Part shown: one piece after another, positions 1-64,000 of the stretch
How the letters are laid out: the number at the start of each line of letters is the position of its first letter
Position numbering within the stretch: the first letter of the stretch is position 1
NCBI GenBank assembly: GCA_947164985.1
Contig: CAMUYI010000005.1
Span: 1 to 64,000 of the forward strand
Length of the DNA stretch: 64,000 nucleotides
Direction of reading: 5' to 3'
From: an uncultured Bacteroidales bacterium
GTDB lineage: Bacteria > Bacteroidota > Bacteroidia > Bacteroidales > Paludibacteraceae
Notes under the pieces: model-generated
Databases searched by the model: none
What the model was told of the DNA's origin: nothing
The model's input: only the letters and a program-made list of their open reading frames with translations
Program-made: the position numbers and the translations under genes

Positions 1-109
1 TGGTCCTTTTTTGCCGTGTTCCTGTTATAGCCTGGTCCTTTTTTGCCGTGTTCCTGTTATAGCCTGGTCCTTTTTTGCCGTGTTCCTATTATAGCCTGGT
101 CCTTTTTTG
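1..109. repeat. 32-bp tandem repeat, about 3.4 copies
   Basis: The unit TGGTCCTTTTTTGCCGTGTT plus 12 more bases occurs at 1-32, 33-64 and 65-96, with a partial fourth copy from 97. The first two copies are identical and the third has one change. The array runs off the left edge, so its true length is unknown. There are no spacers, so it is not a CRISPR array. Confidence 0.95.
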
Positions 110-210
110 ATTTCAAGTATCTCCTTAGTCTCTCCATCTTACACACACTCTCTTCATTCATCCAATCCTTTCCCTCCACCCCTTCACTATCTCGCGTTAT
201 ATTATAGTAT

Positions 211-276
211 GCGATTAGTAGGATATTAGTAGGTGATTAGTAGGTTATTAGTAGGTGATTAGTAGGTGATAACTGG
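211..276. repeat. 11-bp tandem repeat (GTGATTAGTAG)
   Basis: Six consecutive 11-bp units of the form GNNATTAGTAG lie between the 32-bp array and typA. The same unit, in the same phase and orientation and after the same TATTATAGTATG prefix, recurs at 38069-38123. The rest of 110-339 shows no gene. Confidence 0.9.
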
Positions 277-339
277 TAGCATCTACAGACCAACCCACAA
301 CGTCTCTATACCGTCTAACTAAAAAAATACCATTTTCTC

Positions 340-370
340 TTGCGTATGTCATTTTTTTTTTGTACTTTTG
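340..370 (+). promoter_or_regulatory. Bacteroidota-type promoter of typA
   Basis: A TTGCGTATGTC -33 box at 340-350 and a TACTTTTG -7 box (TAnnTTTG) at 363-370 give the spacing seen at the other promoters here. The expected transcription start is about 375-378, giving a 35-40 nt leader. Confidence 0.8.
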
Positions 371-413
371 CAGCCGATTTTAATTTGGCACAATGTGGCC
401 ATATACAAAAAGT

Positions 414-2246
414 ATGCAAAACATTAGAAATATAGCAATTATTGCGCATGTGGATCACGGCAAAACGACCTTGGTCGATAAGATGCTATACACAGCAAAT
501 GTTATCAGCCGTCAGCAATCAGCATTCAGCGATCAGCCGAAAGAGTTGATCCTGGATAACAACGACCTGGAGCGCGAACGTGGTATCACGATCTTGGCCA
601 AGAACGTAGCCATCGACTACAAGGGCACGAAGATCAATATCATTGACACTCCGGGGCACGCGGACTTCGGTGGTGAGGTAGAGCGCGTACTGAACATGGC
701 AGACGGTGTGTTGCTGCTGGTCGATGCCTTCGAGGGCGCGATGCCGCAGACACGCTTCGTGCTGCAGAAAGCCCTGGAGTTGGGTCTGAAACCGATCGTG
801 GTGATCAATAAAGTGGACAAGCTGAACTGCCGTCCGGATGAGGTGCAGGAAGAGGTATTCGACCTGATGTGTAACCTGAACGCGACGGACGATCAGTTGG
901 ATTTCCAGACGTTGTACGGATCTGCCAAACAGGGTTGGATGAGTACCGACTGGCGCAAGCCGACCACCGACCTCACCGACCTCATGGACGCTATCATCGA
1001 GTACATCCCTGCGCCGGAAGAGAACCCGGGTACGCCGCAGATGCTGGTGACGAGTCTGGACTACAACAGTTACGTAGGACGAATCGCTATCGGACGTGTA
1101 CACCGCGGTGAGTTCAAGGACGGACAAGCCGTGACGCTATATAAAAAGCCGTCAGCCGACAGCCATCAGCCATCAGTTATCAAAACGAAGATCAAGGAGT
1201 TGCATACGTTCAGCGGCATGGGTCATGTGAAGACCGACGTGGTGAAGAACGGCGATATATGCGCGATGATCGGTATCGACGGTTTTGAGATCGGCGACAC
1301 GATATGCGACGCGGAGAATCCCGAACCGCTGAAGCCGATCGCGATTGACGAGCCGACGATGAGTATGACCTTCTGCATCAACGACAGTCCGTTCTTCGGA
1401 CAGGACGGTAAGTACGTGACGAGCCGTCATATCCAAGACCGACTCAACAAAGAGTTGGAGAAGAACCTGGCGCTGCGTGTCGAGAAAGGAGCGGAAGAGT
1501 CGTCCTGGCGCGTCTATGGCCGCGGTGTGCTGCATCTGAGTGTGCTCATCGAGACGATGCGTCGCGAGGGATACGAACTGCAGGTAGGTCAACCGCAGGT
1601 GATCATCAAAGAGATCGACGGCGTGAAGTGCGAACCGGTAGAGAGCCTGACGGTGAACACACCGGAAGAGTGCAGCGGCAAGATCATCGAGTTCGTCTCG
1701 ACACACAAAGGCGAGATGACGAAGATGGAGATGGTCAACGACCGCGTACACCTCGAGTTCACTATCCCGAGCCGCGGCATCATGGGTATGCGTACCTACG
1801 TGATGAACGTATCCGCCGGCGAAGCGATCATGGCGCACCGCTTCCTCGAGTACCAACCGTGGAAAGGTGAGATCGTGAAGCGCACCAACGGTTCGCTCAT
1901 CGCGATGGAAGCCGGTACGGCGTATGCCTACGCCCTCGATAAACTGCAGGACCGCGGTAAGTTCTTTATCGATCCGCAAGAAGAGGTGTATGCCGGTCAG
2001 GTGGTAGGCGAGAACGCCAAGGAAGGCGATATCGTGATCAACGTGACCAAGAGCAAGAAGTTGACCAATATGCGTTCGAAGTCCGCAGACGATAAGGCTG
2101 TATTACCGCCGCCGGTACGTATGAGCCTGGAGGAGGCGCTGGAGTATATCAAAGAGGACGAGTACGTAGAGGTAACGCCGCATGCGATGCGTATCCGCAA
2201 GATCATCCTTGACGAGCTGGAGCGGAAGCGCGCGGGAAGAGCGTAA
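414..2246 (+). CDS. typA: Ribosome-associated GTPase TypA/BipA
   Basis: 610 aa with the start taken at the second ATG ([18 protein letters not shown]). The first ATG at 393 adds seven residues unlike the family, and the second is preceded by an A-rich stretch. It is a cytosolic translational GTPase that binds the ribosome and helps assembly and stress adaptation. GTPase motifs are visible: AHVDHGKT (P-loop), RERGITI (switch I), DTPGHADF and NKVDKL, followed by EF-G-like domains and the TypA C-terminal domain ([14 protein letters not shown]). Length is normal. Two linkers are odd: [10 protein letters not shown] and PSADSHQPS are encoded by 7-bp tandem repeats, and the first peptide nearly recurs in the Mpl-like ligase downstream. 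Confidence 0.97.
504..538. repeat. Heptamer array in typA (ATCAGCC x5)
   Basis: Five consecutive 7-mers of the form NTCAGCN lie inside typA and encode [10 protein letters not shown] in the linker before the conserved [11 protein letters not shown] segment. Confidence 0.9.
1151..1178. repeat. Heptamer array in typA (ATCAGCC x4)
   Basis: Four 7-mers (GTCAGCC, GACAGCC, ATCAGCC, ATCAGTT) encode PSADSHQPS in an exposed loop of the second TypA domain. Confidence 0.9.
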
Positions 2247-2261
2247 GCGCGCAGGAAGAGC

Positions 2262-2401
2262 GTAAGCCCTTGAAGCCATTCGGATAGCGTATATATCCTC
2301 TGGAACCGCGGTGCCCCCCGCTCATGCTTTTGCGGACCCCAACCGCAAAAGAATGTTCCAACCGGATATATACTGTATCGCTCGCAGAGCGAAGGGCTTA
2401 C
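2262..2401. repeat. 140-bp imperfect palindrome between typA and tig
   Basis: The ends GTAAGCCCTT (2262) and AAGGGCTTAC (2392-2401) are inverted repeats. Inside them ATATATCC and GGATATAT pair, and a perfect 9-bp stem CTTTTGCGG/CCGCAAAAG (2327-2335 and 2343-2351) sits at the centre. It could end typA transcription or be a dispersed palindromic element. No T-tract follows the central stem. Just upstream, GCGTAAGCGCGCAGGAAGA repeats with a 19-bp period across the typA stop. Confidence 0.7.
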
Positions 2402-2437
2402 TTATAAATGATAATAAATAAACAAAATCATACAACA

Positions 2438-3520
2438 ATGAAAATTGAACAAAGTGAATTGAAAGACCTGATGGCGGTGGTGACGATCGTGATCGAGCCG
2501 GCAGACTATCAGGAAGAGGTTGCAAAGCAACTGAAAGAGGTGCGCCACAAAGCACAGATGCCGGGCTTCCGTCCGGGTATGGTGCCGGCGGGCCTGGTAA
2601 AGAAAATGTACGGCAAGGGTATCCTGGCAGACGTACTGAACAAGAAAGTGGGCGAAGGTCTGAACAAGCACATCGAGGACAACAAACTGCAGATCCTTGG
2701 TGATCCGCTGCCGAATGCAGAGCAAGGTCATGTCGATCTCGACCACGAGGACACCTACACCTTCGCCTTCGATATCGCAGTAGCTCCGGAGTTCGATGCC
2801 AAGTTGAACGGTAAGAACAAGATCCCTGAGTACATCATCGAGGCAACCGACGAGATGGTCAACAAGCAGATCGAGGCGTACACCAACCGTTTCGGCGAGT
2901 ACATCGCGGAGGACAAAGAGAAAGGTACGCAGGCAGAGGTGAAGCCGTGCGCAGTAGATGCAGAGTTGTTCGCCAAGGTTTACGGAGCAGACGCTCCGAA
3001 GGATGAGGCCGGTTTCCGCGCCCGCATCAAAGAGGACATCGAGCGCAGCCTGGCTGAAGAGACCAAGTACCGCTTCGGTATCGACGTGAAGGCCGCCATC
3101 ATGAAGAAGATGGAGAAGGTGGAGTTCCCGGTTGACTTCCTCAAACGTTGGGTTCTCGAGACAAACGAGAAGATGACCCAAGAAGAGCTCGATAAGGACT
3201 TTGACAAGATGCTTGACGAACTCAAATGGCATTTGGCTAAGGACCAACTCATGAAAGAGTACAAGATCGAGATCGAGAAAGAGGACGTGGAAGGTTACGC
3301 TAAACGTATCGCGAAGATGCAGTTCATGCAGTACGGTCTGATGAACGTAGAAGACGCGATGCTGGCTAACTACGCACAGGAGATGCTCAAGAACGAGAAC
3401 CAACTGCGCGGCATCGTAGAGCGCCTCGTTGAGGACAAGATCTTCGAAGCAGTCAAGGCTATCGTTAAGGTTGAGACCAAGAAAGTGAGCCAGGAGGAGT
3501 TTGACAAGTTGTTTAAATAA
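2438..3520 (+). CDS. tig: Trigger factor-like chaperone without PPIase domain
   Basis: 360 aa with the start at the ATG giving MKIEQSELKDLMAVVTIVIE; the track start 30 bp upstream adds an unsupported extension. Trigger factor binds ribosomes near the exit tunnel and shields nascent chains. The N-terminal ribosome-binding domain carries the GFRPGMVP signature at residues ~48-55. After residue ~140 the protein passes almost directly to the helical C-terminal chaperone domain (EFPVDFLKRWVL onwards). The roughly 90-residue FKBP-type PPIase domain found in standard trigger factors of ~430-450 aa is absent. The reading frame is continuous, so this is a domain loss rather than a frameshift. It lies between typA and the Mur ligase gene. 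Confidence 0.9.
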   Translation: MKIEQSELKDLMAVVTIVIEPADYQEEVAKQLKEVRHKAQMPGFRPGMVPAGLVKKMYGKGILADVLNKKVGEGLNKHIEDNKLQILGDPLPNAEQGHVDLDHEDTYTFAFDIAVAPEFDAKLNGKNKIPEYIIEATDEMVNKQIEAYTNRFGEYIAEDKEKGTQAEVKPCAVDAELFAKVYGADAPKDEAGFRARIKEDIERSLAEETKYRFGIDVKAAIMKKMEKVEFPVDFLKRWVLETNEKMTQEELDKDFDKMLDELKWHLAKDQLMKEYKIEIEKEDVEGYAKRIAKMQFMQYGLMNVEDAMLANYAQEMLKNENQLRGIVERLVEDKIFEAVKAIVKVETKKVSQEEFDKLFK

Positions 3521-3534
3521 ACCAAGATTGGTTT

Positions 3535-4872
3535 ATGACAAAAATTCATTTTATAGCTATTGGTGGTGCGGCGATGCATAACTTGGCATTGGCCGTTGCC
3601 TCCAAGGCTGGGTATCAAGTAACAGGCTCGGATGATGAGATCTTCGAGCCTGCTTTGTCTCATCTGCGTGATGCCGGTCTGCTGCCGGATGAGATCGGTT
3701 GGCACCCCGAGCGTATCACGCCGGATCTCGATGCGATCATTCTCGGTATGCATGCCCGCGAAGATAACCCCGAGTTGGTGCGCGCCCGCGAGTTAGGCAT
3801 CAAGATCTACTCCTTCCCCGAGTACCTCTACGAGCAGACGAAGGACAAGATCCGTATCGTGGTAGGCGGTTCGCACGGTAAGACGACCACTACGTCCATG
3901 ATCCTCTATGTGCTCAACCGTTTGGGCATCGAGGCAGACTACATGGTAGGCGCGCAGATCGAAGGGTTCGAACGCATGGTACGCCTGAGCGATACAGCCA
4001 AGTACGCGGTCTTTGAGGGCGATGAGTACCTCACTTCCCCACTCGACCTGCGGTCCAAGTTCCTCTGGTATCACCCGCATGTAGCCATCCTGACCGGCAT
4101 CGCATGGGATCATATCAATGTGTTCCCGACCTTCCCGGAGTACGTGGAGACCTTCCGCCAATTTACGCACACCATTTCCGACGCCTTCATTTACTATAAA
4201 GGCGATGAGAACCTATGCCTCCTGGCGGAGGAATTGAAAATGGAAAATGGAAAATGTAAAATTATTCCTTACGACGCATACGATGGGAATGTGGCGATGC
4301 AGGTGTTCGGAAAGCACAATATGCAGAACCTGCAGGCGGCGATGCTGGCCTGCCATTGTATCGGTGTGGCGCCGGATGATTTCTACCGCGAGATAGCATC
4401 CTTCACCGGAGCATCGAACCGTCTGGAGAAGATCGCTGAGACCGAGACCTGCGTGGCGTACAAAGATTTTGCACACAGTCCGTCCAAACTGAAAGCGACC
4501 ATTAATGCGGTTCGGGAGCGCTATCCGGACAAGCAGTTGGTAGCCTGCATGGAGTTGCATACCTTCTCCAGCCTGATGGCGGATTTCCTGCCGCAGTACC
4601 AAGGCTGCATGGCCGAAGCCGACAAGGCATTCGTCTATTTCAACCCCAAGGTAATCGAGCATAAAAAACTCACTCCGATCACAAAAGAGGCGGTTCGTGA
4701 CGCGTTTGGCACGAAAAATGTAGAGGTGTTTACCGAGAGTGCGGCGATGACGGAAGCTATCAGCCGTCAGTATTCAGCATTCAGCCATCAGGGCATAGCC
4801 TTGCTGATGATGTCCAGCGGCACGTTCGATGGCATTGACGTGAAAGAGTTCGCGCACGAACTCTTCAGTTGA
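3535..4872 (+). CDS. mpl: Mur ligase family protein, Mpl-like
   Basis: 445 aa. It starts HFIAIGGAAMHNLA, a MurC/Mpl-type dinucleotide-like fold, and has the ATP P-loop GGSHGKTTTTS at ~113-123 and the Mur signature GDEYLTSPLD. Mpl ligates the recovered tripeptide L-Ala-gamma-D-Glu-meso-DAP to UDP-MurNAc in peptidoglycan recycling, in the cytosol. The GSDDEIFEP and GMHAREDNPE segments fit the Bacteroidota Mpl-like group better than MurC, but a different Mur substrate cannot be excluded. Two heptamer arrays are in frame: one encodes LKMENGKCK and one SRQYSAFSHQ near the C-terminus. The stop codon lies inside a third array. The gene starts 14 bp after tig. Confidence 0.88.
   Translation: MTKIHFIAIGGAAMHNLALAVASKAGYQVTGSDDEIFEPALSHLRDAGLLPDEIGWHPERITPDLDAIILGMHAREDNPELVRARELGIKIYSFPEYLYEQTKDKIRIVVGGSHGKTTTTSMILYVLNRLGIEADYMVGAQIEGFERMVRLSDTAKYAVFEGDEYLTSPLDLRSKFLWYHPHVAILTGIAWDHINVFPTFPEYVETFRQFTHTISDAFIYYKGDENLCLLAEELKMENGKCKIIPYDAYDGNVAMQVFGKHNMQNLQAAMLACHCIGVAPDDFYREIASFTGASNRLEKIAETETCVAYKDFAHSPSKLKATINAVRERYPDKQLVACMELHTFSSLMADFLPQYQGCMAEADKAFVYFNPKVIEHKKLTPITKEAVRDAFGTKNVEVFTESAAMTEAISRQYSAFSHQGIALLMMSSGTFDGIDVKEFAHELFS
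4232..4263. repeat. Heptamer array in mpl (AATGGAA)
   Basis: Four and a half 7-mers (AATTGAA, AATGGAA, AATGGAA, AATGTAA) encode LKMENGKCKI. Related arrays in ddl encode LENGEWKLEN and GEWKMENGKW. Confidence 0.9.
4759..4793. repeat. Heptamer array in mpl (ATCAGCC x5)
   Basis: Five 7-mers are near-identical to the typA array at 504-538 and are read in the same frame, giving SRQYSAFSHQ. Confidence 0.9.
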
Positions 4873-4895
4873 AAGTTGAAAGTTGAAAGTTGAAA
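4868..4895. repeat. Heptamer array GTTGAAA x4 at gene junction
   Basis: Four perfect GTTGAAA units span the mpl stop codon (TGA at 4870-4872) and end three bases before the next ATG. The TTG used by the ORF track as a start lies inside this repeat. Confidence 0.95.
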
Positions 4896-4898
4896 GAT

Positions 4899-5327
4899 AT
4901 GGATAAGCAAACAAGACGCGATTATTTATATATGCGCATGGCGCGTACCTGGGCGGAGAACAGTTACTGCGTACGCCGTAAGGTAGGTGCGTTGCTGGTC
5001 AAGAACCAGATGATCATCTCCGACGGATACAACGGTACTCCTTCGGGCTTTGAGAACATATGCGAAGACGAGAACAACGTGAGCAAGCCCTATGTGCTGC
5101 ATGCGGAAGCGAATGCGCTGACCAAGGTAGCCCGCTCCAATAACAGTTCGGACGGCGCCACGCTCTACGTCACCGCATCGCCTTGCCTCGAGTGCTCCAA
5201 ACTGATCATCCAGTCCGGTATCAAGCGTGTCGTTTACGGCGAAGAGTACCGCATCATGGATGGTGTAGAACTGCTCAAACGCGCAGGTATTGAGGTCGTT
5301 TTCCTGAACGACCAGAAATCAGAATAA
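4899..5327 (+). CDS. dCMP deaminase family protein
   Basis: 142 aa from the ATG giving MDKQTRRDYLYMRMARTWAENS; the track TTG start lies in a 7-bp repeat and is rejected. It is a zinc-dependent cytidine/deoxycytidylate deaminase, probably converting dCMP to dUMP for dTTP synthesis in the cytosol. The zinc and catalytic motifs HAEANAL and TASPCLECSK (PCxxC) are present, with the N-terminal SYCVRRKVGALLVK that is typical of the ComEB/dCMP deaminase group. Length is normal. It lies 26 bp after mpl and may be cotranscribed with it. The exact substrate is inferred. Confidence 0.9.
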   Translation: MDKQTRRDYLYMRMARTWAENSYCVRRKVGALLVKNQMIISDGYNGTPSGFENICEDENNVSKPYVLHAEANALTKVARSNNSSDGATLYVTASPCLECSKLIIQSGIKRVVYGEEYRIMDGVELLKRAGIEVVFLNDQKSE

Positions 5328-5357
5328 TTAACAATTATCAATTCACAATTAACAAAG
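5323..5357. repeat. Heptamer array AACAATT x5 (left arm)
   Basis: Units AATAATT, AACAATT, ATCAATT, CACAATT and AACAAAG overlap the stop of the deaminase gene and lead straight into the 75-bp hairpin core. Confidence 0.9.
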
Positions 5358-5432
5358 CGTCCTGGAAAGTTCTGTACAAAACTTGAAGAACCGTACGTAT
5401 TCTAAAAGTTCGTACAAAACTCCAAGAGCCCT
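5358..5432. repeat. 75-bp foldable core element, copy 1
   Basis: It starts GCGTCCT and ends CCAAGAGCCCT, like the copy at 23438-23513. Arm GGAAAGTTCTGTAC can pair with GTACAAAACTCC, and an inner AGAACCGTACGTATTCT is nearly self-complementary. Arm sequences differ from copy 2 while pairing is largely kept. It is flanked by (AACAATT)n on the left and (TTGTAMA)n on the right. Confidence 0.75.
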
Positions 5433-5460
5433 TTATACATTATACATTGTAAATTGTACA
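5433..5460. repeat. Heptamer array TTGTACA x4 (right arm)
   Basis: Units TTATACA, TTATACA, TTGTAAA and TTGTACA end directly before the ATG of the S41 protease gene. Polarity is opposite to the left arm (AACAATT). Confidence 0.9.
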
Positions 5461-5462
5461 TT

Positions 5463-7073
5463 ATGAAAAAATATCTTCTTCCTACATTAACGGTTTTAGG
5501 CGTTGTGCTGGGACTCGTGTTGGGCATGACGATGAGTCAGAAAGCCAACGCCCAACGTATCGTATACCAGAACGGTCAGTTGCAACTGGAGTTGAGTAAG
5601 GTAGATCGTCTGCTGCAGTTAATGGAGACGGCCTATGTGGACGAACTGAACATCGACAGCATCACCGATGAGGCGATGACGGAGTTGGTGCAGAAACTCG
5701 ACCCGCATAGTGCTTACATCCCCAAAGAGGACCTCGAGATGGTGAACTCCGAGTTGGCAGGTTCGTTTTCCGGCATCGGTGTGCAGTTCACGATCCAACA
5801 GGATACCGTTCGTATCGTAGCGGTCATTGCAGGCGGTCCGAGTGAAGGTGTCGGTGTGTTAGCCGGCGATAAGCTCATCACGGTGGACGACTCGACGTTT
5901 GTAGGCAAGAAAATGAATAACGAGAAGGTGATGAAGACCCTCCGCGGTCCGAAAGATACGAAGGTGAAGTTAGGCATTCTCCGTGCCGGCGTCAAAGAAC
6001 CGCTTTCTTTCACCGTCACCCGTGGTGATATCCCGGTTAACTCCGTCGATGCGAAATTCATCATCGAGGAACAGGGTAAGAAACTCGGTTTTATCCGCGT
6101 TAATAAATTCAGCGAGACGACCTACAAAGAGTTCATCTCGGCGTTGGCCGAGTTGAGTAGCAAGGGTGCTGACCGCTTCATCATCGACCTGCGCGAGAAC
6201 AGCGGCGGATACATGGACCAGGCTATCCGTATGGCCAATGAGTTTCTGAACCGCGGTGACCTGATCGTCTATTCGGAAGGTCGCGCTTACCCGCGTTATG
6301 AGGCGAATGCCAACGGAACGGGTCGATTCAAAGAGACGCCTCTCGTTGTACTGATCGATAATTTCTCCGCTTCGGCTTCGGAGATCTTCGCCGGTGCGAT
6401 GCAGGATAACGACCGAGCTACCATCATCGGTCGCCGTTCGTTCGGTAAAGGTCTGGTGCAGCAACAGATGCCGTTTAGTGACGGCAGTGCCGTACGCCTC
6501 ACCGTAGCCCGTTATTACACGCCATCGGGCCGTTGCATTCAGAAACCCTACACCTTAGGCGACCAGGAGGACTACGAGAAAGACCTCATGGAGCGTTGGG
6601 AGCACGGTGAGTTCTATTCGGCAGACTCGATCCATTTTGCGGACACCACAGCGTATTACACCAAAGGCGGCCGTAAGATGTACGGCGGTGGTGGTATCAT
6701 GCCGGATGTGTTCGTCGGTCGTGACACGACGCTCAACACCCCGTGGTATAACCACTGCGTCAACCTCGCGTACACTTATCAGTTCGCGTATAAGTACACG
6801 GATGAGCACCGCAAAGAGTTGGATAAGTTCAAAGACTGGCAGAGTTTGGAGAAACATCTGCTTAAGCAAAACCTCATCCCGCAGTTTGTCGCTTTTGCCG
6901 AAGAGAAAGGCGTAGAACGCAACGAGGCAGAGATCCGGAAATCGCGCCCGTTGATGACACGACTTCTGATCGCTTATATCGTTCGTGACGTATTAGGCGA
7001 TGACGGTTTCTTCCCGCTCTTCGAGCGTGACGACGAGATCACCAAGAAAGCAATAGAGGTTCTCAGCAAATGA
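5463..7073 (+). CDS. S41 family C-terminal processing peptidase
   Basis: 536 aa from ATG 5463 (MKKYLLPTLTVLGVVLGL); the upstream TTG lies in a 7-bp repeat. An N-terminal signal or anchor segment precedes a periplasmic part. A PDZ domain spans ~80-180 (GSFSGIGVQF, AGGPSEGVGVLAGDKLI). The S41 catalytic core follows with LRENSGGYMDQA, the Ser in FSASASEIFAGA and the Lys in GRRSFGKGLVQQ. Such proteases cut protein C-termini in the envelope and often act in quality control or maturation. The C-terminal ~130 residues are an extension common in Bacteroidota homologues. A strong terminator overlaps the stop codon. Confidence 0.93.
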   Translation: MKKYLLPTLTVLGVVLGLVLGMTMSQKANAQRIVYQNGQLQLELSKVDRLLQLMETAYVDELNIDSITDEAMTELVQKLDPHSAYIPKEDLEMVNSELAGSFSGIGVQFTIQQDTVRIVAVIAGGPSEGVGVLAGDKLITVDDSTFVGKKMNNEKVMKTLRGPKDTKVKLGILRAGVKEPLSFTVTRGDIPVNSVDAKFIIEEQGKKLGFIRVNKFSETTYKEFISALAELSSKGADRFIIDLRENSGGYMDQAIRMANEFLNRGDLIVYSEGRAYPRYEANANGTGRFKETPLVVLIDNFSASASEIFAGAMQDNDRATIIGRRSFGKGLVQQQMPFSDGSAVRLTVARYYTPSGRCIQKPYTLGDQEDYEKDLMERWEHGEFYSADSIHFADTTAYYTKGGRKMYGGGGIMPDVFVGRDTTLNTPWYNHCVNLAYTYQFAYKYTDEHRKELDKFKDWQSLEKHLLKQNLIPQFVAFAEEKGVERNEAEIRKSRPLMTRLLIAYIVRDVLGDDGFFPLFERDDEITKKAIEVLSK

Positions 7074-7089
7074 GAACCTCTATTTTTTT
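7053..7089 (+). terminator. Rho-independent terminator after S41 protease gene
   Basis: Perfect 12-bp stem ATAGAGGTTCTC/GAGAACCTCTAT with a 7-nt loop, followed by seven T. The stop codon TGA lies at the edge of the stem. It separates convergent genes. Confidence 0.93.
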
Positions 7090-7103
7090 ATGCCTTGGAT
7101 CGG

Positions 7104-8471
7104 TTATTGCATCTTCACCCCGATCACATTGTATTTGCTGCCGTCCGGCAGGATGAGGATCAGTTGTCCGTTCTCCAATACCTTTCGGCATCTGTTGTCC
7201 TGCGGATGCTGATCAGTCAAGCCGGCAGACACTCCTAAATTTATCTCTACGACATAAGGATCATGGTCCGAGTAAGACATATCCTGCGTGACGTAGGAGG
7301 TGCATCTGTACGTGCTCACGTGCTTCACATAGGCATTGACGATCTGCTCTGCCATTGACGCGTTCGCGAACACATGGTCGATCAATTCGCCGCCGCCGTA
7401 ACAATGCGAATAGGCATTCGGATCATACCGCAACAATTGCTCCTCATAGCCTGCATCTTCAATAGCGTTTAGCGGCGCTTCGCCTATTTCGCAGTTCAGG
7501 TCACCCAGAATGAGTTTGTCCGGATCGGAAGTGGTATTCATGAGCATAGTAATCAGATTATTCGCATTCGTCATGCGCGTTCCTTCTCCCGCGTCTAAGG
7601 AATTGTCCTTTGCTTTGAAGTGATTCATGCTCACCACCAGTTTTTCATTGTTGGATAGCTGCTTGAAAGTTTGTATCCGCATCGTGTGCGCATAGTAACC
7701 ATTTCCGGGCGTTCCGCCCATAGAACTGCCAACCGTCGCCACTTTGTCCGTCCGGTAGATGAAACCGGACTTGATGTTATAATCCGCGGTTTCGCTCCAC
7801 GCGACGCTGATATTATCGTTCACCGCCGCATAACGTCCTGCCACACCGGCATGCGCATTCATCGAGTCCGCCAATTGCTTCAACACGATCGGTTGAGCCT
7901 CCACCTCGCAGAACGCATAGATATCGGCATCTATAGCCAGCATATTCCGGACGATCTTGCGTGTCTTGGCCACAAACTCTTCCGGCGTGTAGTTGCCGCG
8001 ACCGGTATTGAGGTTGTAATAATAGTTCTGCAGGTTCTGTGCACACACGCGCAACGAGCCACGAACGGTGTCCGGTTCCGGTTCATCCCCTTGCGACTCC
8101 AGCCAGAAAACCGGCGCATTAACCGGATCGGTTTCTATCTTCTCATACCACTTCTTCAACTTCGCTTCCACCCGCACTTTATCACCCACTTGCAACTCTC
8201 TATCCGGTCTGCCACGCCACACTTGCAGCGCCCCTTGCGACGTACTGCTCGCCGTACCGCGTGTGTCTGCGATCCAGAAGGTCATGTTGTTGTAATCGGT
8301 GTTGTAACTATTGTCCGTAATCACATTCACATAGCCCTCGATGGTGTAACTATCGGTGGAGGTAGCTTTATTATCCAACTGCTGACCGATCGCGAGAGCT
8401 TCCGTCACCGTGATCGCTTGTGCGCCTGCGATACAAAGCAGCGCTACCAACAAAGATGTGATTTTTTTCAT
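7104..8471 (-). CDS. Secreted endonuclease/exonuclease/phosphatase family protein with sorting tail
   Basis: 455 aa. A signal peptide (MKKITSLLVALLCIAGAQA) is followed by an OB-like segment (~20-125: SYTIEGYVNVITDNSY, ALQVWRGRPDRELQVGDKVRV) of the kind often fused to secreted nucleases. The EEP nuclease domain runs ~140-415, with NLQNYYYN, FCEVEAQ, SMNHFKAK, LILGDLNCE and the terminal SDHDPYVVEI, which match the family's metal-binding and catalytic His/Asp positions. The C-terminus KVLENGQLILILPDGSKYNVIG resembles a type IX sorting tail. It is probably a surface or secreted nuclease scavenging DNA or RNA. The gene follows pepD by only 4 bp, so the two are likely cotranscribed. Confidence 0.88.
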   Translation of the reverse strand: MKKITSLLVALLCIAGAQAITVTEALAIGQQLDNKATSTDSYTIEGYVNVITDNSYNTDYNNMTFWIADTRGTASSTSQGALQVWRGRPDRELQVGDKVRVEAKLKKWYEKIETDPVNAPVFWLESQGDEPEPDTVRGSLRVCAQNLQNYYYNLNTGRGNYTPEEFVAKTRKIVRNMLAIDADIYAFCEVEAQPIVLKQLADSMNAHAGVAGRYAAVNDNISVAWSETADYNIKSGFIYRTDKVATVGSSMGGTPGNGYYAHTMRIQTFKQLSNNEKLVVSMNHFKAKDNSLDAGEGTRMTNANNLITMLMNTTSDPDKLILGDLNCEIGEAPLNAIEDAGYEEQLLRYDPNAYSHCYGGGELIDHVFANASMAEQIVNAYVKHVSTYRCTSYVTQDMSYSDHDPYVVEINLGVSAGLTDQHPQDNRCRKVLENGQLILILPDGSKYNVIGVKMQ

Positions 8472-8475
8472 ACAA

Positions 8476-9921
8476 TTAAATGGCTTTGAGGGCTGCCAGT
8501 ACGAAGCGGTAGAACTTCTGCACGGTAGCGATATTCACGCGCTCATCCGGGCTATGCGGATGCTCGATCGTCGGACCAAAGGAGATCATCTCCATATTCG
8601 GATAGTTAGCGCCGATGATGCCACACTCGAGTCCGGCATGGATGGTAACGATACGAGGCGAGTTACCAAACTCTTTCTCGTAGGTCTCTTTCATGACACG
8701 CAGCAAGTTGCTCTTGAAGTTCGGCTGCCAGCCCGGATATGCACCCGAGAACTTAACGTCTGCGCCTGCCAAAGCAAAAGCAGAATGGATGATCGAAGCC
8801 AACTCTTCCTTGCGGCTCTCTACGTTCGAACGAGTGAGGCAGAAGACCGTCACTTTGTTATCATCGGTCTTGATCATCGCCACATTATTGGAGGTCTCAA
8901 CGATGTCCGGCATCTCTGTGATGAAGCGGTATACACCGTGCGGGCAGAGGGTGATAGCGTGAATGAGGAAGTCCTGTACATCCTCCGGCATCTCCATCTT
9001 CGGGCATTCGACTTCGGTAGCCTTGAAGGTCAGGTCGGTCTCAACGCCGTCGAACTCCTTGAGCCAGAGGTCTTCGTAACGATCCACAAGGTCCTGCAGG
9101 TCCTGATAACTCTCCTCCGGAATGGTGATGACAGCCGATGCCTCACGCGGGATAGCATTGCGGAGCGAACCGCCCTCCACGCATGCCAGACGTGCCTCGA
9201 AATTAGCCACCGCATCTTTGAGGAAACGGAAGAGCAATTTGATCGCATTGGCGCGCTGCAGATGGATATCACAACCTGAGTGACCTCCCTTGCAACCCTT
9301 GAGTTCTACCTTGAGGGCGATATCGCCTTCTTCGGTCTCTACCGGTTGGTAGTCAAAAGTAGCCGTCGTGTCGATACCACCGGCACAACCTACATACAGT
9401 TCACCTTCGGTCTCCGAGTCGAGGTTGAGCAGGTATTTGCCTTGGAGCCAACCGCCCTTGAGGTCATTGGCGCCATACATACCGGTCTCTTCATCGATGG
9501 TAAAGAGCGCCTCCAACGGCGGATGCACCACACTCTTGTCGGCAAGGATCGCCATGGCCGTTGCCACACCGATACCATTGTCCGCACCCAGCGTCGTTCC
9601 GTTAGCCGTTACCCATTCGCCGTTATCCTCTACATATGCCTCGATCGGGTCTTTCTCAAAATCAAACACTTTGTCGCTGTTCTTCTGCGGCACCATGTCC
9701 ATGTGCCCCTGCAAGATCACCCCCGGATGGTTCTCCATACCCGGACTCGCGGGCTTGCGGATAAGGACGTTTCCGATCTCGTCCTGAAGGGTCTCCAGGC
9801 CAAGACTCTTACCGTAGTTCACTAAGAAATCCGCGATCTCTTTGCGCTTGCCGCTTGGACGCGGGATCTGGGTAAGGCTGTAGAAGCTGCTCCACAAACC
9901 TTTAGGTTCTAAGTTTTTCAT
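8476..9921 (-). CDS. pepD: Aminoacyl-histidine dipeptidase (cytosol non-specific dipeptidase)
   Basis: 481 aa, the usual length of the M20C family. It is a cytosolic di-zinc enzyme cleaving Xaa-His and other dipeptides. Metal ligands lie in GHMDMVP, GTTLGADNGIG and TIDEETGMYGA; a large lid domain (GGHSGCDIHLQRANAIKL) and the C-terminal GLECGIIG and HSPDERVNI segments complete the fold. The start ATG gives MKNLEPKGLWSSFYSLTQIPRPSG, as in homologues. It is the first gene of a minus-strand pair with the secreted nuclease gene. Confidence 0.95.
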   Translation of the reverse strand: MKNLEPKGLWSSFYSLTQIPRPSGKRKEIADFLVNYGKSLGLETLQDEIGNVLIRKPASPGMENHPGVILQGHMDMVPQKNSDKVFDFEKDPIEAYVEDNGEWVTANGTTLGADNGIGVATAMAILADKSVVHPPLEALFTIDEETGMYGANDLKGGWLQGKYLLNLDSETEGELYVGCAGGIDTTATFDYQPVETEEGDIALKVELKGCKGGHSGCDIHLQRANAIKLLFRFLKDAVANFEARLACVEGGSLRNAIPREASAVITIPEESYQDLQDLVDRYEDLWLKEFDGVETDLTFKATEVECPKMEMPEDVQDFLIHAITLCPHGVYRFITEMPDIVETSNNVAMIKTDDNKVTVFCLTRSNVESRKEELASIIHSAFALAGADVKFSGAYPGWQPNFKSNLLRVMKETYEKEFGNSPRIVTIHAGLECGIIGANYPNMEMISFGPTIEHPHSPDERVNIATVQKFYRFVLAALKAI

Positions 9922-9929
9922 ATCATTTT

Positions 9930-10028
9930 AATTTACGATTTACATATTTACGATTTATTGACGATTTAATCGATTGTACAATTTTACTCAATAGAACAAT
10001 CAATCGTACCTCGTCAATCGTCCATTCG
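9930..10028. repeat. Heptamer-flanked inverted element between ansA and pepD
   Basis: The left part has ATTTACG/ATTTACA/ATTTATT units and the right part CGTCAAT/CGTCCAT/CGTCAAT units. Between them GATTGT and ACAATC can pair around a loop with ACTCAATAGAA, a string also found in the core element at 23438-23513. It is less regular than those copies. Confidence 0.55.
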
Positions 10029-11051
10029 TCAATCAATGGTCATCTCGCCGCAGAGGTCTTGGGAAAGAAGTTCTTTGGCGTTTTCAGGTTGCTCGCCAAG
10101 GAGAAGCATCATCTTGGTCAGCAAGGCCTCGGTCGTGATATCATAACCGGAGAGCACACCGGCTTTCATCAGGTTGAGCGAGACGGCATAGAGCCCCATC
10201 TCCACCGATCCGGTGTTGCACTGCGTCTTATTGACGATGATGATCCCGCGATCCACCGCCGCTTTAAGTTCGCGGTAGAGCCATTTGTCAGTCGGCGCGT
10301 TTCCGGCACCGAAGGTCTCCAGTACCACACCTTTTAAACCACGCGTACGTAAGAGCGCGTGTACGACGGGTTGCTGAATACCCGGGAAGAGTTTGAGCAC
10401 CGCCACGTTCGTATCGAAGTCCTTATGCAGCCTGAGCGGTGCGTTCGGGTCCGAATAATGCACAAGATGCGGCTGGTAGATGATATGTACGCCGGCCTTT
10501 GCCAACGCGGGATAGTTATAACTGTTGAACGCCGAAAAATGCTCGGCATTGCGTTTGGTCGTGCGGTTGGCACGGAAGAGCCGGTCCTCAAAATAGATCG
10601 TCACTTCAGGCACGATGGCATTGCCTTCTTCATCCTGCGCCGCAGCTATCTCGATCGCCGTCAGCAGGTTCTCCTTCGCATCGCTCCGCAGTACACCTAC
10701 CGGCAGTTGAGAGCCCGTAAACACGACCGGTTTACTAAGGTTCTCCAACATGAACGACAGCGCCGAAGCCGAATAGCTCATCGTGTCCGTACCATGCAGA
10801 ACCACGAAGCCGTCGTACTCCTCGTAATGGTCATACACCATCTGCGCCATGCGCGCCCAACAGGCCGGATTGATATCCGACGAGTCGATCAGCGGCGAGA
10901 ACGCCTGTATATCCACCTCTACCTCACCGGCAAACAACTCCGGCATAAAGGCCTTAAACGTCTCCATGTCCGCCGGCACCAGGGCCTGCGTCGCGGCATC
11001 CCGCACCATGGTGATCGTTCCGCCTGTCGAAATCAAAAGTACCTTACTCAT
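10029..11051 (-). CDS. ansA: L-asparaginase, type I
   Basis: 340 aa from the ATG giving MSKVLLISTGGTITM. The track start 43 codons upstream runs through the promoter and is rejected. It hydrolyses L-asparagine to aspartate and ammonia; with no signal peptide it is cytosolic. The two active-site signatures are present: STGGTI with its catalytic Thr near the N-terminus, and VVLHGTDTMSYSASALSFML with the second Thr/Asp pair, as well as the later GNAPTDKWL segment. Length is normal for the type I group. A promoter lies directly upstream. Confidence 0.95.
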   Translation of the reverse strand: MSKVLLISTGGTITMVRDAATQALVPADMETFKAFMPELFAGEVEVDIQAFSPLIDSSDINPACWARMAQMVYDHYEEYDGFVVLHGTDTMSYSASALSFMLENLSKPVVFTGSQLPVGVLRSDAKENLLTAIEIAAAQDEEGNAIVPEVTIYFEDRLFRANRTTKRNAEHFSAFNSYNYPALAKAGVHIIYQPHLVHYSDPNAPLRLHKDFDTNVAVLKLFPGIQQPVVHALLRTRGLKGVVLETFGAGNAPTDKWLYRELKAAVDRGIIIVNKTQCNTGSVEMGLYAVSLNLMKAGVLSGYDITTEALLTKMMLLLGEQPENAKELLSQDLCGEMTID

Positions 11052-11075
11052 AGTTCTCTTTGACCTTTGCGACTG

Positions 11076-11106
11076 CAAAGGTACGACAAAAAATCCACAT
11101 ACGCAA
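11076..11106 (-). promoter_or_regulatory. Promoter of ansA
   Basis: On the minus strand TTGCGTATGTG (11096-11106) is the -33 box and TACCTTTG (11076-11083) the -7 box. A dyad ACCTTTGC-GACT-GCAAAGGT spans 11063-11082 and covers the start site. Confidence 0.8.
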
Positions 11107-11133
11107 GAAAATACACAAAAAAAATGCAGGATA

Positions 11134-11165
11134 TTTGCATATGTGCAAAAAATGTTGTAATTTTG
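11134..11165 (+). promoter_or_regulatory. Promoter of the response regulator gene with palindromic -33 box
   Basis: TAATTTTG (11158-11165) is the -7 box. The -33 region is the inverted repeat TTTGCA-TATG-TGCAAA (11134-11149), a form also found in front of the GCDS giant gene (12548-12563). Confidence 0.78.
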
Positions 11166-11173
11166 CAGCGAAA

Positions 11174-11842
11174 ATGACACGTATTCTGATCATAGACGGC
11201 GACATCAGCCTTTCGACGGTGCTCAGCGACTACTTGAGTAGCCGCGGCTATCAGACTCATCTGGTTCATACAGGCAGAGCCGGTCTGGAGAGTCTGACGG
11301 AAAGTTCGTACGATCTGATATTAATGGAGTTGGAGGGCTTGAGTATGAACGGTTTTGAATTAATCAAGGATATCCGTCATCGGCTGCCTACCATACCGCT
11401 TATCGTCCTGACTAACCGCAGTGACCGCGAGGACCAAATGCGCGCTTTTCAGTTGGGCTGCGACGACTATCAGATGAAGCCTTTCACGATGGATATCCTT
11501 ATCTGCCGAATGGAGGCGATCTTACGCCGCGTACGGGCCTTTGAGGAGAGCAAACAGAAGGTGTTTGAATTGAACGGTAAGGTGTTTGACTCTGTGCATC
11601 AGACCTTCGACGGAAGTCATATGTCTTCGCGCGAAAGTGACCTACTGCTGATGCTTTGTCGGCAGGAAGGAGAAGTGGTGGACAAGCACCGCATTCTGAT
11701 GGCTTTATGGAAAGAAGACAATGCTTTCACAGCACGCTCTTTAGGCGTGTATATCAATCATTTACGGCAATTCCTGACGCCCGCAGAATACGAGATTATT
11801 GCCGTTCGTTTTAAAGGGTATAAATTGGTAAAAAAGATATGA
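11174..11842 (+). CDS. OmpR-type response regulator with Glu at the phosphoacceptor site
   Basis: 222 aa from ATG 11174; the longer track start reads through the promoter. A receiver domain (~1-118) is followed by a winged-helix DNA-binding domain (~125-222: SSRESDLLLMLC, RSLGVYINHLR, FKGYKLVKKI). The acidic pocket residue D8, the T of VLTNR and the K of QMKPF are kept. The usual phosphoacceptor Asp is Glu52 (YDLILMELEG; codon GAG). No histidine kinase gene lies nearby. This suggests an orphan regulator locked in an active-like form or controlled without phosphorylation; that is inference. It overlaps rpe by 4 bp. Confidence 0.9.
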   Translation: MTRILIIDGDISLSTVLSDYLSSRGYQTHLVHTGRAGLESLTESSYDLILMELEGLSMNGFELIKDIRHRLPTIPLIVLTNRSDREDQMRAFQLGCDDYQMKPFTMDILICRMEAILRRVRAFEESKQKVFELNGKVFDSVHQTFDGSHMSSRESDLLLMLCRQEGEVVDKHRILMALWKEDNAFTARSLGVYINHLRQFLTPAEYEIIAVRFKGYKLVKKI

Positions 11843-12483
11843 AAATTATAGCTCCGAGTGTATTATCTGCCGATTTCGGGCATTTGGCTCAAGATTTAGA
11901 GATGATCAACCGCAGCGATGCGGACTGGTTGCATATTGATGTCATGGACGGTACATTCGTACCGAATATATCGTTCGGATTTCCGTTAATGGTTCCGTTC
12001 AAGCAGTACTGCACCAAACCTTTGGATGTGCACCTGATGATTGTGCATCCGGAGAAATACGTGGAGCGGTTCTGCGATGCCGGTGCCTGGTCGGTGGGAT
12101 TTCACCTCGAAGCGGTGGAGGATCCACTTCCGATATTGGACATGATCAAAGCCAAAGGGGTGCGTACCTGTCTAACCATCAATCCGGATATCGACGTGAA
12201 GCGCCTCGTGCCTTATCTGGACAAGGTGGACATGGTGCTGCTGATGTCCGTTTTTGCAGGTTTCGGAGGTCAGAAATTCATCCCGGAGACGATGGATAAA
12301 ATTCGTTATATCAAAGCAGAGATAGACCGTCGAAACCTGCCTACGCTCATTGAGATAGACGGAGGTGTAAACACCGCCAATGCCGCTGAACTTTTTGCCG
12401 CCGGCGCCGATGCGTTGGTAGCCGGTAGTGCCGTCTTCGGTGCACCCGATCCGGAGGCTGCTATCCGTCAAATGAAGGGGTGA
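11839..12483 (+). CDS. rpe: Ribulose-phosphate 3-epimerase
   Basis: 214 aa TIM-barrel enzyme interconverting ribulose-5-phosphate and xylulose-5-phosphate in the pentose phosphate pathway, cytosolic. Signatures: MKIIAPSVLSADF, HIDVMDGTFVPNISFG (metal-binding His and Asp), HLMIVHPEKY, VFAGFGGQKFIP and EIDGGVN with the second metal Asp. Length is typical. The ATGA overlap with the upstream regulator gene indicates translational coupling. Confidence 0.97.
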   Translation: MKIIAPSVLSADFGHLAQDLEMINRSDADWLHIDVMDGTFVPNISFGFPLMVPFKQYCTKPLDVHLMIVHPEKYVERFCDAGAWSVGFHLEAVEDPLPILDMIKAKGVRTCLTINPDIDVKRLVPYLDKVDMVLLMSVFAGFGGQKFIPETMDKIRYIKAEIDRRNLPTLIEIDGGVNTANAAELFAAGADALVAGSAVFGAPDPEAAIRQMKG

Positions 12484-12547
12484 TTTTAAGGAAAACAAGC
12501 TCAAAATATAGAAAAATCGCCGATGAGAGCGATTTTTCTTCTTTTTA

Positions 12548-12579
12548 TTTGCATAAATGCAAAAAAAGCAGTATCTTTG
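12548..12579 (+). promoter_or_regulatory. Promoter of the GCDS-repeat giant gene
   Basis: TATCTTTG at 12572-12579 is the -7 box, and TTTGCA-TAAA-TGCAAA at 12548-12563 is a perfect 6-bp inverted repeat in the -33 region. Confidence 0.8.
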
Positions 12580-12596
12580 CGCCCGATTTTGATTTC

Positions 12597-15500
12597 ATGA
12601 AAGAACTAAGACACATATGGGTACTGATCACACTGGCGTTGAGTTGGTGTCTTTCGGTTGTGGCGCAGGTGCCGGAGGAGCCCAAGAAGCTACCGGACGT
12701 AACATCCACGGAAGGACGCGATTTTTATGTAGCCTGGCTGCCGAACGGTGGTAGTGAACCAAGTTCAAGAGACTTAAAGCTACAGATGTTTGCTTCTTCG
12801 CGTCGCGACAACTCGATTACCGTCGAGTATGCGAATGGTGCCACCCAAAACTATACGATTGCAGCCGGACAGACCACGCTTATCACCGTTGATCCTAATT
12901 CGGTCTATTGGAATCCGGCCCTGGATGAAGAAGAAAAAATCCTTAGCAAAGGTATCCGCGTATATAGTGACGCAGACGAACTCTTCACCCTTTATTCCGT
13001 GAACCAGATGGGTGCACCCGGTTCATACAGTTTCGATGGTGCGCATATATTGCCGGTAGAGGCATTAGGTACAGAGTATATGGTGCAGACCGCTGACGGA
13101 GATGCCACTGCAACCGAGTTTGTAGTTATGTCCACCAAGCCCGGTGAGACCCATGTCACTATGAGTCTTAAGGTAAATAGCCGTCGTGGCAACACGACCG
13201 ACTTGAGTGTCACGCTCAATGGCCCAAAACAGATTTATATCGTTCGTTCCAAAGCGCCGGATCCTGAAAACCCGAGTGATATCATTGATCTATCGGGTTC
13301 TACTATCTGTGCCGATCAGCCAATCGCTGTTTGGAGCGGTAACCAATACGCTATCGTGCCATATCAACAGGGTCTGAGTAACGACCATGCCTACGACCAG
13401 CTGCTGCCGGTCACGAAATGGGGAAAGACTTTCTTGGTGCCTATGACGGCCGTCAATACCCAGCTGAACATCATGCGTATTGTGGCGCTACAAAATGGTA
13501 CGGATGTTTCAATCAAACGCGGTAACAATGCGCCTACCATGGTGTCGCTCGATCAAGGCGGGACCCATATGCAGCGTATGACGCAGAATGTCAACAACGC
13601 CAATCCGCAGAATGCCACCCATTATATAACGGCAACCAAACCGATACAGGTCTATCTCTACTCCACCAGTGCGGGTGTAAACAACTGGTACGACGACGAC
13701 GGTAACAACTACTTGCCCAGCAACCCGTCCATGACGATTATTCCGCCCTTGGAGTATTTGACCGACACCACGATCTTCAGAACCTACAACGGCGGTGACG
13801 GTGCGCTGACGCATATGATCAACCTCTTGGCGCCTACGTCCAAGATCGGTAGCATCCAACTGGACGGAGCACCGACTTCGGGCTGGAAAACCATTCCGTC
13901 CAATAATGCCTATTCGCAATTAACCTGCGAGGTGGCGGATAACACGCACATCATCACCGCACCCGAGAAAGCCTTCACAGGATACGCTTTCGGTATCGGC
14001 GAAGGAGAGGCGTATCTTTATCCTGTAGGCTATGATTTTACGCCCCAAAAAGACTCGCTTTTCCTTCTAGATAACGTTCAGGGTGAGACAGTTCGTCCTT
14101 CGGAATGGAAACGGGACTACATAAGCCCCACCGAAGGAGGATGGTATCTGGATCGTATTCTCAAAGATGACGGCACTTATGATCTTGACACCACCTTCAT
14201 CTGCGACAGCACCAGCCTCACCTTCCCCATTAAGACCTATGCACCATGGGAGTTAGTGCGTTGGGAGATAGAGGGCTCGATTCAGGGAAAGAATTATTTC
14301 ACGCCCTATGAGCAGCAAGTCGATACCACACCGAGACCCGAACTGGAGCACCTCTTCCATCTGTTGCCTATTGAGAAAAATAATAAGCCCTACGAAGACT
14401 TTGAGGTGCGCGGTATCCTGATCCATAAGCCGCTTATCTGCGAAGAGATCATCCCCGAAGACAAATGGGAGCGCGACACGTTCAACACGGTTGTACGCGT
14501 TATGCGGCAGTATAACGACACCACTTGGAAAGCGATCTGCGTAGGCGACACCATACATTTCTTCCGCGACACCGTATGGAATGTGAATCCCGCTACCATC
14601 ACCGGAGAACCCGAAGAGGGCATCCATTACGAGATGCGCACCACCATCTTCAATGATACCACCCATGATGAATCCCGCGGATTGTATCAGTACCAAGTCG
14701 GAACGAACAGTATCCAACGCGAATATATCTCCAGCCGTGGTTGTGACTCTTTGAGCACCCTGATGATCTACGTCTGCGAACCAAGTTATAAGCGGGTCGA
14801 TACAGTAGTGTGCCAAGATAGTTTGAAGCACCTCAACTTCGGTAAGTTCTTCGAGCGATTCTCCAAAAACAATAGCTGGCCGAAAGCCGATACGACGCTG
14901 TATGATACACTGCGTGCGAAAGATTGTATGAGGGGTCCCGAATGGCGCAAGTTCCGTCCGCATTGCCGCGATTTCAACGGTTGTGACAGCGTAATGGAGT
15001 TGCATCTGAAGGTGATGAAGGTGGTTAATAACACCTATCCGGAAAATATCTGTATGACCCGACTGGCAGAGATGGGTGGCGTCTATAAATGGATAGAGAA
15101 GAAGAGTAATCCGGAGCGCGTGATTCATATCTTCAACCCCGACACAATGCGCAAGGACTCAATCTACACCTTCCGCGATACCGTCAAATACAAGAACTGC
15201 CCGGACTGCACCGATGGAGGATGTGACAGTGTACGAAATCACCTATCCCTTCAGTTCATCAGCGATGACGGTCAGGAGCACGTTATCCATGTGTGTCAGA
15301 ATAAAGACACCACTTACAACAATATGGGCACACGTCAGTATTTCTCCGGCGTCGGTAAGAAATGCAACACGCCTTATCCCTATAATTTGGAGATCATCGT
15401 ACGAGACGTACAAGGCACAGAGCTATGCCGGTTCAACGATAGCGTAACTTTCTATGTAGATACCGTCTATCGGGATCAGATGACCTATGACACTGTTTGT

Positions 15501-18500
15501 ATCGACACCGCAGCGGTGGCCGCCGGTACACAGACCTATACTTGGAAAAATCACCCGAAGTTTGCGGCGATCAAGATTACACGACCGGGTCTATTCACCT
15601 ATCGTGATACGATACCTACGTATGACTGTCATTGCGACTCGATATGCGTACTTAAGTTGCGGGTAGGTAAACCGGAAGAGAAAAAGACCATTGATACCAT
15701 TTGCGATGATGGTTCGTTCATGTGGCAAGACACTTTGTTCTACGGTATCAAATACGAAGGGACAATCCCCCCCTCGCAAAAGAGCAAGAAAGTGACCGGT
15801 TCGATTTATACTTCGCGTAAAGATACGGTTACGCAATATGGCTGTGACTCGATACTAACACTGCATCTGAAGATCTGGCCGACCTATGTGGCGGAACGCA
15901 AAGATACATTCGTATGTGCCGATGAGCCATATAATTTTGACGGAACGTGGTACAATACACCGGGTAACAGATGGACTCCTGGAACCATTGTTCCTCTCTC
16001 CAAACATGTCAATTCCATACATGGTTGCGATAGCGCTGTCTTGCACTACATAGCCGTTCATCCGATCTATCTGAATGAACAAGAAGAGAACGATACTGTA
16101 TGTCAAGTGCTGCAAGGAAAAGCGTATTACGAGTGGGAAGGGGAAGACCATGCACTTTGGAACACAACGCATAAGGTATCCCTCAACACCGCCACCACCA
16201 AGTATTTAGTGGATTCATTAACCACTATTGACGGTTGTGACTCGATCATCCATCGTACTTTGGTCATCATGCCGACGTACGACGACACCATTCCGCATCT
16301 GATGAACAGCGAGGACACAGTACATTGGGAGGGACGTATCTATGCCGGTATTGATGCAGTGTTTGATAACGACAAAGGCTGGCCTGTGGTACGCAGTACC
16401 GGTCTCAAATACTACACCGACTCTCTCTCTACGACGAAGATCGGTACCCATTTTTGCGACTCGGTACGCACGCTCAAGTTGGCGATCGGAAAAGTATTCC
16501 GTGACACCATGTATGATGCTACTTGCGTCAACTGCGGTACGTATTATTGGACTATCACAAGTCCCAAGACCGGCGTCGACACCGTCATTCCGATCACCGA
16601 TCTGCCGGAGGCTTATCAGGAGCGCATCTATTACGACAGTCTATTGACCGAGTTGGATTTTGACTCGATCTACGTGCTCCGTCTGACCGGCTATCCGCAT
16701 TATGACTATGATGAACCGGATGAGATCTGTCAGGGTGAGGCATATAACTGGCCGGGACATATGCCGACTGACAATGCGGTGGTTCACCGCCTCTTTGTGG
16801 CTGGAAAACCCATCACCGAGATCCCGACCGATTCATTCGGTTTGATACAGGTGGTAGACAGTATGCTGACGGATACGATCTTCAGAAATCCGAAGACCGG
16901 CGAAGTGAAGCAGATGCATTGCGATAGTGTCTGGACGCTCAACCTCACCATCCATGAGACCTATAACGACCGTTATGTCTTGCGGAGCGACACTTTCCCG
17001 ATGAGTTCGAACGACACCTTATCGTATTTCAACCAACCGCATGTGCTCTTCGTCGGATATGACTTCGACTTTGAGGCAGCAGGTGTGACGAAAGAAGATT
17101 TCAAGCAACAGTTCGATACCGTGGTCTATATCCAACCTACCGGTGATGAGACTTGGCGGGACTCGGTAATTAACCGTTCGCAATACAACTGCGATAGTGT
17201 GCATTATATCGTGATCCATATATGCGAGATTACGTTCACGCAGCTACGCGACACGATTGCCGATAACGATACGACTTGGTTCTTTGGCGGTGAGACCGAA
17301 TATGGCAAACATACTTTACCGCTCGTCACAGGACATAAGTTCCATTACTACGATGATGCATGTACCATACCGGTGGACTACACCGTAGATCACGATCGCG
17401 CGATACGCGAGTACCTCTTTATTGATACGCTGCGCACCACCAATGGTTGCGACTCGATCGTGCATGACTCGGTCATCGTCTTCCCGTCGTACCGATTCCA
17501 GTTCGACACCACGATATGCTCCAATGCACGATGGGACTGGCGGAAATATGATTACGTCAACCGATACAAGAGCGGTTTTGTTTATGACTCCGTGAACTAC
17601 AAAGTCGGTACCCATACCTTCGACTCCGTCTATGTGCTGAACTTGCATGTTGTGCCTTCCGGTTTCTACCAGTTCGACACCATCCTATGCATGAACGATA
17701 CGCTCTATTGGCAGGACCAGAAGATCTACTACCGTCAGGGAGGCATGAAATACGTAGAGGCAATATACAAAGATGAGGAATCCTTGTGCGGCGATATCTA
17801 CCACATGGATCTGACCTTTGTTCCGTATTACAGCACCGCGCTTATCGAGTACGACACAATCTGCCAATTGGATGACTACCATTGGATTACAGAGGGAGAA
17901 GTAAACGAACACCTGGAGAATCTGCGGGACGGCAAGGGACATAAGTTGACGAAGATCCCGACGGATGTGGCCGGTGATTTCATGTACTACGACAGCCTGA
18001 AGACCACAGGTTGCGGTTGTGACTCCGTCTATACGCTCCAACTGCATATCAAGCCGTCCTATCATCTGTATGACACGGATTACGTCTATTGTTCGGCAGA
18101 CACCTTAGACTGGCACGACTCGCTCTATACCTATCAGGGTGAACCGGAGGTATACGACACCATCTTCGGTACCGCCTCCAACGGATGCGACTCGATCTTC
18201 TATCTGCATGTGCATTTTAACCTGTCGTATGACACCACCGACTCCGTCTTCCTCTGCTCGGATGTAGAGCATTATACATGGGAAGATATCGTCTTTGACG
18301 ATACGCTGCGCAAGGCACGTACCTGGTTGGAGCCGAAGTCGTACTCGTTCGTTCGCAATTATCCGACCACGATCGGTCAATGCGACTCTATCTTGCGGTT
18401 GGAGATCACGATAGCGCCGAACTTCGATTCGATATGGACGGATACGATCTGTCACGGCGAGACCTATGACCTCTTCGGTCAGAAGTTGACTACGGCCGGT

Positions 18501-19445
18501 AACTATACGGCGGAGCAACCGAATAAATGGGGTTGCAAGACCTTCTATTATCTCACTTTGGTTGAGGTGCCGACGCCGAAATTCGAACTCAAGGTCGATC
18601 CGGTATGTGTGGACAAAGAGGGTGTAGCCAATATCTACCAACTGCATTATACGCACGATAGCGAGTTTGCACCGATCTCCTACTCCATCCGCTATGACTC
18701 TGTCGCTCAGGCTATGGGCTTTGAGGATGAAGAGGACATACCGATTGCGCCGAACCAGACCACTTTGGATCTGACGGTACCGACCTTCAGTGAACCGACC
18801 GCTTATCCGCGTCCGGGTTATTACAATGCCGTCATCGCCTTTAACAACGGTGTATGTCTGTCCGACAGTCTGATGACCTATCCGTTCACGATGACGATGC
18901 AGTACCCGTCCTGGCTCGTAGAACAACATTTCAATGATGTGATGGCTTTGCTGGATGCACCGTACAACGGCGGTTATACATGGACAGCCTTCCAATGGTA
19001 CGAGAACGACACACCGATCGTCGGTCAGACCAAGCCCTACCTGCATATACCGACCGGACTGAATGCCGGATCCGCTTACAGTGTGGAACTGACCCGCACA
19101 GACGACAGTGTTACAGTACGTACATGTCCTACCCTAGCTGTCACCATCTATGATGGTTATGCACCTAAAATGGGCTATTTGGGTGTCACCCCGACCTGCG
19201 TCGTATCGGCTCATCCTGTGATCCATATCTTGTCACGTAAGAGCGGCACCTATCGTATCACCACCACCGAAGGAAATCTGGCCGGTGAAGGCGTCTTCCA
19301 TCCGGATGTAACCGCCGTAAACGTACCGGCAACATCGGGTATGTATATTGTGCAGTTATGGTCCAATGATACCCCGGAAGAACCGTATAGAGCTATAAAA
19401 ATAGTTGTAAGAGATATATGTCCAAATTGCGATACATCCTTCTGA
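12597..19445 (+). CDS. Giant secreted GCDS-repeat surface protein with IgGFc-binding-like N-terminus
   Basis: 2282 aa from ATG 12597 (MKELRHIWVLITLALSWCLSVVAQ, signal peptide). Residues ~35-480 resemble the IgGFc-binding/adhesin-like N-terminal domain (GRDFYVAWLPN, VWSGNQYAIVPY, HAYDQLLPVTKWGKTFLVP). Then come about 18 repeats of roughly 80-110 residues, each opening with DTxC and closing with a GCDSIxxLxLxV strand. The paired Cys of each unit may form a disulfide. Near the end, ATSGMYIVQLWS resembles a type IX sorting domain, but a non-standard tail IVVRDICPNCDTSF with a CxxC follows. The next gene, a beta-barrel protein, overlaps by 28 bp. Adhesion or surface structure is inferred. Confidence 0.85.
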   Translation: MKELRHIWVLITLALSWCLSVVAQVPEEPKKLPDVTSTEGRDFYVAWLPNGGSEPSSRDLKLQMFASSRRDNSITVEYANGATQNYTIAAGQTTLITVDPNSVYWNPALDEEEKILSKGIRVYSDADELFTLYSVNQMGAPGSYSFDGAHILPVEALGTEYMVQTADGDATATEFVVMSTKPGETHVTMSLKVNSRRGNTTDLSVTLNGPKQIYIVRSKAPDPENPSDIIDLSGSTICADQPIAVWSGNQYAIVPYQQGLSNDHAYDQLLPVTKWGKTFLVPMTAVNTQLNIMRIVALQNGTDVSIKRGNNAPTMVSLDQGGTHMQRMTQNVNNANPQNATHYITATKPIQVYLYSTSAGVNNWYDDDGNNYLPSNPSMTIIPPLEYLTDTTIFRTYNGGDGALTHMINLLAPTSKIGSIQLDGAPTSGWKTIPSNNAYSQLTCEVADNTHIITAPEKAFTGYAFGIGEGEAYLYPVGYDFTPQKDSLFLLDNVQGETVRPSEWKRDYISPTEGGWYLDRILKDDGTYDLDTTFICDSTSLTFPIKTYAPWELVRWEIEGSIQGKNYFTPYEQQVDTTPRPELEHLFHLLPIEKNNKPYEDFEVRGILIHKPLICEEIIPEDKWERDTFNTVVRVMRQYNDTTWKAICVGDTIHFFRDTVWNVNPATITGEPEEGIHYEMRTTIFNDTTHDESRGLYQYQVGTNSIQREYISSRGCDSLSTLMIYVCEPSYKRVDTVVCQDSLKHLNFGKFFERFSKNNSWPKADTTLYDTLRAKDCMRGPEWRKFRPHCRDFNGCDSVMELHLKVMKVVNNTYPENICMTRLAEMGGVYKWIEKKSNPERVIHIFNPDTMRKDSIYTFRDTVKYKNCPDCTDGGCDSVRNHLSLQFISDDGQEHVIHVCQNKDTTYNNMGTRQYFSGVGKKCNTPYPYNLEIIVRDVQGTELCRFNDSVTFYVDTVYRDQMTYDTVCIDTAAVAAGTQTYTWKNHPKFAAIKITRPGLFTYRDTIPTYDCHCDSICVLKLRVGKPEEKKTIDTICDDGSFMWQDTLFYGIKYEGTIPPSQKSKKVTGSIYTSRKDTVTQYGCDSILTLHLKIWPTYVAERKDTFVCADEPYNFDGTWYNTPGNRWTPGTIVPLSKHVNSIHGCDSAVLHYIAVHPIYLNEQEENDTVCQVLQGKAYYEWEGEDHALWNTTHKVSLNTATTKYLVDSLTTIDGCDSIIHRTLVIMPTYDDTIPHLMNSEDTVHWEGRIYAGIDAVFDNDKGWPVVRSTGLKYYTDSLSTTKIGTHFCDSVRTLKLAIGKVFRDTMYDATCVNCGTYYWTITSPKTGVDTVIPITDLPEAYQERIYYDSLLTELDFDSIYVLRLTGYPHYDYDEPDEICQGEAYNWPGHMPTDNAVVHRLFVAGKPITEIPTDSFGLIQVVDSMLTDTIFRNPKTGEVKQMHCDSVWTLNLTIHETYNDRYVLRSDTFPMSSNDTLSYFNQPHVLFVGYDFDFEAAGVTKEDFKQQFDTVVYIQPTGDETWRDSVINRSQYNCDSVHYIVIHICEITFTQLRDTIADNDTTWFFGGETEYGKHTLPLVTGHKFHYYDDACTIPVDYTVDHDRAIREYLFIDTLRTTNGCDSIVHDSVIVFPSYRFQFDTTICSNARWDWRKYDYVNRYKSGFVYDSVNYKVGTHTFDSVYVLNLHVVPSGFYQFDTILCMNDTLYWQDQKIYYRQGGMKYVEAIYKDEESLCGDIYHMDLTFVPYYSTALIEYDTICQLDDYHWITEGEVNEHLENLRDGKGHKLTKIPTDVAGDFMYYDSLKTTGCGCDSVYTLQLHIKPSYHLYDTDYVYCSADTLDWHDSLYTYQGEPEVYDTIFGTASNGCDSIFYLHVHFNLSYDTTDSVFLCSDVEHYTWEDIVFDDTLRKARTWLEPKSYSFVRNYPTTIGQCDSILRLEITIAPNFDSIWTDTICHGETYDLFGQKLTTAGNYTAEQPNKWGCKTFYYLTLVEVPTPKFELKVDPVCVDKEGVANIYQLHYTHDSEFAPISYSIRYDSVAQAMGFEDEEDIPIAPNQTTLDLTVPTFSEPTAYPRPGYYNAVIAFNNGVCLSDSLMTYPFTMTMQYPSWLVEQHFNDVMALLDAPYNGGYTWTAFQWYENDTPIVGQTKPYLHIPTGLNAGSAYSVELTRTDDSVTVRTCPTLAVTIYDGYAPKMGYLGVTPTCVVSAHPVIHILSRKSGTYRITTTEGNLAGEGVFHPDVTAVNVPATSGMYIVQLWSNDTPEEPYRAIKIVVRDICPNCDTSF

Positions 19446-20482
19446 TCCTCTGTCTGCTCCCTGCGCTCACATGGGCACAGCGGCGCTACTCCGTTTCCGA
19501 GAAGCGCGAGTATGAGTTGGCAGGCAAGAGCGGGTTCTCCTCCAAAGATGTGGAGAACAAGACCGATGTGCTCTTTGGTCTTCACTCTTCCGAATACGGT
19601 GGTACGCACCACCTGATCGGTATTTCTCTCGAAGGTGCATGGTCATCCTTCGTGTCGAATATGCCGGCGGCTAAAATAACACCGGGCGGAGGAAGCGCCG
19701 GACTGCATCTGTTGTATGAGTTCCAGCATAACGGTCTCCTTGTACAGACAGGCGTCGGTGTTGCTTTCCAGCAGGTATATAACGACATCGCCGACACGGC
19801 TATCTACCATCCTAACATGCTGGATACCTGGAGCGGCACCACACCCCGCCCCTTCACCCTCAAGCATCATTTCACGAACCGTCAGGACATGGCGCAGATG
19901 GCATACGGACAGGTGCCCTTGTATCTCGGCCATTATTTCTTCGGTTCACGAGGAATCGGTTATTTCTTAGCTGGTCTGCATGCCAATTATGCGTTCTGGG
20001 GTACAACCAAACAAACCCTGAGCGGCTCTACTTACGGTAACTACGAGCAGTACGTCGGATATATGGAAGAGATGGATAATCATGGTTTCCGAAAAGATGT
20101 ACCTATCGAGCGAACGGGTAAGCAACTAGAACTCAAGATAGATATCATGGCGCATGCCGAATTGGGCTATGAATACAACACCCGTCAGAGTTCGAAAAGT
20201 TACCGCGTTCGTCCCAGCGACCGTTTGGACGGACGTATCCGTATAGCCGGTTTTGTCGATTTCGGCATGCTCAATATCTGTCCGAACACCAAAGGTGTTT
20301 TCTATGAGATGCCGACGGAGACGATTTTTGATTTCTCCACCTATCAGATGGACCATGTGTTTGCGACCCAAGATGCCTCGAAATTCTGGGTACGTAATCT
20401 CTTTGCCGGCATACGTGTCACTTTCCTCTTCGGTTTCCAACCGAAAGAGCGATGCATCCTCTGCGATACATGGCGTCATTAA
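19418..20482 (+). CDS. Outer-membrane beta-barrel protein, partner of the GCDS giant
   Basis: 354 aa. A signal peptide (MSKLRYILLILCLLPALTWAQ) is followed by alternating amphipathic strands (SAGLHLLYEFQHNGLLVQTGVGVAF, VPLYLGHYFFG) and a C-terminal strand FAGIRVTFLFGFQPK. It overlaps the giant gene by 28 bp and xseA by 13 bp, so expression is coupled. Gene pairs of a giant secreted protein and a small barrel protein are common in Bacteroidota and suggest that the barrel anchors or helps export its neighbour. I cannot assign it to PorP/SprF. Confidence 0.75.
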   Translation: MSKLRYILLILCLLPALTWAQRRYSVSEKREYELAGKSGFSSKDVENKTDVLFGLHSSEYGGTHHLIGISLEGAWSSFVSNMPAAKITPGGGSAGLHLLYEFQHNGLLVQTGVGVAFQQVYNDIADTAIYHPNMLDTWSGTTPRPFTLKHHFTNRQDMAQMAYGQVPLYLGHYFFGSRGIGYFLAGLHANYAFWGTTKQTLSGSTYGNYEQYVGYMEEMDNHGFRKDVPIERTGKQLELKIDIMAHAELGYEYNTRQSSKSYRVRPSDRLDGRIRIAGFVDFGMLNICPNTKGVFYEMPTETIFDFSTYQMDHVFATQDASKFWVRNLFAGIRVTFLFGFQPKERCILCDTWRH

Positions 20483-21525
20483 CTCTCACTGAACTATGTG
20501 CCCTTATCGGCGAAACGCTGGACGAGAGTCTGGCCGGTTCGTTTTGGGTCAAAGCCGAGATCAGCAGCCTCAGCGAACGAGGCGGCCATATGTATCTGGA
20601 TCTCATTGACGGCAAGACCGCTAAGATGCGTGCTACGTGTTGGGCCGGCACCAAAGAGATGCTGACGGCTTATTTTGAGTCTGAGACCGGTCAACGGCTG
20701 CAACCCGGACTCAACGTACTCATAGAAGCGGAGATTCAATACCATCCGGTCTATGGGTTGAGTCTGTCTATCATCGGTATTGATCCTTCTTACACGTTGG
20801 GTGACATTGCCCGCCAGCGCCAACAGACGATCAATCAATTGCAGAAAGACGGCCTTTTGGATGCCCAACAACTCCTCCCGCTCCCTACCCTCATCCGCCG
20901 TATAGCTGTTATCTCATCGCCGAATGCGGCCGGGTATGAGGACTTCAAGCACCAATTGGATAATAGCGGCTATCATTTTGAAACACAACTGTTTGGTGCA
21001 ACCATGCAAGGGGAACAAGCCCCGAAATCCATCATAGCCGCATTGGAAGAAATCTCAGGTTTTGATGCGGTGGCTATCATCCGAGGCGGCGGTGCGACGA
21101 CGGACTTGAGTTGTTTTGACAACTACGAACTATGTGCCGTCTGCGCGCAGTACGAAATACCTATTATAAGCGGTATCGGGCACACGCGCGATATATCGGT
21201 CTTGGACCTGGTGGCGCATCAAGCGCTCAAGACCCCTACTGCAGTAGCCGAATGGCTCATCCATCGGATGGACGAACAGGCGGAACGTATTCGTCTACTC
21301 CTCACCCGTCTGCAACGCACCGCCGAAAGGCAGATCCTCATTCGCCAGCACCGCATTGACTTGCTCCAACAACGCCTCGCCGCCTGCAATCCCGAACGGA
21401 TCTATCGAATGGGATATAGTCTGCTGACTAAGAACGGCAAGGTAGTTCGAAGTGTGAGTGAGTTACAGGAAGGCGATACCGTCACCACCCATCTCGCAGA
21501 CGGTTCACGTGATTTGACAGTATGA
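20470..21525 (+). CDS. xseA: Exodeoxyribonuclease VII large subunit
   Basis: 351 aa from the ATG giving MASLTLTELCALIGETL; an in-frame ATG at 20452 is possible. The enzyme degrades single-stranded DNA with the small subunit XseB in the cytosol. An N-terminal OB-fold (FWVKAEISSLSERGGHMYLDLID) precedes the nuclease core with IAVISSPNAAGYEDF, VAIIRGGGATTDLSCFDNYEL and SGIGHTRDISVLDLVAH. It is shorter than E. coli XseA (456 aa), mainly in the coiled-coil C-terminal part. No xseB is visible next to it. It overlaps both neighbours. Confidence 0.93.
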   Translation: MASLTLTELCALIGETLDESLAGSFWVKAEISSLSERGGHMYLDLIDGKTAKMRATCWAGTKEMLTAYFESETGQRLQPGLNVLIEAEIQYHPVYGLSLSIIGIDPSYTLGDIARQRQQTINQLQKDGLLDAQQLLPLPTLIRRIAVISSPNAAGYEDFKHQLDNSGYHFETQLFGATMQGEQAPKSIIAALEEISGFDAVAIIRGGGATTDLSCFDNYELCAVCAQYEIPIISGIGHTRDISVLDLVAHQALKTPTAVAEWLIHRMDEQAERIRLLLTRLQRTAERQILIRQHRIDLLQQRLAACNPERIYRMGYSLLTKNGKVVRSVSELQEGDTVTTHLADGSRDLTV

Positions 21526-22280
21526 TTCTCGCTAAAGAACAACGCATCGGAGCAGCGATACTCATTGGTATAGCATTGGTAGGATGGATCGTGGTCGCGG
21601 TATGGCCATCCCGTCAACCGGTACCTGCTCCTGAACCCGCTCAACAAAAGAAGTACCGCACATGGGAAGAGCGGCGGGACTCGATGGATAGGGCGGACTC
21701 GATGCGATATGCTCGATACGCAGCCGAACGCGAACAGCGGTATGACTCTTTTCGCGTAGCCGACTCCATGCGGCGGGCGGAACTCAAAGCCCAACTCAAA
21801 TACTTCCGTGACTCAGCACGGGTAGCCGACTCACTTTGGCGCGACTCCATGGGCATTCACTTCACGAAGCGCATCAAGAAAGATACTATCATTGACCTCA
21901 ATCACTGCGACACCACCGACCTGCTTTATCTGCGAGGCATCGGACAATATACGGCGATACAGATTCTGCATTATCGCGAACAATTAGGTGGTTTTTATTC
22001 ACCTACTCAACTAACCGATGCTCCCTTCGCCAAATGCCATTTGGATACCCTGTTGGCGCATTTCACCGCTGATAGTGCAGCGATACAGCAGATAGATGTC
22101 AACTCCTGCTCCATCGACCGACTTCAGCGGCATCCGTATCTGCGTTACCATCAAGCGAAAGCAATCTACACCCTTCGCCGAAAAAAAGTCAGACTGCACA
22201 ATCTTCAAGAACTGCGGACCTTACCGGAACTCGCCGAAGAAGACCTTCAACGAATCGCTCCGTATCTTAGCTTTGAATAA
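21522..22280 (+). CDS. Membrane-anchored helix-hairpin-helix (ComEA-like) protein
   Basis: 252 aa. One N-terminal membrane segment (~9-30, IGAAILIGIALVGWIVVAVW) is followed by a long charged helix rich in DSM/ADS (~45-115), possibly coiled coil. A helix-hairpin-helix domain follows (~125-160: IDLNHCDTTDLLYLRGIGQYTAIQILHYREQLGGF) and a second, weaker copy (~190-250: IDVNSCSIDRLQRHPYLRYHQAKAIYTLR). ComEA-type proteins bind DNA in the periplasm during uptake. Here the DNA-binding role is by family and uptake is inference. The ATGA overlap couples it to xseA. Confidence 0.85.
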   Translation: MILAKEQRIGAAILIGIALVGWIVVAVWPSRQPVPAPEPAQQKKYRTWEERRDSMDRADSMRYARYAAEREQRYDSFRVADSMRRAELKAQLKYFRDSARVADSLWRDSMGIHFTKRIKKDTIIDLNHCDTTDLLYLRGIGQYTAIQILHYREQLGGFYSPTQLTDAPFAKCHLDTLLAHFTADSAAIQQIDVNSCSIDRLQRHPYLRYHQAKAIYTLRRKKVRLHNLQELRTLPELAEEDLQRIAPYLSFE

Positions 22281-22297
22281 AAAATCAAGAAAAATGG

Positions 22298-22337
22298 CAT
22301 ACACTATTGTGTATGTCATATTTTTTTTGTAATTTTG
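22298..22337 (+). promoter_or_regulatory. Promoter of ddl with palindrome
   Basis: TAATTTTG at 22330-22337 is the -7 box. CATACAC-TATT-GTGTATG (22298-22315) is a perfect 7-bp inverted repeat over the -33 region and may be an operator. Confidence 0.75.
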
Positions 22338-22362
22338 TGCCCGAATTTGGTTTTTAGTGAAA

Positions 22363-23412
22363 ATGAAACGAAAGATAGCTATTATAGCGGGAGGAGACAG
22401 CAGCGAACATGAGGTATCGCTCCGGTCGGCTGCAGGTCTGTACTCCTTCATGGATAAGGAGCGTTACGACGTGACGATCGTCGTCTTTGACGGGAAGAAC
22501 TGGTATGCCGTTCCGGCATTGGAAAATGGAGAATGGAAATTGGAGAATGATTCTTATCCCATCGACAAGAATGATTTTTCTTTTACGCGCGCAGGCGTAA
22601 AACATACCTTTGATTTTGCGTATATCACTATTCATGGCACACCGGGTGAGAACGGAATATTGCAGGGATACCTCGATATGATCGGTATGCCGTACAGTTG
22701 TTGCGGAGTGTTGGCCGCAGCATTGACGTTCAATAAGTACGCCTGCAACCATTACCTCTCTTATTTTGGTTTCCATATCGCGAACAGTATGATGCTGCGT
22801 GCCGGTCAGAAACTGCCGAACGCGCCGAAGATCGCGGAGACTTTAGGCCTGCCTTGTTTCATCAAATCGAACGTAGGCGGCAGCTCTTTCGGTTGCACGA
22901 AAGTGAAGACGGTGGAGGATATCTATCCGGCGATTGAACGGGCTTTCCAAGAGGGCGATGAGGTCATCTGCGAGTCGTTCATGCAAGGAACGGAAGTGAC
23001 CTGCGGTGTGTATAAGACGAAAGACAAAGCCGTTGCTTTCCCGATCACCGAGGTGGTGACGCATAATGAGTTCTTCGATTACGACGCCAAATACAAAGGT
23101 GAGGTGGACGAGATCACTCCGGCCCGCATCCCGGATGCGCTTCGCGATAAGATCCAGGCAGAAACCCTGCGTCTGTACGACATCATCGGTGCCAACGGTA
23201 TCATCCGTGTAGATTGGATCATTACTCCGAATGGAGAATGGAAAATGGAAAATGGAAAATGGACGGGTGATATGCCTCACATCAACCTCTTGGAGGTGAA
23301 CACGACTCCGGGTATGACGCCGACGAGTTTCATCCCGCAGCAGGTTCGTGCCGCAGGACTTGACATTAAAGATGTACTGACAGATATTATTGAGAACAAG
23401 TTTAACAATTAA
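22363..23412 (+). CDS. ddl: D-alanine--D-alanine ligase
   Basis: 349 aa from ATG 22363 (MKRKIAIIAGGDSSEHEVSLRS); the track GTG start six bases upstream is less likely. It makes D-Ala-D-Ala with ATP for peptidoglycan, in the cytosol. ATP-grasp features: HGTPGENGILQGYLDMIGMPYSCCGV, KSNVGGSSFGCTKV, EVTCGVY, DYDAKYKGEVDEITPARI and LLEVNTTPGMTPTSF. Two in-frame heptamer arrays encode LENGEWKLEN (~53-62) and GEWKMENGKW (~290-299); the second sits between WIITPN and the catalytic LLEVNTTPG strand, an unusual insertion in a conserved enzyme. Confidence 0.95.
   Translation: MKRKIAIIAGGDSSEHEVSLRSAAGLYSFMDKERYDVTIVVFDGKNWYAVPALENGEWKLENDSYPIDKNDFSFTRAGVKHTFDFAYITIHGTPGENGILQGYLDMIGMPYSCCGVLAAALTFNKYACNHYLSYFGFHIANSMMLRAGQKLPNAPKIAETLGLPCFIKSNVGGSSFGCTKVKTVEDIYPAIERAFQEGDEVICESFMQGTEVTCGVYKTKDKAVAFPITEVVTHNEFFDYDAKYKGEVDEITPARIPDALRDKIQAETLRLYDIIGANGIIRVDWIITPNGEWKMENGKWTGDMPHINLLEVNTTPGMTPTSFIPQQVRAAGLDIKDVLTDIIENKFNN
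22518..22552. repeat. Heptamer array in ddl (AATGGAA), first
   Basis: Five 7-mers ATTGGAA, AATGGAG, AATGGAA, ATTGGAG and AATGATT encode LENGEWKLEND. Confidence 0.9.
23230..23264. repeat. Heptamer array in ddl (AATGGAA), second
   Basis: Five 7-mers (AATGGAG, three AATGGAA, AATGGAC) encode NGEWKMENGKW. Confidence 0.95.
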
Positions 23413-23437
23413 CAATGAATAATTAACAATTAACAAA
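23404..23437. repeat. Heptamer array AACAATT x5 (left arm)
   Basis: Units AACAATT, AACAATG, AATAATT, AACAATT and AACAAAG start over the ddl stop codon and lead into the second hairpin core, exactly as at 5323-5357. Confidence 0.95.
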
Positions 23438-23513
23438 GCGTCCTAGAGGCTTTGGTACTAACTCAATAGAAAGTACGGATCTTCTAAACTTTGTACCAAG
23501 CGCCAAGAGCCCT
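23438..23513. repeat. 76-bp foldable core element, copy 2
   Basis: It starts GCGTCCT and ends CCAAGAGCCCT. GGCTTTGGTAC can pair with GTACCAAGCGCC. Borders match copy 1 (5358-5432) while the stem sequences differ. Confidence 0.75.
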
Positions 23514-23541
23514 TTGTAAATTGTACATTGTACATTGTAAA
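23514..23541. repeat. Heptamer array TTGTACA x4 (right arm)
   Basis: Units TTGTAAA, TTGTACA, TTGTACA and TTGTAAA end 11 bp before the next gene. Confidence 0.95.
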
Positions 23542-23552
23542 TTACGAATAGC

Positions 23553-24521
23553 ATGATCGATATTAACAAAGCGATCGCATCGCTGAACTGGAACAAAGAG
23601 CCGCGAGGACTGTACGAACCGATTGAGTACGCACTATCAGCAGGAGGTAAACGTATCCGCCCCACCCTGGCGCTTATTGCCGCAGACACCATTGTCAACG
23701 GAGGTCTGATTAACGGCGATGCTATCGAGCAGACTTTACCGGCAGCACTGGCGTTGGAGGTGTTTCATAATTTCACCCTGCTGCACGACGATGTGATGGA
23801 CAAAGCGCCCATCCGTCGCGGTCAACCTACCGTACATGTCAAATGGAATGAGAATACCGCTATTCTTTCCGGAGACCAGATGCTCATTGAAGCCTACAAG
23901 CTGCTGAGCGGTGTCCCGGATGACAAGTTGCCGCAGGTGCTCAAATGGTTCAACGAGATGGCTACAGGTATCTGTGAGGGTCAACAACTCGATGTAGATT
24001 TCGAGCATATGAGTCATGTGTCTATCGAGGACTACATGCATATGATCGAACTCAAGACCTCAGTGCTCCTGGCTAACGCCATGCGTATCGGTGGATACAT
24101 CGCCGGTGCTACCCCGGTTCAACAAGAGGCGTTGTACCAGTATGGTCTGCATATTGGTCTGGCGTTCCAGATTCAAGATGACATTCTGGATGTCTACGGC
24201 GATCCCAAGACCTTTGGTAAAGCGATCGGAGGCGATATATGCGCCAACAAGAAGACCTTCCTGCTCCTCACCGCGCTGGAGACAGCCGATGCGGAGAGCA
24301 AAGCAGAGTTGTTAGGATGGCTCATGGCCAATGACCGGAACGAAGAGAAGATAGCAGCCGTTACCGCCATCTATAATCGCTTGGGCGTACGCCAAGCGGC
24401 AGAAGTGACGATGGAGGAACATACTGCGCTTGCTCTGGCACAATTGGACAAACTGCCGCAGAACGCAGCCACCGAGTCCCTTCGCCTGCTGGCCGAACAA
24501 CTCGCAAATCGTAAATCGTAA
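23553..24521 (+). CDS. Polyprenyl diphosphate synthase (trans-isoprenyl)
   Basis: 322 aa, all-helical prenyltransferase. It elongates allylic diphosphates with isopentenyl diphosphate. Both Asp-rich motifs are present: LLHDDVMDKAPIRRGQPTVH (~80-99) and FQIQDDILDVYGD (~213-225), along with GGKRIRP for substrate binding. A Phe lies five residues before the first motif, which in this family favours shorter products, but chain length cannot be decided by reading. No other isoprenoid gene is adjacent. The flanking heptamer arrays lie on both sides. Confidence 0.92.
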   Translation: MIDINKAIASLNWNKEPRGLYEPIEYALSAGGKRIRPTLALIAADTIVNGGLINGDAIEQTLPAALALEVFHNFTLLHDDVMDKAPIRRGQPTVHVKWNENTAILSGDQMLIEAYKLLSGVPDDKLPQVLKWFNEMATGICEGQQLDVDFEHMSHVSIEDYMHMIELKTSVLLANAMRIGGYIAGATPVQQEALYQYGLHIGLAFQIQDDILDVYGDPKTFGKAIGGDICANKKTFLLLTALETADAESKAELLGWLMANDRNEEKIAAVTAIYNRLGVRQAAEVTMEEHTALALAQLDKLPQNAATESLRLLAEQLANRKS

Positions 24522-24541
24522 ATCGTTAAATCGTAAATAAT
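24506..24541. repeat. Heptamer array AAATCGT
   Basis: Four AAATCGT units with one extra T between the third and fourth overlap the stop of the prenyl synthase gene and end just before the next ATG. Confidence 0.9.
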
Positions 24542-24544
24542 AAG

Positions 24545-25312
24545 ATGCCTTACCGTCGACTACCTAACACAGACCTCGCCCGTCTTCACGCGCTGCAGAA
24601 CGCTATCCAACGTGCGCAGACCGCGGACTATACCGAGCAGGTCATCCCGTACAAGACGCTCAGCGAAGCACAGCGTTTTCTTGTGCAGTTCGAGAATGTG
24701 GTGATGCAGTCCAAGGATAACTACAAGTCCTCTGTCACTGCCAACAAACAGTACCGCCACATCGTGCAGAACGCACGTATGTACATCTCGCATTTCATCC
24801 AAGTGCTCAACCTTGCCGTTATTCGCGGAGAGATCAAGAGAGAGCAGAAACTGCTTTATGGCTTGGATCCGCATCAGCATATTGTGCCGGATTTATCGAC
24901 GGAAGAGTACCTGCTGGAATGGGGTAAGAATATTATCGAGGGTGAGCAAAAACGCATGGCCAACGGTGGTTTTCCGATCTACAACCCGGCGATCAACAAA
25001 GTGAAGGTGCATTATGACATCTTCTGTGAGCACCAACGCCAACATGCGTTCCATGTGCAAAACAACGAACGAGTACATGGTGATTTGGAGCCCTTACGCG
25101 CACAGGCAGACGAGATTATTCTGAACTTATGGAACATGATTGAGAAGTTCTATGAGAACGAGTTGCCTTATGCCAAGATGATGAAATGCCAGTATTACGG
25201 CGTCATCTATTATTACCGTAAGGGCGAAAGAAAACTTTCGGCCGAGACCGACCGAAAGTTACAACAAATACGGGATAGCCAACCGACTATCCAATGGTCT
25301 GCTGGGGAGTAA
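24545..25312 (+). CDS. Conserved hypothetical protein
   Basis: 255 aa, soluble, no signal peptide, mostly helical and rich in Tyr, Gln and charged residues (TEQVIPYKTLSEAQRFLVQFENVVMQS, ARMYISHFIQVLNLAVIRGEIKREQK). I recognise it only as the kind of protein conserved among Bacteroidota; no catalytic motif stands out. It starts after a heptamer array and overlaps the convergent cyclo-ligase gene by 26 bp at the 3' end. Function unknown. Confidence 0.8.
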   Translation: MPYRRLPNTDLARLHALQNAIQRAQTADYTEQVIPYKTLSEAQRFLVQFENVVMQSKDNYKSSVTANKQYRHIVQNARMYISHFIQVLNLAVIRGEIKREQKLLYGLDPHQHIVPDLSTEEYLLEWGKNIIEGEQKRMANGGFPIYNPAINKVKVHYDIFCEHQRQHAFHVQNNERVHGDLEPLRAQADEIILNLWNMIEKFYENELPYAKMMKCQYYGVIYYYRKGERKLSAETDRKLQQIRDSQPTIQWSAGE

Positions 25313-25889
25313 TGATTCGATCCAGCTTCTGATCACGCCAGGAATGCGGAATCGTGTGTTTCTTCAACTGGAACGTATAGCACACGCCTACTTTCTTTGC
25401 TGTGAGTTGCTTACGCAAGAAGCGATCGTAATAACCTCCTCCACGACCGATACGGTGACGATGCTGGTCAAAGACCACACCCGGAACAATAATCAAATCG
25501 ATATGCCCGCGATACGTAGATGTCTGAGGTTCCGGAACGCCCAAACGACCGCGACGCATCATATCCTCTCCGTCATACGGACGAACCTCCATCGAGTGGC
25601 GATGGGTAACAGGTAACAAGAATATTTTTTGACCCTTGTACTTAGAGAGCAACGGACGCAGGTCCACCTCATTATGTATCGGGTAATATAGAAGCACGGT
25701 CTTGGCTTCCCGAAAAGCAGACATCTGCTCCAGCTGAGCCATGATAAGAGCGGATTGCTCTGCCACCTGCTCCTTGGTCATGATACGACGCTTCTGCTCC
25801 ACAATAGCACGCAAAGCACGCTGCTCCCTACGGGTACGAATCCAAGGCAGGATGGACCAGAAGTCATGTACTTGTGATTCAAATAACAT
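25287..25889 (-). CDS. 5-formyltetrahydrofolate cyclo-ligase
   Basis: 200 aa, close to the family length. It converts 5-formyl-THF to 5,10-methenyl-THF with ATP in one-carbon metabolism. Recognisable segments are VLLYYPIHNEVDLRPLL, LPVTHRHSMEVRPY, LGVPEPQ and the signature VPGVVFDQHRHRIGRGGGYYDRFL. The N-terminal ~20 residues are not typical and a later start is possible. The gene is convergent with, and overlaps, the preceding hypothetical gene. Its promoter is the left-firing one at 25943-25950. Confidence 0.93.
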   Translation of the reverse strand: MLFESQVHDFWSILPWIRTRREQRALRAIVEQKRRIMTKEQVAEQSALIMAQLEQMSAFREAKTVLLYYPIHNEVDLRPLLSKYKGQKIFLLPVTHRHSMEVRPYDGEDMMRRGRLGVPEPQTSTYRGHIDLIIVPGVVFDQHRHRIGRGGGYYDRFLRKQLTAKKVGVCYTFQLKKHTIPHSWRDQKLDRIITPQQTIG

Positions 25890-25927
25890 AGTATAGATAG
25901 ATTTTAAAAGTAGTTAATTATCTCATT

Positions 25928-25950
25928 TACCTTTGCGGGCTGCAAAGGTA
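25928..25950. promoter_or_regulatory. Two face-to-face -7 boxes
   Basis: TACCTTTG on the plus strand (25928-25935) and the same box on the minus strand (25943-25950) are separated by 7 bp, inside the dyad ACCTTTGC-GGGCT-GCAAAGGT. They point at each other: the rightward promoter serves the lipoprotein gene and the leftward one the cyclo-ligase gene. Confidence 0.7.
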
Positions 25951-25965
25951 CGAAAAAAAAATAAC

Positions 25966-27294
25966 ATGCGCAAATATTTCAGCATATTTCTGCTCTTTTG
26001 TCTCATTTTTCTAACGAATTGTGAGCAAAAGACCACAACAACCCCTTCTTCCGTGGCTCAATTGTCCGCTTTCTCGTTTGCGGCAGTGGACTCGATACCG
26101 GGACTTGCAGCGGCTTCTTTCAAAGTGGAGGAACGACTCGATACCGGCTTGGTTTGGAATAAAGATTCTATGTTGTACGGCACCAAGCTGGACCGCGTAG
26201 TACCGCGTTTCACGTTTGCAACCACACCGGGTGCAGCCACACTCTTTTTCCCTGATACTACCGTTCAGTTGACCGGATACGACACGCTGGATTTCACCAA
26301 GACGCCGATCTATCTGACCATCCGTTCCCAGGATAATAAGAATACCAAGACCTATGAGATACGCGCTACGGTGCATCAGATGGATCCCGATCTATACACT
26401 TGGGAGCAACTGAACGCCGGCATCTATCCGCTGGATGACAGTGAACAACGGGTGGTAGAGTTAGGTTCGGACTTTGTCATGTTGACTTCGAACGGCTTTG
26501 AGATATATGCTATCCTTTCTGCGGATGGTGCTAACTGGTCCACACCGGCTATCACAACCGGTCTACCTGCCGGCACCAATGTACGTCAGATCATCTCGGA
26601 CGGCACCACCCTCTATTACGGTCAAGGCAATGCGGTATACACCTCCACCGATGCCATCCACTGGACGCAGAACAACGTCTCGGAAAATGTGGTCACGATG
26701 CTGATGCATTGGAATGACTTGGTATGGGTGCTCATACAGAATACCGGCTATCAGATAGCCACCTATGCCGGCGGCATACTGACGCCGACGGATCTTAAGC
26801 CGACCGACAACTTCCCCATCAGCGATTTTGCAGCGGTCACCTTCCGTAGTGCCAGTATGCGTGAGCGCGCGATGATAATAGGTGGTTTTGCCGAGAACGG
26901 TCAGAGCCTCAATACGCGCTGGAACATCGAATATGTGAAATACTCAGATAAGAGCGCCGGTGAATATCGCTTGGAAGAGTTCTCGATAGACCGACCGGCT
27001 TTTCAGAGCCTCACCGGCATCTCCGTCATCGACTATAATGACCAATTGTTGCTCTTCGGCGGCGTAGATGAGAACATGACTTATCTCGGACGGGATATCT
27101 TCATCTCCGAGAACGAAGGACTGAGTTGGATAGCAGCCGACACGGCTAAGAACCAACTGCCCGAGACGTATGGTGCACGGCAAAAACAGAGCGCTATCGT
27201 GCGCGATAACTATATCTATGTCTTCGGCGGACAAGACGGACAGCAGACCTACAGCGACGTCTATCGCGGCCGACTCAACTCGATTGATTGGTAA
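25966..27294 (+). CDS. Surface lipoprotein with Kelch-like propeller (DUF6242-like)
   Basis: 442 aa from ATG 25966 (MRKYFSIFLLFCLIFLTNC, lipobox LTNC); the track start reads through the promoter. After a short Thr/Ser linker there is an Ig-like segment (~35-135) and then a beta-propeller-like part with repeated IIGGFAENGQS, LLLFGGVDEN and IYVFGGQDGQQTYSDVYRG motifs. It matches my recollection of the DUF6242 lipoproteins of Bacteroidota; role unknown, probably outer-membrane ligand or glycan binding. It stands alone between the cyclo-ligase gene and pgk. Confidence 0.8.
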   Translation: MRKYFSIFLLFCLIFLTNCEQKTTTTPSSVAQLSAFSFAAVDSIPGLAAASFKVEERLDTGLVWNKDSMLYGTKLDRVVPRFTFATTPGAATLFFPDTTVQLTGYDTLDFTKTPIYLTIRSQDNKNTKTYEIRATVHQMDPDLYTWEQLNAGIYPLDDSEQRVVELGSDFVMLTSNGFEIYAILSADGANWSTPAITTGLPAGTNVRQIISDGTTLYYGQGNAVYTSTDAIHWTQNNVSENVVTMLMHWNDLVWVLIQNTGYQIATYAGGILTPTDLKPTDNFPISDFAAVTFRSASMRERAMIIGGFAENGQSLNTRWNIEYVKYSDKSAGEYRLEEFSIDRPAFQSLTGISVIDYNDQLLLFGGVDENMTYLGRDIFISENEGLSWIAADTAKNQLPETYGARQKQSAIVRDNYIYVFGGQDGQQTYSDVYRGRLNSIDW

Positions 27295-27322
27295 ACTAAC
27301 AACAAACTAAATATATAACATT

Positions 27323-28573
27323 ATGACTATCAAAGATTACAAATTCGCCGGCAAGAAGGCGATCGTACGTGTAGATTTCAACGTACCTCTGGATGAGAAT
27401 GGTAAGATCACAGACGACACCCGTATTCGCGGTGCTCTGCCTACCCTCAAGCACATCTTAGACGAAGGTGGTGCGCTCATCATCATGAGCCACATGGGTA
27501 AGCCGAAAGGTAAAGTAGATGCCAAATACAGCCTCAGCCAGATCGTTGACGCTGTAGCTGCTGCGCTGGGTCGTCCGGTACAGTTCGCAGAGGACTGCGC
27601 AAAGGCTGCAGACAAGGCTGCTGCCCTCAAGCCGGGTGAGGTACTGATGCTGGAGAACCTCCGTTTCTATCCGGAAGAGGAAGGCAAACCCGTAGGTATC
27701 GAGAAAGAAGATCCCGCTTACGAACCCGCTAAGAAAGAGATGAAGGCTCGTCAGAAAGAGTTCGCTAAGACGCTGGCAAGTTATGCTGACTGCTATGTCA
27801 TGGACGCATTCGGTACCGCACACCGCAAACATGCATCGACGGCTGTCATCGCTGACTATTTCGATGCAGACAACAAGATGCTGGGCTTCCTGATGGAGAA
27901 AGAGGTGGCAGCTGTAGATGCTATCCTCAAAGACATCAAACGTCCGTTCGTTGCCATCATGGGTGGTTCCAAAGTATCCTCCAAGATCGGTATCATCGAG
28001 AACCTGCTCGGCAAAGTAGATAAACTGATTCTCTGCGGCGGTATGACCTATACGTTCGCTAAGGCGCACGGCGGCGAGATCGGCGGTTCTATCGTAGAGC
28101 TCGACAAGCTGGATGTAGCATTAGGCGTAGAGGAGTTGGCTAAGAAGAACGGCGTAGAGCTCGTTCTCGCTCCGGATGCTATCTGCGCAGACAGTTTCAG
28201 CAACGACGCCAACCAGAAAGTATTCCCGTCCAACGCTATTCCTGAGGGTTGGGAAGGTCTGGATGCAGGTCCTGAGGCACAGAAGAACTTCGCTGCCGCT
28301 ATCAAGGGCGCCAAGACCATCCTCTGGAACGGTCCTGCCGGCGTATTCGAGTTCGATAATTTCTGCGACGGAAGCCGCGCTATCGGTAATGCGATTGCAG
28401 AGGCAACGGCAGAAGGCGCATTCTCGCTCATCGGCGGTGGTGACTCTGTCGCTTGCGTAAACAAGTTCGGTCTGGCAGATAAGGTTTCGTACATCTCTAC
28501 CGGTGGCGGTGCCCTCCTCGAAGCAATCGAGGGTAAGGTTCTCCCGGGTGTAGCAGCTATTAAAGGAGAATAA
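27323..28573 (+). CDS. pgk: Phosphoglycerate kinase
   Basis: 416 aa glycolytic enzyme transferring phosphate from 1,3-bisphosphoglycerate to ADP. Signatures: [94 protein letters not shown] and [13 protein letters not shown]. Full length with standard start. The DUF3127 gene begins three bases after its stop. Confidence 0.98.
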
Positions 28574-28576
28574 GGT

Positions 28577-28999
28577 ATGGAAGTAGTAGGAAAAATCATA
28601 CAAGTACTGCCTATGCAAGAAGGCGTAGGCCGTAACGGTAATCCCTGGAAACTGCAGGGCTACGTACTCGAGACCATCGAGAACTATCCGCGCAAGGTGC
28701 ATTTCGAGGTATTCGGCGAGGATCGCATTAAGAACAACCCTTGCGAGATCGATCAGATCGTAACGGTTAGTTTCGATATCGAGAGCCGCGAGTTCAACGG
28801 CCGTTGGTACACTTCTATCCGCGCATGGAAGATCCAGCAGGGTGATATGACCCAACAAGCTGCTGCAGCTCCTGCTGCCGCACCGGTAGCCGCTCCTGTA
28901 GCGCAGGCTGCTCCGGCCGCTCCGGCAGAGGTTGCGCCGACGAATGTGGATCCGTTTGATGCAACAGCCGGTGACGGCACCAGCGATCTGCCCTTCTAA
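28577..28999 (+). CDS. DUF3127 protein with SSB-like acidic tail
   Basis: 140 aa. The N-terminal ~90 residues (MEVVGKIIQVLPMQEGVGRNGNPWKLQGYVLET, VHFEVFGEDRI, VSFDIESREFNGRWYTSIRAWKI) form the small OB-like DUF3127 domain. An Ala/Pro linker (~93-120) leads to DATAGDGTSDLPF. This tail mimics the acidic C-terminal tip of single-stranded DNA binding protein (DDxPF), which recruits DNA repair partners. A DNA-binding or repair-linked role is inference. recO lies two genes downstream. Confidence 0.85.
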   Translation: MEVVGKIIQVLPMQEGVGRNGNPWKLQGYVLETIENYPRKVHFEVFGEDRIKNNPCEIDQIVTVSFDIESREFNGRWYTSIRAWKIQQGDMTQQAAAAPAAAPVAAPVAQAAPAAPAEVAPTNVDPFDATAGDGTSDLPF

Positions 29000-29922
29000 T
29001 GCGTAGATGGCTTAAAATAACGATACCAAGTCTCTTGTTAGCGGGTGGTGCAGTGATCTGCGCCATCCGCTGGCAGGCCTGGTTCGGAATGCCTGCCGAA
29101 CCCAAATGGAATGGTGAGACGGTAGATTATATTTTCCAATATCCAATATCCAATGCCCCATCACCGAGCACTTTTATTGTACTCGGCGACATCCACAGCC
29201 GTCTTAGCCGTGCGGACTATGACACGTTGGCGGCGCGCGTACCCCAAGCGGATGGTGTGATTCAGATTGGCGACTGGATGGATCGGGGGCAGAATTATTA
29301 CTACCAACTCTTGGTGCGCGAATGGACGAACAGCGATCTGAAGGATCTGCCTGTCATCGCCTGTCCGGGAAACCATGAGTACACCAAAGGGTTCAACAAA
29401 CAGCTCTCTCCCGTATGGGAGCATGCTTTTGCCCATCCGGACAACGGACCTGTGGGCGTTCCCGGTGCCAGTTATTACCTCGACCTGCCTTCGGTGCGGT
29501 TCATCGTCATTGATACCAACCCGCTGGTGCGCATGGTGCATCTCACCCGTACCCTCACTTGGTTGGAGGAAGCACTCAAGACGGCTGATGGACGTTTCAC
29601 CGTCGTGCTGATGCACCATCCGGTCCTGTCAGTAGGTAAAGGGCGAGCCAACGTATTGGTCTATAGCACATTCCGTTATACACTCAGCAAGGCCGACCTG
29701 GTGCTGGCCGGTCATGACCATAGTTACATGCGCCGCGCACCCTTCGTGGTGCTCAACACCGCCGGTAAGACAAAAAAACAGAAATACCACTACACCCCTG
29801 AAGTGACCGACACCGTCGCTGTGTATGGCATTCTTCAATCTTCAATCTCCAATCTTCAATTCAAGGTTTATCGTCTGAACGATAACACCTTGATCGATTC
29901 TCTCTATGTTAACCACGACTGA
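28999..29922 (+). CDS. Membrane-anchored metallophosphoesterase
   Basis: 307 aa. An N-terminal membrane segment (LKITIPSLLLAGGAVICAI) precedes a calcineurin-like domain with the full metal set: VLGDIHS, IQIGDWMDRG, CPGNHEYT, VVLMHHPVL and VLAGHDHSYM. The substrate is unknown. Two heptamer arrays encode FQYPISNAPSP before the first motif and LQSSISNLQF near the end, both in loops. It starts on the last base of the DUF3127 gene and overlaps recO by 17 bp. Confidence 0.9.
   Translation: MRRWLKITIPSLLLAGGAVICAIRWQAWFGMPAEPKWNGETVDYIFQYPISNAPSPSTFIVLGDIHSRLSRADYDTLAARVPQADGVIQIGDWMDRGQNYYYQLLVREWTNSDLKDLPVIACPGNHEYTKGFNKQLSPVWEHAFAHPDNGPVGVPGASYYLDLPSVRFIVIDTNPLVRMVHLTRTLTWLEEALKTADGRFTVVLMHHPVLSVGKGRANVLVYSTFRYTLSKADLVLAGHDHSYMRRAPFVVLNTAGKTKKQKYHYTPEVTDTVAVYGILQSSISNLQFKVYRLNDNTLIDSLYVNHD
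29136..29156. repeat. Heptamer array CCAATAT x3
   Basis: CCAATAT, CCAATAT, CCAATGC in the phosphoesterase gene encode QYPISNA. Confidence 0.85.
29833..29860. repeat. Heptamer array CTTCAAT x4
   Basis: CTTCAAT, CTTCAAT, CTCCAAT, CTTCAAT near the end of the phosphoesterase gene encode LQSSISNLQ. Confidence 0.9.
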
Positions 29923-30466
29923 TGCGATAGTATTGTCGCTTCAGCCGCATTCGGATAAAGCGCATATGCTCCACGCCTATACGCGCGCGGGTGGACGCGT
30001 TAATTATATGGTGTATGGCGTCGGAAAGAAGAACTCCGCCGAGAAATACAGTCCGTTGTCCGTGGTACAGTTAACGACTGATGATCGTTCGGTTCGTACT
30101 GCCCAATTGCTTTTTGTGCCATCAACCACCAATTCCGATCCTTACAAACGAACGATCGCTCTGTTTTTAGCCGAAGTGCTGTATCATGTGCTTCGCCATC
30201 CGATGCCCGATGAACCTATGTACGAATTTATCCGGCTATCGGTACAAGCATTGGATCAATCGGAAGAACCGCAGAATTTTCATCTGGCGTTTTTGGTCGG
30301 ATTAGCGGCAAAACTGGGTTTTGAGATGGAGAAAGAGATCGCTCTACCCCACTCCCGAAAGGAACGTCAGGAGGCACTTCAGACCTTATGCGAATATTTC
30401 GAAGAACATGTTGAAACATGGCAAACACCTCGTTCTTTGGACGTATTAATGGAGGTTTTTGATTAA
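29906..30466 (+). CDS. recO: DNA repair protein RecO, short form
   Basis: 186 aa, shorter than the usual ~240. RecO anneals single strands and, with RecR, loads RecA at gaps. The N-terminal OB domain is visible (MLTTTDAIVLSLQPHSDKAHMLHAYTRAGGRVNYMVYGV), then the helical domain (YKRTIALFLAEVLYHVLR, HLAFLVGLAAKLGFE). The zinc-finger cysteines of many RecO proteins are missing, as is much of the C-terminal part. It overlaps the phosphoesterase gene by 17 bp. Confidence 0.85.
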   Translation: MLTTTDAIVLSLQPHSDKAHMLHAYTRAGGRVNYMVYGVGKKNSAEKYSPLSVVQLTTDDRSVRTAQLLFVPSTTNSDPYKRTIALFLAEVLYHVLRHPMPDEPMYEFIRLSVQALDQSEEPQNFHLAFLVGLAAKLGFEMEKEIALPHSRKERQEALQTLCEYFEEHVETWQTPRSLDVLMEVFD

Positions 30467-30525
30467 AAAAAGCACATAAAAGCAAAAAAAGTGCGAAAAA
30501 ATTTGGTCATGTCAGATTTTTGTTG

Positions 30526-30533
30526 TAATTTTG
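30526..30533 (+). promoter_or_regulatory. -7 box of the rpmH promoter
   Basis: TAATTTTG at 30526-30533, with TTTGGTCATGTC near the -33 position. The leader of about 55 nt contains the hairpin GTTCTC-GTGA-GAGAAC (30558-30573), a candidate regulatory stem ahead of a ribosomal protein gene. Confidence 0.7.
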
Positions 30534-30591
30534 CACGCTTTTTTGACGTATAAACCCGTTCTCGTGAGAGAACCTAAATAATAATAAGACA

Positions 30592-30750
30592 ATGAAACGT
30601 ACATTTCAACCTTCCCAACGCAAGCGTCGTAACAAACACGGCTTCTTGGAGAGAATGACTACCGCTAATGGTCGTCGCGTATTGGCTGCACGCCGCGCTA
30701 AAGGTCGTAAGAAACTGACCGTTGCCGACGAGGGTCGCCACAAATTTTAA
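30592..30750 (+). CDS. rpmH: 50S ribosomal protein L34
   Basis: 52 aa, missing from the ORF track because it is short. [31 protein letters not shown] is the standard L34 sequence, rich in Arg and Lys, a structural part of the large ribosomal subunit. Its stop codon overlaps the rbfA start by one base (TAATG), so the two ribosome-related genes are coupled. Confidence 0.98.
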
Positions 30751-31085
30751 TGGAGTCAACTAGACAACACAAGATCGCTCGTCTGATTCAAAAAGACATG
30801 AGCGACATTCTACTGCGTTACGCGCGCACACTACATGGAACATTGATTTCCGTAAGTGAAGTGCGCGTAACGCCTGATTTGTCTCTTGCCCACATTTATC
30901 TCTCCATCTTCCCGCAAGACAAAGTAGCGGCGACGATGAATGAGATTACTGAGAACACCCACCGTTTTCGCGGTGAGTTAGGGTCATTGGAGCGCCATCA
31001 ACTGCGTATAATTCCGGAAATAGTCTTCCATTTGGACGAGACCATCGATCGGATGGAACGCATTGATGAGTTGCTGCATGGCTAA
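30750..31085 (+). CDS. rbfA: Ribosome-binding factor A
   Basis: 111 aa KH-like protein that binds the 30S precursor and helps 16S rRNA 5'-end maturation. The segments HKIARLIQKDMSDILLR, SVSEVRVTPDLSLAHIYLSIF and LRIIPEIVFHLDETIDRMERIDELL match the family. It follows rpmH with a one-base overlap and overlaps the permease gene by 8 bp. Confidence 0.96.
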   Translation: MESTRQHKIARLIQKDMSDILLRYARTLHGTLISVSEVRVTPDLSLAHIYLSIFPQDKVAATMNEITENTHRFRGELGSLERHQLRIIPEIVFHLDETIDRMERIDELLHG

Positions 31086-32298
31086 ATTAGAACCCCATAT
31101 CGCTTTACGTTACCTTTTCTCGAAAAAAGGACACAATGCCATTAATATCGTATCCGGTATTAGTGCAGTTGCTGTTGCGGTCGTCACGGCTGCAATGATC
31201 TGCGTGCTGAGTGTGATGAACGGTTTCGGTACCATCGTCGAACATATGTTCTCGGAGTTCGATCCGGTGCTGTTGGTCGTACCTGCCGAAGGGCAGACGC
31301 TGCGCACCGATGCCGAACCGGTTCTTTCTTTATACGCGCGCGAGGACATCGAAGCCATCTCCATGCAACTGGAGCAAACGGCGCTTGTTCGGTATAAAGA
31401 GCATCAAATGCCGGCACGCGTCATGGGAGTCGATAGCCTTTTCACGGCTACCGCGCATATCGATTCGATCATCACCGATGGATTCTATTCCGTTTGGGAT
31501 GGAGCGTTTGAACGGGCGGTTTTAGGACGTGGTTTGGCGGCACAATTAGGGATGAATGCCCATTTCACAGGCGCGCTGCACCTGTACGCACCGGAAAGAA
31601 TCGGTCGCATCAACATGCTTCGTCCGGATAAGTCGCTCCGCCATGAGCATGCTTTCATCGCCGGCACGTTTGCTGTCAACCAGATCGAGTATGACGATCA
31701 ACTGATGCTCGTCTCCTTGCCGATGGCCCAACGCCTCTTCGGATACGACGAATATACGGCAAGTGCATTGAGAATCCAGCCGAAAGACAAATCACAAATC
31801 ACAAATCACAAATCTGAAATCTCCAAAACTTTAGGCTCTGCCTACAAAGTTTTGGATAGATACGAGCAACAGGCGGATTTTTTCCGCATCTTGCGTATTG
31901 AGAAATGGTTAACGGTGCTGCTGTTGGTCTTCATCCTCATCATCGCCAGCTTCAACGTTATCGGTTCGCTCTCCATGCTCATCATCGATAAGCGCGAAGA
32001 CATCCGTATCCTCTCGCATATGGGCGCAGACGAAGCGATGATACGTCGGATCTTCCTGTTCGAAGGATGGTTCATCTCTTCGCTCGGCACGCTCTCCGGC
32101 CTTATCCTCGGCGTACTCATCTGCCTTGGGCAACAACACTACGGTTGGCTCAAACTCGGTACAGGATCGGAATATATCATCTCCGCTTACCCTGTGCAGG
32201 TACAGCTTCCGGATATCGCCCTCGTGGCCGCTATCGTCCTGATTCTCGGTTTTGTAGCCGCATGGTATCCCGCACATAAAATACAAATAGACAAATGA
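31078..32298 (+). CDS. ABC transporter permease, LolC/LolE-type FtsX family
   Basis: 406 aa from ATG 31078 (MAKLEPHIALRYLFSKKGHNAINIVSGIS); the track TTG start is rejected. Four membrane segments are expected: ~24-46, ~275-300, ~320-345 and ~370-395, with a large periplasmic domain between the first two, as in MacB/LolE permeases that extract or export lipoproteins. GWFISSLGTLSGLILGV and AAWYPAHKIQ fit FtsX-like ends. A heptamer array encodes KSQITNHKSEISK in the periplasmic part. No ATPase gene is adjacent. Confidence 0.88.
   Translation: MAKLEPHIALRYLFSKKGHNAINIVSGISAVAVAVVTAAMICVLSVMNGFGTIVEHMFSEFDPVLLVVPAEGQTLRTDAEPVLSLYAREDIEAISMQLEQTALVRYKEHQMPARVMGVDSLFTATAHIDSIITDGFYSVWDGAFERAVLGRGLAAQLGMNAHFTGALHLYAPERIGRINMLRPDKSLRHEHAFIAGTFAVNQIEYDDQLMLVSLPMAQRLFGYDEYTASALRIQPKDKSQITNHKSEISKTLGSAYKVLDRYEQQADFFRILRIEKWLTVLLLVFILIIASFNVIGSLSMLIIDKREDIRILSHMGADEAMIRRIFLFEGWFISSLGTLSGLILGVLICLGQQHYGWLKLGTGSEYIISAYPVQVQLPDIALVAAIVLILGFVAAWYPAHKIQIDK
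31787..31821. repeat. Heptamer array ACAAATC x5
   Basis: Four ACAAATC units and a TGAAATC lie inside the permease gene and encode KSQITNHKSEIS. Confidence 0.95.
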
Positions 32299-32837
32299 AA
32301 AAGATTGCCTTATTTCTTGTAATAGCGCTCTGCGCAATGTCTTGCAATCAAACGACGCCTCTGCCGAAACAGGTTTATCCGGAGAGCTATACCACGGCCT
32401 ATCAGCAGATATTCGGTCATTGCTATGACTCGTTGCCGGACTTGGCGGTGGTAGCGCTGGATCTCTATTCCAAAGGACTTGATCTGGATAAAGATTCGCT
32501 CATTCGTGGAACGGGATACAATCTCTACCTCTCCGATATCTTCGTACCGGACTCTCTGCTCGAAGAAGGCGAATATATATCAATCACCAATAACCAATTA
32601 CCAATTACCGCTTTCACTTTCCTTCCCGGAAAGGACTACGGAGGTACGCCACACGGCATCTATCTGCTGACGATCGAGAATAGTAGCATCACTAAGATAC
32701 AGATCTTCGACTCGGGTTCGTTCGTCTATCGCAACGACAGCCTGCTATTCACGCTCTATTATACGAATGCCGAAGGCTATCCTGCCACCTATAACTGCAA
32801 TTTCTCGGGAACCCTCATCCCATGGGTAAAAAAATAA
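32295..32837 (+). CDS. Hypothetical lipoprotein
   Basis: 180 aa. MKKIALFLVIALCAMSC has a lipobox (AMSC) after a hydrophobic core. The mature part starts NQTTPLPKQVYPESYTTAYQQIFGHCYDSLPDLAVVALDLYSKG and seems globular, with no motif I recognise. A heptamer array encodes ISITNNQLPITAF. It overlaps the permease gene by 4 bp and xerD by 16 bp. Function unknown. Confidence 0.8.
   Translation: MKKIALFLVIALCAMSCNQTTPLPKQVYPESYTTAYQQIFGHCYDSLPDLAVVALDLYSKGLDLDKDSLIRGTGYNLYLSDIFVPDSLLEEGEYISITNNQLPITAFTFLPGKDYGGTPHGIYLLTIENSSITKIQIFDSGSFVYRNDSLLFTLYYTNAEGYPATYNCNFSGTLIPWVKK
32580..32607. repeat. Heptamer array CCAATTA x4
   Basis: Units TCAATCA, CCAATAA, CCAATTA, CCAATTA in the lipoprotein gene encode SITNNQLPI. 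Confidence 0.85.
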
Positions 32838-33733
32838 CATCCGATGAGCATCTCCGCCGCGAATACCATACCTGGTTGCGGTTGGAACGGGGCTACTCGC
32901 CCAATACCATCGAGGGATACGAGATGGATCTGGATAAACTGCGTACGTACGCGCAGGACAATGGTCTCGACATCGTTCATATGGATTTTGACCAGTTGCA
33001 AGCGTGCATCTATGCGCTCTGCAAGGATATGAAGTCGGAAGCCACACAGGCGCGCTTGTTGGCGGGTATCCATGCGTGGTTTCGTTTTCTGCTGTACAAA
33101 GATTATATCGAGCAGGACCCGTCCGAACTGCTGGAAGGGGCGAAGAAATCCAAACATCTGCCTACCGTGCTGACGCTGGATGAAGTGAATGCGATGATGG
33201 CGGCTATTGACCTCAGTTCGAATGAAGGGCATCGCAACCGCGCGATGCTGGAGATGCTATACGGGAGTGGACTGCGGGTAAGTGAGTTAGTCAACCTGCA
33301 ACTTAGTAAGATTTACCTTCACGAACATTACATGCTCATCGAAGGGAAGGGCTCCAAGCAACGCCTGGTGCCTATCTCGCCGGTAGCGGAGGAGTGGTTC
33401 GGTTACTGGATGCAGGAACGCGCCACCTGGCCGCTTAAGCCCGAATCGAAAGATATCGCGTTTGTCAACCGGTACGGTCGTCCTATGACTCGCGCGATGG
33501 TGTTTACTATCGTCAAACGTCTCTGCGCCGAAGCCGGCATCACCAAGACCGTTTCGCCGCATACACTCCGCCATTCGTTTGCAACCCATCTGCTGCAGAA
33601 CGGCGCGGACCTGCGTATCATCCAGCAGTTACTCGGTCATGAAGACCTCGCTACCACCGAGATCTACACCCACCTCAATGTGCAAGACCTCCGAAAAGCC
33701 ATCTTAGAATGTCATCCCGCGAATAAAGGTTAA
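32822..33733 (+). CDS. xerD: Tyrosine recombinase XerD
   Basis: 303 aa, normal length. It resolves chromosome dimers at dif with its partner, in the cytosol. A SAM-like N-terminal domain (YHTWLRLERGYSPNTIEGYEMDLDKL) precedes the catalytic domain with all active residues: GSGLRVSEL (Arg), IEGKGSKQR (Lys), SPHTLRHSFATHLL (His and Arg), LGHEDLATTEIYTH (His and Tyr). It lies among housekeeping genes with no attachment site, so it is the cellular Xer enzyme rather than a mobile integrase. Confidence 0.96.
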   Translation: MGKKITSDEHLRREYHTWLRLERGYSPNTIEGYEMDLDKLRTYAQDNGLDIVHMDFDQLQACIYALCKDMKSEATQARLLAGIHAWFRFLLYKDYIEQDPSELLEGAKKSKHLPTVLTLDEVNAMMAAIDLSSNEGHRNRAMLEMLYGSGLRVSELVNLQLSKIYLHEHYMLIEGKGSKQRLVPISPVAEEWFGYWMQERATWPLKPESKDIAFVNRYGRPMTRAMVFTIVKRLCAEAGITKTVSPHTLRHSFATHLLQNGADLRIIQQLLGHEDLATTEIYTHLNVQDLRKAILECHPANKG

Positions 33734-33797
33734 AGGTGAAAGATGAAAGGTGAAAGGACATATAAGGTGAAAGGTGAAAGGTTAAAGGGGAAAGGGA
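33725..33797. repeat. Heptamer arrays GGTGAAA across the xerD/DUF5686 junction
   Basis: Units related to AGGTGAA (AGATGAA, AGGTTAA, AGGGGAA and others), with one interruption, span the xerD stop and the first ~18 codons of the next gene (MKGERTYKVKGERLKGKG). Confidence 0.9.
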
Positions 33798-36235
33798 TTC
33801 TCATTCTCTCCTTCCTTTCAATTTTCAATTTTCAATTTTCAATTCTCCACGCTGTCGAGACCATCATTATTGGCGAAATTGTCAATGAGACAACGGGTGA
33901 GGCGATACCGAATGTCAATGTGCATTTCCGGGGTACGAAGATCGGTACGACCTCCGATGAGAACGGTTCGTATGTCTTGCGGGTGGACATGACCGGCAAG
34001 GCACAACTGGTCTTCTCGGCCGTGGGTTATTATCCGCAGCGTTTTGAAGTCGAACCGGGTACGATGGCGGGTCTGCAGGTGGCGATGCGCGAACGCGTGG
34101 CGACACTCACCGAAGTGGTCGTAGCGCCTAATGAGAACCCTGCTTTGGAACTTTTACGCCAAGTGCGGGCACATCGGCAGGACAATGACCGGACACTGCA
34201 TCCGGAAATCGGTGCCACACTGAAACGCGAACAGACGCTTTACGTCTCGCACATCAATAAGCGGCATCTGCGCCGCGCGTTATGGAAGAGCCTGCAATCG
34301 GGCATGTTAGAACAAGAGGACTCAACCTATATCCTACCGCTCTACCGCGAGACGCAGTCCTTCCGAATGGCAGGAACGGAAGCCATACCCGCCAATGACC
34401 AACAGCATCAGGCGCTGATCCTCAGCGAGACGGACTACTCTTCCCTGCTGGGCGGCGAAGGCAATCTCAATTTCTACGCCAATTCCGTCCCGCTCATGGG
34501 CCATGCCTTCCTCTCACCTTTGGCTACCGGCGGAAACCTCTATTATAAGTATTATCTTTCAGACGAAGTCGGTCTTACAGAGAACGAAAGTGAACGGTCT
34601 TACAGTGAAACGGTCTTACAGCAAAGCGGTCTCGTTCGGATTCACTTCCGAACGAGAAACCCTTTCTACGCCACGTTTAACGGCGAGATGGTAATCGATA
34701 CCGCGACCTATGCGTTGCGGTCCATTACCGCCTACGTGCCGGCAGAGGTAGCGGTGAACTATGTCAATAACCTGCATGTCTCGCAGACGCTGGCGCCGGA
34801 CGGATCTATCGCCGAAGAACATGTGTCTGCGCTATTGGACATCTCCATCAAAACAGAGAAAGCCGGCACAGTCTTCCCGACGCTCTTGCTAACGACTTCG
34901 CTGAAGAACCCTACAGCGAACAAAGTGAGCGGTCTTACAGCGAAGCGGTCCTACAGCGTCAGCGGTCTTACAGCCGAAGGCGGTCCATCAAAGGCAGACA
35001 GTGCCTTCACGGCGCTGGATTCTCTGCCTTTGATAAAAACCGCCAAGTGGTTTGCGACGATCGCAACGACGGGATATATTCCTACCGGCACGTTCCTCGA
35101 TATCGGTCACATAGAAGAGATCTTGCAAGTGAATCATCACGAAGGCGTGCATTTCGGTCTGCCCTTCCGCACGAACGAGAAACTATCCAAGGTCGTGAGT
35201 CTCGAGGCCTCGGTAGGCTATGGTATCAAGGACCGCAGCCCAAAGGGCATGGGACGCATATCGGTGAACCTGCCTACGGCGCGCAAGCAAACGATGCAAC
35301 TGGAGTACAACGATCATTATGTATGGTCGGAGGTCGATGATTTCGATCGGATGCTCCGCGAGAACTCGATGGGTTGGGGTAACTTTGACTTCACGGCATA
35401 TGCGTTTGAGGCCCTGCATCGCGACAGCCTATGCGTCAATACCGCCATGCGGCAGAGACAATTTCAATTGCATTGGTTTGCAGATTGGCATAAGAATGTA
35501 GAGACCCATACCTTCATTCGCGCAGGATGGCAAGACGGCTATGCATATCAATCGTTGTCCGCCATCGTGCGTCTCAGTTGGGGCGAACGCAAGTACGACG
35601 GTTATTTCATGCGCCGCTATGCCTACTCACCCAAGTATCCGGTGCTCTATGCCGGCTTCGAAACCGGACATTGGAGTCTTACAGCCGAAGGCGGTCTTTA
35701 TTGCCATTTGCGCCTTATGCTGACGCAACACGCTAACTTAGGTATGGGCGGTATGCTCACCTATGCCCTGCAGGCGGGTGCTATCTTCGGGCACGTGCCT
35801 ACGTCCCTACTCTGGCAGGCAAGTGCGAACCAAGGTTATGCGTATGATCCGTACCGTTTCACGATGCTGCATGGCGGACAACTGCTGGCAGATAAGTACG
35901 TAGCGCTGCATGCCGAATGGAACGGCGAGGGAATCCTCTTCAACCTCATCCCGGGTATCCGATGGCTCCATCTCCGCGAACTCGTCGAAGCCAAGATCGC
36001 TTATGGATATTTATCTTACAGCGTAAGCGGTCTTACAGCGAAGCGGTCTTACAGTGCTAACGGTCTTACAGGCGAAGCCGGTCTCTACACGGAGGTAGGC
36101 CTCGGATTAGGTAACATCCTCCGCGTCTGTGACCTCTATTCCGTCTGGGGCTTCATGCCAAATGACCAAATGGTAAATGACAAAATGGTAAATGTCATGT
36201 GGGGTATGCGTTTCCGCATTCATTTAGGCCTCTAA
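33743..36235 (+). CDS. DUF5686 outer-membrane protein with carboxypeptidase-regulatory-like domain
   Basis: 830 aa. The N-terminus MKGERTYKVKGERLKGKG and the hydrophobic signal core SFLSIFNFQFSILH are encoded by two different heptamer arrays. Then come a CarboxypepD_reg-like domain (~42-125: IIIGEIVNETTGEAIPNVNVHFRGTKIGT) and a large DUF5686 part ending in a barrel (YGFM-type strands, final MWGMRFRIHLGL). Such proteins sit in the outer membrane; their role is unclear. Stretches SYSVSGLTAKRSYSVSGLTA come from a 16-17 bp repeat found at four places in the gene. Copy-number change in the first arrays could shift the frame. Confidence 0.85.
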   Translation: MKGERTYKVKGERLKGKGILILSFLSIFNFQFSILHAVETIIIGEIVNETTGEAIPNVNVHFRGTKIGTTSDENGSYVLRVDMTGKAQLVFSAVGYYPQRFEVEPGTMAGLQVAMRERVATLTEVVVAPNENPALELLRQVRAHRQDNDRTLHPEIGATLKREQTLYVSHINKRHLRRALWKSLQSGMLEQEDSTYILPLYRETQSFRMAGTEAIPANDQQHQALILSETDYSSLLGGEGNLNFYANSVPLMGHAFLSPLATGGNLYYKYYLSDEVGLTENESERSYSETVLQQSGLVRIHFRTRNPFYATFNGEMVIDTATYALRSITAYVPAEVAVNYVNNLHVSQTLAPDGSIAEEHVSALLDISIKTEKAGTVFPTLLLTTSLKNPTANKVSGLTAKRSYSVSGLTAEGGPSKADSAFTALDSLPLIKTAKWFATIATTGYIPTGTFLDIGHIEEILQVNHHEGVHFGLPFRTNEKLSKVVSLEASVGYGIKDRSPKGMGRISVNLPTARKQTMQLEYNDHYVWSEVDDFDRMLRENSMGWGNFDFTAYAFEALHRDSLCVNTAMRQRQFQLHWFADWHKNVETHTFIRAGWQDGYAYQSLSAIVRLSWGERKYDGYFMRRYAYSPKYPVLYAGFETGHWSLTAEGGLYCHLRLMLTQHANLGMGGMLTYALQAGAIFGHVPTSLLWQASANQGYAYDPYRFTMLHGGQLLADKYVALHAEWNGEGILFNLIPGIRWLHLRELVEAKIAYGYLSYSVSGLTAKRSYSANGLTGEAGLYTEVGLGLGNILRVCDLYSVWGFMPNDQMVNDKMVNVMWGMRFRIHLGL
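33818..33845. repeat. Heptamer array TCAATTT x4 encoding the signal-peptide core
   Basis: Three TCAATTT units and one TCAATTC encode SIFNFQFSI, the hydrophobic core of the DUF5686 signal peptide. Confidence 0.95.
34588..34634. repeat. 16-bp repeat AGCGGTCTTACAGCGA, first cluster
   Basis: ACGGTCTTACAGTGAA and ACGGTCTTACAGCAAA lie in tandem in the DUF5686 gene and encode ERSYSETVLQQSG. Related units occur at 34923-34985, 35674-35697 and 36017-36084. Confidence 0.85.
34923..34985. repeat. 16-17 bp repeat, second cluster
   Basis: AGCGGTCTTACAGCGA, AGCGGTCCTACAGCGTC and AGCGGTCTTACAGCCGA in tandem encode SGLTAKRSYSVSGLTAEGG. Confidence 0.85.
36017..36084. repeat. 16-17 bp repeat, fourth cluster
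   Basis: At least four tandem units of the GGTCTTACAG type encode SYSVSGLTAKRSYSANGLTGEAG, near the end of the DUF5686 protein. It is followed at 36158-36196 by (C)AAATGGT-like 7-8 bp units. Confidence 0.85.
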
Positions 36236-36312
36236 CGGCATGATTTTTGTAGGATTCCTTATAGCGTCGTCATGACGTCATAACGTAATATCGTCATAAA
36301 AATTATAGCTCT

Positions 36313-36591
36313 ATGGAAAAGAAACAACTAACGCGCAGTACCAACAAGATGTTGGCAGGCGTATGTAGCGGAATTGCAGAGTATTTTGATTTGGATATCA
36401 CGCTGGTGCGTGTCTGCTATGCAGCGTTAACGATCTTCACTACCTGCTTCCCGGGAGTGCTTTTGTATCTGCTGCTGATTCTCATTATGCCGGCAGCGCC
36501 GCAGGCATCAGCACCTTCTTCCAATTCACAGAAGGGTCGCAAACCCGAACCGGAAGATGTCGAGTACACCAACGTAAAAAAAGAGGACTAA
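36313..36591 (+). CDS. PspC domain protein
   Basis: 92 aa. KQLTRSTNKMLAGVCSGIAEYFDLDITLVRVCYAALTIFTTCFPGVLLYLLLILIMP is the PspC domain with one or two membrane segments (~28-62), followed by a charged tail. PspC proteins act in envelope stress responses at the inner membrane. It stands alone after the DUF5686 gene and ends in a terminator; it is the last plus-strand gene before the island. Confidence 0.92.
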   Translation: MEKKQLTRSTNKMLAGVCSGIAEYFDLDITLVRVCYAALTIFTTCFPGVLLYLLLILIMPAAPQASAPSSNSQKGRKPEPEDVEYTNVKKED

Positions 36592-36610
36592 CAAATCCTC
36601 TTTTTTTTTG
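36577..36610 (+). terminator. Terminator after pspC-like gene
   Basis: AAAAAGAGGA-CTAACAAA-TCCTCTTTTT hairpin running into nine T, overlapping the end of the gene. It also marks the border between core block and island. Confidence 0.9.
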
Positions 36611-36629
36611 TGTTGTTTACTGTTGGTCT

Positions 36630-36896
36630 TCAAGCATCGTGGTTATATTGAGCATAGTTGCCCAAAATCTGCTCAATGTGAATTACCTCCGGACATTCGT
36701 CCCATGTAAAACCACCGCCCATCAAGTACCAGTTCTTACGCTTACGTACCGGCACTTTCTTTATAGACGGGAACGCCGAAATGGGCATTGTTATCTGCCT
36801 ACCATCTTTCAGCACTACTTGGAACTTTCCTCTCGCCGGAAACACCAACTTGCTAATCGTGGGCTTAATATCCCAATATCCTTCTACCTGTGCCAT
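36630..36896 (-). CDS. DUF2442 protein, pair 1
   Basis: 88 aa. FQVVLKDGRQITMPISAFPSIKKV and GGGFTWDECPEVIHIEQILG match the DUF2442 pattern (Leu-Lys-Asp-Gly-Arg strand, Pro-hydrophobic segment, closing acidic strand). It lies one base after the DUF4160 gene and is cotranscribed. DUF4160/DUF2442 pairs recur in bacteria and are suspected toxin-antitoxin-like modules; that role is not shown by the sequence. Confidence 0.82.
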   Translation of the reverse strand: MAQVEGYWDIKPTISKLVFPARGKFQVVLKDGRQITMPISAFPSIKKVPVRKRKNWYLMGGGFTWDECPEVIHIEQILGNYAQYNHDA

Positions 36897-36897
36897 A

Positions 36898-37188
36898 TTA
36901 TTTAGTGATTTTAATTAATTTCACATTTCCACCTTTCTTAAAAATCTGCCATTGTTTAAGCAATAACTCTTTGTTTTCTTCAATTATTTGCTCCAATTCC
37001 TTTAATTGCGCATCTGTCAAATCTCCTTCTTTAGACAACTCCACCTTCGGTTCTAACCAAAATTTGGCAAAATGCTCTGTATCTTTCTTACCGACATGGA
37101 CATGTGCTCTATTCTCATTTACGTCTCTTCCGAAAAACAAGAACGTCCACACGATCTTTGCCGTCATGTATAATAGTACTTTAGGCAT
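36898..37188 (-). CDS. DUF4160 protein, pair 1
   Basis: 96 aa from the ATG giving MPKVLLYMTAKIVWTFLFFGRDVNENRAHVHVGKK; the track start six codons upstream is less likely. The HVHV strand, FAKFWLEPKVEL and IIEENKELLLKQW are the DUF4160 pattern. First gene of a pair with DUF2442; a second pair lies at 37457-37911. The proteins of the two pairs differ considerably although their promoters are almost identical. Confidence 0.85.
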   Translation of the reverse strand: MPKVLLYMTAKIVWTFLFFGRDVNENRAHVHVGKKDTEHFAKFWLEPKVELSKEGDLTDAQLKELEQIIEENKELLLKQWQIFKKGGNVKLIKITK

Positions 37189-37216
37189 ATGCTTCCTTTC
37201 CTTCAATTTTGCGCCG

Positions 37217-37247
37217 CAAAATTACAATAAATAATTGATATATGCAA
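37217..37247 (-). promoter_or_regulatory. Promoter of DUF4160/DUF2442 pair 1
   Basis: TAATTTTG -7 box (37217-37224) and TTGCATATATC -33 box on the minus strand. About 95 bp around it (37204-37298) match the region of pair 2 (37927-38022) almost base for base. Confidence 0.85.
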
Positions 37248-37308
37248 ATTTTTGAGGGAAAATTCTTCGTTTTGGGAACATTTTGAAGCATTTTGGACAT
37301 ATATACAC

Positions 37309-37339
37309 ATCAAAGGCAGCCGGGAAAGCTGCCTTTGAT
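37309..37339. other. Stem-loop between the two DUF pairs
   Basis: Perfect 12-bp stem ATCAAAGGCAGC/GCTGCCTTTGAT with a 7-nt loop, without a T-tract. It is followed by an 11-bp tandem TCGCGACCATT x2 at 37364-37385, a motif repeated at about 38150. Confidence 0.8.
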
Positions 37340-37430
37340 TGTTGAATGCCTTAGCAGAGACTCTCGCGACCATTTCGCGACCATTACGGACGTCACTGTA
37401 GGGTGCCTTTTCCCCCCATAACTAAACAAC

Positions 37431-37449
37431 CCCGCCAAATTGGCAGGGC
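37431..37449 (-). terminator. Terminator after DUF2442 of pair 2
   Basis: On the minus strand CCCTGCC-AATTT-GGCGGGG followed by TTGTTT. It belongs to a family of similar hairpins at 38201, 48055 and 49334. Confidence 0.75.
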
Positions 37450-37456
37450 TATCAAA

Positions 37457-37666
37457 TTATCGTTGCAAGAACCCATCAAAACATAGGTCCTCATCTATCA
37501 GAGGCCAATGAATACCATAGGGCGAACATTCGTAGTTGGCTCTCTCTTTCTCGCTTGCATGCAGTAACCTAGGGTAGCGTGCGAATGGCTCACATGCCTC
37601 ACGACCATCAGCAGTACGTATCCATACTCCTGTGTCGGTCAACCATATTTTAGAAACATTAAGCAT
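37457..37666 (-). CDS. DUF2442 protein, pair 2
   Basis: 69 aa. MLNVSKIWLTDTGVWIRTADGREACEPFARYPRLLHAS and YGIHWPLIDEDLCFDGFL match DUF2442, here with the classic GIHWPxIDEDLxxxGFL end. It lies 5 bp after the DUF4160 gene of the same pair and ends before a terminator hairpin. Confidence 0.88.
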   Translation of the reverse strand: MLNVSKIWLTDTGVWIRTADGREACEPFARYPRLLHASEKERANYECSPYGIHWPLIDEDLCFDGFLQR

Positions 37667-37671
37667 AGCTA

Positions 37672-37911
37672 TTAGTTTTTGAAATATTCATTCCAACGAT
37701 TTACAATAATTTCCTTATTTTCCTCTATGACGGATTCTGCCAATCTCAGTTCTGATGCCTTTAATCCATTATTCTCAATGAGTTTAACCTCTGGCTCTAC
37801 GCTGAATTTAGCTTCGTGCTTTTGGTCCTTAATAACATGCACATGTACCGGCTCGTGGTCGTTCGAATAAAACATAAAGCGGAACCCAAATAAGTTAAAT
37901 AATGTTGGCAT
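37672..37911 (-). CDS. DUF4160 protein, pair 2
   Basis: 79 aa. MPTLFNLFGFRFMFYSNDHEPVHVHVIKDQ with the HVHV motif, AKFSVEPEVKLIENNGL and VIEENKEIIVNRWNEYF give a clear DUF4160 match. First gene of the second DUF4160/DUF2442 pair, with its own promoter. It shares little identity with pair 1 outside the family motif. Confidence 0.88.
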   Translation of the reverse strand: MPTLFNLFGFRFMFYSNDHEPVHVHVIKDQKHEAKFSVEPEVKLIENNGLKASELRLAESVIEENKEIIVNRWNEYFKN

Positions 37912-37940
37912 AATAGTTTTGTATTTTCAATTTTGCGCTG

Positions 37941-37971
37941 CAAAATTACAATAAAAAATTGATATATGCAA
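37941..37971 (-). promoter_or_regulatory. Promoter of DUF4160/DUF2442 pair 2
   Basis: TAATTTTG -7 box (37941-37948) and TTGCATATATC -33 box, near-identical to pair 1. Confidence 0.85.
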
Positions 37972-38068
37972 ATTTTTGAGGGAAAATTCTTCGTTTTGGG
38001 AACATTTTGGGTTATTTTGGACTAAGTTTCCATTTTTTCTCGTAATTGGCGTATACTTATTATAGTAT

Positions 38069-38123
38069 GTTATTAGTAGGTGATTAGTAGGTGATTAGTA
38101 GGTGATTAGTAGGTTATTAGTAT
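38069..38123. repeat. 11-bp tandem repeat, second locus
   Basis: Five 11-bp units G(T/G)(T)ATTAGTAG, the same sequence family as 211-276. The rest of 37972-38200 shows no gene. Confidence 0.9.
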
Positions 38124-38200
38124 ATTATAATCGGTATCATCTCACGAACATCACGACCATCTCGCGACCATTACGGAACGTCACCGATAGATAATAACCA

Positions 38201-38229
38201 AACAACCCCGCCAAATTGGCAGGGTTGTT
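38201..38229 (-). terminator. Terminator after small peptide gene 1
   Basis: AACAACCCCGCC-AAATT-GGCAGGGTTGTT, a 12-bp near-perfect stem 28 bp downstream of the peptide stop. Confidence 0.78.
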
Positions 38230-38257
38230 ACGTTCATTCGTCTAATGGCGAGAGGGG

Positions 38258-38404
38258 TTAATTACCGGTGATTTCTTCACCGCCTCCAAGGCCTCCTGTT
38301 CCAGAACCACTATTAATGAGTGATCCGGGGCTTCCTGCCTGCATCAAAGACGTAGCAAAAACTTCTGCTACCTCTACAATTGGTTGATTATAATTCTTTT
38401 TCAT
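38258..38404 (-). CDS. Small peptide downstream of giant gene (peptide 1)
   Basis: 48 aa from the ATG giving MKKNYNQPIVEVAEVFATSLMQAGSPGSLINSGSGTGGLGGGEEITGN; the track start 13 codons upstream lies in the promoter. The charged N-terminus, the IVEV strand, the SLM and the Gly/Ser-rich end are shared with the peptide at 49409-49558. No membrane segment. It has its own promoter and terminator and follows the 1570-aa gene on the same strand. The form MKKxYxxPxxEV resembles small precursor-like proteins common in gut Bacteroidales; function unknown. Confidence 0.78.
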   Translation of the reverse strand: MKKNYNQPIVEVAEVFATSLMQAGSPGSLINSGSGTGGLGGGEEITGN

Positions 38405-38429
38405 AATTCTCAATTTTACAAATCGGCTG

Positions 38430-38460
38430 CAAAGGTACGGCAAATTTTTGACATATGCAA
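38430..38460 (-). promoter_or_regulatory. Promoter of peptide 1
   Basis: TACCTTTG -7 box (38430-38437) and TTGCATATGTC -33 box (38450-38460) on the minus strand, in the gap after the giant gene stop. Confidence 0.82.
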
Positions 38461-38490
38461 ATTTTTGCCGTACTTTTTGCCGAATTTAGT

Positions 38491-41400
38491 TTATTTTACC
38501 AGACGACCAGTAGCGTCATACATCTTCTCACCGCGGAGGATGAAGATCTGACCGTTGATCATTACCTTAACCGGAGCCTCAGCAGCGTTGATAGCATCAA
38601 TACCGGTAGCAACTTGCTCTCCATGAACGGTCATAACTACGCGACGACGCGGAGCATTGCCTTGTTGCGGCTCGTTACTATAAGCCGGAACTCCTGTCAT
38701 ATCCAAGTATGCACGGTTTGCGCCAACATATACATTATCCGAGTTAACATAGTACAATGCGTTATTGTAGATAATGTAGTTAGTAGCGACCTGTGCAATC
38801 GATGCTTGCTCGAACGCGCCGACCAGACCATTGTTGCCTTCGGTTACAGGAGCTAATACTGCATCACCGGTGTAAGCAACCTCAAGCGTGCTTGCTGCTG
38901 CACGGAAGATATACGGACGACCTGCATCGAGTGTACCGGTAACTTCTTCAAGGATGATATCTTTGTTGTTTGCAGCCTTGCTGAGTACTCTCCAAATAGA
39001 GCCAGCTTTAACAGCGGTAACTGCCTTGTCAAGACACATGGTGTAGTACCAACCTTCGGTCAAACCATTACGAACTTCGGTGTAATTCACTACCGGCGGT
39101 TCCGGAGTATCCTCTTCGAGCATGTAAAGAGCCACCAAAGTTCCTGTCGTCGAATTCGTAGCATAGCAAGAGAAGATAGGATTACCATTATTAGGATTAT
39201 AACGCATCAGTTTGCGAGTATTCTCACCTTGAGCGGTAATAGTTGCTTTAGCATCTGTATCAATGCTAATACTCCACTGACCTTCAGCATCATTAGTCTC
39301 TTGAGATTTTAGATAGTTGCTACCAGAAGAAGCAGCACAGAGATATTTATTATCTGTTCCCTGGAATGCCCATATGCCTTCACTTACTGCAACCAAAGTA
39401 AACACTTTCGTCCCTTCTTCAGGAGTAAGTGATGCGCCAGCAACAGCACTTTCGATTGCTCCACGGTTATTACTACGTTGCTCTGCCATCGTGTTGATAG
39501 TACCATCTGCATTTATATATTGAGCAATAATAATCTTCTTACCAGCAGCAAGTGTGGAAGCATCAGTTACAAGCGTCCAAGTACCGGTAACATCATCCTC
39601 AGCAACAGGCTCGGTAACGGTCAGAGAGAGGCTGATTTCTTTTGCGGTTGCCTGACCAGCGTTATCGCTAATGGTCAGCGTTGCTGCAAATGTACCTACG
39701 TTAGCGGAGCTTGCCGAAACGATAATAGTTCCACTTGCGGAGAGAGCCATCGGGTCAGCGCTAAATGCAGCAGCGCCTTCACCAGTAATCGCCACCGTAG
39801 CAGCTGCCACATTCTGCAGCGTTACCTGAAGATTCTTTGCATTGATAGTAGCACCTTGCTCTACAGAGCCAAAGTTCAGATAAGTTGTCGGATTAGTAAT
39901 GATTTCCGGGGTCGGATCATTTACAATAATCGTGTACGAAATTGTAGCCGGCTTATAGTCATCATTTCCAGCAAAAGTAGCGGTAATGTGTGCCGTACCG
40001 GTTGCATTATCAACAAGCGAAACAACACCTGCGTTAACTTCTGCCAAGTACTCATTATCACTTTCAATTGTGATTGCACTTGCGTCAATGCCGTTCGGGT
40101 TCTGCAATGTCGCAGCAGTAAATTCATCACCAAGCGTGATTTCTATTTCATCAGTACTCCATGCTAAACCAGAAGCAGCACGAGTATCTTCAACATAATA
40201 AACTTTCAGCAGCGTCATACGAACCTGCTCATTCGAAGCTGTTAGCGATACAGAATTAGCATCACCCGTCCATTGGTTGTTGTCCTTATCAAGAGCTGGA
40301 TCATCTGCAAAACCATCAATCGGTTTATCAGTTGTGCACGTAAATTCGATCTTCTTGATCTTATAATCCGTAGAAGACAATGTCATCGTTTGATTCTTGT
40401 ACAAACGATAATTTTCGCCATTACCCATTGCTCCGTTTGTGAACTCTAATGTAAAGCCGCCTTTGGTAATGGACAACTCATTTGTACCTGCAATATCTAC
40501 AGTAGCATCAAACGTTATATTATCCAAACCTGCTTCATTAACCGTAATGGTGTAAGAAACAATTGCGGGTTTATAGTCATCATTACCATTGAAGGTAGCA
40601 GTAATAGTAGCCGTACCAGTTGCATCAGCTACGAGCGAAACAACACCTGCGTTAACTTCTGCCAAGTTCTCATTATCACTTTCAATTGTGATCTCAGCAG
40701 CATCAATGCTATTCGGGTTCTGCAATGTCGGAGCAGTAAACTCATCACCAACGGTCAACTCAATAGCGTCAGTACTCCAAGCTAAACCAGCAGCAGAACG
40801 GTTGTCAGGAATGTACGAAACAATGATCTTGCTCATACGAACTTGGTGTCCGGAAGCCGTCAAAACAACCTCACTTGCATTACCTGTCCATTTGTCATTT
40901 GATACGCCTGCAAAACCATCAGATGTATAACTACCGCCAGTTGTTACGAATTCTATCTTCTTAATATTACCAACTGTAGAAGTTACTGTAAGATTTGCAT
41001 TTTTGAAGCATTGATAATAAGAGATAAGATTACTTTGATCATTTACACCATCCGTGTGTGAAGTTTTGATATTGATACCGCTCTTGGTAACACCTTCATC
41101 ATTATCTTCCGCGATATCTGAAGCCAAAGTAGCATCAAAGGTTACTTTTGTGAGCGAAGGATTAACAATGGTAAGGGTGTATGTTGCTGTACCTGCTAAG
41201 TGAGTAGCGTCTCCCGTTGTGGAAGCAGTGATTGTCACTACACCATCTTCATTACCAACAGTTACTTCACCATTCTCATCAACAGTTGCCAAATTCTCAT
41301 CACTGCTGGTATACGTTACCGTTAAACTATTAGGATTCGAAAGATCATTGGTAAATGCAGCTGCATTGATTTCTTTCTCAATAGCCTTTATTGCATAGTT

Positions 41401-43203
41401 CAAACCTGCTTCCGCTTTGTTTCTATTAAGGCTAATCAAATAGTTACCAGCAGCAAACTCATAGATATCATCATGTTTCGTGAGAGTTCCGTAGATTACT
41501 ACTTCATCTTCCACCAAAATATCCGTAACGGAAGTGATATCCTCGTCCTCTAAATATCTTCCACGGAATGCCTCTAATTGGTTTGCAGTAGTTCCATCAT
41601 CCGAAATCCAATAACTTGCATTGTGGTATTGATCAATGTTATCTTGATTCAAATTAGCCGTGCTAACTATACCAGTTGCATATACATTTTCTTTTCCTCC
41701 TAATGCATCTATAACAGCTTTTGCATCTGCAACACTATAAGGATCAGTCAAAGTACCCTCATGCTCTACAACACCAATAGTGTATTTCGCAGAACCAGCT
41801 TTGTAGTCATCATTACCTGCGAACGAAGCCGTGATTTCTGCAAAACCAACAGCCTTGATAGTAACTGCACCATTTGCTGCGACTTCTGCTACAGCAGTAT
41901 TGTTACTTTCATAACTTACAGAAAGACCATTCGGATTAGTTAATGTCGGAGCAGTAAATGCTTCGTCCAACTTTGTCAATTTCTTTTGATCTACCTCATT
42001 ATATGCCAAATCAGCCGGTTGCTTTTGATCGGGGGTATAGGAAACAACTACAGATTTAACATAAATTGCCTTTGACTTGCTTGATCCACGATCAACGCGT
42101 ACTACAATTTCACCACTGCCTGTACCGGTAAAGACATAATCCGCAGAGGTATTCGTTGCTGTTGCGCTTGCACAAGTAAATTCTGTTCCGCCAACTGTTA
42201 CAGAAATAGTTGCCGTGGCTTGTGCATCGCGAGCATTTACGACAACTTTAGCAACTTCTCCCGTGATATCCGAAGTAGCAAGTTGTACATACGTAACATT
42301 CGCGTTATTAGTACCATAGTGGATACCCGACGTTCCATCATATACTGATTCTGTTCCATCAGAAGTTACCGACCATTCTGCACCATCGTTAGCAGTACCT
42401 GAACCGCCACATGCTGCCGTGAAGATCAATTTGGATTTCTCATATGGAGAATTCACATGCACATCACAAGTTGCGGACTTAGAATTATCTGCAACAGATG
42501 TACAAGTAATAATCGCATCGCCTTTGCCTACTGCGGTCACAACTCCATCAACAACAGTTGCAACATCTTCATCATCGGAAGTCCATGTTACATTCTTATT
42601 ACTTGCATTAGCAGGCAGAACAGTTGCATTTAACTCCTGCGTCTCATCTTCATTCAAAGTAATTGCACTTTCATCAAGAGTTACACTTGCTACAGGAATC
42701 GTCTGTTGTTGTTGTGCCGCAAGCGTATAACTCATCGATTGAATACCAACTTGGTTACTTGTCGAACTGAATGTTATTTTAACAGCATTTGTACCTGTCG
42801 GGAGAGAAGAGGACGAAATAGAGAAGTTTGTTGATGTAATCTCCGTAGAAGTATATGTGCTTCCACTATTTGTCGAGTAATGTAACGTAATAGTTTGGGC
42901 TCTTGAACTCCATTGACGACATGTGAAAGAAACAGAGCTCAAACTCTTCGTATTATCACTCAACACAAATGTAACTGGGTTTCCCTTAGTAACAGGATAA
43001 TCTGTGATAGTTCCTGTTTGTTTACTTGCAGACACAAAAGTAATAGTTCCATCAGTACACGTTGTACTATGCTGAGCGTAACCACTAGTCCAGCCAGTAG
43101 AACCCATTGTGGAAAATTTGAAACTTACATCTGTCGCCCACACATTACCCACGCTGAGGAGCATGACCATCAGCAGGGAGAGAAATAGTTTTAGTTTTCT
43201 CAT
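38491..43203 (-). CDS. Giant secreted multidomain protein (1570 aa) with type IX-like tail
   Basis: Signal peptide MRKLKLFLSLLMVMLLSVGNVWA. A BIG2 Ig-like domain (~172-252: VASVTLDESAITLNEDETQELNATVLPANASNKNVTWTS) is followed by MBG/Ig-like segments (FTAPTLTNPNGLSVSYESNN) and an OB-like segment (~480-600, YWISDDGTTANQLEAFRGRYLEDEDI) like that in the secreted nuclease. Two highly similar ~160-aa units start GLAWSTDxIE. The tail VKVMINGQIFILRGEKMYDATGRLVK resembles a type IX sorting signal and is almost shared with the 2543-aa protein. No promoter lies between it and DUF4325, so it is read from the upstream operon. A surface role is inferred. Confidence 0.85.
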   Translation of the reverse strand: MRKLKLFLSLLMVMLLSVGNVWATDVSFKFSTMGSTGWTSGYAQHSTTCTDGTITFVSASKQTGTITDYPVTKGNPVTFVLSDNTKSLSSVSFTCRQWSSRAQTITLHYSTNSGSTYTSTEITSTNFSISSSSLPTGTNAVKITFSSTSNQVGIQSMSYTLAAQQQQTIPVASVTLDESAITLNEDETQELNATVLPANASNKNVTWTSDDEDVATVVDGVVTAVGKGDAIITCTSVADNSKSATCDVHVNSPYEKSKLIFTAACGGSGTANDGAEWSVTSDGTESVYDGTSGIHYGTNNANVTYVQLATSDITGEVAKVVVNARDAQATATISVTVGGTEFTCASATATNTSADYVFTGTGSGEIVVRVDRGSSKSKAIYVKSVVVSYTPDQKQPADLAYNEVDQKKLTKLDEAFTAPTLTNPNGLSVSYESNNTAVAEVAANGAVTIKAVGFAEITASFAGNDDYKAGSAKYTIGVVEHEGTLTDPYSVADAKAVIDALGGKENVYATGIVSTANLNQDNIDQYHNASYWISDDGTTANQLEAFRGRYLEDEDITSVTDILVEDEVVIYGTLTKHDDIYEFAAGNYLISLNRNKAEAGLNYAIKAIEKEINAAAFTNDLSNPNSLTVTYTSSDENLATVDENGEVTVGNEDGVVTITASTTGDATHLAGTATYTLTIVNPSLTKVTFDATLASDIAEDNDEGVTKSGINIKTSHTDGVNDQSNLISYYQCFKNANLTVTSTVGNIKKIEFVTTGGSYTSDGFAGVSNDKWTGNASEVVLTASGHQVRMSKIIVSYIPDNRSAAGLAWSTDAIELTVGDEFTAPTLQNPNSIDAAEITIESDNENLAEVNAGVVSLVADATGTATITATFNGNDDYKPAIVSYTITVNEAGLDNITFDATVDIAGTNELSITKGGFTLEFTNGAMGNGENYRLYKNQTMTLSSTDYKIKKIEFTCTTDKPIDGFADDPALDKDNNQWTGDANSVSLTASNEQVRMTLLKVYYVEDTRAASGLAWSTDEIEITLGDEFTAATLQNPNGIDASAITIESDNEYLAEVNAGVVSLVDNATGTAHITATFAGNDDYKPATISYTIIVNDPTPEIITNPTTYLNFGSVEQGATINAKNLQVTLQNVAAATVAITGEGAAAFSADPMALSASGTIIVSASSANVGTFAATLTISDNAGQATAKEISLSLTVTEPVAEDDVTGTWTLVTDASTLAAGKKIIIAQYINADGTINTMAEQRSNNRGAIESAVAGASLTPEEGTKVFTLVAVSEGIWAFQGTDNKYLCAASSGSNYLKSQETNDAEGQWSISIDTDAKATITAQGENTRKLMRYNPNNGNPIFSCYATNSTTGTLVALYMLEEDTPEPPVVNYTEVRNGLTEGWYYTMCLDKAVTAVKAGSIWRVLSKAANNKDIILEEVTGTLDAGRPYIFRAAASTLEVAYTGDAVLAPVTEGNNGLVGAFEQASIAQVATNYIIYNNALYYVNSDNVYVGANRAYLDMTGVPAYSNEPQQGNAPRRRVVMTVHGEQVATGIDAINAAEAPVKVMINGQIFILRGEKMYDATGRLVK

Positions 43204-43262
43204 AATGTTAAAATTTTAAGTTAAACAAAAAGTTAATTAATATTGTTAGTTTTGATTTGTTG
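43204..43262 (-). repeat. Leader repeat, copy A (functional, before 1570-aa gene)
   Basis: Minus strand AATATTAATTAACTTTTTGTTTAACTTAAAATTTTAACATT directly before ATG. Copies B-E follow at about 44389, 45079, 45810 and 46206, and a related form precedes the 2543-aa gene. Confidence 0.9.
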
Positions 43263-43267
43263 CTTAA

Positions 43268-43558
43268 TCATGCTACTGCCAAATGGCGACGCTTAAGAGC
43301 GGCAAGCACACATGCCGAAGCCATAGGATTTAGTCCACGAAAAGTAGTACGGCGTTTCAATTCCTCAAGAGGCATTTCCAATAACACCTTAGCGATGCAC
43401 TCATCAGCAAAAGAATTACTTACTACATTTACTCCCGTAAAATCCAATACCACGCGCTCATCTTGTTGCAAAAGCGGCAATAATCTTTCTCGTACGACTG
43501 CCCCTAATTGGCGCGTACCCAAATCCTCTCCATATTCTCTAAAAGCAAATGTTACCAT
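43268..43558 (-). CDS. STAS-like DUF4325 protein
   Basis: 96 aa. The core RVVLDFTGVNVVSNSFADECIAKVLLEMPLEELKRR matches the STAS-like DUF4325 pattern (a beta strand with Asp-Phe, then a Ser/Phe-Ala-Asp helix start). STAS-type proteins are partners of HATPase-type kinases in anti-sigma switches. It overlaps the HATPase gene by 7 bp and precedes the 1570-aa giant gene with 64 bp and no promoter between. A switch role is inferred from the pairing. Confidence 0.83.
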   Translation of the reverse strand: MVTFAFREYGEDLGTRQLGAVVRERLLPLLQQDERVVLDFTGVNVVSNSFADECIAKVLLEMPLEELKRRTTFRGLNPMASACVLAALKRRHLAVA

Positions 43559-44205
43559 AGCTGCTCTAATTCGTTGTCGTTTAAAAATAATGTATCAAAT
43601 TCATCAGTCACATCGGTACGATAAGCAACCACTTCTTGCGGATCTATTTCCTTATCGGTTTGAAGTTGCATATAAACGATTGTACCCTGCCAAAAATCAC
43701 TTTCTTTTGTTGATATGACCCCATCGATTACTTGCATTGCGTGGTTTCCGGAACGAACCTCAAACTTCAGGCCTACTTTTTGATCAAGCAATGAGGTGGC
43801 ATATAAACCAAAGCCCATCCCCGCGCCATCTGTTACGTTGTCTTCAATGCAAAGTTTTAATGCTTCTGCTTCTGATAAAGTACGATATTTCTCATTTTTT
43901 GCCAAGGATGCCTGTACCCCTATTCCATCGTCTGCAATCAGAATACTCAGTGTATGAGCCTTTTGATTATAATGCGTTAACACCGTGCCCAGTTGTTTGT
44001 CTGTGTGTATAATAACATTATCTAACATCTCATAGAAGCAATAACTAAATGCATCCAATACCGTTTTCTCAATATCCATATGTCGCATCAGGATTTGCAC
44101 CACATGTCTATAGACAGCATCAATGGTCTTCTCATCGAACACATCTATCGTCACGTCCTCCTCTGCTGCAGGAAAGTATTGTTTTATGAGACTTGATAGG
44201 TTCAT
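43552..44205 (-). CDS. GHKL/HATPase-fold ATP-binding protein
   Basis: 217 aa, soluble. The N-box is CFYEMLDNVIIHT (~59-71), the G1 box ILIADDGIGV, and the G2 box GAGMGFGLYAT, so the ATP site appears complete. There is no His-containing dimerisation domain, no sensor and no membrane segment. This suits an RsbW/SpoIIAB-like anti-sigma kinase or a related regulator working with the overlapping DUF4325 gene. Promoter at 44231-44261. No sigma factor gene is nearby. Confidence 0.83.
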   Translation of the reverse strand: MNLSSLIKQYFPAAEEDVTIDVFDEKTIDAVYRHVVQILMRHMDIEKTVLDAFSYCFYEMLDNVIIHTDKQLGTVLTHYNQKAHTLSILIADDGIGVQASLAKNEKYRTLSEAEALKLCIEDNVTDGAGMGFGLYATSLLDQKVGLKFEVRSGNHAMQVIDGVISTKESDFWQGTIVYMQLQTDKEIDPQEVVAYRTDVTDEFDTLFLNDNELEQLW

Positions 44206-44230
44206 TACTTCTTATTTCATTAATTCGCGG

Positions 44231-44261
44231 CAAAGTTACAAAATATCTTTGATATTTGCAA
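44231..44261 (-). promoter_or_regulatory. Promoter of HATPase-DUF4325-giant operon
   Basis: TAACTTTG -7 box (44231-44238) and TTGCAAATATC -33 box on the minus strand. The whole ~110-bp region recurs at 44914-45021. Confidence 0.85.
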
Positions 44262-44328
44262 ATTCTTTTGCAGTTATTTTCATTTTGTCACCAAAATCGC
44301 TGGTTTTATGAGATTCAAACCATCTTCT

Positions 44329-44388
44329 CTATCCGATGCTGAGGAGCATGACCATCAGCAGGGAGAGAAATAGTTTTAATTTTCTCAT
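44329..44388 (-). pseudogene. Signal-peptide stub, copy B
   Basis: After leader copy B (44389-44445) an ORF reads MRKLKLFLSLLMVMLLSIG then TAG. It is the signal peptide of the 1570-aa protein cut off before its cleavage site. The promoter of the HATPase operon follows directly. Confidence 0.88.
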
Positions 44389-44445
44389 AATGTTTGAGAT
44401 TTTTAGTTAAACAAAAAGTTAATTAATATTGTTTGTTATTTTGAT
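44389..44445 (-). repeat. Leader repeat, copy B
   Basis: AATATTAATTAACTTTTTGTTTAACTAAAAATCTCAAACATT followed by ATG and the signal-peptide stub. Together with the stub and promoter it forms a ~230-bp unit repeated at copy C. Confidence 0.9.
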
Positions 44446-44455
44446 TGCTTATAGT

Positions 44456-44785
44456 CTATAGTCTCGGAAGAAGAATATTCCAATTGTTTGTTATACGATT
44501 GACAACAAATCCTCCTTCACATTTATCATAGAACGCATACCAATTGGTTCTATTTCTTGTGTAGGTATATACAAACTCACCGTAACTTTCCAAACCTGCA
44601 AATGTATTCGTGCGATGAAACACTTGCTGATCTATAGTGTTTATATGATCCGCAATGTCATCAAAAATGAGATTAGCATGCTCTTCTGTTAATGCCGGAT
44701 CAATAGCATCCCCTATGCGGAATGATATCAGTCCTGCAAGGATGCGTGCTAAGTCTTCGGCCGATTGTTGTGTATATCTCAACAT
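44456..44785 (-). CDS. Small protein of a two-gene cassette, possible toxin
   Basis: 109 aa. MLRYTQQSAEDLARILAGLISFRIGDAIDPALTEEHANLIF is helical; the end FVYTYTRNRTNWYAFYDKCEGGFVVNRITNNWNILLPRL is strand-rich and rich in aromatic residues. I do not recognise the family. The start overlaps the 38-aa upstream gene by 7 bp, and the setting among toxin-antitoxin cassettes suggests a similar module, but this is only context. The next leader/stub unit follows the stop by 10 bp. Confidence 0.65.
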   Translation of the reverse strand: MLRYTQQSAEDLARILAGLISFRIGDAIDPALTEEHANLIFDDIADHINTIDQQVFHRTNTFAGLESYGEFVYTYTRNRTNWYAFYDKCEGGFVVNRITNNWNILLPRL

Positions 44786-44895
44786 GCTACTCTTGATTGA
44801 ATCAGTTGAGACATACGATAGTGCCCCAGTTCCTTAAACTCTTCCAAGGTCAAGAGTTCCTTGCTCTCTAACTCTTCTATTCTTGTTGTTTCCAT
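44779..44895 (-). CDS. 38-aa protein upstream of possible toxin
   Basis: METTRIEELESKELLTLEEFKELGHYRMSQLIQSRVAC, too short for the ORF track. It is acidic and helical, starts 28 bp after a clear promoter and overlaps the next start by 7 bp. It could be a small antitoxin or the remnant of a longer one. No family recognised. Confidence 0.62.
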   Translation of the reverse strand: METTRIEELESKELLTLEEFKELGHYRMSQLIQSRVAC

Positions 44896-44922
44896 ATGAT
44901 TTTTAGATTTTCAATTCCGCGG

Positions 44923-44953
44923 CAAAGTTACAAAATATCTTTGATATTTGCAA
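44923..44953 (-). promoter_or_regulatory. Promoter of the 38-aa/109-aa cassette
   Basis: TAACTTTG -7 box (44923-44930) and TTGCAAATATC -33 box, identical to the promoter at 44231. Confidence 0.85.
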
Positions 44954-45021
44954 ATTCTTTTGCAGTTATTTTCATTTTGTCACTAAAATCGCTGTTTTTA
45001 TGAGTTTCTAAACCATCTTCT

Positions 45022-45078
45022 CTATCCCACGCTGAGGACGGCCATCAGCTGGGAGAGAAATAGTTTTAGTTTTCTCAT
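45022..45078 (-). pseudogene. Signal-peptide stub, copy C
   Basis: MRKLKLFLSQLMAVLSVG then TAG at the same position as copy B, preceded by leader copy C (45079-45122) and followed by the copied promoter. Confidence 0.88.
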
Positions 45079-45122
45079 AATGTTAAAATTTTTAAAGTTA
45101 AACAAAAAGTTAATTAATATTG
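45079..45122 (-). repeat. Leader repeat, copy C
   Basis: AATATTAATTAACTTTTTGTTTAACTTTAAAAATTTTAACATT, the form nearest to functional copy A. Confidence 0.9.
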
Positions 45123-45134
45123 ATTGTTTTAATA

Positions 45135-45680
45135 TTATTTCTTACTTTTTTTGACTTTATGCTTGATCTTAACAACAGCCAAATTCAATTCAATCTCTGT
45201 TTCTGTCTCCGTTGTATCCAATTGCGTCCCAAGCACCTCACCAATTAGTTCTCCGCTACGATGCAGAAGGTTCTTCTTCTGAGTTTCATCTTCTGCTACG
45301 GCAACTGCCTGCATCGTGCGAGCCAATTCACGCAACTGAACAAAAGTATCAATAATGGCTATTGTCGTTTGAGTAGCACGCTCGCTCTTCAATATAGTTG
45401 CCAACATGTACAAACCACTCTCCGTAAAGGCTGTTGGCGCATTTCGTCTTCCACCCCAACTTGAGATCAAAATTTTTGATTTCAAGTCCGCAATCTCTTG
45501 ATTATCAAGCCTTATCAGATATTCATTAGGAAACTTATCCGGGTTATTCTTCACAGCCTGATTTACGACACGGGTCTCAACACCATACAACAGGGCGACA
45601 TCGGAATCCAGAATAACCTGCTTTCCGCGAAGGAGTATTATCTTGTCCTTGACTTGTTCGTATTTAACAATCTGCGCCAT
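45135..45680 (-). CDS. ORF6N domain protein
   Basis: 181 aa. The ORF6N domain spans ~8-95: KDKIILLRGKQVILDSDVALLYGVETRVVNQAVKNNPDKFPNEYLIRLDNQEIADLKSK and GGRRNAPTAFTESGLYMLATILKSERA. The rest is helical with a Lys-rich end. These proteins are DNA-binding and related to phage antirepressors; chromosomal copies are common in Bacteroidota. No own promoter is visible between it and the truncated toxin upstream, so it may depend on read-through. Confidence 0.9.
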   Translation of the reverse strand: MAQIVKYEQVKDKIILLRGKQVILDSDVALLYGVETRVVNQAVKNNPDKFPNEYLIRLDNQEIADLKSKILISSWGGRRNAPTAFTESGLYMLATILKSERATQTTIAIIDTFVQLRELARTMQAVAVAEDETQKKNLLHRSGELIGEVLGTQLDTTETETEIELNLAVVKIKHKVKKSKK

Positions 45681-45722
45681 GTTATAGTTGTTCGTTTATT
45701 ATGAGTTTCTATACCATCTCCC

Positions 45723-45809
45723 CTATCCGATACTGAGGACGGCCATCAGCAGACAGGCGAAAAATAGTTTTAATTGTCTTAGCCCCTACGAGGCACGATT
45801 ATTACTCAT
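45723..45809 (-). pseudogene. Signal-peptide stub, copy D (interrupted)
   Basis: Leader copy D (45810-45852) is followed by ATGAG, then about 28 foreign bases with a stop (reading MSNNRAS then TAG), then the degraded signal-peptide sequence with CTGATGGCCGTCCTCAGTATCGGATAG. The usual promoter after the stub is missing. Confidence 0.75.
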
Positions 45810-45864
45810 AATGTTTGAGATTTTTAGTTAAACAAAAAGTTAATTAATATTGATTGTTTTGTTA

Positions 45865-46014
45865 TTACAATAAATCGGAATGTGTCCCTGTACGCATAAA
45901 TAACAGAGTCAGTTGTGTATCATTTTGCTGCCAAATCATTAACCAATTTGGTTCTATATGACACTCCCAACAATTAGCATAATCCTCGGATAGTGTACAT
46001 CTCAACCTAAGATT
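45865..46014 (-). pseudogene. Truncated YafQ-family toxin
   Basis: Minus-strand frame NLRLRCTLSEDYANCWECHIEPNWLMIWQQNDTQLTLLFMRTGTHSDLL is the C-terminal half of a YafQ-type mRNA interferase (WECHIxPxW, RTGTHSDL). The frame is closed by TGA inside the antitoxin gene and has no start codon, so about 45 N-terminal residues are gone. Remnant of a DinJ/YafQ-like module. Confidence 0.82.
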
Positions 46015-46205
46015 TGACGAAACATATCATCTACACTATCAGCCTTGTAAATACGTCCCATGCGCACATCTTCCAAAGCAGCATCGATACCTTTGCGACG
46101 ACGCGGTTTCAATCGCTCTGTTATCACACCAAGCGAACTTAAATACAGAAACAGACTCTGTCCCGCTTGCGTTCTCTCATTAATATGTACTGCGTATGTT
46201 GCCAT
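46002..46205 (-). CDS. RelB/DinJ-like antitoxin, partner of truncated YafQ
   Basis: 67 aa. MATYAVHINERTQAGQSLFLYLSSLGVITERL has a short strand and helix, and YKADSVDDMFRQILG is a typical antitoxin end that wraps a toxin. Its N-terminus is very like that of the intact antitoxin at 46597 (MATYAMTIDERSTQGRALLTYLGTL), so the two share descent. It follows leader copy E directly, with the ATG in the position of the giant protein start. Its toxin is now only a fragment. Confidence 0.8.
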   Translation of the reverse strand: MATYAVHINERTQAGQSLFLYLSSLGVITERLKPRRRKGIDAALEDVRMGRIYKADSVDDMFRQILG

Positions 46206-46252
46206 AATATGTTTGAGATTTTTAGTTAAACAAAAATGTTAATTAATATTGA
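46206..46252 (-). repeat. Leader repeat, copy E
   Basis: AATCAATATTAATTAACATTTTTGTTTAACTAAAAATCTCAAACATATT directly before the ATG of the antitoxin gene. Here the leader serves a cassette gene instead of the signal peptide. Confidence 0.88.
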
Positions 46253-46255
46253 TTG

Positions 46256-46606
46256 TTAGCTTTGTTGCTTTTTTCTTCTAAGCGGTCGAACAATACTTCT
46301 CCGTTTTCTCGGATTCATACTGCAATCCCATATAGCTTGTATTGAACAAATGTCATTTTCGTATAAATAGTAAATTCTATATGTGCGTTTGCTCCAACGG
46401 ATAATTAGATAATAGTACTGCGTGTCCGGTGTTGAGAACTCATTATCTTTAATTCCCATCGTTGGAAAATTTCCCAATCGCTCAACATCATCCATTATCA
46501 AATCCCGAAGCCCCAAGGCAACGACTTCAGAAGCATTGTCTCGATAATAGTCGAACAGACTCTTTAAGTGCCGCTTGGCAAGTGTTTGCCACCTTATCAA
46601 AGCCAT
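46256..46606 (-). CDS. RelE/ParE-family toxin
   Basis: 116 aa. MALIRWQTLAKRHLKSLFDYYRDNASEVVALGLRDLIMDDVERLGNFPTMG is a ParE-like helical start; YYYLIIRWSKRTYRIYYLYENDICSIQAIWDCSMNPRK is the strand-rich end with the Tyr-Arg-Ile-Tyr-Tyr strand. It overlaps the antitoxin gene by 10 bp, the normal layout. Members either block gyrase or cut mRNA; which one applies cannot be told here. The gene appears intact. Confidence 0.86.
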   Translation of the reverse strand: MALIRWQTLAKRHLKSLFDYYRDNASEVVALGLRDLIMDDVERLGNFPTMGIKDNEFSTPDTQYYYLIIRWSKRTYRIYYLYENDICSIQAIWDCSMNPRKRRSIVRPLRRKKQQS

Positions 46607-46827
46607 GATGCCATCTCCCGCTTAAAGTCCTCATGAGATGTACCCAAACCTTTGCGAGCCTCAGCCGCTGATTCTGCCAACATTGCTTTCATCTCCTCTT
46701 TCGAAAATTGGCACGGAGCGACACCACGGGTTAGCGGTTGCAACTTAATATTCAGCGTCCCTAAATACGTCAACAAGGCTCTTCCTTGTGTAGAACGCTC
46801 ATCAATTGTCATTGCGTATGTTGCCAT
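46597..46827 (-). CDS. Antitoxin of the ParE-like module
   Basis: 76 aa. MATYAMTIDERSTQGRALLTYLGTLNIKLQPLT with a C-terminal helix EEMKAMLAESAAEARKGLGTSHEDFKREMASWL. It is first in the pair and overlaps the toxin. A 17-bp palindrome, 36 bp upstream of the start, is a candidate site for autoregulation. Paralogous to the antitoxin at 46002. Confidence 0.82.
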   Translation of the reverse strand: MATYAMTIDERSTQGRALLTYLGTLNIKLQPLTRGVAPCQFSKEEMKAMLAESAAEARKGLGTSHEDFKREMASWL

Positions 46828-46863
46828 AATATTATATTGTTATTCAGTTTTTTACAGATATGT

Positions 46864-46880
46864 GGTCAAAAATTTTGACC
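46864..46880. promoter_or_regulatory. Palindrome upstream of antitoxin gene
   Basis: GGTCAAAAATTTTGACC, an 8-bp inverted repeat around a central A. The position suits a toxin-antitoxin operator. No clear -7 box is seen nearby. Confidence 0.6.
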
Positions 46881-46922
46881 GGATTTCTTTTTAGTCAAAA
46901 ATCACCAACAATGATCCAAAAA

Positions 46923-47780
46923 TTAATTATTTTCATCCTCTCCTTCAAACGGTAACTCATCTGGCGGCAATGTAAAATTAACGGCACGCTGATTAGAAAT
47001 AACCGTGTCTCCCAATTCTTGCTCTAATTGTTCACGAGCCACATGCGCCACATTACCTCCGCGTCGAGCCACATCGGCATTCTCAGCAAATCCCTGTGGG
47101 TTCTCGCGTCGGCTCAACTCGGTTGCTGCAGCCTCGGCCAAACCATTGAGCATCAACTCCACGTTTGTCATATTATCTCGCAAGTTCTCCTTACGAAGAC
47201 CTTTATATTCCTTGTACGCACGAGTGGACATCCCGCTCCAGGCCATCGAGATGATATCCGTCAATAGAGCGAAATCTCTACTCTCTTCCATTCCGCCCCT
47301 CTGCCATTCGTCTGTCAGTTCTTTACGAATCTCTATGGTCTTTATACGTTGATTGATCCACTCCTCCGAGTATCCCAGACGACGATAGTCCTTAATAGCC
47401 TGATCTATGCTCTGCTCCGGATCCTGCAACTGATCCAACCTTTGCCGTCCCACAGCAGCCAGCCATAACTTGAACGGCTCCGCTTTCTTGCTTGGAACAG
47501 ACTGTATCAAACGGAAAACCTGTTCTGTATCAGCTACATCAGTAAGACGTAGCTTGCCATCCGGAGCGGGTAATTTCAACTGTACGATTTTTTCGTACAC
47601 TTCACTTCCTTCCGCTTCCAACTTGCGTTTAAGGTCGCTCCAATAGCGGCGAGGATTCTCGCTATCCGTCAGGACCTTAATCACATCAACTACCGAGAAG
47701 AAGTATTTCTCCTTCTCTGCATCCCAGACATAGCGAACTTGCTTCCCTTCGAATAATTGTATTTTATTATTCTCTTCCAT
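46923..47780 (-). CDS. BRO-family N-terminal domain protein
   Basis: 285 aa from the ATG giving MEENNKIQLFEGKQVRYVWDAEKEKYFFSVVDVIKVLTDSENPRRYWSDLKRKL; the track TTG start is rejected. This is a Bro-N domain, as in phage antirepressors and chromosomal relatives in Bacteroidota, with QLKLPAPDGKLRLTDVADTEQVFRLIQSVPSKKAEPFKLWLAAVG. The C-terminal part is helical with an acidic end LPPDELPFEGEDENN. Probably a DNA-binding regulator; target unknown. The promoter lies about 165 nt upstream, with a terminator-like hairpin in the leader. Confidence 0.88.
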   Translation of the reverse strand: MEENNKIQLFEGKQVRYVWDAEKEKYFFSVVDVIKVLTDSENPRRYWSDLKRKLEAEGSEVYEKIVQLKLPAPDGKLRLTDVADTEQVFRLIQSVPSKKAEPFKLWLAAVGRQRLDQLQDPEQSIDQAIKDYRRLGYSEEWINQRIKTIEIRKELTDEWQRGGMEESRDFALLTDIISMAWSGMSTRAYKEYKGLRKENLRDNMTNVELMLNGLAEAAATELSRRENPQGFAENADVARRGGNVAHVAREQLEQELGDTVISNQRAVNFTLPPDELPFEGEDENN

Positions 47781-47797
47781 TCTCAATCATAAACGAA

Positions 47798-47831
47798 AAA
47801 GAAACAAAACCGTATAGTGGTTCTGTTTCTT
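47798..47831 (-). terminator. Terminator-like hairpin in the BRO gene leader
   Basis: On the minus strand AAAGAAACAGAACC-ACTATAC-GGTTTTGTTTCTTT followed by TTTTT. It lies about 20 bp before the start codon and after the promoter, so it may act as an attenuator. Confidence 0.72.
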
Positions 47832-47955
47832 TATAGCGTATCAAGCCTATCTGCGGTCGTGAGGCCGGAGGTAAAATACTGATATGCTGTCGTTTGATTC
47901 ATCATAAAGTAGTGTCTTAACCGTTGGTACTTATGGTGTATTCAAAAATCCGGTG

Positions 47956-47986
47956 CAAAGATACAACAAAAAATTGATATATGCAA
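47956..47986 (-). promoter_or_regulatory. Promoter of the BRO gene
   Basis: TATCTTTG -7 box (47956-47963) and TTGCATATATC -33 box on the minus strand. The 47781-48110 gap holds this promoter, the leader hairpin and the hepT terminator, and no gene. Confidence 0.85.
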
Positions 47987-48054
47987 GCGTTTTCGTAAAA
48001 TAATTTTTTTTGCTATTATTGTTTTACAAAAAGTCGATTTGTGAGGTCAAAAAC

Positions 48055-48083
48055 ACAACCCCGCCTCGGGGAGGCAGGGTTGT
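48055..48083 (-). terminator. Terminator after hepT
   Basis: ACAACCC-CGCCTCGGGGAGGC-AGGGTTGT hairpin, followed on the minus strand by GTTTTT. Confidence 0.85.
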
Positions 48084-48110
48084 TGTTTAGGATGTCATAC
48101 GCGGGAGAGA

Positions 48111-48458
48111 TTATTTAAACTCCTTGTGGAATTTCTCAATATGCACTTTAAAATGCGGTATGTCTTGTGTGATAGTTACCCAAAGCATATCTTGACTAAT
48201 GTGGATATAATCATGCACAAGCACATTACGCATAGCCACAATTGGTCTCCAATCTACCTCGGTATGCTCATCTCGGAACTCGCGCGTTAGCATGTTGGCT
48301 GCCTCGCCAATGATCTCGATCTGCTTTACAAGGCCGTAATACAGCAAACGATTATTGAGCAACTCTTCTTTTGAGTAAGTTGCCAAGCCGTTCTCAATAA
48401 CGCTAATAGCATCCAGAATATGCTCTAAACGCTCCTTGTCTCTGCTATGCTCTCTCAT
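48111..48458 (-). CDS. hepT: HepT-like HEPN ribonuclease toxin
   Basis: 115 aa, all helical (DUF86). The HEPN motif RNVLVHDY (Rx4HxY) at ~80-87 is intact, as is the GEAANML segment. HepT is the RNase toxin of a type VII toxin-antitoxin pair and is inactivated when MntA adds AMP groups near this motif. It overlaps the mntA gene by 14 bp and ends before a strong terminator. Confidence 0.93.
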   Translation of the reverse strand: MREHSRDKERLEHILDAISVIENGLATYSKEELLNNRLLYYGLVKQIEIIGEAANMLTREFRDEHTEVDWRPIVAMRNVLVHDYIHISQDMLWVTITQDIPHFKVHIEKFHKEFK

Positions 48459-48750
48459 AGATTAAGAATTTATCTCTGTTTGCGGATTCCTGTGCAAAAG
48501 GAAGCAATTCATCACTTTCTACTAGATCTACCTCGCGATGAAGCAGTTCTTGCAGATCCAACTTCATGGTCACGTACTGAAACAAGCCCATTGGTCTGGA
48601 CTTATCCAAATCGACTAATATATCCACATCGCTTTCAGGCGTCTCCTCTCCACGCGAACAAGAGCCAAACAAATAGGCTCTATTCACCGGTCTTGACGCA
48701 AAAAAACGCTGCATCCGCGGAATCATATTTGCTACTTCTGCACTTGGCAT
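48445..48750 (-). CDS. mntA: MntA-like nucleotidyltransferase antitoxin
   Basis: 101 aa minimal nucleotidyltransferase. The motif GSCSRGEETPESDVDILVD (GSx10DxD) is complete, with a second acidic strand HREVDLVESDELLP. It is the antitoxin partner of HepT, transferring AMP to the toxin. First gene of the pair, with its own promoter at 48778-48808. Confidence 0.93.
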   Translation of the reverse strand: MPSAEVANMIPRMQRFFASRPVNRAYLFGSCSRGEETPESDVDILVDLDKSRPMGLFQYVTMKLDLQELLHREVDLVESDELLPFAQESANRDKFLIYERA

Positions 48751-48777
48751 CTCGTTTTCCTTTTACCTTTGACGCTG

Positions 48778-48808
48778 CAAAGGTACAACAAAAAAATGAT
48801 ATATGCAA
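48778..48808 (-). promoter_or_regulatory. Promoter of mntA-hepT
   Basis: TACCTTTG -7 box (48778-48785) and TTGCATATATC -33 box (48798-48808). Confidence 0.85.
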
Positions 48809-48959
48809 ATAATTCACAGAAAAAGTTATGCAATTAGGGAGTTTAAGTCCCGATTTGCATAGTTTTCCACACATTCTTTTAGATGTTTTTTTGTCAATAA
48901 TCTCCAAAATGGCCCAAAAATGAGCCCAATAAAAGATAGCAGTTGTCGCTATGACGCTA

Positions 48960-49250
48960 TTAATGAGATGGAACTTTGAGACTATGAGACTTTGATGAGA
49001 CTTTGTATGTACTTGATATATAGATGGTTAATAGCAAAAGTGTCAAAGTGTCAAAAGTGTCATGCAAATTTTTAAAAGCGACAAAGCGACAAGGTAAAAA
49101 TTCGATTAGTGGATTAGAGGATTAGTGGGTTAGAGGTTAGGAGTTGGGAAGGGTAACAACCAAGCAATAACCAAGTAATATCTAAGTAATAACTAACTGT
49201 TGATAGCTAAAAAGATCGGGAAAGGTACAGGAAAGGTACGGGAAAAGTCT
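48960..49250. repeat. Low-complexity short tandem repeats, 8- and 11-bp periods
   Basis: No gene seen in 48751-49408. It holds GTGTCAAA-like units (~49038-49062), GATTAGTG/GATTAGAG 8-mers (49104-49143), AACCAAGTAAT 11-mers (49158-49201) and GGGAAAGGTAC 11-mers (49218-49250). Confidence 0.85.
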
Positions 49251-49333
49251 AGGATTACCAGGTAACGCTAAGGTAGTTGATAGGAGATGAGTCCCAAAAG
49301 AGAGCCCACAGATGAAACGGATAGCACAAAAAC

Positions 49334-49362
49334 ACAACCCCACCTCGAGGAGGCAGGGTTGT
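49334..49362 (-). terminator. Terminator after small peptide gene 2
   Basis: ACAACCC-CACCTCGAGGAGGC-AGGGTTGT followed on the minus strand by GTTTTT. Near-copy of the hepT terminator. Confidence 0.85.
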
Positions 49363-49408
49363 TGTTTCATCTTACGCGCGATATATAGTTCGCACGTGTG
49401 TACGCGTG

Positions 49409-49558
49409 TTAGTCGATGATGTCACCGCGTTTCGGCGCGTTTACAGGAGGCGGAGTGTTGGGATCTGCTCCAGAGCCCGTAGATACCGTTATGCCTACCA
49501 TCAGACTTGCCGTCTTGAGGTCCATAACCTCTGTCATTGGTTTCTTATACATTTTCAT
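49409..49558 (-). CDS. Small peptide downstream of giant gene (peptide 2)
   Basis: 49 aa, missing from the ORF track: MKMYKKPMTEVMDLKTASLMVGITVSTGSGADPNTPPPVNAPKRGDIID. It shares the layout of peptide 1 at 38258 (MKKxYxxPxxEV, SLM, SGSG) but ends in a Pro-rich, charged segment. It lies 61 bp after the 2543-aa gene on the same strand, with no promoter in between, and ends before a terminator, so it is likely the last gene of that operon. Function unknown. Confidence 0.75.
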   Translation of the reverse strand: MKMYKKPMTEVMDLKTASLMVGITVSTGSGADPNTPPPVNAPKRGDIID

Positions 49559-49619
49559 TTTGCTATAATAGATTTTTATTATACATTAGAGGGTTGTGCG
49601 CGACGCACACGGGTGCGCC

Positions 49620-52600
49620 TTATTTTACAAGGCGACCCGTTGCGTCGAACAATTTTTCACCGCGGAGAATGAAGATCTGACCGTTGATGAGGAGTTTAAC
49701 CGGTTGCTCAGAAGCATTGAGGTTCTCAACGCCTGTAACAACTTGCTCACCTTGAACGCCCATCGTAACGCGACGACGACCAGGAGCAGGAGCTGCAGGA
49801 GCCGGTTGATCAGCCAATACAGCCGGATAGTCAACGTAGCAGTAGTATGCCGGAACAGCAATATTAACTACGAAGTCCTTAACTGCCCAGATGTGGTTGG
49901 ACGAGAAGTAGTACATATTATCATCTACACCCGGAACCAAGGTCTTACCGGTGATCGTACCGTACATGTGGTTAACCGGCTCTTGATCCTCTGTCAAAGC
50001 AGCCTCGTTATCGGTGTTGTACAGCTTAATCTCCGTATTACCGTTCTCCGGCATAAAGATGTACGGTTTACCTGCCTCCAGACGATTCTCAGCGACCTCG
50101 TCGAAGACAAGTTTGTTGTACTCATCCTTACCTGCGAATTCATACAGCGTTGCACCGCCAAGAACAGCATTGTTCGTCCAGCAGAGCGTTCCGAGGAACG
50201 ACGGATTAACCGTACGGTGGTAATTATCCTCAGCCTTGAACTCGATCTTCGAGATACGAACGTAACCTTGTACATCCTCAATCTCAACAGAACCCGGCTC
50301 AACTGCTACATCGTATTTAATGTACGTACCATCGTTCGTTGTACGGGAACATTGCTTACCATTAATTAGGATAGTACGTTGAGCACTACCGTTGCTTGCG
50401 AAGGTAACGCTTACCATACCAGGAACAGTTACATTGAACTGTACATATTGTCCCGAAACATACTTAACGTTATTCTCCGTACGACCAATTCGCTGACCTT
50501 CGAACATCAGTGCTTGGCTGTTGAAGCTTGCGTTGTTGTTTACGCCTTCGATATTAGCCAACAACAGAAGAACATTTTGCTTGCTCGGAGTCATACTTGC
50601 CAAGTTGATTTCACTTGCCGATACATTGTTCATATCCCAAACAGTAGATTCGGTTACATCTACTTGCTCTAACTGATCCCAACCTTCTACCTTGAAGACA
50701 TGCGACAGCGTTGTTGCATCGCAGTCGTGCGAGATAACAACCTTGTAGTAGTGTACGCCTTCTAAGATTGAAGCAATCGCCAATTCAGCCTCGGTCTCTG
50801 CCGGATCAATAGCTACTGCATCGTCACCTGCTGCATTGCTGCAAGTGTACCATACATAAGCTACGTTCTTACCGGTTGCAACAACACTCAAGGTTGCAGC
50901 TGTACCCATATGCTGGAATACATCATCCGAGTGAGATACTAAGGTGAGAGCGTCAAAGTGAGCCACACTCAGGTTAGCCGATTGAGCCGTACGTGTGATA
51001 TGACCTGCCTTTGCGTGAGTAACTACTACATAGTAGGTTCCCTCTGCGGTCGGAGTGAACTCTGCAGTGGTAGCCACCGGAGTCTCTGTATCAGCAGTGC
51101 TGAACCACTTGTAAGAAACGGTTCCTTCGCAAGCCGCAGCATTTGTAATCGTTGCGTCGAAGGCCTCATAAGCGGCACCTGCACACAACTCTTGATTAGC
51201 CAATGTCGGCAGAACCGGCATAGCCAATGCCTCCGAGTAACAGATCTTGAAGGCGGAAACAGTACCACTGAATTGCAGCCAATATTTCTTGCCTGCTTCC
51301 AGCAACATATTATTTGCTTCCAGAACGAAGCGATACGGACTGCTGCTGTCTTTCTTACCTAACTTCTCAGCACTTGCAGTGAACGTTACATCAGAATAAC
51401 TCGGAGTTCCGGTAGTTACATCATCAGTTGTCACCTTAATGCTGCTGATAGCTCTGTCACTACTGCTTGAAGTAGCATAGATAGTCAGAGACTCAACATC
51501 CTTTGCAAATGTCATACCTACACGACCATAAGTAATCGCATTAACGGTATTACCATCAAAGTCTTCTGCATCATCGTCAAATCGACTTGTACCATCCAAC
51601 TTACCACCAGATGTAACAGCATACAGCGTCCACTCACCGTTATCGTAGATATACGGAGCTGCACTCGGGATAGTACCATCAAGTACATTACATCCTTCCG
51701 GTTCCAGTTTAACCGAAACGACATTCGATTCGATGTCCGTACCGCAAGCGTTTCCAACTACGCAGTAGTAGAACGCATTAGCCGAGCAGTTGAATACATA
51801 ATTTGCTGCGTCAGCACCGCTGATTGCAGAAGCGTTAGCCTTCTCTGCATCGTCGCAGATGTACCATTGATAACCCGTAGCGTTCGTTGCTTCTACAGAC
51901 AGTGTAACGGAAGCACCGGAAACGATGTCGCGCTTGTTGGTCGGCTGCTTTGTGATAGCCGCAGCTACATTCAGCGTTACAACAGCATTCTCCGAAGTTA
52001 CACTCTTGTCAAGCTTACCATCTACATGGTTGGTAACGATTACATAGTACGTACCTGCAGCCTCTACCGTATACGAAGCTAGATCAGTACCAACAGCCTC
52101 GTCGGTCTCACCTGCCTCCTTGAACCATGCATAGTGCAACTCGTCACCTGTAGCCTCAACCGTCAATGTCGGCTCGCTACCTGCGCAGTATGCTACGCCT
52201 GCCGGCTGAGTTGCAATAACCGGAGCCGGAGCCTCGCCTTGCAGCGTGATTGTGATGGTATAATCGGTGTAGTCACCGTCCTTATCCATTACGCGGTAAG
52301 TATTCTCACCTTCTGCCCAAGTACCGCCAACGACTGCCTCAGGAGTGGTAGCGTGAGCGGCATTACGGATGATAGTCGGGACAACATCCAGTGCATTAAG
52401 GTTTGTTCCAGCCTCCGGAAGAGTAATAGTAAATGTATTACCTTCGCCCTTTGTTGCTACTACATCGTTTATCGTGATAGCCGTCAAAGTCGGATAAATA
52501 ATACGATAAACAGCAACATATGCTACAAACGGGTTGAAGTTCTCATAATCGCCACCCTCTGCACTACGGCGCAGATAGATAGATTTAGTAGAAGTAGTCG

Positions 52601-55600
52601 GCAACTCCAGACGATTAATTCCCAGAACCATCTCGTCTGTGCTTTCTTTCAATACTTTATCATCTGAATTTGCGCTCATAACACGCATCTTATCATTGTT
52701 ACCGGATATATTAGCAACAGATGTTACGAATACCTCAACAACGTCGCCGGCTTGGAATGTCTCATCGCCATCAAGTGTAATTCCTAAATAAGCAGGACGA
52801 GATTGGAACTTCCAACCTGTCTTTTCAGCATAAGTAGAACTATTCTCTCTAACATTTTTCTTATCGGCTGTTCCGCTCAGCAATGAAGCATCTGTATCAA
52901 TGGTAAAACTATCATTGCCCACATTTGCCTTAATCAAGCATATGCCTGTCTTTGGTTCTACCGAGTATACACCTGCACTAATCGTTGCCGGAACATAGTT
53001 CTCAGCACAATACAGGTTCTCAACCGGAGCATCGAACGTACCGGCAGAAATAGCAGCATTGACATTTGCCTCAGGAATATTGGTATGATCAATCGAGAAG
53101 TTCTCGAACTCACCACCGGTAACAATCAGTTGGCAATTCTCTTCTACATTCTGCTTGCCGTTGCTCATGCTCATCTCAATCTTACCATCGATGGAAGCAC
53201 CTTCCTGAACGGTCACGCTGACTGACGGATAGCTTGCATAGTAGCAAACGTCAAATGCAATACCACCCTCTTTTGCAATAACCTCTGTTCCGTTGCCAAT
53301 AACTACAGCACCGTTGTTATTCGACAGAGTATATGCGCTGGAAGCTGCGATGTTCAAGTTCTCACCTTCCAGACGAATATTCTTCAATGTCAAGTTGCTG
53401 TAGTTCTGAATCAACATCTTCACATTGCTACCAGCCTTACAAGCAATCGCACCATTCTTCAAGGTGATGTTGTTGTCTTTCAGCAACTGGAACGCCTGAG
53501 TCTCCGTGCCGGTAGAACCTACAGCAGGATCACCGGCAATGTATTTCATTCCGTTGAAGTCGATAGTAATCGTCTTGTTAGCTGTGGGGATCTTCACGCC
53601 GGAACCTTCGATCACGCCGCCGTCTTTCGCCAACAACTGAATATCGATGCTTGTCTCTTCCGATGCGATAGCCGCAGCTACAGCCAGAGGCAGACTCTCG
53701 TAATAATCATCACCGATACGAGCTACCAAGAGATCATTTGCCCATTGAGCTGTGAGGGTTACATTACCTTTCGGCATTACAAATGCAGAACCGGCTGCAA
53801 TCTCCGAAATAGCATCTACTCCTGCGACCGTCCATTTTACGAACGAGTGATTCTCTTTCGCAAAGCCACAAGCAAGAGCGGCATAATCATCGCCCCATGC
53901 TACTTGTACCGGATCCATCGAACCAGTAGCACCTTCGCCACCTAAATAAGTAACGGTATACGGCTTGTTAGCATAATGAGCTTGCAGCGTCACGTTCTTT
54001 GTCGGAACATAGCCGCTTGCATCAATCTGATCATCACCGTCGAACCAACCTACAAATACATGATATTCATCCGCCGGATTAGCGTCACCGATTACCAAAG
54101 CAGTACCCGTGTACTTAACCGATGCATCAGTGTACGTACCGCCATTTGCGTCTAATGTCACAATTGCCGGCAGAATAACATTCTGAATTTCTTCATCAAT
54201 CATGATCTGCTTGAAGACACAAGTACTAGTTCCTGTAGTTTGGAACTTAACGATTACATCCTCCGTAGCCGTGTATGTATACTTCTTATCACCGGGAGCA
54301 TCATTTGCATATGCTGCACTTGTCAACTCCACCGGCTCTGCAGAGCCTATTACTACATTCAGCGGGGTTCCTATATGACCAAAACGAACATTGAGGGTAG
54401 AACCAGTCTTCAACAAGAAGCTAATCTCAGAATCGGTCTTATTTACCTTTTGTCCCAAATATGCATAGTTGCGATAAGGCTTGCTCGGATCATCATTCAG
54501 AGAATCCAGATTATTCAAACTTGTATATTGGTAATTACGTGCAGTTAATTCTGCGCGGAAAGGAGTGTTGTTAACTCCATTATCCAATACCCATTGCTCG
54601 ATATTGATAGAACTTGCGTATGCCGGAGTCCATTTACCATATACATTCGTAGCCTCATCAACTACCAACTCGGCGATGTTTGCAATCTTATGCTCCTCTG
54701 CCAAATCGCTATTATTATACCATGCAACGAAAGTTGCAAAATCCTTGCTCTGCTTTGCTGCATACTCAGCAGGATGACCACCGATACCGACAGTCTCTTC
54801 ACCTAGCTTAGTTGCACCATCATAGTAAGCCAACTTAACCGAACTTTGTTTCGGAGCTTTTACGGTATAAGTATTACCATCTATCTCTTGTTGTGCTTGC
54901 CAATTACCATCTACCAGAGTAGCCGTTACCGTGTAAACCTTATCAGTTTCTTTGGTTGCCGGAAGTAATTCATCTGCATAAGTAATCACTTTATGCTCAT
55001 TGAACTTAATTTCCGGAGCAGTAACAAACTCATCACCCAACATCAAAGTATAAGCAGGAGCTGTAGTCAGGATAGCCAACGAGTCAGAAGAAATCGAATG
55101 GTTATTTACCTTCAAATCACTCAAAGTAATCTCCGTCGTAGCAATATCTCTTTGTGCCGGACGAATAACTTTGATTGATTTGCAGTACATAGTTTTACTA
55201 TTATGGCGGAAGACACGAAGTTTTGCACCTGCCTGCGCTTCACCCAAGACTACCTTGCAGATACCGTTTACGCTTCCGTTTAATAAGTTAGTCACAACAG
55301 CATTAGTTGTAGGATTATCTGATGAAGAAGGTGTCACAGCGAAACCTCGTTCTCCATCTCCTCCTCCTTTTGCAGTAATAATAACTGTGTCACCTTCTTG
55401 GAAATCAGAGGTTCCTGCAATCTCAATACATACATCATTATTACCAAGTTTGTAACCAGCATTATTTTTAGCTATCGTATTAGAACCCAGCAAACGACCA
55501 GCAACAGATGTTCCGGTTGTTAATGTTCCATAAGTAGCATTGCTCAAATCCGTATTATCTGCCTCAATATTATTTGTAGTTGCTGCAGTCCAATCAAAAA

Positions 55601-57251
55601 TTGTTTGCGCAGCAGCTTTCCATTGAGCCACAAACTGTACGGCAGCATCACCCATCGTATATTCCGCATTGGCAGCAAGTTTATCACCTGTGCCGTTTGC
55701 TTTCCAACCGTCAAAAGCCTTGCCGCTCGGAGCAACCATAGAACCTTGTCCCGGTAAATTAAACATTGCGCCATCCCATTTCTGGAAAGCAGCCGGAACG
55801 GTTCCACTTCCTGCACCTGCACTAAAGGTCACATTATGTGCTGCAACCCAAGTAGCGGCCATCTGTACATCAGTCGTTACATCTGTACCAATAGAAGCCG
55901 GACTCCAACCATTGAAGTGATAGTCTGTCACATCAGCTAAGGCGGGGAAATCCGAAGCCGCTTTACCGACACCTTCTGTAAACTCTGTCGGATAGCCACT
56001 TACGCTCTGTCCCTTCAAACTTTCCGAATTATAAGAGATACTATGAGTCTCAGCCGAAGAAGCAGAAACCGCAATAGTTTTACCCGTCTCATTGTGAGAT
56101 TTGCAAGTTTCGTTTGCAGCCTCGCACCAATACGTTGCACCGTCATCTGTCAGAGCCGCAGTCTTGGTAAAAGTATAACCTGCGGCGCCGGTAGCAGCTG
56201 CCTGAACAACGGAAGCCGTCGCGAAAGTTCCACCTTTATACCATGCATAAGTCGTTGTGGCAGTATGATTTGTTCCATCATGCGAAGCGGTAAGAGTGAT
56301 TGTTTCACCTTCCGTATAATCAGTCTCTCCGCTAATCGTCGGTGCCGCCGGTGCAGTACATGCCGAAGCGGCACTAAGAGAATAAATATTGATTGAACTT
56401 AATACAAACTCATGTTTCTTTGTAGAACTACCATTACTTCCAATGTATAAGTTTTGCATCGTAGTACCAGACACGCCATTTGTTGCTTTATCCACTGCAT
56501 CACAAAAGAGAACCTTATCTACCCAAATATCGAAACATCCTGCTGCTAACTCATGGCTCGTTCCATTAGGGTCTGTATATGAAATTTTCGAAGCGGAGTT
56601 ATTTATATACCAATCTAACGTAAATTCAGTATTATTAGAAAACTCCTTGCTCCCACTTATAGATGTTCCATAAGCGTTGTATTTATTAATTTTCGTATTG
56701 CCACCATTAAATGAGAAACCAGCAACTACATTAGTTGCAGCAGGATAAGCTTGCGTTCCGTCTTCAAATCCATTTCCTACTGCAATACACATTGTATTTC
56801 CGGCACTACCAGCAAGTGTCTTATCGAAAAGCATCACTGCTTTTATGTGAAGTACTTCTGGCGCAGTGGTAGCGAGATTAGAAGACCGCACCCAAGACCA
56901 CTTCTTTGATGTATTGTTTAGATAAGCTTGTAATTTCCCCGATACTTTCCTACTTCCACCACCGGTTGCAGAATTTACAGCCACATCGCAGTTGGAACTC
57001 TTATACATGTACAACTCAGTAAATGGAGCAGGACAGGCTTCGCCCGTTATTGCACAAGCAACATTTCCAACATATGCCCGTTCTGTTGCCGTAGCGAAAT
57101 TGGAAGATACTAAACTAGTTTCTTCTAAATCCGCCGCCCACACATTTCCGATGGCAAATGTGAATAATAGGAATAATGCGCCTAAATAGCGCCAAATAGT
57201 TCGTGTTCCTCGCGGAACAGCCTTACTTTGAAATTGTTTTTTCATAAGCAT
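49620..57251 (-). CDS. Giant secreted multidomain protein (2543 aa) with type IX-like tail
   Basis: The N-terminus MLMKKQFQSKAVPRGTRTIWRYLGALFLLFTFAIGNVWA is a long signal peptide. Ig-like segments (CTAPAAPTISGETDYTEGETITLTASHDG, AITKQPTNKRDIVSGASVTLSVEATNATGYQWY) alternate with InlB B-repeat-like units (HFNGWSPASIGTDVTTDVQMAATW, HVFVGWFDGDDQIDASGYVPTKNVTLQAHY). A segment (~1180-1400) may be beta-helical. The tail VKLLINGQIFILRGEKLFDATGRLVK is the same as in the 1570-aa protein apart from four residues. The leader TTTTTGTTTAACTAAA also matches. Surface display is inferred; no enzyme motif seen. Confidence 0.85.
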   Translation of the reverse strand: MLMKKQFQSKAVPRGTRTIWRYLGALFLLFTFAIGNVWAADLEETSLVSSNFATATERAYVGNVACAITGEACPAPFTELYMYKSSNCDVAVNSATGGGSRKVSGKLQAYLNNTSKKWSWVRSSNLATTAPEVLHIKAVMLFDKTLAGSAGNTMCIAVGNGFEDGTQAYPAATNVVAGFSFNGGNTKINKYNAYGTSISGSKEFSNNTEFTLDWYINNSASKISYTDPNGTSHELAAGCFDIWVDKVLFCDAVDKATNGVSGTTMQNLYIGSNGSSTKKHEFVLSSINIYSLSAASACTAPAAPTISGETDYTEGETITLTASHDGTNHTATTTYAWYKGGTFATASVVQAAATGAAGYTFTKTAALTDDGATYWCEAANETCKSHNETGKTIAVSASSAETHSISYNSESLKGQSVSGYPTEFTEGVGKAASDFPALADVTDYHFNGWSPASIGTDVTTDVQMAATWVAAHNVTFSAGAGSGTVPAAFQKWDGAMFNLPGQGSMVAPSGKAFDGWKANGTGDKLAANAEYTMGDAAVQFVAQWKAAAQTIFDWTAATTNNIEADNTDLSNATYGTLTTGTSVAGRLLGSNTIAKNNAGYKLGNNDVCIEIAGTSDFQEGDTVIITAKGGGDGERGFAVTPSSSDNPTTNAVVTNLLNGSVNGICKVVLGEAQAGAKLRVFRHNSKTMYCKSIKVIRPAQRDIATTEITLSDLKVNNHSISSDSLAILTTAPAYTLMLGDEFVTAPEIKFNEHKVITYADELLPATKETDKVYTVTATLVDGNWQAQQEIDGNTYTVKAPKQSSVKLAYYDGATKLGEETVGIGGHPAEYAAKQSKDFATFVAWYNNSDLAEEHKIANIAELVVDEATNVYGKWTPAYASSINIEQWVLDNGVNNTPFRAELTARNYQYTSLNNLDSLNDDPSKPYRNYAYLGQKVNKTDSEISFLLKTGSTLNVRFGHIGTPLNVVIGSAEPVELTSAAYANDAPGDKKYTYTATEDVIVKFQTTGTSTCVFKQIMIDEEIQNVILPAIVTLDANGGTYTDASVKYTGTALVIGDANPADEYHVFVGWFDGDDQIDASGYVPTKNVTLQAHYANKPYTVTYLGGEGATGSMDPVQVAWGDDYAALACGFAKENHSFVKWTVAGVDAISEIAAGSAFVMPKGNVTLTAQWANDLLVARIGDDYYESLPLAVAAAIASEETSIDIQLLAKDGGVIEGSGVKIPTANKTITIDFNGMKYIAGDPAVGSTGTETQAFQLLKDNNITLKNGAIACKAGSNVKMLIQNYSNLTLKNIRLEGENLNIAASSAYTLSNNNGAVVIGNGTEVIAKEGGIAFDVCYYASYPSVSVTVQEGASIDGKIEMSMSNGKQNVEENCQLIVTGGEFENFSIDHTNIPEANVNAAISAGTFDAPVENLYCAENYVPATISAGVYSVEPKTGICLIKANVGNDSFTIDTDASLLSGTADKKNVRENSSTYAEKTGWKFQSRPAYLGITLDGDETFQAGDVVEVFVTSVANISGNNDKMRVMSANSDDKVLKESTDEMVLGINRLELPTTSTKSIYLRRSAEGGDYENFNPFVAYVAVYRIIYPTLTAITINDVVATKGEGNTFTITLPEAGTNLNALDVVPTIIRNAAHATTPEAVVGGTWAEGENTYRVMDKDGDYTDYTITITLQGEAPAPVIATQPAGVAYCAGSEPTLTVEATGDELHYAWFKEAGETDEAVGTDLASYTVEAAGTYYVIVTNHVDGKLDKSVTSENAVVTLNVAAAITKQPTNKRDIVSGASVTLSVEATNATGYQWYICDDAEKANASAISGADAANYVFNCSANAFYYCVVGNACGTDIESNVVSVKLEPEGCNVLDGTIPSAAPYIYDNGEWTLYAVTSGGKLDGTSRFDDDAEDFDGNTVNAITYGRVGMTFAKDVESLTIYATSSSSDRAISSIKVTTDDVTTGTPSYSDVTFTASAEKLGKKDSSSPYRFVLEANNMLLEAGKKYWLQFSGTVSAFKICYSEALAMPVLPTLANQELCAGAAYEAFDATITNAAACEGTVSYKWFSTADTETPVATTAEFTPTAEGTYYVVVTHAKAGHITRTAQSANLSVAHFDALTLVSHSDDVFQHMGTAATLSVVATGKNVAYVWYTCSNAAGDDAVAIDPAETEAELAIASILEGVHYYKVVISHDCDATTLSHVFKVEGWDQLEQVDVTESTVWDMNNVSASEINLASMTPSKQNVLLLLANIEGVNNNASFNSQALMFEGQRIGRTENNVKYVSGQYVQFNVTVPGMVSVTFASNGSAQRTILINGKQCSRTTNDGTYIKYDVAVEPGSVEIEDVQGYVRISKIEFKAEDNYHRTVNPSFLGTLCWTNNAVLGGATLYEFAGKDEYNKLVFDEVAENRLEAGKPYIFMPENGNTEIKLYNTDNEAALTEDQEPVNHMYGTITGKTLVPGVDDNMYYFSSNHIWAVKDFVVNIAVPAYYCYVDYPAVLADQPAPAAPAPGRRRVTMGVQGEQVVTGVENLNASEQPVKLLINGQIFILRGEKLFDATGRLVK

Positions 57252-57290
57252 TTAAATTTAATTTAGTTAAACAAAAAAATTGGTTTTTAT
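57252..57290 (-). repeat. Leader repeat, related copy before the 2543-aa gene
   Basis: CCAATTTTTTTGTTTAACTAAATTAAATTTAAATGC shares TTTTTGTTTAACTNAAA with copies A-E. Confidence 0.65.
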
Positions 57291-57372
57291 AATATTTTTA
57301 GTCAAATATTTTTGCGATTTTTTCTTTTCGTCCAAAATGGCCAAAAATGGGTCAAAATCAAATTATTTATTA

Positions 57373-57408
57373 TTAAAACAGAATATGAGTATCCAAGAGA
57401 TATCGCAT
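57373..57408 (-). pseudogene. PIN-domain (VapC-like) toxin stub
   Basis: MRYLLDTHILF then TAA. This is the classic first strand of a PIN toxin (YLLDTHxLxW), cut after 11 residues. Its ATG overlaps the upstream stop by one base, as in a toxin-antitoxin operon. The rest of the toxin is absent, and the leader of the giant gene begins about 80 bp downstream. Confidence 0.75.
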
Positions 57409-57518
57409 TATGCTAAAGCCGGATCGTTAATAACTATACTTCCTTGTGTTTTAAGCGACTCCAACCATCCTTTAGAGATCTTCTTGGCTTTTTCTACTAT
57501 GTTTTCTTTCTTTTCCAT
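57408..57518 (-). CDS. 36-aa protein before the PIN stub
   Basis: MEKKENIVEKAKKISKGWLESLKTQGSIVINDPALA, too short for the track. Lys-rich helix and a short end; it overlaps the PIN stub start by one base, so it may be what remains of the antitoxin or a short antitoxin. Family not recognised. Confidence 0.5.
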   Translation of the reverse strand: MEKKENIVEKAKKISKGWLESLKTQGSIVINDPALA

Positions 57519-57532
57519 ATTAATTGGTGTTT

Positions 57533-57667
57533 TTATTTATTGCTATTTTTGCGTTCTCTTTCAGCAAAGCGCTGTTTTATATTCTTCACTAAATGCTCAT
57601 GCATCTCCTCCAATGTAACAAAATGCTCTGCAATCTCTGCTTTCGTTATTGTAGGATTTGCTTTCAT
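57533..57667 (-). CDS. 44-aa protein, first gene of the PIN-remnant operon
   Basis: MKANPTITKAEIAEHFVTLEEMHEHLVKNIKQRFAERERKNSNK. Helical and charged. It has a clear promoter 60 bp upstream and is followed by the 36-aa gene. It may be a relic or a small functional protein; family not recognised. Confidence 0.5.
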   Translation of the reverse strand: MKANPTITKAEIAEHFVTLEEMHEHLVKNIKQRFAERERKNSNK

Positions 57668-57727
57668 AAGGATTAATTTTTATTGTTATTGATGCGTTTT
57701 GCTATGTTGAGTTTACAAAATCGGGCG

Positions 57728-57758
57728 CAAAGATACAAAATTATTTTTAAATACGCAA
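57728..57758 (-). promoter_or_regulatory. Promoter of PIN-remnant operon and probably the 2543-aa gene
   Basis: TATCTTTG -7 box (57728-57735) and TTGCGTATTTA -33 box on the minus strand. No other clear promoter is seen before the giant gene. The 57760-58039 gap has no gene; it holds an 11-bp tandem (TAGCTAATGAG-like) near 57841. Confidence 0.75.
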
Positions 57759-58039
57759 GGGCGCGGGAGTATATACGCGAATTTTATACAAAATGTGTCA
57801 ATTTTTCTACATTGGAGAAAGGGGCGAAAAGAAATTCTGAATAGCTAATGAGTAGCTAAAAAGTAGGCAATGACCTGCACAAAAGTTCGTTTGGGAAAAA
57901 TTGTACAACAAAAATTTGTAGTACATTCGACCACTACCCTAAAAGGGAACCCTTCGAAGCTACAGTCGCACGTTTGTGCGAATAGCAAGCCTTTTACACA
58001 AAAAATCTTCAAATAAATTTGAATTTTTCTTTAAAAGCC

Positions 58040-58070
58040 TTGTGTATTCCAAATTTTTGTTGTACCTTTG
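58040..58070 (+). promoter_or_regulatory. Promoter of mfd
   Basis: TTGTGTATTCC -33 box (58040-58050) and TACCTTTG -7 box (58063-58070). The expected leader is about 24 nt. Confidence 0.82.
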
Positions 58071-58100
58071 CACCCGATTTTATATTGGCTGAATGTGCGC

Positions 58101-61100
58101 ATGCAAATCAAAGATTTGAATATACTGTTCGGAGAGCACCCAGAAATAAAGGCGATCGGTGAGCGGTTAGGGGTTAGAGGAGATAAACACCTCCTATTGA
58201 GCGGGTTGCACGCGAGTGCACGCGCGCTGGCGTTGGCGCATGTAACTCAGCCGATGTTTGTGATCTTTGACAATGCAGAAGCAGCACAATACGCGTATAG
58301 CGACCTGAAGGCGCTGGGCACAAATGTCGGATTTTTTCCTGCCGCAAAACGCAGACGAACCATTGACGATGCAGCTGTCATACAGCGAACGGAAACGCTC
58401 ACAACGATGCCGCATATCATTGTGACGTATCCCGAGGCGGTGGCAGAGAGCGTGCCGGCGAAAGAGGAGCTGAAGGCGGTGAGTTTTCAGTTGTCAGTTG
58501 GGCAGGAGATACAGCTGTCAGCACTCAGTAGTCAGCTTTCAGAGTTGGGATTTGAGCGGGTGGATTTTGTGTTTCAGCCGGGACAGTATGCGGTGAGAGG
58601 ATCGATCGTGGATATTTACAGTTATAGCCATGATACACCCTACCGGTTGGACTTCTTCGGAGATGAGATAGACTCGATACGGGAGTTTGATATAGAGGAC
58701 CAGCTTTCGAAGAACCGAGTGGATTCTGCCGAAATCGTCGGTTCTTCGAAACAATGTACAATGGACAATGTACAATGTACAATTGTGGACTATCTGACGG
58801 AGGAGTATGTGTGGGTGAGCAATGATTTCTCCATCGTGCGGTTTAAACTAGAAGGGTTACAGGTTACGGGTTACGGGTTACAGGAAAGAAAGACGATAGA
58901 GATTGCGGAAAAAAGTACTTTCCCGGAGTATACGAAGATAGAATTTGAGACGGTACCGCAGCCGGTCTTCCATAAGCAATTCGACATCCTGACAGACGAT
59001 CTGAAGCGGCATATAGACGAGGGATACAAAATCTATATCTTAGCGGAGCAGCAGAAGCAGCTCGATCGCTTGGCGGCGATTTTTGATAGTTTAGAGGACG
59101 GCTCTGCGAGCCTACAGGACGCTAACGCTACAGGTGTTCGGTTTATTCCGATTCAGGCGACGTTGCATGAGGGGTTTGTGGATAAGGGATTGAAGATTTG
59201 TTGCTACACCGATCATCAGATCTTTGAGCGGTACCACCGCGTGACGATGACGAGTGAGAACGCGCGAAGAGGTAAGGCTATTATCACCTTAAGGGAGATT
59301 AACCAGTTGCAGATCGGCGATTATGTGGTGCATAGCGATCATGGTATTGCTAAGTTCGGCGGGTTGGTGACAACACCGGTGAACGGTAAACCGCAAGAGA
59401 TGATCAAATTGATTTACCGCGACGGCGCGAATGTGTTTGTGAGCATCCATAACCTGCACCGCATCAGTAAATACAAGGGTCGTGAGGGTTCAGAACCGAC
59501 GATCGCGCGGTTGGGTAGCGGTGCATGGGAACGGTTGAAAGAGCGGACGAAGGACAAGGTGAAGGACATCGCGCGGGACTTGATTCGTCTCTACGCGACG
59601 CGCAAGCAGCAGAAAGGGTACGCTTATTCGCCGGACGGGTATATGCAGCATGAGTTGGAGGCGTCGTTCTTATACGAAGATACGCCGGATCAGGCAAAGG
59701 CGACGGCAGACGTGAAGCATGACTTGGAGAGTCCGATGCCGATGGATCGGTTGGTTTGCGGCGATGTGGGATTCGGCAAGACAGAAGTGGCGATGCGTGC
59801 AGCGTTTAAGGTCGCGACCGATGGTAAGCAAGTGGCGGTACTGGTGCCGACAACCGTTTTGGCTTTGCAGCACTATAACACCTTCCGCGAGCGAATGAAG
59901 AATATGCCGGTGCGGATCGAGTACCTCAGCCGATTGAAGAGCGCGAAGGAGATGAAAGAGATCCTGGCGGACTTGGAGGCGGGCAAGATAGACATCCTGA
60001 TCGGTACGCATAAGATCATCGGTAAGGGCGTCAAATGGCACGACTTGGGACTGCTGATTATCGATGAGGAACAGAAGTTCGGTGTGGCCGCGAAAGAGAA
60101 GCTGAAGAGTATGCGCGCCAATATCGATGTGCTGACGCTGACGGCAACGCCTATCCCGCGTACCTTGCAGTTTAGTTTGCTGGGCGCAAGGGATCTGAGT
60201 ATCATGACGACTCCGCCGCCGAACAGGTATCCGGTGCAGACGGAGTTGATCACGATCGACGACGAAGATATCATCAAAGAGGCGATCGAGTTGGAGATGG
60301 GTCGAAACGGACAGATTTTTGTGGTGAACAACCGTATTGAGATGCTACCGCGTATTGAGCATCGGTTGCAAAAACTTTGTCCGGAGGCGCGTATCGTGAC
60401 GGCGCATGGTCAACTGCCGGCGGGCGAGATGGAAGAGCGGTTGGAAGCGTTTATCAACTACGACTATGATATCCTGCTGGCGACGACGATCATCGAGTCC
60501 GGCGTGGATATACCGAACGTGAATACGATACTCATCTTCAGTGCGGACAAGTACGGTCTGGCGGACTTGCACCAGTTGCGAGGGCGCGTAGGACGAAGTA
60601 ACCGAAAGGCGTACTGCTACCTGATCGCGCCGGAGAAGGAGCTATTGACGGAAGATGCGAGAAGGCGGTTGGAGGCCTTGAGCACGTTTGCCGAGTTGGG
60701 TTCGGGCTTTAACTTAGCGATGCAGGACCTCGATATCCGCGGGGCAGGAAATATGTTAGGGGCAGAGCAGTCGGGATTTATTGCGGATCTGGGCTATGAG
60801 ACGTATCAGCGGATACTGAATGAGGCGGTGGAAGAGTTGCGCGAGGAACTCGCGCTTAATGATGAAAATGGTGACGCTTCGCTTAATGATGCGAATGGTG
60901 CGAATGATGGAAAGCACCTCTGGTGTGGGGATAGTCAGTTGGAGACGGATATCGCGGTATGCTTCCCGACGGATTATATTGAGAACGTGAGTGAGCGTAT
61001 CACGCTGTACCGGGAGTTGGACGGGATCCGCAGTGAGGAACAGATGCTGGACTTCAAGAAGAAGTTGATCGACCGCTTTGGCGTACTACCGGAACCGGCA

Positions 61101-61421
61101 GAGGAGTTATTGGAAGTAGTGCGGTTACGATGGATCTGCTGCCGGTTAGGCGTGGAGAAGATCTTGTTGAAAGGCGAGCGGATGACGCTTTATCTGGTGC
61201 AACATCGCGATGCGTACTGGCAATCGGAGCAGTTCGGGAATATTGTACAGTATGCGGTGAAACGACCGGAGCGATGCTTGCTGCATGAAGAGAAAGATAA
61301 GAAAGGATTGCCGACAGGACGTAGGATGGTGACGATCGCGAATGTGAAGACGATTGCAGGAGCGATCACATTGCTCTCGAAAATCGAACGCAATGAAATA
61401 ATCGTGCCCATTGAGGGCTAA
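58101..61421 (+). CDS. mfd: Transcription-repair coupling factor
   Basis: 1106 aa from ATG 58101 (MQIKDLNILFGEHPEIKAIGERL); the track start 33 bp upstream lies close to the promoter. Mfd removes stalled RNA polymerase and recruits UvrA to damage. UvrB-like N-terminal parts (GQYAVRGSIVDIYSY, RLDFFGDEIDSIREFD), the RNA polymerase-interacting domain (LQIGDYVVHSDHGIAKFGGL), the helicase P-loop GDVGFGKTEVAMRAAF, IIDEEQKFGV, TATPIPRTLQ and QLRGRVGRS, and the C-terminal TRCF domain are all present. Repeat-encoded linkers are inserted: FQLSVGQEIQLSALSSQLSE, KQCTMDNVQCTIVD, LQVTGYGLQE and LNDENGDASLNDANGANDG. Confidence 0.97.
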   Translation: MQIKDLNILFGEHPEIKAIGERLGVRGDKHLLLSGLHASARALALAHVTQPMFVIFDNAEAAQYAYSDLKALGTNVGFFPAAKRRRTIDDAAVIQRTETLTTMPHIIVTYPEAVAESVPAKEELKAVSFQLSVGQEIQLSALSSQLSELGFERVDFVFQPGQYAVRGSIVDIYSYSHDTPYRLDFFGDEIDSIREFDIEDQLSKNRVDSAEIVGSSKQCTMDNVQCTIVDYLTEEYVWVSNDFSIVRFKLEGLQVTGYGLQERKTIEIAEKSTFPEYTKIEFETVPQPVFHKQFDILTDDLKRHIDEGYKIYILAEQQKQLDRLAAIFDSLEDGSASLQDANATGVRFIPIQATLHEGFVDKGLKICCYTDHQIFERYHRVTMTSENARRGKAIITLREINQLQIGDYVVHSDHGIAKFGGLVTTPVNGKPQEMIKLIYRDGANVFVSIHNLHRISKYKGREGSEPTIARLGSGAWERLKERTKDKVKDIARDLIRLYATRKQQKGYAYSPDGYMQHELEASFLYEDTPDQAKATADVKHDLESPMPMDRLVCGDVGFGKTEVAMRAAFKVATDGKQVAVLVPTTVLALQHYNTFRERMKNMPVRIEYLSRLKSAKEMKEILADLEAGKIDILIGTHKIIGKGVKWHDLGLLIIDEEQKFGVAAKEKLKSMRANIDVLTLTATPIPRTLQFSLLGARDLSIMTTPPPNRYPVQTELITIDDEDIIKEAIELEMGRNGQIFVVNNRIEMLPRIEHRLQKLCPEARIVTAHGQLPAGEMEERLEAFINYDYDILLATTIIESGVDIPNVNTILIFSADKYGLADLHQLRGRVGRSNRKAYCYLIAPEKELLTEDARRRLEALSTFAELGSGFNLAMQDLDIRGAGNMLGAEQSGFIADLGYETYQRILNEAVEELREELALNDENGDASLNDANGANDGKHLWCGDSQLETDIAVCFPTDYIENVSERITLYRELDGIRSEEQMLDFKKKLIDRFGVLPEPAEELLEVVRLRWICCRLGVEKILLKGERMTLYLVQHRDAYWQSEQFGNIVQYAVKRPERCLLHEEKDKKGLPTGRRMVTIANVKTIAGAITLLSKIERNEIIVPIEG
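58484..58545. repeat. Heptamer array in mfd (TCAGCNN)
   Basis: Units TTTTCAG, TTGTCAG, then ACAGCTG, TCAGCAC, TCAGTAG, TCAGCTT and TCAGAGT encode SFQLSVGQEIQLSALSSQLSE. Confidence 0.85.
58752..58786. repeat. Heptamer array in mfd (CAATGTA x5)
   Basis: CAATGTA, CAATGGA, CAATGTA, CAATGTA, CAATTGT encode QCTMDNVQCTIV. Confidence 0.95.
58856..58883. repeat. Heptamer array in mfd (GTTACGG x4)
   Basis: GTTACAG, GTTACGG, GTTACGG, GTTACAG encode LQVTGYGLQ. Confidence 0.95.
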
Positions 61422-61423
61422 GA

Positions 61424-61458
61424 ATTGTAGATTGTAAATTGTACATTGTAAATTGATA
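61424..61458. repeat. Heptamer array ATTGTAA x5 between mfd and kdsB
   Basis: ATTGTAG, ATTGTAA, ATTGTAC, ATTGTAA, ATTGATA fill the whole gap and touch the kdsB ATG. Confidence 0.95.
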
Positions 61459-62207
61459 TGAAATTTATTGGAATAATACCGGCGCGGTATGGATCGACGC
61501 GTTTTCCGGGTAAACCGCTGGCGGATATTTGCGGTAAGACCGTCATCCGTCGAGTGTATGAACAGGCGAGTATGGCCTTGGACACGGTAGTTGTAGCTAC
61601 CGACGATGAGCGTATCTACGATGCGGTAGAGGCGTTTGGCGGTAAGGTGGTGATGACTCGACCGGACCATAAATGCGGTACAGATCGATGCCTGGAGGCA
61701 TACGAAGCGATCACTACCCCATCCTGGCGCGCTCAGAACGATAAAGAGACGGTGGTAATCAATATTCAGGGCGATGAACCGTTCATTCAGCCGGAACAGA
61801 TCGAGGCGCTGATGGCTTGTTTTGATGAGCCGGATACCGATATCGCGACGCTGGTACGGCCGTACACGGACAAGGACAGTAAGGAAGCGCTGGAGAATGT
61901 GAATACGCCGAAAGTGAAATGGGACAAGAAGACCTGCGTGGCAGAGATGTTCAGCCGGAAGGTGATCGCTTGCGCCGACGGAAGTCATTACCGTCATATC
62001 GGTATCTATGCGTATCGCGCAGACGTGCTGGCGAAGATCACGCAGTTACCGCAGAGTCCGCTGGAGATCGCGGAGCGGTTGGAACAGTTGCGATGGTTGG
62101 AAAACGGGTATAAGATCCGCGTGGGCGTGACTGAGACGCAGACGATCGGTATTGATACACCGGAGGATTTAACTTGTGCCATAGAATGGTACAAGTATAA
62201 TGGTTGA
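61458..62207 (+). CDS. kdsB: 3-deoxy-manno-octulosonate cytidylyltransferase
   Basis: 249 aa. It activates Kdo as CMP-Kdo for lipopolysaccharide core synthesis, cytosolic. Signatures: IIPARYGSTRFPGKPLADICGKTVIRRVYEQA, VVVATDDERIYDAV, MTRPDHKCGTDRCLEA, VINIQGDEPFIQPEQI, HIGIYAYRADVL and IGIDTPEDL. Full length. The start touches one heptamer array and the stop lies inside another. Confidence 0.97.
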   Translation: MKFIGIIPARYGSTRFPGKPLADICGKTVIRRVYEQASMALDTVVVATDDERIYDAVEAFGGKVVMTRPDHKCGTDRCLEAYEAITTPSWRAQNDKETVVINIQGDEPFIQPEQIEALMACFDEPDTDIATLVRPYTDKDSKEALENVNTPKVKWDKKTCVAEMFSRKVIACADGSHYRHIGIYAYRADVLAKITQLPQSPLEIAERLEQLRWLENGYKIRVGVTETQTIGIDTPEDLTCAIEWYKYNG

Positions 62208-62230
62208 AAGTTGAAAGTTTAAAGTTGAAA
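62203..62230. repeat. Heptamer array GTTGAAA x4 after kdsB
   Basis: GTTGAAA, GTTGAAA, GTTTAAA, GTTGAAA overlap the kdsB stop codon, like the array at 4868-4895. Confidence 0.95.
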
Positions 62231-62263
62231 GAATATAATAACCTTTTAAAAAACACACAAATT

Positions 62264-62986
62264 ATGAGTAAAGAACAATGTCCGACTCCGCATATTGGTG
62301 CGCAGTATGGAGAGATTGCAAAGACAATGATCATGGCGGGAGATCCGCTACGTGCTAAACTGATGGCAGATCGTTATTTGGAGAATCCTGTTCAGGTGAA
62401 TAATGTACGTGGCATGTTAGCCTTCACGGGTACGTACAAAGGTAAAAAAGTGACTGTAATGGGTCATGGTATGGGTATCCCGTCGATCGGTATCTACACG
62501 TATGAGTTGTTCAATTTCTACGATGTAGAAACGATCATTCGTGTGGGTTCGTGCGGTGCGCGTCAGATGTACGTGAACCTCGGTGACCTCGTGATTGCAC
62601 AAGGAAGCTGCACCGACAGCAACTGGGATGCACAGTATAACCTGCCGGGTCGTTACTGTCCGATCGCTAACTTCGACCTCTGCCGTAAGGCCGTAGATGC
62701 AGCGGAGAAACGCGGATACAAATACCATGTAGGTAATGTATTCAGCGCCGACATCTTCTACTGCGAGGACGAGCGTAAGAAGAACTGGACGAAGATGGGT
62801 GTGCTGGCCGACGAGATGGAAGCTCCGTCGCTGTACATGAACGCGGCACGCGCAGGCAAGAAAGCACTGGTGATCTGCACGGTAAGCGATCATATCCTGA
62901 CCGGCGAAGCGACCACCGCAGAGCAACGTCAGAACTCGTTCACGAATATGATGGACGTTGCGTTTGATATTATTGCACAAGAATGA
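62264..62986 (+). CDS. deoD: Purine nucleoside phosphorylase, DeoD type
   Basis: 240 aa from ATG 62264 (MSKEQCPTPHIGAQYGEIAKTMIMAGDPLRAKL); the longer track start runs through a heptamer array. It splits purine nucleosides with phosphate to base and pentose-1-phosphate. Signatures: VMGHGMGIPSIGIYTYEL, IRVGSCGA, VLADEMEAPSLY and CTVSDHILTGEATTAEQR, including the catalytic Asp of SDH. Normal length of the hexameric group. The stop overlaps the next start by 4 bp. Confidence 0.96.
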   Translation: MSKEQCPTPHIGAQYGEIAKTMIMAGDPLRAKLMADRYLENPVQVNNVRGMLAFTGTYKGKKVTVMGHGMGIPSIGIYTYELFNFYDVETIIRVGSCGARQMYVNLGDLVIAQGSCTDSNWDAQYNLPGRYCPIANFDLCRKAVDAAEKRGYKYHVGNVFSADIFYCEDERKKNWTKMGVLADEMEAPSLYMNAARAGKKALVICTVSDHILTGEATTAEQRQNSFTNMMDVAFDIIAQE

Positions 62987-63738
62987 AAAAACAATTTTTG
63001 ATTTTGGTATTAGCCCTTCTGCCCCTGAGTCTGATGGCTCGGGAGCAGGAGGATGCTGGTACATGGTCGGAAAAGGAGACGAAGCACTCGTCCGGTGTTT
63101 TCACCGGGTTTAGTGGCGGAATGATGCTGCATGGCGGGTACTTGTTTGCCAGCGATCCGACGAAAGTATTCAGTAATAACGGTCTGGGTAGTATTGACTA
63201 TGTCAAAGGTCTGCCGAAAGACGGAGTTTGTTACGGTTTAGGTGGCTCACTTCGCGCGCATCTGCTCAACTTTATCCATGTAGGCGCCGAAGGTTTTGTG
63301 AGCACGATGCCGCTGATGAAGACGGGTTCGAATGTTCGTACCGGTTGGGGCGGCGCATTCTGCGACGTGTACTGCAATTGGAAAAAAGTACGTCCGATGG
63401 TAGGTCTGACGATCGGCGGCGGCGCGATGAAGCGTCTGTATGTACCGGAGAATGATCCGACCACCGTACCCACAGCCACCGACACCATAACGACCACGGT
63501 GTATAACTCGTCTTATGTGCAGACGCCGTTCTTCTTCCTGGACCCGTATGTAGGCGTGGAGATCACCCTCACCAGACATATGGCCTTACTCATTCGCATT
63601 GATTATATGTTACCGTTTAATATCAACAATCAGGGTCTTTCAGAGGCCGGTAAGATTGTTAAATGGGATAATTTTGTCACCCCTTCCGGACCGCGATTGT
63701 ATGTGGGTGTGATGTTCGGAAAGTTTAAGAAAGATTAA
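62983..63738 (+). CDS. Predicted outer-membrane beta-barrel protein
   Basis: 251 aa. A signal peptide (MKKQFLILVLALLPLSLMA) precedes alternating amphipathic strands with Gly/aromatic girdles (GFSGGMMLHGGYLFA, GVCYGLGGSLRAHLLNFIHVGAEGF, MALLIRIDYMLPF) and a final strand PRLYVGVMFGKFKKD. It looks like a small porin-like or OmpA-barrel-like protein; partner and function unknown. Translationally coupled to deoD by ATGA. Confidence 0.78.
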   Translation: MKKQFLILVLALLPLSLMAREQEDAGTWSEKETKHSSGVFTGFSGGMMLHGGYLFASDPTKVFSNNGLGSIDYVKGLPKDGVCYGLGGSLRAHLLNFIHVGAEGFVSTMPLMKTGSNVRTGWGGAFCDVYCNWKKVRPMVGLTIGGGAMKRLYVPENDPTTVPTATDTITTTVYNSSYVQTPFFFLDPYVGVEITLTRHMALLIRIDYMLPFNINNQGLSEAGKIVKWDNFVTPSGPRLYVGVMFGKFKKD

Positions 63739-63781
63739 AGATTAAAGATTGAAGATTGAAGATTGTAGATTGAAGATTTAA
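63733..63781. repeat. Heptamer array GATTGAA x7
   Basis: GATTAAA, GATTAAA, GATTGAA, GATTGAA, GATTGTA, GATTGAA, GATTTAA; the longest regular array seen, between the barrel gene and yidC, covering the barrel gene stop. Confidence 0.95.
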
Positions 63782-63793
63782 AATAAATAGATA

Positions 63794-64000
63794 ATGGATA
63801 AAAACACTTGGATCGGCTTTTTATTGATAGCCGCAATTATCGTTGGATTCACGATGCTGAACCGTCCGTCGAAGGAGGAGTTAGCAGAGCGCCAACGTGT
63901 ACATGATTCGATTGCCCTGGTTCGTATGGCCGAGGCGGAGGCACAACGTATCTCTGACTCGCTGCAGTTCGTAGCGGGTGGAGAGGCAGCCGTTGTTGAA
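63794..64000 (+). CDS. yidC: Membrane protein insertase YidC, N-terminal part (runs off the window)
   Basis: 69 aa visible. MDKNTWIGFLLIAAIIVGFTMLNRPSKEELAERQRVHDSIAL matches the start of Bacteroidota YidC: one membrane segment (~7-24) followed by a periplasmic charged region. YidC inserts and folds inner-membrane proteins with or without SecYEG. The gene continues beyond 64000, so the conserved core cannot be checked. Confidence 0.85.
   Translation, partial: MDKNTWIGFLLIAAIIVGFTMLNRPSKEELAERQRVHDSIALVRMAEAEAQRISDSLQFVAGGEAAVVE

Follow-up and report, generated by a model that had tools for sequence, protein, structure and literature searches.

A dispersed palindromic repeat of about 137 bp with inverted four-heptad arms, probably mobile, in one genus of gut Bacteroidales

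Introduction

Heptanucleotide repeats are over-represented in many bacteria. According to the excerpts available of two studies, no cause of this is accepted, and polymerase slippage has been hypothesised (PMC4692102, PMC4679880). The closest precedent for the arms of the element described here is found in the GGGAATC or (GGGANTN)n heptamer arrays of Xanthomonas. In the excerpted description, these are dispersed, mostly intergenic and degenerate 7-nt arrays, most often of four units within a range of 2-26, and each genome has 70-75 pairs in inverted orientation (PMC4692102). Their unit is G-rich and forms quadruplexes, and the same excerpt describes no conserved core between paired arrays (PMC4692102). 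The TAACTGA repeats of Beggiatoaceae, Cyanobacteria and some Bacteroidetes are likewise tandem arrays of a 7-nt unit that lie between genes, and their copy number is mostly low. As excerpted, their report gives one strict unit and almost only direct arrays, with one inverted set in the described genome, and a core goes unmentioned (PMC4679880).

Two further systems are relevant. The REP, REPIN and BIME repeats, mobilised by RAYT/TnpA-REP, are short, palindromic, intergenic, dispersed and non-autonomous, and occur as inverted pairs. The REPs of E. coli retain a mismatch bulge that is required for transposase activity, and heptad arms are not described for these repeats in the portions of the literature available to us (PMC3733652, PMC8266576, PMC3116915). 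The BrickBuilt MITE of Porphyromonas gingivalis, also a member of the Bacteroidales, is intergenic and combines inverted-repeat ends with tandem repeats; the available excerpt places a 23-nt internal tandem repeat between a leader and a tail (PMC4596501).

The element described here resembles the Xanthomonas arrays in having about four degenerate 7-nt units per array and in being often arranged in inverted pairs. In contrast, its unit WYAATKH is AT-rich, its arms end sharply at four units and a palindrome of ~80 bp lies between them. Such a core also sets it apart from the TAACTGA repeats as excerpted. Like the repeats of the REP group it is short, palindromic, intergenic, dispersed and non-autonomous, but it carries heptad arms, and no GTAG tag was noticed at its ends. 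A CGTC is present within the conserved GCGTCCT of the core, but when the consensus was inspected by eye, a REP-type stem-loop of 8-9 bp after it was not evident. Unlike in BrickBuilt, the ends themselves are built of 7-nt repeats, and one conserved palindrome occupies the centre. Our literature search found no description of this element type.

Results

The window, the whole stretch of 64,000 nucleotides that was analysed, comes from an uncultured member of the Bacteroidales (Paludibacteraceae). It contains two copies of the element, each 137 bp in length (5326-5462 and 23407-23543), and two arrays of the arm-type unit that stand alone:

5326..5353, plus strand: left arm of copy 1 (AATTAAC AATTATC AATTCAC AATTAAC), overlapping by 2 nt the stop codon of an upstream deaminase-like ORF (4890-5327)
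5354..5434, plus strand: core of copy 1, an imperfect palindrome, AAAGCGTCC...GAGCCCTTT
5435..5462, plus strand: right arm of copy 1, inverted heptads, abutting ATGAAAAAA (5463)
23407..23434, plus strand: left arm of copy 2, providing the stop codon of a D-Ala-D-Ala-ligase-like gene (22357-23412)
23435..23515, plus strand: core of copy 2, with the same sequence in genome G229
23516..23543, plus strand: right arm of copy 2, inverted heptads
58751..58783, plus strand: solo heptad array of the arm-type unit, four units plus AAT(T), without a core
61423..61455, minus strand: solo heptad array of the arm-type unit, four units plus AATT, without a core

The layout was re-measured on 58 copies and consists of a 28-bp arm, a core of 81 bp that starts with AAAG and ends with CTTT, and an inverted arm, again of 28 bp, so that the heptad arms are imperfect terminal inverted repeats. 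Each arm comprises four heptads with the consensus WYAATKH, whose copies are degenerate and inexact. The AAT hardly varies, position 6 takes either T or G, and a G is very rare at position 7. In the window copies, the left arm reads (AATKHAC)4 and is followed by AAAG. Exactly four heptads were counted in 40/58 left arms and in 40/58 right arms, and some arms of this set exceed four units. The outer edge is sharp at 28 nt from the core on both sides. Since the information falls immediately beyond this edge, the element is bounded and an open-ended microsatellite is excluded.

An earlier note on this DNA had described a heptamer arm, a core and an arm of opposite polarity, and this order was found in both copies, where the core stretch GCGTCCT...AGAGCCCT measures 76 bp (5357-5432 and 23438-23513). 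The composite nature of the element stands, with its extent corrected from 5323-5460 and 23404-23541 to the coordinates given above. The arms are inverted heptads as proposed; the left one has four units instead of five, and the units are degenerate and not exact copies of AACAATT and TTGTAMA.

The window holds other repeats as well. A separate family of 16-17 bp repeats of the type CGGTCTTACAGCGAAG lies at 34589-36089, and similar strings are present in spacers of G229. Two arrays with an 11-bp period and the common unit TAGTAGGTGAT are found far apart at 205-270 and 38063-38122, and this unit also occurs in G223. At the window start (1-109) there is a 32-bp tandem repeat, TGGTCCTTTTTTGCCGTGTTCCTGTTATAGCC.

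The distribution of the element was examined with a composite pattern of inverted heptad arms 60-90 bp apart. Of the 151 genomes searched in this genus, 22 had a match. The reversed pattern gave 0 matches in each of the 151 genomes, and the composite element is therefore not a product of chance. A sequence-only covariance model was built from 34 copies. It detected the two window copies with E=4e-20 and 9e-20, both being among its building sequences. The number of matches per genome reached 45 (G223) and 44 (G266), counts that include some second-strand matches to the same palindrome, and was 0 in G021, G050 and G087. The window's genome has five copies: the two in the window, one at C1:31048, one at C4:33113 and a shortened one at C4:255237. 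A truncated half element, consisting of the left arm and AAAGCGTCCTAGTATG, was observed at L137:4681 (G000 C4) and at L277 (G298 C12), at the same place beside a gene in both species, and is a shared old remnant.

The carriers are a minority of the species in one gut Bacteroidales genus. With a strict core pattern, 300 genomes of the family were searched and armed copies were found only in the window's genus; the matches outside it were chance matches that lacked the arms on inspection by eye. Genuine copies turned up in public records of MAGs that bear the label Bacteroidales or Paludibacteraceae; where the isolate names of these state an origin, it is the ruminant gut. A search of plasmid sequences gave no match to the element. 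Viral carriage was rejected, as the single viral match was an unrelated sequence with phage-like ORFs and without arms.

We then compared the occupied sites with those of relatives and found insertion polymorphism at orthologous intergenic sites. Both window sites are empty in the sister species G272, where the flanks are 91-98% identical. The spacer of G272 at site 1 is 28 bp long and carries a heptad-like repeat of another sort, and the genes on either side of site 2 abut. The remaining three sites of the window's genome are likewise empty in G272 (flanks across the sites mostly 91-98%), and the covariance model had 0 matches anywhere in this genome. G272 is an 86%-complete MAG, yet all five empty sites were read directly. 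Similarly, G287 is without copies at the G266 sites L127 and L130, with flanks of 94-99%. The comparison covered presence and absence at each site, and some of the polymorphism could stem from copies that G272 has lost.

The site C1:31048 is occupied in G000, G229 and G223, and the cores have clearly diverged there, so that some copies must be old and have come down by vertical descent. G000 and G229 have identical elements at site 2, while the surrounding windows are mostly about 60-86% identical. To judge from this alignment, the identity amid diverged flanks suggests a recent exchange or an independent insertion. At one common site (L155 vs L145), the core lies in opposite orientation in two species. 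A scan of offsets and lengths flanking the copies revealed no consistent target-site duplication. Certain insertion mechanisms leave none.

The copies occupy intergenic spacers, with a median distance of 1 bp to the stop codon and 4 bp to the start codon. Their orientation is balanced (co-directional 23 vs 20, divergent 7, convergent 6), where the genes used for these context counts are ORFs from a simple script and not annotated genes.

The core was tested for RNA structure. RNAalifold predicted zero consensus pairs on the plus strand of 34 copies, and 75 distinct cores showed no compensatory covariation. Along their best palindrome axis, Watson-Crick matches make up 51%, which is only 0.005 above the expectation from column composition. 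G-T and A-C mismatches are equally frequent in the core (262 vs 253), and their ratio is about equal whichever strand is transcribed. The mean fold z was -1.2 and -1.6; the minus strand of copy 1 reached -5.0, with 0/200 shuffles as good. In the window, no Rfam match at the gathering score was obtained. The conserved motifs of the core are centred on GTAC and are palindromic by sequence, not by compensation. Since there is neither covariation nor a strand signal, the core is an imperfect palindrome whose sequence itself is conserved, as expected of a site that is recognised in DNA.

The arms carry a pairing signal of the reverse sense. At heptad position 7, their complementarity is 0.19 vs 0.34 in permuted arms, with 0/1000 permutations at or below this value, in a test where exact duplicate arm pairs had been removed and other kinship among the copies was uncontrolled. 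At position 6, the arms of one copy are slightly less complementary than permuted arms, and at position 2 they are more alike. If a mismatch is kept in about every heptad, the element falls short of a perfect long palindrome. It may reflect a bulged hairpin that is recognised, or an escape from palindrome-cleaving nucleases.

Heptad arrays are common beyond the element. In a sample of 464 kb, made up of the window and 20 further stretches and with the window's own composite arms counted in, the density of period-7 arrays of various units is about 284 per Mb. For the remaining periods examined between 5 and 11 it stayed at <=65 per Mb, period 14 is a multiple of 7, and a shuffled control contained no period-7 arrays. 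The number of units per array peaks at four (68 arrays vs 24 with three and 12 with five), in coding and intergenic sequence alike. In small samples of other genera of the family there were fewer arrays, and four units was the commonest number in 2/4 of them, at very small numbers.

Arrays of the arm unit without a core are many, even in genomes where no core was found, and hardly any inverted pairs of heptad arms that lack the core were seen in 12 genomes. Core-less inverted arms as a pre-existing target of the element were rejected on this account. When about 20 places with arm-type arrays were read, a few turned out to be full or truncated copies of this element. Arrays as the ends of a larger, gene-carrying element were considered too, and none was evident at these places, where the genes are unannotated.

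Two arrays of other units lie close to the window copies. An in-frame AATGGAA-type array (23230-23263) is found inside the D-Ala-D-Ala-ligase-like gene and is absent from G272; it is missing in all five aligned relatives, G272 included, and the loop is shorter there. An (AGTTGAA)4 array (4867-4896), located where the ORF upstream of 4890 ends, is also absent from G272. At both equivalent positions G272 has no evident copy of the respective unit, so that slippage from a local seed is not obvious for these arrays. In the site 1 spacer of G272, by contrast, the end of the neighbouring gene is repeated. The arrays may therefore arise by local seeding or by block insertion. It is conceivable, if doubtful, that these genomes insert heptad arrays as whole blocks with a fixed unit number, about four or 28-33 bp. 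Such a process would cover the solo arrays as well as the inverted arms around a palindromic core, in spacers and even in genes, and the composite element would be one product of this machinery.

Discussion

Our results are probably best explained by a mobile, though non-autonomous, palindromic repeat of ~137 bp that lies dispersed in genomes of a single genus, the only one in which the searches found it. The earlier note had already considered a small non-autonomous mobile element, and two of the checks it proposed support this. The covariance-model search returned further copies, five in the window's genome and up to 45 matches elsewhere, and empty sites were found in relatives for 5/5 copies of the window's genome, in G272, and for the two G266 sites in G287. 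Its other idea, a structured RNA under selection for structure, is not supported, given the lack of predicted pairs (plus strand of 34 copies), of covariation (75 cores) and of a strand signal. Nor is there support, in the form proposed, for the element generating the heptamer arrays, because arrays of the same unit occur without the core, even in genomes where no core was found.

The mobility is most likely supplied in trans. A putative protein would recognise the heptad arms and the dyad-symmetric, GTAC-centred core at the DNA level, either in a hairpin, which may be extruded or single-stranded, or in double-stranded form. It would copy or move the element into spacers and leave no target duplication that can be detected. 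This scheme is modelled on the proposals for REP/REPIN repeats and IS200/IS605-like transposases. We liken the element to MITEs and REPINs and file it under neither, since no target duplication was found and REP tags were not convincingly present.

The element could instead be a functional DNA site maintained by selection, which would owe its spread to recombination and not to transposition. It would then act as a binding array for a nucleoid-associated, segregation or regulatory protein, with the 7-bp-spaced heptads and the dyad-symmetric core recruiting a protein multimer. The near-invariant AAT, the restricted heptad positions 6 and 7 and the strong conservation of the sequence-palindromic GTAC motifs are what such a site would be expected to display. 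We nevertheless regard it as unlikely, because the matches range from 0 to tens across species of one genus with none in the sister species, the orthologous copies at C1 diverged strongly, an orientation preference is absent and no common gene class was noticed, although gene functions were not analysed.

A very improbable source of the pattern is a set of free-running heptanucleotide slippage arrays on either side of a conserved repeat by chance, in which case there would be no element at all. The arms of most copies end at four units on both sides, core-less inverted arms are nearly absent from the 12 genomes and the two arms of one copy are correlated, and these observations outweigh the richness of the genus in heptad arrays of various units and the occasional arm with more than four. 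Least credible is an element acting at the RNA level, as a terminator, stabiliser or structured small RNA formed by an intergenic transcript hairpin: most copies do lie in spacers of co-directional genes and the minus strand of copy 1 folds exceptionally well, but the mean fold z is modest, the window has no Rfam match, and neither paired columns, covariation nor a strand signal, even when split by the direction of transcription, was detected.

The preferred reading, a mobile repeat, has a bearing on heptad arrays in general. In this genus the arrays are most numerous at four units and do not simply become rarer as they lengthen, and two are missing from the sister species. One class of heptads forms the precise ends of a mobile-looking palindrome. 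This provides a concrete and testable system for working out how four-unit heptad arrays originate. If the element is mobile, it would help to explain the turnover of intergenic spacers in this gut lineage.

Follow-up and report, generated by a model that had tools for sequence, protein, structure and literature searches.

A mobile kinase-STAS gene pair in an array of small toxin-antitoxin and defence-type modules upstream of a giant surface-type gene in Bacteroidales

Introduction

Why does a two-gene switch of the kinase-STAS kind lie directly upstream of a gene for a 1570-aa surface-type protein? The question is raised by an uncultured bacterium of the Bacteroidales (Paludibacteraceae; assembly GCA_947164985.1), of which the window considered here is the first 64,000 nucleotides of contig CAMUYI010000005.1. 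An initial annotation placed the pair in one operon with the giant gene, and proposed that it controls expression of the surface protein or responds to its export. The features concerned are as follows.

44231..44262, minus strand: promoter of the pair, TTTG-N20-TAACTTTG, just upstream of the ATPase gene
44205-43552, minus strand: GHKL/HATPase kinase-like protein, 217 aa, SpoIIAB-like, without an N-terminal sensor domain
43558-43268, minus strand: DUF4325 STAS-like protein, 96 aa, with an invariant V-S47-N48-S49-F50-A-D-E motif
43204..43256, minus strand: leader of the giant gene (copy R5)
38491..43203, minus strand: downstream giant gene, 1570-aa Big_2 surface-type protein, no TIGR04183 match

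Results

The two reading frames of the pair share 7 bp (43552-43558), and the frames, their coordinates and the invariant boxes bear out the description of an ATPase with N and G boxes overlapping a DUF4325 protein. The boxes (E59xxxN63, DDG.G at 92-96 and GMGFGL at 129-134) are invariant among 32 relatives. Against Pfam the ATPase lies barely above two thresholds (HATPase_c_2, 27.7 with a cut-off of 27.4; HATPase_c, 26.8 with a cut-off of 26.4), and a Foldseek comparison of its model with SpoIIAB gives a probability of 1.00 and a TM by target of 0.59-0.65, the GHKL fold starting at about residue 19. The STAS protein scores 52.6 bits for DUF4325 (cut-off 23), the sole family above cut-off; its AF2 model has no fold match below 0.001, and its profile finds VapS (PDB 9z7o) with an E value of 2.6e-7. 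The SpoIIAB fold and the VapS match agree with the suggestion that the pair recalls anti-sigma kinases and their STAS antagonists. In alignments to VapS and 3t6o, gap-free in the motif region, the invariant Asn48 occupies the position of VapS S48. No toxin, DNA-binding domain or sensor was found inside the pair; specifically, no STAS domain was detected in the ATPase and no wHTH in the STAS protein.

The Bacteroides-type promoter pattern, TTTG-N18-21-TANNTTTG, occurs 10 times in the window against 0.71 expected, and a copy identical to the promoter of the pair lies at 44923-44954, before the next module (TA3, below). A gap of 64 bp separates the STAS gene from the giant ATG at 43203. As the initial annotation had said of this gap, no promoter was seen, the scan of 43204-43560 (STAS gene and gap) for the Bacteroides-type consensus being empty, nor was any terminator-like site seen on the minus strand from STAS to the giant gene. 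Read-through into the giant gene is therefore possible, and transcription from the pair into it is plausible on these sequence grounds; to that extent a single operon may stand. The dedicated role for the giant gene is not supported, for reasons given below. The description of the giant protein as type IX (T9SS) cargo is unproven, since TIGR04183 matches 13 places in the genome and the giant gene is not among them. CapS-like TTAA sites in the leader were dropped as evidence because the STAS protein lacks a wHTH and because the leader is also seen where the pair is absent.

Relatives are carried by 42 loci in Bacteroidales metagenome-assembled genomes (with titles naming Paludibacteraceae, Bacteroidaceae or Bacteroidales; rumen and gut are the main sources) and are 59-88% identical where the ATPase is whole. 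Wherever the contig continues, an intact ATPase leads into the STAS gene through the same overlap, while the neighbours vary. A scan of the order found the STAS gene in 14/393 genomes with the kinase adjoining in 13, six of which have kinase and STAS fused in single ORFs of 414-429 aa; the ATPase and DUF4325 are likewise in one ORF on a Nostoc plasmid, and more distant pairs occur in phages and plasmids. The overlapping genes of the pair thus stay together across Bacteroidales, fused in some, and here have their own consensus promoter. Three single ORFs of about 420 aa (L142, L144 and L146) combine a GHKL ATPase with an N-terminal domain of unknown type and with a DUF4325 part that retains Ser at the canonical position (SSFADE).

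Does the pair travel with giant genes? Among relatives with a readable downstream flank, one (L058) has a same-strand gene of at least 800 aa within 500 bp downstream, against 19/506 background gene pairs of the same loci, so that large followers are no commoner than background and the co-occurrence looked for on the strength of the initial annotation shows no enrichment. Many pairs are instead followed by an opposite-strand gene, and the giants that do follow a pair differ between genomes. A distant pair (L037, genome G019) does lie 148 bp upstream of a 1965-aa gene, which indicates that some association with such loci is real.

Eight loci (L076, L081/L082, L084, L086, L030 in G033, L031 in G020, L034 in G010 and L137 in G310) have a whole STAS gene but an ATPase gene that is deleted, frameshifted or replaced, and the reverse was found in none; an apparent loss of STAS in L079 was rejected when tblastn found the gene intact. 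The G020 and G010 deletions preserve the reading frame and retain the start and the last, STAS-overlapping codons of the ATPase, and in G310 (L137 1073-1797) an HTH_3 gene replaces it, FIDNEKLEKLW alone remaining before an intact STAS gene. The dN/dS of STAS to the nearest intact copy is about 0.04-0.09, with dS near or beyond saturation for some pairs. Some of the kinase lesions may be assembly errors or recent. Because gene length by itself permits the asymmetry at about 0.05 (0.693^8 = 0.05, not significant alone), it is suggestive only.

About five modules, toxin-antitoxin and ORF6N ones among them, are stacked upstream of the giant gene; the pair is one of these, and most have a copy of the giant's leader behind them. 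Along the minus strand come, in order, the MNT-HEPN-like pair, Bro-N, antitoxin-ParE, leader, lone antitoxin-type ORF, leader, hairpin, ORF6N, leader, hairpin, promoter, TA3, leader, hairpin, promoter, ATPase-STAS, leader and giant gene, with these elements:

48111..48750, minus strand: MNT-HEPN-like pair; the MNT protein matches PDC-S09, HEPN by layout only
46923..47780, minus strand: Bro-N / PDC-S13 protein
46256..46827, minus strand: antitoxin-like protein of 76 aa and ParE toxin of 116 aa (ParE_toxin, 39.7 bits)
46002..46205, minus strand: lone antitoxin-type ORF, 67 aa, resembling the 76-aa ORF beside ParE; no Pfam match
45699..45812, minus strand: junction hairpin R2, with an extra side arm
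45135..45680, minus strand: ORF6N module (PADLOC PDC-S05)
44998..45081, minus strand: junction hairpin R3 (z -5.7)
44456..44895, minus strand: module TA3, a small ORF and a 109-aa protein, toxin-antitoxin-like by layout only; no Pfam match
44392..44445, minus strand: leader copy R4
44306..44391, minus strand: junction hairpin R4, a truncated signal-peptide start with a complementary tail, between TA3 and the pair (z -4.7)

The ORF6N, Bro-N and MNT proteins are the PADLOC phage-defence candidates. Leader copy R1 serves as the 5' region of the lone antitoxin-type ORF, whose toxin partner has apparently decayed. No sigma factor was seen near the pair or in the surrounding array, in keeping with the initial annotation; the one such neighbour seen is a 92-aa sigma-70 region 4-like protein just upstream of a distant ATPase-STAS pair on the Alicyclobacillus plasmid pAACI02 (L089 79-1748). 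Two further small-gene pairs on the minus strand of the window (36630-37206 and 37457-37911) look by eye like DUF2442/DUF4160-type toxin-antitoxin modules, and their upstream regions (37202-37298 and 37926-38022) are 94% identical. Behind two unrelated genes, at 48048-48088 and 49327-49367, are 41-nt inverted-repeat, terminator-like elements that are 95% identical.

What joins the modules was missed by the initial annotation. Together with the ~50 bases that open the giant's coding sequence, the 64-bp gap belongs to a repeat family (families D4, D5, D7 and D8), with about five full or partial copies from 43148 to 46261. Three junctions in the window carry an ~85-nt hairpin built from the giant's signal-peptide start; this truncated start and its tail make up an imperfect palindrome (ATTATGAG...CTCATAA) of 83-114 nt, and the giant gene's own start lacks the hairpin's 3' arm. 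For every hairpin copy (11/11), nearly all dinucleotide shuffles fold less well (z -2.5 to -7.3). A covariance model matches only these junctions and, weakly, giant signal-peptide starts, and Rfam gave no match. Covariation in the hairpin is not above shuffled controls, pairing being kept by sequence conservation; the hairpin may therefore reflect symmetry inherited with the sequence, and I make no claim of compensatory evolution. In summary, small toxin-antitoxin and defence-type modules form an array whose joints repeat the leader of the giant gene and its signal-peptide start, and the second of these elements folds back on itself as a hairpin. Elsewhere in the genus, four further species (G030, G015, G006 and G032) have the same leader next to giant genes and most of them the same junction, and their arrays hold different modules, for example YhcG nucleases. 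No viral contigs were confirmed.

The junctions also mark the limits of a recent transfer. The STAS gene is identical to that of L081/L082 at 291/291 nt and the cassette (the 3' part of the pair with STAS) is 99.4% identical over 466 nt, against ~70% for an alkaline phosphatase gene used as yardstick (orthology assumed). The block of identity runs from within the 3' arm of the hairpin upstream to ~10 nt past the STAS stop, and the leader and 5' arm that flank it are the local genome's own, which is the pattern expected from exchange at these repeats. The pair has moved recently and horizontally, as a cassette. L081 and L082 themselves are 97% identical in the flank, yet what comes after their common STAS gene differs, in modules and giant gene alike, suggesting that giant genes are exchanged.

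Discussion

What known systems does the pair resemble? The closest are CapKS and VapKSC (PMC13373217). CapK, once activated by ssDNA, phosphorylates a conserved Ser of the repressor CapS; VapS keeps the VapC nuclease in check, an effect abolished by a phospho-mimic at VapS Ser48; and known GHKL/STAS pairs work on a third partner (Chambers et al., EMBO J 2026, PMC13373217). Like VapKSC, the pair sets a GHKL kinase gene ahead of one for a short STAS protein whose sequence matches VapS, and such pairs are often among defence genes; however, its kinase lacks the N-terminal STAS domain (the ssDNA groove in VapKSC), its STAS protein lacks the C-terminal inhibitory extension, the acceptor Ser48 is Asn48, and no VapC PIN nuclease lies next door. 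Like CapK/CapS it adjoins other operons and has a possible transcriptional link to the downstream gene, but its STAS protein has no wHTH DNA-binding domain, its kinase no HTH-STAS part, and the gene downstream is not an immune operon. With SpoIIAB/SpoIIAA and RsbW/RsbV it shares the SpoIIAB (GHKL) fold, the E-xxx-N Ser-kinase box and a small single-domain STAS partner, and differs from them in the absence of a sigma factor seen nearby, the replacement of the canonical Ser, an extra C-terminal tail on the ATPase and the mobile cassette setting.

I favour, at a probability of about 0.6, an autonomous and mobile minimal kinase-STAS switch of the CapK/CapS-VapK/VapS kind, carried in an array, with the STAS protein as effector and co-expression of the giant gene as a by-product. 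Modules would enter, leave and be swapped through recombination at the repeated leader/hairpin junctions. The STAS protein would hold down a toxin, a regulator or some other partner, probably in trans, until stress leads the ATPase to inactivate it. With Asn48 in the place of the canonical acceptor, the case for a simple phospho-switch is weaker, and for that reason phosphorylation at Ser49 or Ser47, or binding alone, is proposed. As the giant gene has no recognisable promoter, it is probably read through from that of the last module, making its co-expression a by-product of the cassette landing site.

Control of the giant gene is thus most likely incidental, and the proposal that the pair is a dedicated regulator, controlling the 1570-aa surface protein or sensing its export, is very improbable. 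The gap without promoter or terminator fits it, as do L058 and L037 with large genes ahead, but relatives show no excess of large same-strand followers, the giants vary by genome, and the giant's leader also trails unrelated modules and occurs without the pair; a shared cassette array, filled in other genomes with unrelated modules, accounts for the link. The company of toxin-antitoxin modules and the loss of the kinase in eight loci, never of STAS, might suggest instead that the ATPase is a toxin and the STAS protein its antitoxin. I consider this unlikely, as a pure antitoxin should decay after toxin loss, yet STAS is intact with low dN/dS, and known GHKL/STAS pairs target a third partner (PMC13373217). 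Could the pair be CapKS or VapKSC proper, sensing ssDNA with its effector elsewhere? The VapS match, a colinear PADLOC DrmA match for the ATPase (9.2e-9; that for STAS is negligible) and the defence-like neighbourhood point that way, as does a VapKSC-like operon in a genome of the same order (L033 6073-7877: a weakly STAS-matching kinase-type protein, a DUF4325 protein and a PIN nuclease, E 7e-7). Without an N-terminal STAS sensor, a wHTH or a PIN neighbour, and with Asn in place of the phospho-Ser, this is quite unlikely; no PIN gene lies beside the pair in the window, and PIN is absent from the 25 most frequent of the 136 families that neighbour the relatives. The minimal autonomous switch remains my preferred reading.

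How would such modules move? Like integron cassette arrays, this one holds unrelated small modules, several of them toxin-antitoxin, split by ~85-nt folding repeats, and its content differs between close genomes; unlike them it has no identified IntI or canonical R'/R'' core sites (RYYYAAC/GTTRRRY, none seen by eye in the hairpins), and its junction is the downstream gene's leader and signal-peptide start. The hairpin may be a recombination site or a block on translation of the truncated start. Of four tyrosine recombinases in the genome one is inside the window, and no recombinase acting on the junctions was identified. That one (32822-33733, plus strand; PF00589 and a SAM-like N-terminal domain), ~5 kb from the giant gene, may be XerC/D or an element integrase. 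An integron-like but distinct system, in which folding junctions of surface-gene leader and signal peptide shuffle toxin-antitoxin and defence modules, including a kinase-STAS switch with a shifted acceptor, upstream of exchangeable giants, is a tentative possibility that I hold to be rather doubtful.

Finally, the pair extends the 2026 idea of CapKS and VapKSC to a pair reduced to the minimum, which lacks a sensor, a DNA-binding domain and the canonical acceptor, and the array suggests how defence modules of gut Bacteroidales accumulate beside fast-evolving surface genes, borrowing their 5' regions.
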